A model generated the notes under the pieces. That model worked only from the letters and a program-made list of their open reading frames with translations, was not told where the DNA came from and ran no database searches. Made by a program: the position numbers and the translations under genes. From a virus, in IMG/VR virus record IMGVR_UViG_3300012357_000056, positions 1-25,342 of that record: DNA of 25,342 bases; one strand, given 5' to 3'. Below, one piece after another: positions 1 to 25,342 of this stretch; positions within the stretch are counted from its first letter, which is position 1; every line of letters starts with the position of its first letter.

Positions 1-123
1 GAAGCCCGCTCCAAATTGGAAGGGCTCATGAAGAAGATCAACCCCGATTACGAGCCGTCCGATCTGGACACATCAGTGATCCAGTCGCTGCTCGTCTCAG
101 CCCTCGAAGGGGGTAGGCGGTAA
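1..123 (+). CDS. C-terminal end of a phage head-module gene (partial)
   Basis: Only the last 40 codons are in the window; the frame is open from base 1 to the TAA at 121-123. The peptide is charged and probably helical, with MKKINPDY near its middle and EGGRR at the end. Its stop overlaps the capsid start (TAATG at 121-125), so the two are translationally coupled. In HK97-type head modules the gene before the capsid gene is usually the prohead protease or a portal/protease. That position is the only basis for a guess, because no motif is visible in this fragment. Confidence 0.7.
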   Translation, partial: EARSKLEGLMKKINPDYEPSDLDTSVIQSLLVSALEGGRR

Positions 124-725
124 TGACTGTGGCACTCGTGGTGCCGGACACGGCAGACGGTCTGGTCGAGGCGATCTCCGACCCGACCAAGGTCAAGGAA
201 TGGTTCTCGCAGTCCGCGGTCACCAACGGCGACACGAAGCGGTTCCTCGACAAGTACGCCGAGTTCGCCAGCAAGAAGAACCCCGGCACGACCGAGGACA
301 TGCAAACCCAGGTCAAGTCCGTGTTCTTCGACCTGATGCGGGAGAACGGTTTCGCCGGGTCCAGCAAGGACCTGGGCAAGCAGTTGGCGTTCCGGTCCGA
401 CGGGCGCCCAGCCCTCAACCTGTCCGCCAGCGGCTCGGCTGCGGTCGCCCGCGGCAAGGGCGCCGTGTACAACCGCACGTCGGCCGGCGCGGTGTTTGAG
501 GCGAAGTTCCGGGAGGAGGACCGGTTCGGCACGATCGGCGAATATCTTCAGGCGATCAAGGAGGAACGCGCGCCGACCGCGAACCTCAAGCGGAAGGACC
601 TACTGCAGAAGCTGGAGAACGTCCGCACCTTCCAGTCCTCGTTCGGCTCGGAGGACCCGGGCGCCGGCGGCTTCTTGATCCCGGAGCTGATGCGGTCGGA
701 TGTGATGATGCTGGCGATCGAGTAA
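123..725 (+). CDS. Major capsid protein, HK97 family, N-terminal part (ends at in-frame TAA)
   Basis: This 200-aa reading frame encodes the scaffold-like (delta) region and the start of the mature capsid subunit of an HK97-fold major capsid protein. The visible family features are a GEYLQAI N-arm-like segment near residue 140 and GGFLIPE near residue 184, which normally runs straight into the subunit core. The frame stops at TAA 723-725 and the same frame continues at once as AVVRPRATVIPM, the expected next part of the family. The start is the ATG at 123, with a GGGGG-rich ribosome site about 9 nt upstream. The usual full length would be about 484 aa (123-1577). The stop could be a nonsense mutation in a decaying prophage, a sequencing error, or a read-through site. 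The identity is firm; the biological meaning of the stop is open. Confidence 0.85.
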   Translation: MTVALVVPDTADGLVEAISDPTKVKEWFSQSAVTNGDTKRFLDKYAEFASKKNPGTTEDMQTQVKSVFFDLMRENGFAGSSKDLGKQLAFRSDGRPALNLSASGSAAVARGKGAVYNRTSAGAVFEAKFREEDRFGTIGEYLQAIKEERAPTANLKRKDLLQKLENVRTFQSSFGSEDPGAGGFLIPELMRSDVMMLAIE

Positions 726-731
726 GCCGTC

Positions 732-1577
732 GTGCGGCCCCGCGCCACGGTGATCCCGATGTCGACGCTGCGGGTGCCGGTCCCGACGGTGGACGACACC
801 AGCCACGCCTCAAGCTTGTTCGGCGGCGTGGTATGGAACTGGACCGAGGAAGCCAGCAGTATCACCGAGTCGCAGGCCACGTTCGGGCGGGTCGTGCTCG
901 ACGCGAAGAAGCTGGCGGGGTTCTTCAAGGTCCCCAACGAGCTACTCGCGGACGCCCCCGCGTTCTCCAGCTTCTTCGACGCGGTGATCCCGAAGGGCCT
1001 GGCGTGGCAGGAAGACCTCGCGTTCATGACCGAAACCGGCGCTGGCACGCCGGAGGGGTTCATCAACTCGCCGGCCAGCGTGCAGCAGGCGGCTGAGGCC
1101 GGTCAGACGGCGGGCACGATCGTGTGGGAGAACATCGTCAAGATGTACGCCCGCATGCTGCCCACCTCCCTGAAGAACGCGGTGTGGGTCGCGGCGATCG
1201 ACACGTTCCCCCAGTTGGCCACGATGGCGCTGTCCGTCGGTACCGGTGGTGGTCCGGTGTGGATCGGTGGCCCCAACCAGCCCGGCTCCGACGGGCCACC
1301 CGTCACCATCCTGGGCCGGCCGGTGATCTTCACGGAGAAGGCACCGGCGTTGGGCACGACCGGGGACATCAACTTCGTGGACCTGTCGTATTACCTGATC
1401 GGTGACCGGCAGGCCGTCGCCGTCGCCGCGTCCGAGCACGCGTTCTTCCAGAACGACCAGGTCGCCTATCGGATCATCGAGCGGGTCGACGGCCGGCCGT
1501 GGTTGCAGTCCGCGCTGACCCCGCACAACGGGTCCGCGAACACCCTGTCCGCGTTCGTGCAGCTCGCCAGCCGGTAA
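732..1577 (+). CDS. Major capsid protein, HK97 family, C-terminal part
   Basis: This 281-aa continuation lies in the same frame as 123-725. It covers most of the HK97-fold core (P and A domains), with RPRATVIPM, PTVDDTSH, ATFGRVVLDAKK, KVPNELLAD and a GFINSPASVQ region as in actinophage capsid proteins. The first possible start after the stop is GTG 732, followed by ATG 762; neither has a good Shine-Dalgarno sequence. Reinitiation after the TAA is possible, but the product would lack the N-arm that HK97 subunits use for assembly. It is more likely the downstream half of one interrupted gene. It ends with TAA at 1575-1577, so TAA is also used as an ordinary stop here. Confidence 0.85.
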   Translation: MRPRATVIPMSTLRVPVPTVDDTSHASSLFGGVVWNWTEEASSITESQATFGRVVLDAKKLAGFFKVPNELLADAPAFSSFFDAVIPKGLAWQEDLAFMTETGAGTPEGFINSPASVQQAAEAGQTAGTIVWENIVKMYARMLPTSLKNAVWVAAIDTFPQLATMALSVGTGGGPVWIGGPNQPGSDGPPVTILGRPVIFTEKAPALGTTGDINFVDLSYYLIGDRQAVAVAASEHAFFQNDQVAYRIIERVDGRPWLQSALTPHNGSANTLSAFVQLASR

Positions 1578-1589
1578 CACGTACAGGTA

Positions 1590-1632
1590 GGACGGTGCCC
1601 CCGGCTCAACCGGGGTCGGGGATCCACCGTCC
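1590..1632 (+). terminator. Nested RNA hairpin after the capsid gene
   Basis: An 8-bp perfect outer stem (GGACGGTG 1590-1597 with CACCGTCC 1625-1632) encloses a 6-bp inner stem (CCCCGG 1599-1604 with CCGGGG 1610-1615). It sits in the 120-bp gap between the capsid gene and the next gene, the largest gap in the head module. There is no U-tract, so it may be an mRNA stabiliser or partial attenuator that sets high capsid expression and not a full terminator. Confidence 0.5.
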
Positions 1633-1697
1633 GAGTAGGCAAGCCAGGCAGCGGCGCCCCTGGCCCCAGATCGAGCCGATAGCGGAAAGAGACTGTC

Positions 1698-2159
1698 ATG
1701 GCTGGAATGCAGGGCCTTGGCCGGGTGTTCGACGTCGTTCCTATCGCGTCGGGCGCCGGCCTATCGTTGAAGAACGCGTCGGCGGTCACGTTCGTGCTGA
1801 CCGGCGCGACCGGTGTCGCGACGCTGAGCATCGCGACGAGTTTCGGCGGGACCTACCGGGCGGGTAGCTTCTTCACCCCCGCGTGGGCGCCGATCACCAC
1901 CGTGTACTGGAGCACCGCGACCGACGGCAGTGTGGCGTGGGCCAAGGCCACCATCACCGCGGCGGCCACGTTCACCAACGGCACCACCGCTGGGCTGACC
2001 ACGTCGACGAACTCGGTGTTCACCGTGTTCGGCTCCCAGCTCCCGGATCTGTACGACTACGTCAAGTGCACCGCGACCGGCAGCGGCTTGTGCACGGCGA
2101 TCCTGCATGACCTGACGGTGCAGCGGACACCCGCGAACATGGTCAAGTTGGGGGCCTGA
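1698..2159 (+). CDS. Putative head-surface or head-fibre structural protein
   Basis: This 153-aa protein is rich in Gly, Ala and Thr with alternating beta-type stretches (TFVLTGATGVATLSIAT) and no membrane segment. A good ribosome site (GGAAAG) lies about 9 nt before ATG 1698. It comes directly after the capsid gene and its hairpin and 1 nt before the next gene. Position and composition suggest a virion protein, perhaps a capsid decoration or head-fibre protein. I see no motif that proves this, and the family is not recognised. Confidence 0.7.
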   Translation: MAGMQGLGRVFDVVPIASGAGLSLKNASAVTFVLTGATGVATLSIATSFGGTYRAGSFFTPAWAPITTVYWSTATDGSVAWAKATITAAATFTNGTTAGLTTSTNSVFTVFGSQLPDLYDYVKCTATGSGLCTAILHDLTVQRTPANMVKLGA

Positions 2160-2160
2160 C

Positions 2161-2376
2161 ATGCACGCCAAGGTCAAGTACCTAGCGTCCACGGGATCGA
2201 CAGGTAGCTATACCCAGAACAAGGAGTACGACGTTCTGGGATGGACGGCCAACACCACGAACAACGCACCCGCCAGCGCGTGCGTTGTTGACGACACCGG
2301 AACGGTTGTCGGCGTGCAGGTCGACAGCAACACCTGGTCGCTCTCTCAGGCGTACGCCACGGAGAGGATCGTCTGA
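2161..2376 (+). CDS. Small conserved-type phage protein, function unknown
   Basis: This 71-aa soluble protein opens with a beta-strand-like VKYLASTGS and has the phrase KEYDVLGWTA, reminiscent of small SH3-like barrel domains, but the resemblance is too weak to name. It starts at ATG 2161, one base after the upstream stop, and its TGA overlaps the next ATG (TGATG, 2374-2378). It is therefore part of the translationally coupled head operon. No membrane segment or cysteine cluster is present; the single Cys is near residue 41. Confidence 0.65.
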   Translation: MHAKVKYLASTGSTGSYTQNKEYDVLGWTANTTNNAPASACVVDDTGTVVGVQVDSNTWSLSQAYATERIV

Positions 2377-2873
2377 TGGCCGCGTTCATTCAGGGCACCG
2401 CACAGCGGGCGCTGCACTTCGGGAACCTGGTCAAGAAACTGGCACAGATCCCGCCGAACTCGGGGTCTTCGGCCACCTTGTTCACGGTGGCCGGCGGCAT
2501 GGTCATGGTGACCTCGATGGTGGGTCGTGTTTCTACGGTCCTGTCTGGTACCACGGGCGCGGTTTCGCTGGGTGCGACTCCGACTGTGGGTGCTGCTGGC
2601 GCGCAGGTGGCGGGTATCGCTGCGGCCACCGTCGTCGGCGGCGGCGAGGTCGGAGCGGCGTTCGCGGTAGCTGCGACCATCGCGGGTGCGCCGACGACTC
2701 TGGCCAACGGCGGTGCCAGTGGCGTGGCGGGTAAGTCACCGTTCCTGGCGCAGTCCGCATTCGTCGTCAACGCCGGGGTCATCACGGTCACGACGTCGGT
2801 GGCGACGATGACCGGCGCGATCGACTGGTACCTCACGTATGTGCCGTTGGATGATGGGGCGTCGGTGAGCTGA
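2376..2873 (+). CDS. Putative virion surface protein, tandem copy 1
   Basis: This 165-aa protein has a helical N-terminus (AQRALHFGNLVKKLAQ) followed by a Gly/Val/Thr-rich body. Its layout matches the next gene: a FTVAGGMVMVTSMVGRVSTV segment corresponds to FLVTGGRVIVTSLTGVVSTI there, and the C-terminal GAIDWYLTYVPLDDG corresponds to GAITWSVTWVPYDAG. The two are clear paralogues arising from tandem duplication. The overlaps TGATG at both ends couple it to its neighbours. Placement after the capsid gene suggests a decoration or head-tip protein; this is inferred from position only. Confidence 0.72.
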   Translation: MAAFIQGTAQRALHFGNLVKKLAQIPPNSGSSATLFTVAGGMVMVTSMVGRVSTVLSGTTGAVSLGATPTVGAAGAQVAGIAAATVVGGGEVGAAFAVAATIAGAPTTLANGGASGVAGKSPFLAQSAFVVNAGVITVTTSVATMTGAIDWYLTYVPLDDGASVS

Positions 2874-3385
2874 TGCCGGCCAGCCCGGCGGCCCAGGCCG
2901 CGCAGAAGTTCGCCGAGACCTACGGCGCGCTGGTCACTGGCGCGGCGAAGACTCTGCCGGCCACCGCGAGCGGCGACATCTTCTTGGTCACCGGCGGCCG
3001 GGTGATCGTCACCAGCCTGACGGGTGTGGTGTCCACGATCATCCAGGCGCAGGCGACGACGCTGTCGGTGGGCAACAAACCCACCGGCGGCTCGTCCGCC
3101 GTCGCCACACTGTGCGCCACCGCGGACCTGAACGCGAAACCGGTGGGGACGTCGCTGGCGGTGCCGCAGGCCAAGGCCAGCGCGCTGATCGTGTCGGGAG
3201 CGGACGGCACCTTGCTGTGGAACACGACTTCCGGCGCGCAAGGTGTGCCGTTCGAGAACGGCGGGATCGCGCTGGTGCCGGCCGGTTCGATCCAGGTCAC
3301 CACGGGGGCGACCAGTACGGGCGCGATCACCTGGTCGGTGACGTGGGTGCCGTACGACGCCGGCGCCGTCGTCACCGCAGCATAG
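2873..3385 (+). CDS. Putative virion surface protein, tandem copy 2
   Basis: This 170-aa paralogue of the preceding gene has a helical N-terminus (AAQAAQKFAETYGALV), then FLVTGGRVIVTSLTGVVSTI and a C-terminal beta segment ending GAITWSVTWVPYDAG. The middle is diverged from copy 1 and contains two shared-position hydrophobic strands. ATG 2873 overlaps the TGA of copy 1. Like copy 1 it has no transmembrane or catalytic motif. Two copies kept side by side suggest distinct virion positions or a heteromer, but that is inference. Confidence 0.72.
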   Translation: MPASPAAQAAQKFAETYGALVTGAAKTLPATASGDIFLVTGGRVIVTSLTGVVSTIIQAQATTLSVGNKPTGGSSAVATLCATADLNAKPVGTSLAVPQAKASALIVSGADGTLLWNTTSGAQGVPFENGGIALVPAGSIQVTTGATSTGAITWSVTWVPYDAGAVVTAA

Positions 3386-3400
3386 AAGGGATGCGCACGC

Positions 3401-3790
3401 ATGGGTAAGACCAATGCGGACGGAACAACGTACACCGACCCTCTCACCGAGGTGACCACCTCGGTGAACTCGTCCGGCGAGGTGACCGGTGTGACCGAGG
3501 CAGGTGACCCGACCAGTTCGCTGTTGGTGACCAACCCGATCACCGAGCTGGCCGACGACGCCGTCGTCGGTGACTCGACCGAGGAGACCGCAGCCGACGA
3601 GGCACCGGTCGATGTGGACGGTGACGGTGTCATCGACAAGTACGAGGCGCTCACCAAGAACGAACTCGTCGGACTGTGCACCAGCTACAAACCGAACCCG
3701 TTGCCGACGCTCGGTAACAAGGCCGATCTGGTGCGGCGACTCCAGGAAGCCGACGAGGCCGCCGCCGCGCCGGTCGGGACTGGCGCGTAG
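3401..3790 (+). CDS. Acidic head protein with EF-hand loop and SAP/HeH-like motif
   Basis: This 129-aa protein has three visible parts. Residues 1-70 are acidic and low-complexity (ELADDAVVGDSTEETAADEA). Residues 71-82 are DVDGDGVIDKYE, which fits the canonical EF-hand loop at positions 1, 3, 5, 6, 8, 9 and 12. Residues 83-117 (ALTKNELVGLC to ADLVRRLQEAD) look like a helix-extended-helix/SAP or Rho-N-like nucleic-acid-binding fold. The start is ATG 3401 with GAAGG about 11 nt upstream. SAP/HeH-like modules are common in actinophage head regions. The calcium-type loop suggests metal-dependent stability or interaction. The function is inferred; the motif is directly visible. Confidence 0.72.
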   Translation: MGKTNADGTTYTDPLTEVTTSVNSSGEVTGVTEAGDPTSSLLVTNPITELADDAVVGDSTEETAADEAPVDVDGDGVIDKYEALTKNELVGLCTSYKPNPLPTLGNKADLVRRLQEADEAAAAPVGTGA

Positions 3791-3792
3791 CG

Positions 3793-3999
3793 ATGGTGAT
3801 GGGTTGGGACCTGTACTCGACGCTGGCTTTGCAGGCCCAGTACGAGGACTACTACAAGGCCCAACCACCGGTGGCGTGCCCTAACGACGGTGAACCACTC
3901 CGAGCCGGGCCGCCCGAACAGCCTGGGGTCCTGTTCTGTTTGTTCGACGGGTGGCAGTACCCGCGCGATTGGAACCCCGAGGTCCACAGCGGAATGTGA
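3793..3999 (+). CDS. Small head-module protein with zinc-ribbon-like remnant
   Basis: This 68-aa protein has tandem similar units ACPNDGEPL and LFCLFDGWQYP. In a typical zinc ribbon each unit would carry CxxC; here each carries only one Cys (residues 29 and 49), so zinc binding is doubtful. The N-terminus is aromatic and helical (WDLYSTLALQAQYEDYY). It starts 2 nt after the upstream TAG. Its role is unknown; its position between head and connector genes suggests a virion or assembly protein. Confidence 0.65.
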   Translation: MVMGWDLYSTLALQAQYEDYYKAQPPVACPNDGEPLRAGPPEQPGVLFCLFDGWQYPRDWNPEVHSGM

Positions 4000-4074
4000 A
4001 CTCCGGTCACAACTGAATATGCAGCCAATGCTGGCCGGTTGGACTACGGCTGGTTCCGGAAAGCGAGAGCAGGC

Positions 4075-5139
4075 ATGGCGATCCACCGACCGACCTACGC
4101 CACCCGGCGGATGGTCAAGTCCGCGACGGACATTGCGACCACCGCTGACTATGACCAGCAGGTCGACAGCGCGCTGGAGAGCGCGGCGGACGAGGTGGAT
4201 TCGCTGTGTCACCGCCGCTTCTACAACACGTTGGCCACCCATTTGTGGGACTGGCCGAACTTTCAGCGTGCCTACCCGTGGCGGATCTGGTTGCAGCAGC
4301 ACGAGTTGGCCGATGTCACCTCGACGGTGCCGGTGGTCACGACTGGCGGCAAACTGATCCCCGCGTCGGCCCTGAAGTGGGGGCCGTGGGAGTCCGAGGC
4401 GCCCCCGTTTCTGTTCGTGGAGATCGACCGGTCCACCAGCTACGCGTTCGGAGTCGGGTCCACGCCGCAGCAGGACGTGTCGATCACCGGCTTGTACGGC
4501 TACTGGAACCGCACCCGCCCGGCCGGCGTGCTGGCCGCCGCGATCTCCACCACTGGCGCCACAGCCATCACGGTGTCGGACTGCTCGGTGGTCGACGCCG
4601 GTGACGTGATCACCGTGGATACCGAGACGATGTTGGTGGCCGACACCGGCATGGCCGACACGGGGCAGGTCCAAACCGGCGGTGGCTGCTCCACCGCCTC
4701 GGACGCCGACAACCAACTCACCGTCGCGGACGGCACGAAACTCCACGCGCAAGAGGTCATCGCGCTGGACGGCGAGCGGATGCTGATCACCTCGATCAGC
4801 GGGAACGTCGCCACGGTGCGGCGCGGCTACGACGGCACCGTCCTCGCCGGCCACACCACCGCCGCCGTGTTCGCGCTGCGCGCGTTGACGGTGACCCGCG
4901 GGGATTTCGGGTCAACCGCCGCCACCCACTTGAACGCCGCCGCGGTCACCGCCGCCGCCGTGCCGGGGGATGTCCGCGAGCTGGCCGCCGCCGAGGCGTT
5001 GAACACCACCTACCAGAAGGTGTCTGCGTACGCCCGCACGATCGGGGAGAACTCGCGCCCGGTGCCCGGCGGGTCGCTGCCTGACCTGCGTGCCCGGGTG
5101 AAGCGCGGGTTCTACCGGCTCCGTTTGGCGGTGATCTGA
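4075..5139 (+). CDS. Head-tail connector (neck) protein
   Basis: This 354-aa protein has an N-terminal region (residues 1-75) of the kind seen at the start of actinophage head-tail adaptor proteins: MAIHRPTYATRRMVK, a helical DQQVDSALESAADEV, then CHRRFYNTLATHLWDWPNF. Residues 165-190 and 214-240 are two related beta modules (DAGDVITVDTETMLVAD and AQEVIALDGERMLITS). The C-terminal 60 residues are helical and basic. ATG 4075 was chosen over the upstream TTG 4039 because AGAGCAGG lies just upstream and the family-like sequence begins there. The protein likely sits between portal and tail. The head-tail role rests on the N-terminus and on position. Confidence 0.75.
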   Translation: MAIHRPTYATRRMVKSATDIATTADYDQQVDSALESAADEVDSLCHRRFYNTLATHLWDWPNFQRAYPWRIWLQQHELADVTSTVPVVTTGGKLIPASALKWGPWESEAPPFLFVEIDRSTSYAFGVGSTPQQDVSITGLYGYWNRTRPAGVLAAAISTTGATAITVSDCSVVDAGDVITVDTETMLVADTGMADTGQVQTGGGCSTASDADNQLTVADGTKLHAQEVIALDGERMLITSISGNVATVRRGYDGTVLAGHTTAAVFALRALTVTRGDFGSTAATHLNAAAVTAAAVPGDVRELAAAEALNTTYQKVSAYARTIGENSRPVPGGSLPDLRARVKRGFYRLRLAVI

Positions 5140-5342
5140 TGTTGTTCGGGCTGCACGTTTTCACCGCGTTTGACACGTGGTGGCCCAACATCGAGGCCGC
5201 CGTCCTGTGGGCTGGCCCGCCGACCGTGTACGCGTTCGTCCAGCACAAGCGCGCCGCGCGCCGGCACCGCCGGATGCACGAGCAGATCCACGAGCTGCAC
5301 GCCCACCTCGTTCCGCCACGGTCGGGGGACGCGGATGGCTAG
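5139..5342 (+). CDS. Small single-span membrane protein in the neck operon
   Basis: This 67-aa protein has a hydrophobic stretch at residues 17-34 (NIEAAVLWAGPPTVYAFV) followed by a very basic segment (HKRAARRHRRMHEQIHEL) and a short helical tail. ATG 5139 overlaps the connector stop, and its own stop overlaps the next gene by 8 nt. A membrane protein among neck genes is unusual. It could be an infection-stage membrane factor or simply a small accessory protein. No family is recognised. Confidence 0.65.
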   Translation: MLFGLHVFTAFDTWWPNIEAAVLWAGPPTVYAFVQHKRAARRHRRMHEQIHELHAHLVPPRSGDADG

Positions 5343-5772
5343 CACCGTCACCCTGTCCGGGCCGTGGTTCGACGGCACCGCGGATCGGCTGATGAAGGAA
5401 GCAGAACTGTCGGTCCGCCACGCCGTGAGTGAGCGGGGTGGCGTGCTGGTGCGGATGGCGTTCGATGGGGCGATCCGCGTCAACACCGGTCGGTTCATCG
5501 CCAGCGTCACCATCATCGACAGCTCGCGCACGTTCTCCTCGCCGGGCGGCCGCCGGGTCTACTCCATGTCGATCGATGTGCCGGCCCGTACCGATGTGGT
5601 CACCACCTCGAACGCCACCTACGGGCCGTGGCTCGAGGGTGTCGGGTCGCGGAACGCCACCACCAGGTTCCGGGGCTACCGGGGGTTCCGGCAGGCCGGT
5701 CAAGAACTGGGCACCCAGGCCACTCGGATCGCTGAGGATGCTTTGGCGCCGTATGTGCGGAGGATGGGATGA
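5335..5772 (+). CDS. Head-tail joining / minor head protein (HK97 gp10-like)
   Basis: This 145-aa protein starts MASTVTLSGPWFDG and has the segment TYGPWLEGVGSRNATTRF followed by FRGYRGFRQA, a pattern found in small head-tail joining proteins of HK97 gp10 type in actinophages. The start is ATG 5335, inside the end of the previous gene, and the stop overlaps the next start (ATGA 5769-5772). The place in the order connector, joining protein, tail terminator, tail tube fits this role. There are no membrane or catalytic features. Confidence 0.7.
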   Translation: MASTVTLSGPWFDGTADRLMKEAELSVRHAVSERGGVLVRMAFDGAIRVNTGRFIASVTIIDSSRTFSSPGGRRVYSMSIDVPARTDVVTTSNATYGPWLEGVGSRNATTRFRGYRGFRQAGQELGTQATRIAEDALAPYVRRMG

Positions 5773-6239
5773 GTTTCGACGAGGCCGCGGTGAACACCTT
5801 GATCGACAAGATCGTCAGTCACGCTCGGGCGCTCGGCGTGTTCCGGTCGGTGAACTTCCACGAGCCGAAAGCGCAACCCGGTTCGGGTCTGCGGTACGGG
5901 GTGTGGGCGGACATCATCCGGCCGGTCGGCGAAGCGTCCGGGCTGAACTCGACTTCCGGTGTGGTGGAAGTGCAGGGCCGCATCTACGGCAACGCGTTGA
6001 CGAAACCGGAGGACGATGTGGACCCCCGGATCATGACCGCCGCGGTCACGCTGATCGGCGCCTACTCGCGCGATTTCGACTTCGGGGCGACGGTGCGGAA
6101 CGTGGATCTGCTCGGCATGTATGGGCGGAGTTTGATGGCGCAGGCCGGTTACGCCACGATCGCGCAAACCACCTACAGGATCATGGATATCACCGTTCCT
6201 GTGGTGATCAACGACTTGTGGCCGCAGGTAGGGAGCTGA
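5769..6239 (+). CDS. Tail terminator protein
   Basis: This 156-aa protein begins with a helix (EAAVNTLIDKIVSHARALGVF) and then has strand-rich segments (YGVWADIIRPVGEASGL and VVEVQGRIYGN), ending in WPQVGS. This arrangement and size match siphovirus tail terminators, which cap the tail tube and join it to the head. Order supports it: it follows the joining protein and precedes the tail tube gene by 1 nt. It is coupled upstream by an ATGA overlap. The call is by context and fold pattern; no catalytic residues are expected. Confidence 0.72.
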   Translation: MSFDEAAVNTLIDKIVSHARALGVFRSVNFHEPKAQPGSGLRYGVWADIIRPVGEASGLNSTSGVVEVQGRIYGNALTKPEDDVDPRIMTAAVTLIGAYSRDFDFGATVRNVDLLGMYGRSLMAQAGYATIAQTTYRIMDITVPVVINDLWPQVGS

Positions 6240-6240
6240 C

Positions 6241-6987
6241 ATGGGCAAAACAACCGGGCTGAACCAACGGTTCTATCTCGGCGGGTTCGATATCTCCGGG
6301 GATGTGTCCGCAATGGACTCGGCCGGCGTGCCGATAGCTACGCTGGACTCGACCGGGATCGACAAGTCAGCGCACGAGCGGCTACTGGGCCTGCGGGACG
6401 GGAGCTTGGCGTTCACGTCGATCTTCAACACTTCCGCTGGGCAGCAGCACAAAGTGCTGTCGGCGCTGCCCCGCACCGATGTGGGTGTGATGTGGGCAGG
6501 TGGTGTGACGATCGGGTCGCCCGCCTACTGCATGATCGCCAAGCAGGTCAACTACGACGGCACCCGCGACGCCGCCGGTCTGCTCAACTTCAAGACGAGC
6601 ATGCAGGCGAACGCGTTCGGCGCGGACTGGGGCGAGCTGCTCACCGCCGGGAAACGAGTCGACACCACCGCTACCGCCGGTTCCCCGTTCGACGGCGGCG
6701 CGGCCTCCGCGTTCGGGTTCACCGCCTATTTGCAGGTGTTCGCGTTCTCCGGCACCGATGTCACGGTGAAGTTGCAGGACGCCACCACGTCGGGCGGGTC
6801 CTATGCGGATATCACGTCGGGTGCGTTCGCTCAGGTCACGGCGGCGCCGGCGGTGGGGCGGATCGCGGTGGGTGGGACGGGCGCGGTGCGGGAGTTCGTT
6901 AAGGCCACCACGGTCACGTCGGGCGGCTTCACATCGGTGACGTTCGCCGTGGTGTTGGTGCGCAACCAGGCGGCGGTGAGGGTCTGA
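6241..6987 (+). CDS. Major tail (tube) protein
   Basis: This 248-aa protein has a tail-tube pattern: RFYLGGFDISGDVS, then STGIDKSAHERLLGLRDGSLAFTSIF and VNYDGTRDAAGLLNFKTSMQAN. The C-terminal 100 residues (SAFGFTAYLQVFAFSGTDVTVKLQDAT) look like an added Ig/beta-sandwich-like domain exposed on the tail. A strong ribosome site (AGGGAG) precedes ATG 6241, consistent with high expression. The stop overlaps the next ATG (TGATG). A shorter relative is encoded at 7434-7835. Confidence 0.78.
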   Translation: MGKTTGLNQRFYLGGFDISGDVSAMDSAGVPIATLDSTGIDKSAHERLLGLRDGSLAFTSIFNTSAGQQHKVLSALPRTDVGVMWAGGVTIGSPAYCMIAKQVNYDGTRDAAGLLNFKTSMQANAFGADWGELLTAGKRVDTTATAGSPFDGGAASAFGFTAYLQVFAFSGTDVTVKLQDATTSGGSYADITSGAFAQVTAAPAVGRIAVGGTGAVREFVKATTVTSGGFTSVTFAVVLVRNQAAVRV

Positions 6988-7427
6988 TGGGTGTTCCTGA
7001 GCCGCTGCTGCCGCCCACGGCGCGCAAGACGTACTCGCTGGTGGCCGACAAAACCAGACCCGTGCCGCAGCGGCAGATCAACTGTGAGGAAGCCGACTGC
7101 GAACACTGGCGGGAAGGCTGGATCACCACACTCGACCTTGCCACCGACCAAGGCCGCCAGCTCCACACGCTCGCCACCGGATCCGGCCGGCAGTTCGAGG
7201 AACGCCGCCAAGGCACGATGGCGTACCTCCACTTCGCCGCCGCCCAACCGTGCTTCCGGGCCACCAAACACTTCGCGTTGACCGACGAACGCCCGGCGCT
7301 CTATCTGATCCGCGATGGCGACGAACGCCAATACACGTCCCGCACCGTCGTGCCCCGCGCGGCCGACTGGGTGGACGACTTCCGTGAGCACACGGAGACA
7401 CTCTCCGACGAGATCAAGAAAGGGTGA
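6987..7427 (+). CDS. Conserved-type tail-region protein, function unknown
   Basis: This 146-aa soluble protein contains a cysteine pair in INCEEADCEHWREGW and a later PCFRATKHFAL, so Cys/His residues that could bind a metal are present. It lies between two tail-tube-like genes and overlaps the first by TGATG. Proteins of this size in this position are frequent in actinophages and are usually called hypothetical. A tail-assembly or minor virion role is inferred from position only. Confidence 0.68.
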   Translation: MGVPEPLLPPTARKTYSLVADKTRPVPQRQINCEEADCEHWREGWITTLDLATDQGRQLHTLATGSGRQFEERRQGTMAYLHFAAAQPCFRATKHFALTDERPALYLIRDGDERQYTSRTVVPRAADWVDDFREHTETLSDEIKKG

Positions 7428-7433
7428 CCGACA

Positions 7434-7835
7434 GTGGCCAAGATCTCTGGTCTCGGCTGGACGACGTTCTCCGTAGCGAGCAGCGTCCCCACCCCAACCG
7501 ACATCAAAAACGACGTCAACAGTGCCAACTGGGCCATGCCGCGCGCGTTGCAGGACGTGACCGGCCTGGACAAGTCCGCGATCGAACGGCTGGAACTGCT
7601 CGCGGACTGGTCCTGCACCGCGAAGGGCACGTTCAATGCGTCCCTGTCGCACCCGGTGTTCAAGGACTGTTCGAGCACGGCGGTGATCCGGGCGGTGTCG
7701 ATCGTCATCGCGGCGCAGACGTTGAGCGGGAACGCGTGGGTGACCGACTACCAGTTGACGCGTGACGCGGCCGGCGCGTTCACCTGGTCGGTGCCGCTGG
7801 TTTTGGCCGACGGCACCGCGTTCGCGTGGTCCTGA
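7434..7835 (+). CDS. Second tail-tube-like protein
   Basis: This 133-aa protein starts at GTG 7434 with AAAGGG about 9 nt upstream. Its middle, DVTGLDKSAIERLELLADWS then KGTFNASL and YQLTRDAAGAFTWSVPLVLADG, aligns with STGIDKSAHERLLGLRDGS, SIFNTS and VNYDGTRDAAGLLNFKTSMQ of the major tail protein at 6241. It lacks the extra C-terminal domain. It is therefore a paralogue and may be the minimal tube subunit, with the longer one a variant, or the reverse. It lies immediately before the tail chaperone, the usual place of the tube gene. Confidence 0.75.
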   Translation: MAKISGLGWTTFSVASSVPTPTDIKNDVNSANWAMPRALQDVTGLDKSAIERLELLADWSCTAKGTFNASLSHPVFKDCSSTAVIRAVSIVIAAQTLSGNAWVTDYQLTRDAAGAFTWSVPLVLADGTAFAWS

Positions 7836-7837
7836 TC

Positions 7838-8257
7838 ATGGGATTCAGGGCGAAACGGGCGTGGGAACTGGTGCTCCCCGAGCAGACGCACGCCGGGATG
7901 GTTGTGCTGGTCCGTGGCCGCAGCGTGGGCGAATACTTGCAGGGCCGGGACCTGTCGTGGGAGGACGACCCGAAGATCACGCGCGACGAGAAGGTGGAGC
8001 GCTACCGGGCGCTGTACAAGGAGTTCGCGGCCGACGTCATCGAATGGAACCTCGAAGACGAGCACGGCACGGCACTGGATGTCAGCGAACAGTCCCTTCT
8101 GGACAGTGATGACATGTTGCTGCTGCCGGTGGTGGCGGCCTGGGCGAACAGGCGGGTCAAGCTACCCGACCCTTTGCCCGAGCCCTCCACCTATGGCGGG
8201 TCGCCCCAGGTGGAGAACATTCCGATGGAAGCCCCGTCGGAGAGCCAAGCGAGCTGA
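7838..8257 (+). CDS. Tail assembly chaperone, short (zero-frame) product
   Basis: This 139-aa product corresponds to the G-type chaperone that siphoviruses make before the tape measure gene. It has a helical core (VGEYLQGRDLSWEDD, ERYRALYKEFAADVIEW) and a flexible Pro-rich tail. ATG 7838 was preferred to GTG 7826 because it follows the upstream stop. The zero-frame stop is TGA 8255-8257. A slippery heptamer at 8170-8176 lets part of the ribosomes continue in the -1 frame to 8403, as in lambda G/GT. Confidence 0.8.
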   Translation: MGFRAKRAWELVLPEQTHAGMVVLVRGRSVGEYLQGRDLSWEDDPKITRDEKVERYRALYKEFAADVIEWNLEDEHGTALDVSEQSLLDSDDMLLLPVVAAWANRRVKLPDPLPEPSTYGGSPQVENIPMEAPSESQAS

Positions 8258-8403
8258 TCGAAGCCAACAACGTGCTGGGTCTGCTGGAACGGTTCCCTGG
8301 CTACACGCTCGGCACGTTGTTGGGGGACTACGAACACTTGCTGTGGTATGTGCAGGTGCAGAACGCGGGCCGACCGGCGGCACCGTCGAGTGAGGAGGGG
8401 TGA
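7838..8403 (+). CDS. Tail assembly chaperone, -1 frameshift (GT-type) product
   Basis: The product is join(7838..8176, 8176..8403), 188 aa. The -1 frame is open from the slippery site through the zero-frame stop and ends at TGA 8401-8403. It encodes ELIEANNVLGLLERFPGY and then LLGDYEHLLWYVQVQNAG, a helical T-type domain with no start codon of its own. The tape measure gene starts 2 nt after it. In the lambda family the long form recruits tail tube protein to the tape measure. The slip site is seen; the frameshift efficiency is unknown. Confidence 0.75.
8170..8176 (+). other. -1 ribosomal slippery site CCCTTTG
   Basis: C CCT TTG fits the X XXY YYZ rule exactly in the chaperone frame (codons CCT 8171-8173, TTG 8174-8176). 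After slippage the tRNAs re-pair on CCC and TTT and reading resumes at GCC 8176. It is the only perfect heptamer I found near the end of the zero frame. A GC-rich stretch follows and could fold as a stimulator. Confidence 0.72.
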
Positions 8404-8405
8404 CG

Positions 8406-10829
8406 ATGGAAAACGAAGTCAAGATCCACATCACCACCACTGACGACACGGCGGCCGGGCGGGGCAAGACCCGCGAGGATTTTCAGAAACTCGGCGACGA
8501 CGTCGCGGGCGACCTGGACAAGAAACTGTCCGACGGCGGCACCAAAGCCGGCAAGGACATGGGCACCAACACCAGCAAGGAAGCCAAGAAATCGGCGGAG
8601 CCTGGCGGCGGCATGATGGCCACGGCCATCGCCGGGGGCCTCATCGCGGGTGGCCCGGTGATCGGCGCGGCGATGGCCGGTATCGGCGCGCTCGGACTCA
8701 TCGCCCTGGGGGCGAAGCTTCAGGCCGGGGCGCCGCAGATCCAAGCCGCGTGGGGCAACCTCGTCAACGACGCCAAGGTCTCCGCGACCGCGTACAGCTC
8801 CGTCATGGTCACCCCGATCCGGGACGCACTCAACCAGATCGACGCCGACCTGCAACGGCAAGGCCCCGTCATTCAGGGCATGTTCTCCTCGGCTGCCGCC
8901 GACATACCGATCTTCACCAACGGTTTGCTGTCCCTCACCGACAACGCGCTCCCCGGGTTCTCCAACGCCCTATCGCATTCCGAAGTGATCATGCAGGGTA
9001 TCGCGTCGATGATGGGCAGCATCGGCTCAGGTGTCAGCGATATCGGCAACTCGGTCGCGTCCAGCAGCGGCCGGATCGGCTCGGACATGTCCAGCCTGGG
9101 CAACATCGTGCACACGGTGGAGACAGGCATCGGGAGCCTGATCTCCATCACATCGGGGCTCGCGGAGGGCGCGCTGCCGGCGTTGGGTGGCGCGGTCGGC
9201 TTGGTGACCGGCACCCTGTCCGGGCTGCATTCGCTGCTGGGCCCGATCGAACCGGAACTCGGCGGCATCGTCAGCGTGGCTGGCGGCGCGTATCTGGCGT
9301 TCAGCAAGCTCGCGCCGATGGCCGACAAGCTCGGCACCAGCATGGCCAGCAAGGGTGGCCTGCTGGGCAGCATCTCCGGTCTGGCCGCCGGCATCCCCTA
9401 CGTCGGTGCCGCCGTAGCCGGCCTGTCCCTGGTGACCGGTATTCTGGCTAGCCAGAACGAGAAGGCGGCGCAGGCCGCGACGGACGAAGCCAAGTCGTCG
9501 GACAATCTGAACAAGTCGCTGGCCGGTGTGACGAACGCGACGCAGGCCCAGATCGACGGGATGGTGGAACAGAACGCCGCCGGACAGAGCTGGTTGCGGA
9601 CGGCACAAGATACTTCGCACCAAGTAGCCACCTTGGAGCAAGTGCTGGCAGCCGCCGGTGTCTCCCAAAATCAATTCGCTTCGGCCATTGAGAATGGTGG
9701 CAGCCAGCTAACGGCTATGCATTCGAAGCTAGACGGTGTCGTAATATCTCAGCAGGCCGCTTACGACAGTGGCAAGGATCTCACCGATTTTCAGATGAAT
9801 CTGGGCGACGCCGCTAGCGCACTTTCTGGCAAACTGGAAGATCTGGCCGGGGCGTATCAGGGTTCGGCTGCGCAGGCCGAGGAACTCGCGATCCAAACCG
9901 CGCAGGCCGACCTCGGCCTCGACCACGCGACGCTGAGTTCCGCTGAACTGACCAAAGACATGCACGTGCTCGGCGACGCCACCTCAACCACATCGGCCCG
10001 CACAACAGCGCTGACGGACGCGTTGCGGCTGATGGCCGACCACGGCGCCGAACCCGCCAACGACGCCCTCGCGCAGGCATGGTCCACAGTGAACGGGCTC
10101 GGCGCCGCGTTGAAGGGCACCACCGGGAAGCTGCTGGACACCGGCGGTGGGCTTGACCTCACGACGACCAAGGGTGAGGCCGCGCAGACCGCGTTCGAGC
10201 AGCTCCGTGGCCAGGTCGCGGCGTACGCGCAGGCGTTGGTCAGCCAGGGTGACAGCAGCCAGGAGGTGCGGGCCAAGACCGATGCGTTGATCCAGCAGTT
10301 GACCGGCCCGATGGCCAAGGCGCTGGGGTTGTCGCAGGCGCAGGTGAAGACGTTGTCGGACACCTTGTTCGGGCTCAACGGCGCGAACATCACCGCCACG
10401 GTCGGTATCAACACGAATGAGGCTTATTCGGCTCTGAGCACGCTCCTCAACCGGATCAACAACAGCTCAGCGACGGTGGCGGTCAATATCGCCAGTGGTG
10501 CGGCGCAGCACGGGATTCAGATCCCGAAGGTGAGCGGCGGCCCGACCGGTCTGTCCCATTACGACACCGGTGGCGCTACCGGTGATTTGACGATGAATGA
10601 GCACGGCGGCGAAGCGGTCCGGCTACCGACCGGGTCGATGGTGATCCCGAACAGCTCAGCAGACAACGCGGCCCGAACCGCGTTCGAACGCGGCGGCGGC
10701 GGCGCGAGTATGTCTGTCGAAATGAAATTCACGGGTACACAGACCGCGTTTTCGACGTTCGTGATGAACGAGTTCAGGGCGGGCCGGATCCAGCTTGTCG
10801 CCAACGGGCAACGAGTCACGGTCGGATAG
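8406..10829 (+). CDS. Tape measure protein
   Basis: This 807-aa protein is the longest in the window, directly after the tail chaperone, as expected for the tail length ruler. The N-terminal 70 residues are charged and helical. Residues about 75-105 and 260-350 are long Gly/Ala-rich hydrophobic stretches (ATAIAGGLIAGGPVIGAAMAG) that could insert into membrane during DNA delivery. The middle is Ala/Gln/Ser-rich coiled-coil type. The C-terminus has YDTGGATGDLTMNEHGGEAV and RLPTGSMVIPN, a common tape-measure ending. ATG 8406 was chosen over GTG 8400. A lower-GC stretch lies at about 9661-9840. Confidence 0.88.
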   Translation: MENEVKIHITTTDDTAAGRGKTREDFQKLGDDVAGDLDKKLSDGGTKAGKDMGTNTSKEAKKSAEPGGGMMATAIAGGLIAGGPVIGAAMAGIGALGLIALGAKLQAGAPQIQAAWGNLVNDAKVSATAYSSVMVTPIRDALNQIDADLQRQGPVIQGMFSSAAADIPIFTNGLLSLTDNALPGFSNALSHSEVIMQGIASMMGSIGSGVSDIGNSVASSSGRIGSDMSSLGNIVHTVETGIGSLISITSGLAEGALPALGGAVGLVTGTLSGLHSLLGPIEPELGGIVSVAGGAYLAFSKLAPMADKLGTSMASKGGLLGSISGLAAGIPYVGAAVAGLSLVTGILASQNEKAAQAATDEAKSSDNLNKSLAGVTNATQAQIDGMVEQNAAGQSWLRTAQDTSHQVATLEQVLAAAGVSQNQFASAIENGGSQLTAMHSKLDGVVISQQAAYDSGKDLTDFQMNLGDAASALSGKLEDLAGAYQGSAAQAEELAIQTAQADLGLDHATLSSAELTKDMHVLGDATSTTSARTTALTDALRLMADHGAEPANDALAQAWSTVNGLGAALKGTTGKLLDTGGGLDLTTTKGEAAQTAFEQLRGQVAAYAQALVSQGDSSQEVRAKTDALIQQLTGPMAKALGLSQAQVKTLSDTLFGLNGANITATVGINTNEAYSALSTLLNRINNSSATVAVNIASGAAQHGIQIPKVSGGPTGLSHYDTGGATGDLTMNEHGGEAVRLPTGSMVIPNSSADNAARTAFERGGGGASMSVEMKFTGTQTAFSTFVMNEFRAGRIQLVANGQRVTVG

Positions 10830-10838
10830 GAGACAGCA

Positions 10839-11363
10839 GTGAGCACCCACAGGTACAAGACGTTCAACAGCGCCATGGTCACCACAACATCTATGGTGCC
10901 CGTCACCACCGGCACGTCCATCAAAACCATGCTGCAGCTCGCGACGCCATCCACCCGGCAGATCACGATCATCTCGTGGGGCTGGGAAATCGACGCCCTA
11001 CCAACGACCACCCTCACCGGGAAGATCGACCTGATCGAAGCCGACACCGGCGCCACCATCACACAGCACGTCGCGGCCGGTCTCCAACCGCTGCTACCGG
11101 GTGTGCCCGCATCGCAACTGCTGATCGCCACCACCGGGCAAACCGGGTACACGTCGTCGTCCGAAACCGCCCCGACGGTGACACGCACATTCGACCAGGA
11201 CGAAATCAACGGCGCCACCTACCTCGGGATGACACCCGCCACAGACGAATACCAGTTCTTGCAGGACGAACGCCCAGTTGTCGCCGTCAGCAAGTTCGTG
11301 CGCGTCCGGGCCACATTCGGCAGCGCGGTGAACATGCTGTGCTGGATCGTTTGGGAAGAATAG
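10839..11363 (+). CDS. Minor tail protein
   Basis: This 174-aa protein starts at GTG 10839 with a good AGGAGA site 5 nt upstream. It is Thr-rich and beta-type (TTTSMVPVTTGTSIKTMLQL, TRQITIISWGWEI, LTGKIDLIEADTG) and ends FVRVRATFGSAVNMLCWIVWEE. Sitting between the tape measure and the large tail-tip gene, it is likely a tail-tip or distal-tail structural protein. No enzyme motif is visible. The specific role is inferred. Confidence 0.72.
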   Translation: MSTHRYKTFNSAMVTTTSMVPVTTGTSIKTMLQLATPSTRQITIISWGWEIDALPTTTLTGKIDLIEADTGATITQHVAAGLQPLLPGVPASQLLIATTGQTGYTSSSETAPTVTRTFDQDEINGATYLGMTPATDEYQFLQDERPVVAVSKFVRVRATFGSAVNMLCWIVWEE

Positions 11364-11366
11364 GCG

Positions 11367-13622
11367 ATGGCGTCGACGGCGGTACGGATCGATCGGTGGC
11401 GGGAGCGCGGCTCACCGGTCACTACCGGCCTGCCCGGATCCGGCGACGTCGGCGGCGTCCCCATCCTGCAGCAGCAGTTCGGGGACACGCTACGTGTGGT
11501 GGTCGAGATAGCGTGGGGCGCGAACCTGTCTGCGGACCAATCCACCTGGGGCTGGGTTGATGTCACCACCGATGTGCAGATCGAAGACGATAGCAAGCAT
11601 GTCACGATCACACCTGGCCGGGCCGACGAGGCGACCAGAACCCAACCGGCTACAGCCAACCTGACTTTGGACAACCGGCTCGGCCGGTACAGCAAATCGG
11701 CTCTGTCGCCGAACTGGCCGAACGTCCGCAAGAACACTCCCGTTCGGATCCGGGTGATCTACCTCGGGGTCTCTAACACCCGGTTTGTCGGGTATGCCAC
11801 CTCGTTTAAGCCGTCGTGGGACACCACCGGGAATTACGCCACCGTCGAACTGATCGCGAACGGGGAGCTGCGCAGGCTCAACCAGGGCCAGGACCCGCTC
11901 AGCTCCCCTTTGGAGCGGGCGAGTGTCGGCACCAGCCCGTTGGCGTACTGGCCGATGGAAGACAACTCGACCGCGACCTCGCTGGCGTCGCCGATACCGG
12001 GTGTGCAGCCGGCCGCGTTTTTCGGGTTGACTCTGGCATCGAACACGGGGCTGCCCGGGTCAACGGCGTTGCCGACGGCGACGAGTACCGGATCCATCCT
12101 GGCCGTGGTGCCCGCGTATGCCGCGACCCTGTATTGGGAGGTGCACTGGTATCAGCAGTGGGCGCAACCCACCAACGACCAGGTGTTGATTCACATCAAC
12201 ACGACGGGCACCTACCAGATTTGGGAGATCGTCGCCGACGGCACCTCCGACGCCGTCGGCCAAGCCTGGGTCCTCAACACGTACACCCCGGCCGGTGTGA
12301 AGACGGTCGTCGCGACGTTCGGCACCTCGCTGCTGTTCAAGAACTGGGCGTACTGCAAGTTCTTCGTGTCGGAGTCCGCCGGCGTGTTGACGTGGTTCTT
12401 CGAGATTTTCCCGGGGACAGGGCCGGGCGTCGGGGAAGCCCCGTCCGGGACGGTGGCCGGAGTCGCTGGCGCGGTGACGTCGCTGCAATGGGGTATCGGG
12501 GTCGCACTCGACATCACTGGCATGTCACTCGGGCACGCGGCAGTGTGGAACGCCCCCGTCAACCTGACCATATTGGACCCCGCTAGGCACGGGTTCTCGG
12601 GCGAAAGCCCCACAGACCGCATCGCTAGGCTCGCTACCGAGCAAGGCGAACTCGTCAACATCAAAACCCCAGGCACATCTAGCGCGCTGATGGGTGCCCA
12701 AACCGTGGACACCTACACCAACCTGTTGCACGCCTGCGAGCAGGTGGACCAAGGGTTCCTGTACGACGGGTTCGACCAAGGCTTGACCTACCAGCCGCGC
12801 GGCGGACGGGAAAACGCGCTTCCGCTGCTCACCCTCAACGCCACCGCGCAGGATCTCACACCGCCGTTCGCCCCGATGGACGACGACCTGCTGACCCTGA
12901 ACAAATACACCGCCACCCGCTCCGGTGGTTCGTCCGCCACCTACACCGACACCTCCGACGCGCTCGGCACGAACACCGTCGGCACCTACTCCTCCGGTGA
13001 CACGTTCAACAACCAGCTCGACACGGACCTGATCCAGTACGCGTCCTGGAAAGTGCATTTGCAAGGGACGGCGGACACCTACCGGTACCCGACGTTGCAG
13101 TTCAGCATCCACCGCCGCCCGGCACTGCTGGCCGCGTGGCTACAGACCCAACTGACGGTGCCGGTCACTATCACCAACATCCAGTCCGCGCTGTCCTCGG
13201 CGCCACCCGAGGACATCAACCTGGTTCTCCAGGGCTACACCGAGACGCTCGGCAAATTCACTTGGGAGGTTGTGGCGAATGGGTCTCCCTACGATCCTTG
13301 GAGGATCACGGTGCTGGCAGCGGACACGGGCGACGGCAGCACCTTCCTGTGCCGCCTGGACACGGATGGGTCGCACGTGTCCGGGGCAGCGGCGGCCGGG
13401 GCAACATCCCTGTCGGTGGTCACCCCATCCGGTCCGTTGTGGACTGTGGCGGCCGATGATTTCCCCCTATACGTCACGATCGGCGGCCTGCGCATCACCG
13501 TCACCAACATCACCGGGTCGACGTCGCCGCAAACGTTCACCGTGGACGGCGCCACCGTGCTGAAGCAGGTCAACGACGGCGACGCTGTCACCGTGTGGGA
13601 CGAAACAGTGCTGGGATTGTGA
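11367..13622 (+). CDS. Large minor tail protein (tail tip) with LamG-like insert
   Basis: This 751-aa tail-tip protein has an N-terminal part (residues 40-180) containing WGWVDVTTDVQ, ITPGRADE and ATANLTLDNRLGRYSK, typical of actinophage minor tail proteins at this position. Residues about 192-400 begin LAYWPMED and end SLGHAAVWN, the pattern of a LamG/concanavalin-like carbohydrate-binding domain set into the chain. The later part has TDRIARLATEQG and a tail-hub-like beta region. It probably contacts the host surface. The start is ATG 11367, 3 nt after the upstream stop. Confidence 0.82.
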   Translation: MASTAVRIDRWRERGSPVTTGLPGSGDVGGVPILQQQFGDTLRVVVEIAWGANLSADQSTWGWVDVTTDVQIEDDSKHVTITPGRADEATRTQPATANLTLDNRLGRYSKSALSPNWPNVRKNTPVRIRVIYLGVSNTRFVGYATSFKPSWDTTGNYATVELIANGELRRLNQGQDPLSSPLERASVGTSPLAYWPMEDNSTATSLASPIPGVQPAAFFGLTLASNTGLPGSTALPTATSTGSILAVVPAYAATLYWEVHWYQQWAQPTNDQVLIHINTTGTYQIWEIVADGTSDAVGQAWVLNTYTPAGVKTVVATFGTSLLFKNWAYCKFFVSESAGVLTWFFEIFPGTGPGVGEAPSGTVAGVAGAVTSLQWGIGVALDITGMSLGHAAVWNAPVNLTILDPARHGFSGESPTDRIARLATEQGELVNIKTPGTSSALMGAQTVDTYTNLLHACEQVDQGFLYDGFDQGLTYQPRGGRENALPLLTLNATAQDLTPPFAPMDDDLLTLNKYTATRSGGSSATYTDTSDALGTNTVGTYSSGDTFNNQLDTDLIQYASWKVHLQGTADTYRYPTLQFSIHRRPALLAAWLQTQLTVPVTITNIQSALSSAPPEDINLVLQGYTETLGKFTWEVVANGSPYDPWRITVLAADTGDGSTFLCRLDTDGSHVSGAAAAGATSLSVVTPSGPLWTVAADDFPLYVTIGGLRITVTNITGSTSPQTFTVDGATVLKQVNDGDAVTVWDETVLGL

Positions 13623-13626
13623 CGAC

Positions 13627-14106
13627 ATGACGTTCACCGCAGGCAGCAAACTCCGGGCGTCCGATTTGGTCGCGGTCGACTCGCGGGGTACGTACAGTCG
13701 ATACACGTCAACAACATCCGTTGCCGCCGGGGGAACGACTGTGATGGCGCCGACGCTGTCGCAGGGCTCAGGTACCGGCCTGTCGCTGACGTCGAACCTG
13801 TTCACGCTGTCATCCGGCATCTGGGATGTTGACTACAACATTGAACTGTCCTCGGGTATCGGAACCAACACCTTCCTCAACCTCGTGATCAGCTCCAACA
13901 CCACCGCGTCAGTACCTACCGGTTGGCTAGCGGGCGGAACGGGGTCGGGGAACGCCACGACGGGTTTCCTCGCTGGCTGCGCCAGCTACAAGATCCTCTC
14001 AGACGGGACAGCCACGGTGGCGTTCAAGATATTTTCCCCGGGAAGCGGACCATCGGGAGTACTCGGCGGGGTGAGCATGACGTTCGTTCGAGACGCGATC
14101 GTCTGA
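13627..14106 (+). CDS. Minor tail / receptor-contact protein
   Basis: This 159-aa beta-rich Ser/Thr/Gly protein begins MTFTAGSKLRASDL, an opening often seen in small tail-fibre-tip proteins of actinophages, and runs through IWDVDYNIELSSGIG to GGVSMTFVRDAIV. This layout resembles a C1q/TNF-like trimeric jelly roll, although that is only a fold guess. It follows the tail-tip gene by 4 nt and is the last tail gene before the lysis cassette. That position suggests a receptor-binding component. Confidence 0.7.
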   Translation: MTFTAGSKLRASDLVAVDSRGTYSRYTSTTSVAAGGTTVMAPTLSQGSGTGLSLTSNLFTLSSGIWDVDYNIELSSGIGTNTFLNLVISSNTTASVPTGWLAGGTGSGNATTGFLAGCASYKILSDGTATVAFKIFSPGSGPSGVLGGVSMTFVRDAIV

Positions 14107-14180
14107 CGGATGCTGGACCATACTGGAGGTGTGGTGACTGTCCATGACAGACCCACCGCACGGAACGAAAGGACACCGCA

Positions 14181-14240
14181 GTGACAGATCAGGGCCCAGA
14201 CCCCGCCCTGGCAAGGCTCAAGCCGCGCGGGAACGCCTGA
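14181..14240 (+). CDS. 19-aa micro-ORF coupled to the membrane protein gene
   Basis: GTG 14181 is preceded by GAAAGGA at 8-14 nt and opens a 19-codon frame (MTDQGPDPALARLKPRGNA) ending at TGA 14238-14240, which overlaps ATG 14240 of the next gene. It is too short to judge by composition. It may be a leader peptide that delivers ribosomes to the lysis-type gene. Confidence 0.45.
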   Translation: MTDQGPDPALARLKPRGNA

Positions 14241-14521
14241 TGAGCGCGCCTCAGCCAGAGCTAGGGCTGCCGTCGACCGGGGAGATCATGCGCGGCATCG
14301 GGCGGCTGGAGAAGTCCGTGAGCGACGTCGGCGACCAGATCGATCAGGTCGGTCAGCGCCTCGGTGACCGGCTCGGCGACCACGACAAGACACTCGCCCG
14401 GCACGATGAGCGGATCAGCACATTGGAGCGGGCGAGTCAGCGGACGTGGGAACGGGTGGGGGTGTGGATCGCGGCTGTGGCGGCGTTTCTGGCCGCCCTG
14501 TTGCCGCATCCGTGGAAGTGA
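14240..14521 (+). CDS. Membrane-anchored coiled-coil protein, holin/spanin-like
   Basis: This 93-aa protein has a long helical coiled-coil region (residues 15-70, ERISTLERASQRTWERVG at its end) and one C-terminal membrane span (residues 73-89, VGVWIAAVAAFLAALLP). Proteins of this shape occur next to lysins in actinophages and are often called holin or membrane protein. ATG 14240 is coupled to the micro-ORF stop; a longer in-frame start at ATG 14144 exists but lacks a good ribosome site. It opens the lysis cassette. Confidence 0.65.
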   Translation: MSAPQPELGLPSTGEIMRGIGRLEKSVSDVGDQIDQVGQRLGDRLGDHDKTLARHDERISTLERASQRTWERVGVWIAAVAAFLAALLPHPWK

Positions 14522-14549
14522 CAAAATGAGTACCGAAAGGAAACAGACC

Positions 14550-15251
14550 GTGACCGCATTCCGCTATTTCAAGGAACTCGCTGGCAACCCGTTCCGTCTG
14601 GGACGCCACCAGGTCCACGACGCGCTACTGCCCGAACTGGAGGCCGTGTTCGAGGCGGGCGCGCAGGCCCGGATCCTGTCGGTGGTGCACCAGGAGTTCG
14701 AGCCGTGCTTCGACCAGGGCCAGATCGGTTCGTGCACCGCGAACGCCGCGCTCGGTCTGCTGGTGTCCGATCCGTTCGGGCATCTGGGTGTCGGGTACAC
14801 CGAGCGGGACGCGCTCGCCCTGTACGAACTGGAGACCAAGTTGGACGACCGGCAGATCCCCGGCGAGTACCCGCCGGACGACACCGGGTCGACCGGTCCG
14901 TGGTCGATGATGGCGTTGGAGAAGCAGGGCCGGATCCGGTCGTGGCGGCACACCCGTGCCCTGCACACCGCGCTGCGCCTGCTCAACACTGGCCCGGTCT
15001 CGATCGGTGTGCCGTGGTATCAGTCGATGTTCACCCCGAACTCGTCTGGCGTGTTGGTGGTGGATCAGTCCTCGGGCGTCGCGGGTGGCCATCAGATCGC
15101 GTTGACTGCGAACGATGTGACCGCGCAGCGGGTGTTGATCAGGAATTCGTGGGGTACGGGTTGGGGTCAGGGCGGGCATGCCTGGCTGGATTGGTCGGAT
15201 TTCGATGCGTTGCTGCATGACGGCGGCGATGTTGTGCAGCCGGTGCTGTGA
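14550..15251 (+). CDS. Papain-like (C1 family) cysteine peptidase
   Basis: This 233-aa protein has the papain-family catalytic set in order: Gln56 and Cys62 in DQGQIGSCTANA (Gln six residues before Cys, as in papain), His181 in GGHQIAL, and Asn199 in RNSWGTGWG. A GYTERDALALYELE segment lies between them. GTG 14550 was chosen because AAAGGA is 9 nt upstream; ATG 14526 is an in-frame alternative. There is no signal peptide or membrane span. It lies between the coiled-coil membrane protein and small coupled genes before the hydrolase-like protein. It may cut peptide cross-bridges in the host wall or act on host or virion proteins. The catalytic class is clear; the substrate is inferred. Confidence 0.82.
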   Translation: MTAFRYFKELAGNPFRLGRHQVHDALLPELEAVFEAGAQARILSVVHQEFEPCFDQGQIGSCTANAALGLLVSDPFGHLGVGYTERDALALYELETKLDDRQIPGEYPPDDTGSTGPWSMMALEKQGRIRSWRHTRALHTALRLLNTGPVSIGVPWYQSMFTPNSSGVLVVDQSSGVAGGHQIALTANDVTAQRVLIRNSWGTGWGQGGHAWLDWSDFDALLHDGGDVVQPVL

Positions 15252-15526
15252 TGGCCGAGCAGAGGCCCAGCGTTGGGCGCGTTGTCCACTACGTCAGCCA
15301 CGGCTCGCCGGTGCGGCCGGACGGCACGCAGGCGTTCACCTCCGTGTGCCGCGCGGCGGACGTCACTGAGGTGGCCGACCCGAACTTCGGCGAGGGCGAG
15401 ACCCGGGTCGGCCTGATGGTGAAGAACCCGACGGGGCTGTTCTTCCATTCGCTGGCCGACGGCGGCTGCGAGCACGACGAGGACACCAAGGCTGGCGGTA
15501 CGTGGCACTGGCCGGAGCGTGTGTGA
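15251..15526 (+). CDS. Small actinophage-type protein, function unknown
   Basis: This 91-aa protein reads PSVGRVVHYVSHGSP at the start and GGTWHWPERV at the end, a pattern I associate with small barrel-like proteins common in actinobacterial phages; no role has been established that I know of. ATG 15251 overlaps the peptidase stop, and its TGA overlaps the next ATG (TGATG at 15524-15528). It is therefore part of the coupled cassette. Cysteines occur near residues 33 and 73 but do not form a motif. Confidence 0.7.
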   Translation: MAEQRPSVGRVVHYVSHGSPVRPDGTQAFTSVCRAADVTEVADPNFGEGETRVGLMVKNPTGLFFHSLADGGCEHDEDTKAGGTWHWPERV

Positions 15527-15831
15527 TGCCCACCGCGCTGCACCGTCGGTCCTCAGCGGACATCGACCTCACCCTGCGGGTGCTGCGGGGCACGTGGCGG
15601 TGGCAGCCGCCGCACGAGCCACCGGTGTCGGCCGCCACCCTGGCCACGATGCTCACCGAGCTGGCCGTGGGCCTGCGCGGGGAGTCCGGCGAGACCGACC
15701 TGACACGGCGGCTGCTGGCGATGTCCGGGTGGCTGAACTCGCCGCTGGAGTGCCCGTGGGTGCTGCAACCGCCCGCTCGCGCACGGGTGCGTCGGCGTTG
15801 GTCGCTGAGACGGAAGGACCTACCGCGATGA
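15526..15831 (+). CDS. Hypothetical protein in the lysis cassette
   Basis: This 101-aa protein is mostly helical with a basic C-terminus (ARARVRRRWSLRRKDLPR). The N-terminal half contains DIDLTLRVLRGTW and SAATLATMLTELAVGL. No family is recognised and no membrane span is present. Both ends overlap neighbours by stop-start fusions. The basic tail might bind nucleic acid or membrane, but this is speculation. Confidence 0.62.
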   Translation: MPTALHRRSSADIDLTLRVLRGTWRWQPPHEPPVSAATLATMLTELAVGLRGESGETDLTRRLLAMSGWLNSPLECPWVLQPPARARVRRRWSLRRKDLPR

Positions 15832-16148
15832 CCGATCACGAGGTTCCGCCGATCGATATCGGCTATGGGCACAGCATCCGGTTCTACGGCTGGGCGCCGG
15901 ACCGCGCGCTGAATCCGCAGTACGCCGGACTGCCCGACATCGACCGGGCCGCCGTCGAGGTCACGCACACCAAGCCGGACGGTTCGCCGTGCATGTCGGC
16001 CGCCACCTTCGACACGGTCCCCGGTACCGAGCCGCACCGCACGTGGCACGTCGAGCAGGACGATCCGCTGACCCTGTCGCCGTCGCTGTTATGCACCGCG
16101 TGCGGCGATCACGGTTTCATCCGCAACGGACAGTGGGTGCCGGCATGA
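15828..16148 (+). CDS. Hypothetical protein with C-terminal CxxC
   Basis: This 106-aa protein begins MTDHEVPPIDIGYGHSIRF and ends LLCTACGDHGFIRNGQWVPA, with one CxxC and a nearby His that could form half of a zinc site. It is acidic and soluble. ATGA overlaps join it to the upstream gene (15828-15831) and to the hydrolase-like gene (16145-16148). Its function is unknown. Confidence 0.66.
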   Translation: MTDHEVPPIDIGYGHSIRFYGWAPDRALNPQYAGLPDIDRAAVEVTHTKPDGSPCMSAATFDTVPGTEPHRTWHVEQDDPLTLSPSLLCTACGDHGFIRNGQWVPA

Positions 16149-17074
16149 CGGGTGGCAAGTGGGGCGATGCGGCCGGGAAGCCTGACCCGCAGAAACTGGT
16201 GCGCCAAGGCTTCGAGGGCTTGTTCTTGTACTTCGGGACGCCCCAGTACGCGAAGAACTGCACGCCGGCCTACTACCGGGCCGTGAGGGCGGCGGGGCTC
16301 GGCGCGATCGGGGTAGTGGAGCACGACCAGCACGATGCCGAACTCGGCGCGGCCACAGGCGCGAGCTACGCGCAGGCCGGGTTGGCTGACATGGCCGCGC
16401 AGGGCGCGGTTGGGATCCCGCTGGGTGTGACTGCTGACGAACACCTCACGGCTGGCCAGATCCCCACGGCGGTCGCATTCCAGGCTGCCGCCAGCCAGGT
16501 CATTCGCGCGGCCAGTCGCGAGGCGATGGGCTACGGCTTCCAGGAGTTCATCCACGCCCTGCGTGCTCGTGGGCTGGTGGACATCGAGTGGCAGGCAGGA
16601 TCGCTGTCCCTCGTGGACAGCCTGACGCACTTCTGGCAGGACAACACCGGCACCGAGACGGTCGGACTGGTGATCGTAGACCGCGATTGGCGGCGCAGGC
16701 CGCTACCTGGAGGAGACATGAGCTTCGATCTCACCACCCAGCTCCCGGACCCCGCATCCGTCGCTGGGACCGGCACCGTGCAGGAGGCCCTGGCGACCGC
16801 CCTGTACGGCATCGGAGGTAAGCGCAACGGCGGCGCACTGGCAAACGCCGTCGCCTCGATCCAGACCCAGCTCACCGCGATCCAGGGCGCACTGACCCAG
16901 GAGGAGGCCGACCTACTGGCCGCGGTCAAGGGTGTGACGGCCGGCGCAGTGGACGTGAAGACCTTCGCCGCCGCGCTCGCACCGATTCTGGCACCGATCC
17001 TGGCCCCGCTCCTGCCGGCCGGTGCGACCCCGGCGGAGTTCATCGCCGCGCTCGACGCGCAGCTCGGCAAGTAG
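16145..17074 (+). CDS. Glycoside-hydrolase-like (DUF1906/Rv2525c-type) cell-wall protein
   Basis: This 309-aa protein's residues 1-185 match the glycoside-hydrolase-like TIM-barrel family typified by Rv2525c: GFEGLFLYFGTP, LGAIGVVEHDQHD, GAVGIPLGVTADE, and a final ETVGLVIVDRDW. Such domains occur in actinophage lysins and in secreted actinobacterial wall proteins. Residues 192-309 form an Ala/Pro/Leu-rich region (FAAALAPILAPILAPLLPAG) that may bind wall or membrane or oligomerise. ATG 16145 overlaps the previous stop. A very strong ribosome site inside the gene precedes Met192 (16718). It is the best endolysin candidate here, followed by a holin-like gene. Confidence 0.72.
   Translation: MTGGKWGDAAGKPDPQKLVRQGFEGLFLYFGTPQYAKNCTPAYYRAVRAAGLGAIGVVEHDQHDAELGAATGASYAQAGLADMAAQGAVGIPLGVTADEHLTAGQIPTAVAFQAAASQVIRAASREAMGYGFQEFIHALRARGLVDIEWQAGSLSLVDSLTHFWQDNTGTETVGLVIVDRDWRRRPLPGGDMSFDLTTQLPDPASVAGTGTVQEALATALYGIGGKRNGGALANAVASIQTQLTAIQGALTQEEADLLAAVKGVTAGAVDVKTFAAALAPILAPILAPLLPAGATPAEFIAALDAQLGK
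16718..17074 (+). CDS. Internal-start product of the hydrolase-like gene
   Basis: ATG 16718 lies in the same frame as the 16145 gene and is preceded 1-10 nt upstream by CTGGAGGAGA, a near-ideal Shine-Dalgarno sequence that is better than that of the full-length start. It would give a separate 118-aa C-terminal product beginning MSFDLTTQLPDPASVAGTG. In phage lysins such as Lys170, internally started C-terminal domains assemble with the full-length enzyme. That parallel is inference, and an ancestral fusion of two genes is the other reading. Confidence 0.55.
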   Translation: MSFDLTTQLPDPASVAGTGTVQEALATALYGIGGKRNGGALANAVASIQTQLTAIQGALTQEEADLLAAVKGVTAGAVDVKTFAAALAPILAPILAPLLPAGATPAEFIAALDAQLGK

Positions 17075-17083
17075 GAGGACATC

Positions 17084-17344
17084 ATGCTGACGATCTGGCA
17101 GTCCGTGTGGTCCGCGATCAAGTCCGGTGCGTGGGTCGGCTACGCCGGCACACTCGTCGGGCTCGCCACGACCATCGGGCTACTCACCCAGTCCCAGGGC
17201 AACACGGCCGCGCAGTTGGTGGCCAGCATCGGGACAGCCGTGGCGGCGATCATGGCCCTGACGCACACCGGGCACGCGGCCGGGTTGCTGCGCCGCAACG
17301 CGAACCTACGGGCGATGAAGACGCCCGCCGAACGCATCCCGTAG
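17084..17344 (+). CDS. Holin-like membrane protein
   Basis: This 86-aa protein has two hydrophobic segments (residues 18-34 YAGTLVGLATTIGLL and 43-60 AQLVASIGTAVAAIMAL) and a basic C-terminus (GLLRRNANLRAMKT), the usual layout of a small class II-type holin. A strong GTAGGAGG site precedes ATG 17084. It is the last plus-strand gene of the late operon, 9 nt after the hydrolase-like gene. The protein would open the membrane to release the lysin. Confidence 0.75.
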   Translation: MLTIWQSVWSAIKSGAWVGYAGTLVGLATTIGLLTQSQGNTAAQLVASIGTAVAAIMALTHTGHAAGLLRRNANLRAMKTPAERIP

Positions 17345-17359
17345 GGCGGTCTGACCGCC
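17345..17359 (+). terminator. Candidate terminator of the late operon
   Basis: GGCGGTC (17345-17351) and GACCGCC (17353-17359) form a perfect inverted repeat directly after the holin stop, followed by a C/T-containing stretch. The effective hairpin is short (GGCGG/CCGCC with a 5-nt loop). It lies at the boundary between plus-strand late genes and the convergent minus-strand operon. Confidence 0.5.
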
Positions 17360-17490
17360 AGTCCCCCGAGACGGCCGCTGGTCCCCCCTGCGTTCATCCC
17401 CGACATACGTTGTGGTGGTGACTTCGACGGTGGTGTGTCCATTTTCAGCACAGTCGGCCACGTCGTCGGTCATTCCCTTCTGCACCCACC

Positions 17491-17541
17491 ACGGTCTCCC
17501 GAGCGCCCTACCAGGGGCGGCCCGCTCTCCCGGGAGACCGT
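17491..17541 (-). terminator. Long nested hairpin, terminator candidate between convergent operons
   Basis: ACGGTCTCCCG (17491-17501) pairs perfectly with CGGGAGACCGT (17531-17541), and the 29-nt interior also folds (GAGC with GCTC, GCCC with GGGC on the minus strand). It lies 41 nt beyond the stop of the minus-strand gene at 17582. It is one of the strongest RNA structures in the window. Rho-independent termination without a U-tract is common in actinobacteria. A structured regulatory RNA is the alternative. Confidence 0.55.
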
Positions 17542-17581
17542 GGTCGGCCGGTGCGCTAGCAGTTCGCAACCGGTCGATTCC

Positions 17582-17914
17582 CTATCGGGTGGATCCACAG
17601 CGCCCGGACTGGGCAAGCACCGACTCGACCGCGTCGGCCTCGGCCTCCGTGTCGGCCATGTGCTGCTGCACAAGCCCGATCGGATCGGTGACCCAGGGGC
17701 AGTCCTGCACGAGGATGCGAGGCACGTCGGCCGGCGTGACGGTGTCACCGACGGTGGCGACGAGGCGCGTGAGCGCGCCGGCCAGGTGCGCGTCGGTCCA
17801 CGGCGCCGACGGCGGTCCGGGATGGTCACTGCTGGCGACCAGCCCGGTGACGGCGGCCAACAGAGCGAGAGCGGCCAGCGCGATCGCGGCGCCTCTGGCT
17901 ATGGACCTGGTCAT
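17582..17914 (-). CDS. Secreted or membrane-anchored small protein
   Basis: This 110-aa protein starts MTRSIARGAAIALAALALLA, a basic residue pair followed by a hydrophobic segment at residues 8-27, as in a signal peptide or signal anchor. The exported part has two Cys (QDCPW and SGRCGS) that could form a disulfide. Start ATG 17914 overlaps the stop of the upstream gene (ATGA). As the last gene of a minus-strand operon away from the late genes, it may be expressed in the lysogen and act at the cell surface. No family is recognised. Confidence 0.62.
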   Translation of the reverse strand: MTRSIARGAAIALAALALLAAVTGLVASSDHPGPPSAPWTDAHLAGALTRLVATVGDTVTPADVPRILVQDCPWVTDPIGLVQQHMADTEAEADAVESVLAQSGRCGSTR

Positions 17915-18150
17915 ACGATCGGCCGCCTGGGCATGTGCCGCTCCAGTACGTCCCGGATGGCCAGAAGCGCACGCCGCCCGGCCTGGTGCCGTCGCGGGTC
18001 GGGTGACGTGCACGTGATCGCCCCGTCGCGGAGGGCGATGGCTTCGGCTTCGGTGAGCCACACTTCCAACCGGACGGTGGGCGTGCCGACCGGGTCGGGG
18101 CGACTCGTGTCGGGTCGTGCGGGCTTGGCGCGTTGCCGGACGGCGGTCAT
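17911..18150 (-). CDS. Hypothetical protein of minus-strand accessory operon
   Basis: This 79-aa basic N-terminus (RQRAKPARPDTSRPDP) is followed by a compact alpha/beta region (VRLEVWLTEAEAIALRDGA, then RRALLAIRDVLERHM). ATG 18150 was chosen because GAGGAAG lies 6 nt upstream; an earlier ATG at 18180 is weaker. It overlaps both neighbours by ATGA. No function can be assigned; the length and composition would suit a small regulator. Confidence 0.6.
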   Translation of the reverse strand: MTAVRQRAKPARPDTSRPDPVGTPTVRLEVWLTEAEAIALRDGAITCTSPDPRRHQAGRRALLAIRDVLERHMPRRPIV

Positions 18151-18632
18151 CGCGTCTTCCTCGGGGCGGCGAGACTCCACAGGGCCTCGATCAGCTCCCG
18201 CAGCTCGCGGGGGTTCATGGTGGCGGACTGCCCGGCCGGCAGCGTGAGCCCGGCGTCATGCCGCCCGACCGGGTAGGCCCGCACCCGCGCCGACCGGCCG
18301 ACCGCGTCCACGCACGGGATCAGCCACTCACCCTCACGGCAGAGAGCGGGCGCGCGGGGTGCGGGCCCGGCAGGACGATCGGGCGGGGACGTCACGGGCT
18401 CCCGGTTGACCGTCCACGAGAAGCGGCGGGCGGGGACGGCAGGCGGGGCCGCCCTGCCCACCGTCCCCTTCGGTGCGGCGGAACGGGCACCAGAGGCAGG
18501 GACGGTCTCCTCGCTGGCCTGTTCCGTCGCGCCGTCGGGCACGGCGGTGGATCCCCCGGGGCTGGAGGCACCCGCGGCCACCGCCGTGCGTCCAGGCGCC
18601 CCGGATGGCGGGGCGGTCCGGTTGGTGCACAT
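18147..18632 (-). CDS. Hypothetical protein, first gene of minus-strand operon
   Basis: This 161-aa protein's residues 1-70 are Ala/Pro/Gly-rich and probably disordered. Residues about 70-161 look folded (RRFSWTVNREPVTS, then GEWLIPCVDAVGRSARVRAYPVGRHDAG) and end with a helix (NPRELRELIEALWSLA). A TATGGT -10 element sits 7 nt before ATG 18632, so the mRNA may be leaderless. It is followed by two ATGA-coupled genes. The family is not recognised. Confidence 0.6.
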   Translation of the reverse strand: MCTNRTAPPSGAPGRTAVAAGASSPGGSTAVPDGATEQASEETVPASGARSAAPKGTVGRAAPPAVPARRFSWTVNREPVTSPPDRPAGPAPRAPALCREGEWLIPCVDAVGRSARVRAYPVGRHDAGLTLPAGQSATMNPRELRELIEALWSLAAPRKTR

Positions 18633-18665
18633 GGCCTACACCATAGGCGAACGCGTGCGAACGCG
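18633..18665 (-). promoter_or_regulatory. Promoter and direct-repeat operator of the minus-strand operon
   Basis: On the minus strand TATGGT (18645 to 18640) lies 7 nt before ATG 18632, which places transcription start at or next to the start codon. Just upstream, GCGAACGCG occurs twice on the plus strand (18647-18655 and 18657-18665), spaced 10 bp, one helical turn. That is the spacing of a cooperative repressor or activator site between the two divergent genes. Confidence 0.5.
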
Positions 18666-18773
18666 ACACCAACGATTGGGTGAACCACGACAACCACGGT
18701 CGAGCACAGGTATTCGCAGGTCACAGCGGCAGGCACGGTCAAATACGGACAGTTGTGACGCATGATCTACGGC

Positions 18774-18959
18774 ATGACCGCACGTCGCGTACCGACCGGT
18801 GAAGCCGCGAAGGCCATCGGTGTGGACGTGCGCACCCTGCAACGCTGGGTCGAGAACGGTCTCGTCGAGCCGGACGGCTACACGGCGGGCGGGCACATGC
18901 GGTGGGACGTCGAACGGCTCCGCACCGCGCTACGCGACCTGCGGCAACGCGACGAGTAG
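18774..18959 (+). CDS. Small HTH DNA-binding protein (MerR/excisionase-like)
   Basis: This 61-aa protein has the pattern VPTGEAAKAIGVDVRTLQRW, a winged HTH of the MerR/excisionase type, then a wing-like segment (DGYTAGGHMRWDVERL) and a C-terminal helix. ATG 18774 is preferred over ATG 18762 because a CATGAT -10 lies 7 nt before it and no ribosome site exists for either. It is divergent from the 18632 operon and flanks the GCGAACGCG repeats, so it may regulate them. It could also serve as a recombination directionality factor for the serine integrase. Confidence 0.75.
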   Translation: MTARRVPTGEAAKAIGVDVRTLQRWVENGLVEPDGYTAGGHMRWDVERLRTALRDLRQRDE

Positions 18960-18963
18960 CCGG

Positions 18964-19182
18964 TCAGTGGTTGGCCGCGCCGACCAGGATCGCGACCACG
19001 ACCACCACGGCCGGCACGACAATCAGCACCCACCACAGGATCAGTTTCATCGTGTGGATCTCCCGAACCAGCACCATGAGCAGCTTGCTCTGTTCCTCCT
19101 CCTCGGTGTCCGAGGATTCCACGATGTTCGTGAGTTTCCGTTCGAACTGGCTGAGGCCGGGGTAGCTGCGGATATCGGGCAT
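18964..19182 (-). CDS. Small tail-anchored membrane protein
   Basis: This 72-aa protein has an acidic helical N-terminus (FERKLTNIVESSDTEEEEQS) and a strong C-terminal membrane span (residues 47-69, KLILWWVLIVVPAVVVVVAI). ATG 19182 has GGAG 8 nt upstream; GTG 19215 is an alternative. It is convergent with the HTH gene, 4 nt apart. Function is unknown; small tail-anchored proteins in lysogeny regions are often superinfection or membrane-stress factors, which remains a guess here. Confidence 0.62.
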   Translation of the reverse strand: MPDIRSYPGLSQFERKLTNIVESSDTEEEEQSKLLMVLVREIHTMKLILWWVLIVVPAVVVVVAILVGAANH

Positions 19183-19241
19183 CGGGTGCTCCGTGGGTGC
19201 GGCGGGGTGCTGCACGGCTATCGCCTCCAGTGCTCGGGTGG

Positions 19242-19976
19242 TTACAGGGTGCTGGTCAGCACTGCTCGCATCGGCCAGTCCATCGTCACGTCATCAGCCG
19301 GTTTGCCCTGGCCACGCAGGTACTCGACGAAATGCGTGGCCCATTCCCGGTGCCATGCGGCCTGCCGGATCTGCAACGTGTCCAGGTCGTCGCACGCCAC
19401 CGGGTACCGGTGCGCGATCTTCCACGCGACCCGCGCGGCGCACAGGGCATCCGCTGTCGAGCCGTGCGCGTCCGCGTCGGAGATCGGGACACCGTAATGC
19501 GACGACGTGGCGGTCAGGGTGCGCTTGCCGCGCCGGTATCGGTCCAGCGCCCGGTCGATCACGAGCGGGTCGACAACGCGCAGCGGCCCGGTCGTCATGC
19601 TCGGGTCCGTCAACGTCGCCAAGCCATAGCGCCGGCACTCCCGATCAAGCAAGGTCAGGTCGTACGGCGCGTTGTACACAATGAGCGGCGCGCCCTGCTC
19701 GACATGCATGGCCAGCGTCGTGCAGATGTCGACCAGCGCGGTGTCCGGCCGCTGCCCTTCGGCTTGGGCGTGCTCCGTGGTGACGCCGTGCACCTCGGTT
19801 GCGGCGGCCGGGATCTCGACACCCGGGTCGATGAGCCACGAACCGATGTGTGGCTTCTCGCCCGGTCGGATGACGATCACGGATGCGGTGACGATGCGGG
19901 CGGTCTCCGGGTCTATGCCGGTGGTCTCGGTGTCGAATGAGACAAGGGTGCCGTTGGCCCATGCGGGCGCGGTCAC
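19242..19976 (-). CDS. DEDDh 3'-5' exonuclease (DnaQ/epsilon-like)
   Basis: This 244-aa protein has every expected DEDDh residue: Asp15 and Glu17 in SFDTETTGID (ExoI), Asp106 in YNAPYDLTLL (ExoII), and His171 with Asp176 in HGSTADALCAA (ExoIII). It is a metal-dependent 3'-5' exonuclease of the DnaQ fold. GTG 19976 overlaps the upstream stop (GTGA), so it is coupled to the membrane protein gene. It is far from any replication cluster, so roles in repair, degrading invading DNA or RNA turnover are possible. The enzyme class is secure and the pathway is not. Confidence 0.85.
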   Translation of the reverse strand: MTAPAWANGTLVSFDTETTGIDPETARIVTASVIVIRPGEKPHIGSWLIDPGVEIPAAATEVHGVTTEHAQAEGQRPDTALVDICTTLAMHVEQGAPLIVYNAPYDLTLLDRECRRYGLATLTDPSMTTGPLRVVDPLVIDRALDRYRRGKRTLTATSSHYGVPISDADAHGSTADALCAARVAWKIAHRYPVACDDLDTLQIRQAAWHREWATHFVEYLRGQGKPADDVTMDWPMRAVLTSTL

Positions 19977-20452
19977 CGCGCGGCCCGATCGGCTAGGACC
20001 CGCTGCCAGGTGCGCACGACAACACGCGCCACCTCGAACCCGATCCATGCGGGCAACCCGTAGGCGACGACACCGAACGCCAGGAACCACAGCCCGGCCG
20101 GCCGGGTCGCGGCGATGCCCATCAGGGTGGCCAGCCCGAGCGCGGCCGGTACGAGGATCTTCGCGGCCCGCCGGTTGATGGCCTGCACGCTGGACAACCG
20201 GCGTCGGTGTCGCGGCGGCCGTGGCCGCCTGGTCAGGCCGGCCCAGGTGACGGTGACGCCGGCCAGCAGCAGCCCGCCCAGTAGGACGTAGATCCCGGCG
20301 CGGTGCTCGGGCAGGGTGAGGATCGCGACGACCTGGCCGAGACCGACGGCGACCGGGAAGGCGTAGAGGACGCCGACGCGGAGGATGCTGGTGGCCCAGC
20401 CGGCGAGCGTGGCGATGCCGCGCACGACCGACGAACGGTGGATGGTGGACAC
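19973..20452 (-). CDS. Four-helix membrane protein coupled to the exonuclease
   Basis: This 159-aa protein has four predicted spans (about residues 27-46, 54-73, 99-116 and 121-140) and a strongly basic loop between spans 2 and 3 (RRPRPPRHRRR). GTG 20452 has AAGGAG 6 nt upstream. The ribosome site lies inside an inverted repeat (20457-20481). It is the first gene of a two-gene minus-strand unit with the DEDDh exonuclease and is divergent from the integrase. No family is recognised; superinfection exclusion is a possible role. Confidence 0.68.
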   Translation of the reverse strand: MSTIHRSSVVRGIATLAGWATSILRVGVLYAFPVAVGLGQVVAILTLPEHRAGIYVLLGGLLLAGVTVTWAGLTRRPRPPRHRRRLSSVQAINRRAAKILVPAALGLATLMGIAATRPAGLWFLAFGVVAYGLPAWIGFEVARVVVRTWQRVLADRAAR

Positions 20453-20456
20453 GGGG

Positions 20457-20481
20457 ACTCCTTCGTGGTCATCGAAGGAGT
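20457..20481. promoter_or_regulatory. Perfect inverted repeat between membrane gene and integrase
   Basis: ACTCCTTCG (20457-20465) and CGAAGGAGT (20473-20481) form a 9-bp perfect inverted repeat with a 7-nt spacer, extended by GGGG 20453-20456 and CCCC 20484-20487. It contains the minus-strand ribosome site of the 20452 gene. It could be an operator, a hairpin controlling translation, or part of the integrase attachment region. Confidence 0.5.
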
Positions 20482-20509
20482 GGCCCCTAGCGAAGTTTAA
20501 GGAGCCATA

Positions 20510-20537
20510 CCCCTTCTCAGGGGCTACAGTACGCACC
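20510..20537 (+). promoter_or_regulatory. Integrase promoter with hairpin, apparently leaderless
   Basis: TACAGT (20525-20530) fits the actinobacterial -10 pattern TANNNT and lies 7 nt before GTG 20538, so transcription would start at the start codon. There is no ribosome site. A small inverted repeat (CCCCT 20510-20514, AGGGG 20519-20523) abuts the -10 and could be an operator. No clear -35 was found. Confidence 0.45.
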
Positions 20538-22031
20538 GTGAGCACACCACGCAATGATGACCTTCGTACCGGCCGCGAGTACCTGCGTGTCAGCGTCGAC
20601 CGGTCCGGCCGCAGCAGGTCCACCGACGAGCAGCACGAGGACAACGCCCGAACAGCCGAAGGCCACGGCATCCAGCTCGGCGTCCCCTACCTGGACACCA
20701 ATCGGTCCGCCTCCCGGTACGCACGCGTGGCCCGCGAGGACTTCGACACACTGGTCGCGGACCTACGCGAAGACCGGTTCGGCGCCGACCATCTCGTGCT
20801 GTGGGAATCCTCCCGCGGCTCCCGGAAGGTCGGCGAGTGGGTTGAGCTGATCGAGCTGTTGGAGCAGCGCCGGGTACGTGTGCTGGTGACGACGCACGGC
20901 CGTGTCTACGACCCAGCGAATCCCCGCGACCGGCGGTCGCTGCTGGAGGACGCGGTCGACTCCGAGTACGAGTCGGCGAAGACGTCGTTGCGGGTGCGGC
21001 GCGACACCGCGTCGGCGGCGGCGAAAGGCCGCCCACACGGGCGGCCCCCGTTCGGGTATCGGCGCCGCTACGACCCGGTGTCCGGTGTGCTGTCCGCGCA
21101 GGAGATCGACCCGGACGAGGCGCCGCTGGTGCGGGAGTTGTTCGACCGGCTCGTCGCGGGCCACTCGCTGTACGCCATCGCGAAGGACTGGCGGGAACGC
21201 GGCATCGTCAACCGGTCCGGGAAGCCGTTCCTGGCGCCGCACCTGCGGAACATGGCCTTGAACGAGGCGTACCGAGGGTTGCGGCTCCACTCCCCCGGCC
21301 GGCGCGGCGGTAACCGTCCCTCGGAGGACGCGGTGATCTCGCTGGCGGCGTGGCCCGCGCTGGTGCCGGCACCGACGTTCCTGGCTGTGCGCCGGTTGCT
21401 GACCGCGCCGGAGCGGCGGGTGTCCCGGCCTGGCCGCGGGATTCATCTGCTGTCGATGATCGCGGTGTGCGATCCGTGCGGGTCGGTGCTGCACGTGCAG
21501 TATGTGCGCGGCGTGGCCCAGTACCGGTGCAAGGAGCGCGGGTGTGCGGGCGCGGTCGAGTCCGAACTGGATGGCGTGGTCGAGCGGGAGATCGTGTTGT
21601 TCCTGGCCCGGCCTGAGTTGCGTGGGCAGTTGTCGGAGGACGAGACGGAGAACGCCGAGCTGGCCGGGGTGCGCACCGAACTGGCAGAGGCCAGGACCCT
21701 GGTGGTCGACCTGGTCAAGGCGGTGACGTCGAAGCAAATGACCGTGCAGTTGGCGGGGCAGGTGGAGCGGGAGACGCGCCAGCAGATCGTGGTGCTGGAG
21801 CGGCGGGAGCGTGAGCTGACGACGCCGAGCGTGCTGCGAGGATTGATCGAGCCGGGGGCCGATGTGGCCGCGCGTTGGGAGGCTGCGCCGATGTCTACGA
21901 AGCGGATGGTGGCGCGGATCTTGTTGACGCCGGAGTGGATGGGTGAGGTGCGGGTGCGGCCGTCGGGGCGTGGTCGGCGGCGGTTGCCGGTGCCGGTGGG
22001 TGAGCGTGTGGTGTTCCTGCGGACCGCGTAA
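20538..22031 (+). CDS. Large serine integrase (phiC31-like)
   Basis: This 497-aa site-specific recombinase has an N-terminal catalytic domain beginning EYLRVSVDRSGR, with Ser19 the likely nucleophile, and continuing with DLREDRFGADHLVLWESSRGSR. A recombinase domain follows, including GRPPFGYRR and VRELFDRLVAGHSL. A zinc ribbon is formed by Cys311, Cys314, Cys331 and Cys336, and a C-terminal coiled coil by residues about 375-440. This is the size and order of phage large serine integrases, which recombine attP with attB. GTG 20538 is used with no ribosome site. Confidence 0.92.
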   Translation: MSTPRNDDLRTGREYLRVSVDRSGRSRSTDEQHEDNARTAEGHGIQLGVPYLDTNRSASRYARVAREDFDTLVADLREDRFGADHLVLWESSRGSRKVGEWVELIELLEQRRVRVLVTTHGRVYDPANPRDRRSLLEDAVDSEYESAKTSLRVRRDTASAAAKGRPHGRPPFGYRRRYDPVSGVLSAQEIDPDEAPLVRELFDRLVAGHSLYAIAKDWRERGIVNRSGKPFLAPHLRNMALNEAYRGLRLHSPGRRGGNRPSEDAVISLAAWPALVPAPTFLAVRRLLTAPERRVSRPGRGIHLLSMIAVCDPCGSVLHVQYVRGVAQYRCKERGCAGAVESELDGVVEREIVLFLARPELRGQLSEDETENAELAGVRTELAEARTLVVDLVKAVTSKQMTVQLAGQVERETRQQIVVLERRERELTTPSVLRGLIEPGADVAARWEAAPMSTKRMVARILLTPEWMGEVRVRPSGRGRRRLPVPVGERVVFLRTA

Positions 22032-22042
22032 CGAGGTTCTGG

Positions 22043-22077
22043 CGGCCAGGAGCCCGGGGTCCAGGGGCTGCTGGCCG
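22043..22077. terminator. Strong hairpin between convergent integrase and membrane gene
   Basis: CGGCCAGGAGCCC (22043-22055) pairs with GGGCTGCTGGCCG (22065-22077) with one mismatch and a 9-nt loop. It lies 12 nt after the integrase stop and 9 nt before the end of the convergent minus-strand gene. A bidirectional terminator is the simplest reading; part of attP is the other possibility because attP sites often adjoin the integrase. Confidence 0.6.
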
Positions 22078-22085
22078 TCCGCGGG

Positions 22086-22346
22086 TCAGTGTGATCTGAG
22101 CTGGCGGACGGTGTCGTCGACCGTGGCTTCCTGCCGGCCGCGGTGGGTCGTGTCGCGCTGACGCAGAACCGCCCAGGTCGGCCAGCTCACTACCGTGGCC
22201 ATTTCCACCAAGTTGCTGATCATGTTGGCGTGGATGTTGCCGACGGCCACCCCCACCGTGATCCACAGCCCGAGCACGGTTGTGAGAACGATTGCAGTGG
22301 TGAAGGCGATCACGGTGGTGGCGCCGGGGGTGAAACGCAGTTCCAT
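22086..22346 (-). CDS. Small membrane protein beside the immunity region
   Basis: This 86-aa protein has a strong span (residues 10-36, TTVIAFTTAIVLTTVLGLWI) and a second weaker hydrophobic segment (42-61), then a charged C-terminus. ATG 22346 is preceded by AAAGGA 9 nt upstream. It lies downstream of the repressor gene in the same direction and a G10/C10 tract sits 28 nt before its start. It could be a lysogeny-expressed superinfection factor, but the family is unknown. Confidence 0.62.
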   Translation of the reverse strand: MELRFTPGATTVIAFTTAIVLTTVLGLWITVGVAVGNIHANMISNLVEMATVVSWPTWAVLRQRDTTHRGRQEATVDDTVRQLRSH

Positions 22347-22373
22347 GGAGAACCGTCCTTTGTGGATATTGAC

Positions 22374-22383
22374 GGGGGGGGGG
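22374..22383. repeat. Ten-base G homopolymer
   Basis: A run of ten G (ten C in the sense of the downstream minus-strand gene) lies 28 nt upstream of ATG 22346. Runs of this length are unusual even in GC-rich DNA and can change length by slippage, which could alter transcription or leader length. Confidence 0.85.
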
Positions 22384-22484
22384 TGCCTCCACTGCGGATT
22401 TCTTTTGGGATCACTCGTTCGCTACCGAACCGACAGTCTTTCACCCGTTTGGGGTAGACAATTGGTCACTTAGCGGCAGTGTGG

Positions 22485-22892
22485 TCACCCGGCTGGGCGC
22501 TCGCGGGCCCGTTCGGTGTTGAGCCGGTCGACCTCGTCGTGCAGCATTCGTAGCGCCTTTTCCGGACCGTGGTCGCGCTCCCATGCCAGATAGATAAGCC
22601 TGAGCGCCTGCTGCTCCTGAGTAAGCGGCGGTTTGTCCATTTGGAGCGGTGTCGGATCACCGCCAGCCAGGATGCCCTCGACGCTTCCTGGTGGCCATTG
22701 CAAGGCGCGCTCGATGCCGCGCACTGCGAGGTCTGTGAGCGTGGTCGCGCCGCTGCGGATCTTATGCAGGTTGCCGTAGGTCATGCCCGCCCGGTCGGCG
22801 ACCTCGTTCCAGCGTAGTCCTAGGTCGACCCGCCGCCGGTTCATGGCCTTGTCGAGGAGCTTCCTCCGCTCCTGCTCACTCTCCGTGCTCAT
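22485..22892 (-). CDS. Immunity repressor, XRE/lambda-type HTH
   Basis: This 135-aa protein has an HTH at about residues 26-50 (LRWNEVADRAGMTYGNLHKI) of the XRE/lambda repressor type and a C-terminal part with LTQEQQALRLIYLAWERD, without a recognisable peptidase (LexA-like) catalytic pair. ATG 22892 has GGGGGA 3-8 nt upstream; ATG 22922 is an in-frame alternative inside the operator. It is divergent from the Cro-like gene and faces two matching operators. It likely maintains lysogeny by blocking the early promoter. Loss of a RecA-cleavable domain would mean another induction route. Confidence 0.82.
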   Translation of the reverse strand: MSTESEQERRKLLDKAMNRRRVDLGLRWNEVADRAGMTYGNLHKIRSGATTLTDLAVRGIERALQWPPGSVEGILAGGDPTPLQMDKPPLTQEQQALRLIYLAWERDHGPEKALRMLHDEVDRLNTERARERPAG

Positions 22893-22912
22893 GATCCCCC
22901 GCTCGGTGACAT

Positions 22913-22934
22913 GAGATCTCATTACATCACATGA
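22913..22934. promoter_or_regulatory. Left operator of the lysogeny switch
   Basis: A 22-bp element at 22913-22934 matches in inverted orientation the element at 22982-23003 at 19 of 22 positions, sharing the core CATTACATCA. Just overlapping it is a perfect palindrome ATGAGATCTCAT (22911-22922). It covers TGTAAT on the minus strand, a candidate -10 for the repressor gene. It fits a repressor/Cro binding site. Confidence 0.6.
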
Positions 22935-22981
22935 AGACGCCTGGGGACACCGCAGGTTCGCAGATCTCTGGCATTAACATC

Positions 22982-23003
22982 TCATATGATGTAATGTCAT
23001 CTC
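22982..23003. promoter_or_regulatory. Right operator and early promoter of the switch
   Basis: This element is the inverted partner of the 22913-22934 operator (core TGATGTAATG). It contains TATGAT (22985-22990) and TAATGT (22992-22997), both good -10 elements. TAATGT is 6 nt before ATG 23004, suggesting a nearly leaderless early transcript. Binding here would block rightward early transcription. Confidence 0.6.
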
Positions 23004-23255
23004 ATGCCATCCCCCCAGACGTTCAGCGGCGAGCGGCTCACGCGGGCACGCCTCGCGGCCGGCCTGCTCCAGCGAGAGCTTGCCGAGAGATGCATCGAGC
23101 GAGGGGAGAAGGTCGATCAGACGCAGATCAGCCACTGGGAGGCTGGACGCCACGCGCCGCTGCCCTCGAAGCAACGCGCGCTAGCCGAAGTATTGGGGTG
23201 CTCGGTCGATGACCTCCATGACCGCACGCAGGAGCCATCGGCGGTGGCGTTGTGA
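23004..23255 (+). CDS. Cro-like HTH protein
   Basis: This 83-aa protein has an XRE-type HTH at residues 9-50 (ERLTRARLAAGLLQRELAER, then QISHWEAGRHAPLPS) and a hydrophobic ALAEVLGCSVDDL after it. Size and place opposite the repressor point to a Cro-type regulator of the early operon. ATG 23004 begins right after the operator, with no ribosome site. The TGA overlaps GTG 23252 of the next gene. Confidence 0.78.
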   Translation: MPSPQTFSGERLTRARLAAGLLQRELAERCIERGEKVDQTQISHWEAGRHAPLPSKQRALAEVLGCSVDDLHDRTQEPSAVAL

Positions 23256-23416
23256 TCAGGCTTCAGAAACTGCCCGACGAGACCGTGGACGAGTTCCTGA
23301 CCCGCGTCGCTATGACCGCACCCGTTCCCACCGGTGACGTGATGGAGCGGCTGCGCCAGCTCCTGCCGCCCGCCCCGCTTCCGTCTGCCGCCAGCCGTCT
23401 GGAGCGCGCCTCGTGA
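23252..23416 (+). CDS. Tiny early protein A
   Basis: This 54-aa frame starts at GTG 23252, overlapping the Cro-like stop (GTGA), and ends at TGA 23414-23416, overlapping the next GTG. The peptide is helical (LPDETVDEFLTRVAM, then GDVMERLRQLLPP). No family is recognised. Chained overlaps support real translation. Confidence 0.55.
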   Translation: MIRLQKLPDETVDEFLTRVAMTAPVPTGDVMERLRQLLPPAPLPSAASRLERAS

Positions 23417-23544
23417 CCCGCCAGGAGCCCGAACCCACGCTGGCCGAACTCGTCGAGCAGTGCCGTCGGCGGCTGGTCGAGGTGGACAACGCGGACGCCG
23501 AACGCCGCGCCCGAGAGCAGCAGACGAGACCTCCCGATGGCTGA
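23413..23544 (+). CDS. Tiny early protein B
   Basis: This 43-aa frame starts at GTG 23413 and ends at TGA 23542-23544. It is highly charged and helical (TLAELVEQCRRRLVEVDNAD). It overlaps the previous gene by 4 nt and the next by 8 nt. No function can be given. It is shorter than typical gene-finder limits. Confidence 0.5.
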   Translation: MTRQEPEPTLAELVEQCRRRLVEVDNADAERRAREQQTRPPDG

Positions 23545-23701
23545 CCCGAAGGTACCCGTCGGCGGCGCGACCAGCGTCCCGAAGGCCAAGAAGACGTACA
23601 CCGCGCCGCACGAGGAGGTCCGCAGTGAGGCCACCCAGGCCAGCGTCGACCGCCACTTGCACGGTCAGCCCACGAACCCGGACGGAACGGTGAAGTCGTG
23701 A
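23537..23701 (+). CDS. Tiny early protein C
   Basis: This 54-aa frame starts at ATG 23537 and ends at TGA 23699-23701. It is polar and probably extended or disordered (KVPVGGATSVPKAKKTYTAP), with two His near residues 40-42. It overlaps the following GTG 23698 by 4 nt. Unknown function. Confidence 0.5.
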   Translation: MADPKVPVGGATSVPKAKKTYTAPHEEVRSEATQASVDRHLHGQPTNPDGTVKS

Positions 23702-23796
23702 ACGAGAAGACCTGCGACACCTGCAACGGCGACGCCTGGGACAAGGACGGCAACGCCTGCGGCACCTGCGGCGGGAACGGAACGGTCGGCGGATGA
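23698..23796 (+). CDS. Tiny early protein D with CxxC zinc motif
   Basis: This 32-aa frame has two CxxC-type units (CDTCNGD and CGTCGGNG), like a miniature DnaJ-type zinc finger. It starts at GTG 23698 and ends at TGA 23794-23796, overlapping the next ATG. Such small zinc proteins are frequent in actinophage early regions. It may bind a host protein; that is inference. Confidence 0.58.
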   Translation: MNEKTCDTCNGDAWDKDGNACGTCGGNGTVGG

Positions 23797-23900
23797 GCGA
23801 CAACCGCCGCGACTACGGGCCACGAGGCTGCGCCGAGTTCGCCCTGCTGCCCGTACTGATCGCCCTGCTGATGCTGCTGCGCAGGAAGGGACACCGGTGA
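23793..23900 (+). CDS. Tiny early membrane protein E
   Basis: This 35-aa frame starts at ATG 23793 and has one span (AEFALLPVLIALLMLL) followed by a basic end (RRKGHR). It is coupled to both neighbours by overlaps. Single-span microproteins of this kind can act on host membrane proteins. No family is recognised. Confidence 0.52.
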   Translation: MSDNRRDYGPRGCAEFALLPVLIALLMLLRRKGHR

Positions 23901-24037
23901 TGGACAACACCCGGATGTACGCCGAGGCCGTGGCCGACACGTGCCTGCTGTTCGAGCCGTGGTCCTCGCACGACGCGGGCATGGTCGCCCGCCTGTTCGA
24001 CGTGATCGAGGAAGACAGCCGCGACGAAGCGGCCTGA
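23900..24037 (+). CDS. Tiny early protein F
   Basis: This 45-aa frame starts at ATG 23900, with GTG 23897 as an alternative, and ends at TGA 24035-24037. It is acidic and helical (RMYAEAVADTCLLFEPW, then RLFDVIEEDSRDEAA). It is the last gene of the overlapping train before a hairpin. Unknown function. Confidence 0.52.
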   Translation: MDNTRMYAEAVADTCLLFEPWSSHDAGMVARLFDVIEEDSRDEAA

Positions 24038-24046
24038 GACGACAGC

Positions 24047-24074
24047 GCGGTCCGGCGCTTACCCGCCGGACCGC
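24047..24074 (+). terminator. Perfect 11-bp hairpin after the tiny-gene train
   Basis: GCGGTCCGGCG (24047-24057) pairs perfectly with CGCCGGACCGC (24064-24074) around a 6-nt loop. It lies 10 nt after TGA 24037 and 36 nt before the next gene. There is no U-tract, so it could end the first early transcript partially or protect its 3' end. Confidence 0.6.
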
Positions 24075-24109
24075 ACCTACCGAGCCAACCGACCAGATTG
24101 GACGTCGAA

Positions 24110-24526
24110 GTGAACGACAAGCCCCATTCTACCGCCCCCACCGCAGCTTCGTTCGCGGCCGGCCTGCGTGCCCTCGCCGCCCTGATCGACAAGGAGCCGG
24201 GGCTGGCCAAGGACCTGCACGGCTCGGGACCGCATGCGTTCCTGCAATACAACCTCAACATCGACCAGCGCGCGCTGCTGGAGCGGTGGGTGCGGGCCGC
24301 GAAGAAACTGGGCGCCACGGTGACCAAGGCGCCCGAGACCGAGACAGCCCTTCCCGATGACATCAAGGTGTTCCTGGACTTCGGCTCGCTGCGTGTGACT
24401 TTGTGGGCTAACCGCAAGAAGGTCTGCGACCAGGTCGTCGTCGGCACCGAGATGGTGGACAAGGTCGAGTGGGTCTGCCCCGCGCTGACCAACGAGACGC
24501 TACTGGCCAGAAGTGCGGTGTCCTGA
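24110..24526 (+). CDS. Conserved-type early protein, function unknown
   Basis: This 138-aa soluble protein has a helical N-terminus (FAAGLRALAALIDKEPGLAK), a middle helix (ALLERWVRAAKKLGATVT) and a beta-like C-terminus (IKVFLDFGSLRVTLWANRKK). GTG 24110 was chosen over TTG 24098. Its TGA overlaps the next ATG. Proteins of this type occur in actinobacterial phage and mobile-element early regions without known function. Confidence 0.68.
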   Translation: MNDKPHSTAPTAASFAAGLRALAALIDKEPGLAKDLHGSGPHAFLQYNLNIDQRALLERWVRAAKKLGATVTKAPETETALPDDIKVFLDFGSLRVTLWANRKKVCDQVVVGTEMVDKVEWVCPALTNETLLARSAVS

Positions 24527-24789
24527 TGTCAACTGTCACCTTCCCGAAGATCACGCACCAGGAGAAGCGGACCGTTGTCTGTCCCGGCTGCGACCGGAAG
24601 CGCACGATCACCCGGTCCGACTACATGACGGTCAGTCCGTTCAACGTCGACCGCGAAACCGGCGAACCGCGCACGCCGAAGCAGATCCGTGAGGCGCTGG
24701 TGGAGCAGGGTGCGCTGTGGACGCCGAGCGGTCCCGAACTGTGGCATCAGAAGTGCTGGGACGCGCTGGACGGCGGTGAGTCCTCGTGA
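24526..24789 (+). CDS. Small zinc-finger-like protein
   Basis: This 87-aa protein has Cys19 and Cys22 in VVCPGCDRKR and His74 and Cys77 in ELWHQKCWD, a complete CxxC plus HxxC set that could hold one zinc. The middle is charged (NVDRETGEPRTPKQIREALV). ATG 24526 and the GTG of the next gene overlap its ends. It is likely a nucleic-acid or protein-binding early factor. Confidence 0.68.
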   Translation: MSTVTFPKITHQEKRTVVCPGCDRKRTITRSDYMTVSPFNVDRETGEPRTPKQIREALVEQGALWTPSGPELWHQKCWDALDGGESS

Positions 24790-25307
24790 CCGAACTGTCC
24801 ACCACCGTGCCGCTGCACCTGGGTGACGTCGCCGTGCTCGGCCTGCTCGCTGTCGGCCTGTTTCTGCTGGGTCGTCTCGGCTGGATCGTGATCGACCTGG
24901 CCATCGACACCATGCGCCGGGGCACCGAATACTCCGGTGACATCCCCAACCACGGATACGCCGCATTCGACAGTGGCTCACCGGCCAGCGACCGGACCGC
25001 CGTCATGGACGCCACCCGCGAGGTGCCGGAAGACGACGAACCGTCCTGGCCCGGGAAGGCCCCCCTGCTGCGGCCAGCGCTCGTGCTTCACGAGCAGGCC
25101 GTGGTGCTCGGCGGCAACCCGGCACGGTTCGACCTTGCCAGCGTGCTGCCCGCCAACGGGAGCAGGCCGGAGACGGCGTCCGAGACCAGCGGCCGGCACG
25201 CCAAGGTCGACGGCGACGACACCGCGACCGGCCTGATCCCGGTGGTGGACGACGAGGCCGCGCTGGCTGTCGTGGCGGCCGTGTCCAGTCAGGACGGTGT
25301 GTCGTGA
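24786..25307 (+). CDS. Early membrane protein with long cytosolic tail
   Basis: This 173-aa protein has one span (residues 15-38, VAVLGLLAVGLFLLGRLGWIV) and a long acidic Ser/Thr/Glu-rich tail. GTG 24786 overlaps the upstream stop by GTGA, and its TGA overlaps GTG 25304. The tail has AALAVVAAVSSQDG at its end. No catalytic motif is visible. Function is unknown; membrane proteins in early operons sometimes mediate exclusion. Confidence 0.66.
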   Translation: MTELSTTVPLHLGDVAVLGLLAVGLFLLGRLGWIVIDLAIDTMRRGTEYSGDIPNHGYAAFDSGSPASDRTAVMDATREVPEDDEPSWPGKAPLLRPALVLHEQAVVLGGNPARFDLASVLPANGSRPETASETSGRHAKVDGDDTATGLIPVVDDEAALAVVAAVSSQDGVS

Positions 25308-25342
25308 CCGCGCCCCTGAATATCCCGCATGCCGCCACGATC
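25304..25342 (+). CDS. Start of next early gene (partial)
   Basis: GTG 25304 overlaps the previous stop (GTGA) and opens a frame MTAPLNIPHAATI that runs off the window end. Only 13 codons are present and nothing can be said about function. Confidence 0.5.
   Translation, partial: MTAPLNIPHAATI

Follow-up and report, generated by a model that had tools for sequence, protein, structure and literature searches.

The DNA analysed here raises the question of whether a TAA codon that cuts a major capsid gene in two plays a part in the expression of that gene or is simply an accident of one copy. The window, that is, the whole stretch analysed, is a 25,342-base virus record of IMG/VR (IMGVR_UViG_3300012357_000056) derived from a metagenome. 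A frame starting at ATG 123 runs for 200 amino acids up to a TAA at 723-725, continues for 283 codons and ends at another TAA, at 1575-1577. The features at this locus are as follows.

123-725, plus strand: N-terminal part of the major capsid gene, 200 amino acids, truncated by TAA; presumed delta or scaffold-like region and N-arm.
723-725, plus strand: in-frame TAA, peculiar to this record; a sense codon stands there in 83/83 relatives spanning the site.
726-1577, plus strand: C-terminal part, HK97-fold core with a normal TAA end (PF05065, PHROG 10); 84% amino acid identity to the nearest relative.
732-734, plus strand: GTG, proposed restart site; codon of a family-conserved Val, without a good Shine-Dalgarno sequence.

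The initial annotation had described an HK97 capsid gene open from 123 to 1577 except for this stop, and our data bear it out. The residues encoded after the stop (732-1574) match the Pfam family Phage_capsid (PF05065, E=9.1e-47, 160.2 bits, where the curated cut-off is 24.2) and the PHROG 10 major head protein (E=3.3e-43). Taken alone, the N-terminal part (123-725) gave no match in Pfam or PHROG; over its full length it aligns to the relatives with about 54-65% amino acid identity. Homology is therefore found on both sides of the TAA, uninterrupted by indels at the site, which lies between the conserved stretches GGFLIPE...R and VR.RA.VIPM. The third-position GC content of the frame (0.90-0.94) continues unbroken through the stop, indicating that the two halves are one gene, and this is a real gene rather than a long open reading frame arisen by chance. 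A structure predicted from the capsid alignment had a mean pLDDT of 39, too low for use. The cut presumably falls in the N-arm or at the start of the core, a placement that we extrapolate from the HK97 match and from what is generally known about that capsid.

Relatives were gathered with the C-terminal half as query, that is, with sequence downstream of the stop, so that their choice was not biased toward intact genes. Among the 85 loci obtained, five came from bacterial genomes (Streptomyces, Catellatospora and a Chloroflexi MAG) and 80 from IMG/VR. The site is spanned by 83 of them, and all 83 are gap-free there and carry a sense codon (21 E, 18 T, 15 D, 12 S, 7 K, 6 Q, 3 A and 1 R). None of these 83 relatives has a stop at the site or anywhere else in the aligned capsid gene, and none has a split gene; the continuous frame joining the N-terminal region to the core has failed in this copy and is kept in every relative spanning the site. 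The expectation of a sense codon in relatives was thus confirmed, but not that of Ser, which occurs in only 12 of the 83, mostly more distant ones, acidic residues being the commonest. Since this alignment column is variable, the residue at the site is not critical. A degenerate pattern with TAA at the same stretch had no match in 2.9 million viral contigs, and the exact pattern of the window around the site, with the stop codon left free, recovered no other record of the same phage. At the protein level even the closest relative shares only about 76% identity, which makes a comparison with other isolates of the same phage impossible.

A stop in a gene that had long ceased to function should be accompanied by other damage, and here the protein is well preserved. 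Among the 33 distinct sequences of a clade with at least 60% identity, the window protein breaks one of 128 otherwise invariant columns, the stop aside, against 0 to 6 broken by the 32 intact relatives in the same test; in a wider set of 64 sequences, it breaks 0 of 73. Both results indicate that the full-length protein was under selection until recently and that no visible decay followed the stop. Pairwise dN/dS of about 0.2 in the core likewise points to purifying selection, at distances too large for dating the stop. The other late genes with relatives have open frames; across the eight genes compared, the relatives themselves contained no stops, and a possible frame change was met just once. 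Relatives of the products of 8400-10829 and 20385-22031, sought in viral contigs for the same test, were not found. The idea of a long-decayed prophage finds no support in the single broken column in 128 and the open neighbouring genes, in agreement with the initial annotation, which had argued against old decay. Judged from these sequences, the capsid lesion is either recent or not real.

The remainder of the record is informative about the kind of virus involved. One gene is of particular relevance:

20385-22031, plus strand: serine integrase, open frame (Pfam Resolvase 2e-17, Recombinase 1.2e-14; PHROG 95 integrase 1.6e-64).

This serine recombinase is of full length, and its intact state suggests that the record belongs to a temperate phage or a prophage. 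No named phage has a close DNA match to the window; its nearest named relatives are mostly from Streptomyces and other actinobacteria, and the host is probably an actinobacterium. These bacteria use the ordinary genetic code. Directly preceding the integrase, a DnaQ-like exonuclease is encoded on the minus strand (19242-20090; RNase_T 2e-10; PHROG 192, E 7.5e-38). Downstream of the tail genes, still in the late region, we found a papain-like cysteine peptidase (14364-15251, plus strand; Pfam Peptidase_C1 2.8e-07; PHROG 16701 peptidase 1e-31), and a short late gene with a SAP domain at its end (3401-3790, plus strand; Pfam 1.1e-05) lies after the capsid gene and before the head-tail genes. The adjacent plus-strand genes 2376-2873 and 2873-3385, for which no family match was found, encode products of 165 and 170 amino acids that look similar by eye and are perhaps a tandem duplication. 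A small conserved gene of about 65-70 amino acids (3793-3999, plus strand; MGWDLYSTL...ACPNDGEPL...C.FDGWQYPRDW), too short for the list of open reading frames, has two Cys motifs resembling a zinc ribbon and occurs close to the capsid gene in many relatives, with matches at 66 loci. Its normal end is TGA 3997, which is in frame with the gene 4039-5139 and was for that reason considered as a second internal stop; this was rejected, the gene ending likewise in several relatives.

Taken together, these data make it very likely that the TAA, private and isolated, is a nonsense change confined to a single copy of an ordinary HK97-fold major capsid gene. Two origins come into question, and we consider them about equally likely. 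The change may be a real and recent mutation in a temperate phage or a prophage whose host is probably an actinobacterium; this copy would then need help to obtain a capsid. Alternatively, the metagenome consensus may be wrong here, through an error in base calling or assembly. Two observations count somewhat against a private change. Sense codons one base change away from TAA make up about 5% in the late genes, so either the ancestral codon was an uncommon one or two changes were needed, which slightly lowers the chance of both a mutation and an error. Moreover, the stop lies 723 bases from the end of the contig, outside the last read length, where errors accumulate. We infer that translation of this copy ends at the TAA and that no capsid is made from it. 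Of the four options left unranked at the outset, nonsense mutation (as a recent event) and base-call error are thus the two that stand, and readthrough and reinitiation find no support.

It is very unlikely that we are dealing with a genuine stop, fixed in a living phage that obtains its capsid through leaky reading of the TAA or from two separately translated pieces. As regards the first route, a functional partial readthrough would give a 200-amino-acid short product together with the full-length capsid protein, the long form having been suggested earlier as a minor product. The frame beyond the stop is indeed open and conserved, but the stop is shared by no relative, the degenerate TAA pattern is absent from the viral contigs, and the 131 bases starting with the stop show no better folding than their shuffles (z -0.99), so that there is no unusual RNA fold at the stop. 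Hundreds of copies of a capsid protein are required, and general knowledge of HK97 capsids places the cut within one folding unit; both points speak against readthrough, which we regard as highly improbable.

The second route, a restart at GTG 732 yielding a separate C-terminal core protein from a split capsid gene, appears just as improbable. The GTG is six bases past the stop, near enough for coupling, and the 281-amino-acid remainder is a full PF05065 match. Nevertheless, the best Shine-Dalgarno match upstream is a weak one, with four of six bases of AGGAGG (GATCGAGTAAGC), the GTG is simply the codon of a Val conserved in the family, and a protein started there would be missing the first 203 residues, among them the conserved GGFLIPE...R...E just before the site. 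No split gene occurs in any relative, and a capsid is not expected to form from two separate pieces.

The stops of the 24 likely genes are 17 TGA, five TAG and two TAA, the latter in the capsid gene itself and in the integrase. No tRNA, suppressor tRNAs included, was found in the 25,342-base window, which is a genome fragment, and neither were known RNA elements. Although phages with reassigned stop codons are known (PMC11210395, PMC7886860), the probability that this phage decodes TAA as an amino acid throughout is practically negligible, given that only one stop lies inside any conserved gene with relatives, that TAA terminates two genes while TGA and TAG terminate the others, that the window has no suppressor tRNA and that the nearest named relatives are mostly from ordinary-code hosts; general recoding had been judged unlikely from the start, and rightly so.

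As a caution, where a metagenome contig has a lone in-frame stop that no relative shares, a private mutation or an error is the simplest explanation. A stop fixed in a phage that makes particles would be surprising, and no evidence points there.

Stop-reassigned phages, such as the crAss-like phages with code 15 (PMC7886860, PMC9523058), resemble our case in having an in-frame stop in a phage gene. However, they carry many in-frame recoded codons, often together with a suppressor tRNA (PMC11210395, PMC7886860), whereas here there is a single stop, TAA and not TAG, no suppressor tRNA, and all three stop codons are used normally. There is likeness to the HK97-fold capsids of PF05065 and PHROG 10 (for example that of Streptomyces phage Dagobah; relatives of solved structure are the capsids of Rhodobacter capsulatus GTA, 6tba, and HK97 gp5, 3qpr): the C-terminal match is strong and the full frame aligns with 83 environmental and genomic relatives, the difference being the in-frame stop after codon 200 in this copy. 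The private nonsense alleles of prophages and metagenome contigs, which represent pseudogenes or consensus errors, show a lone stop in a single record, the gene being otherwise intact, just as found here. We see no notable difference from them, and the lack of further decay would make the change, if real, a recent one.
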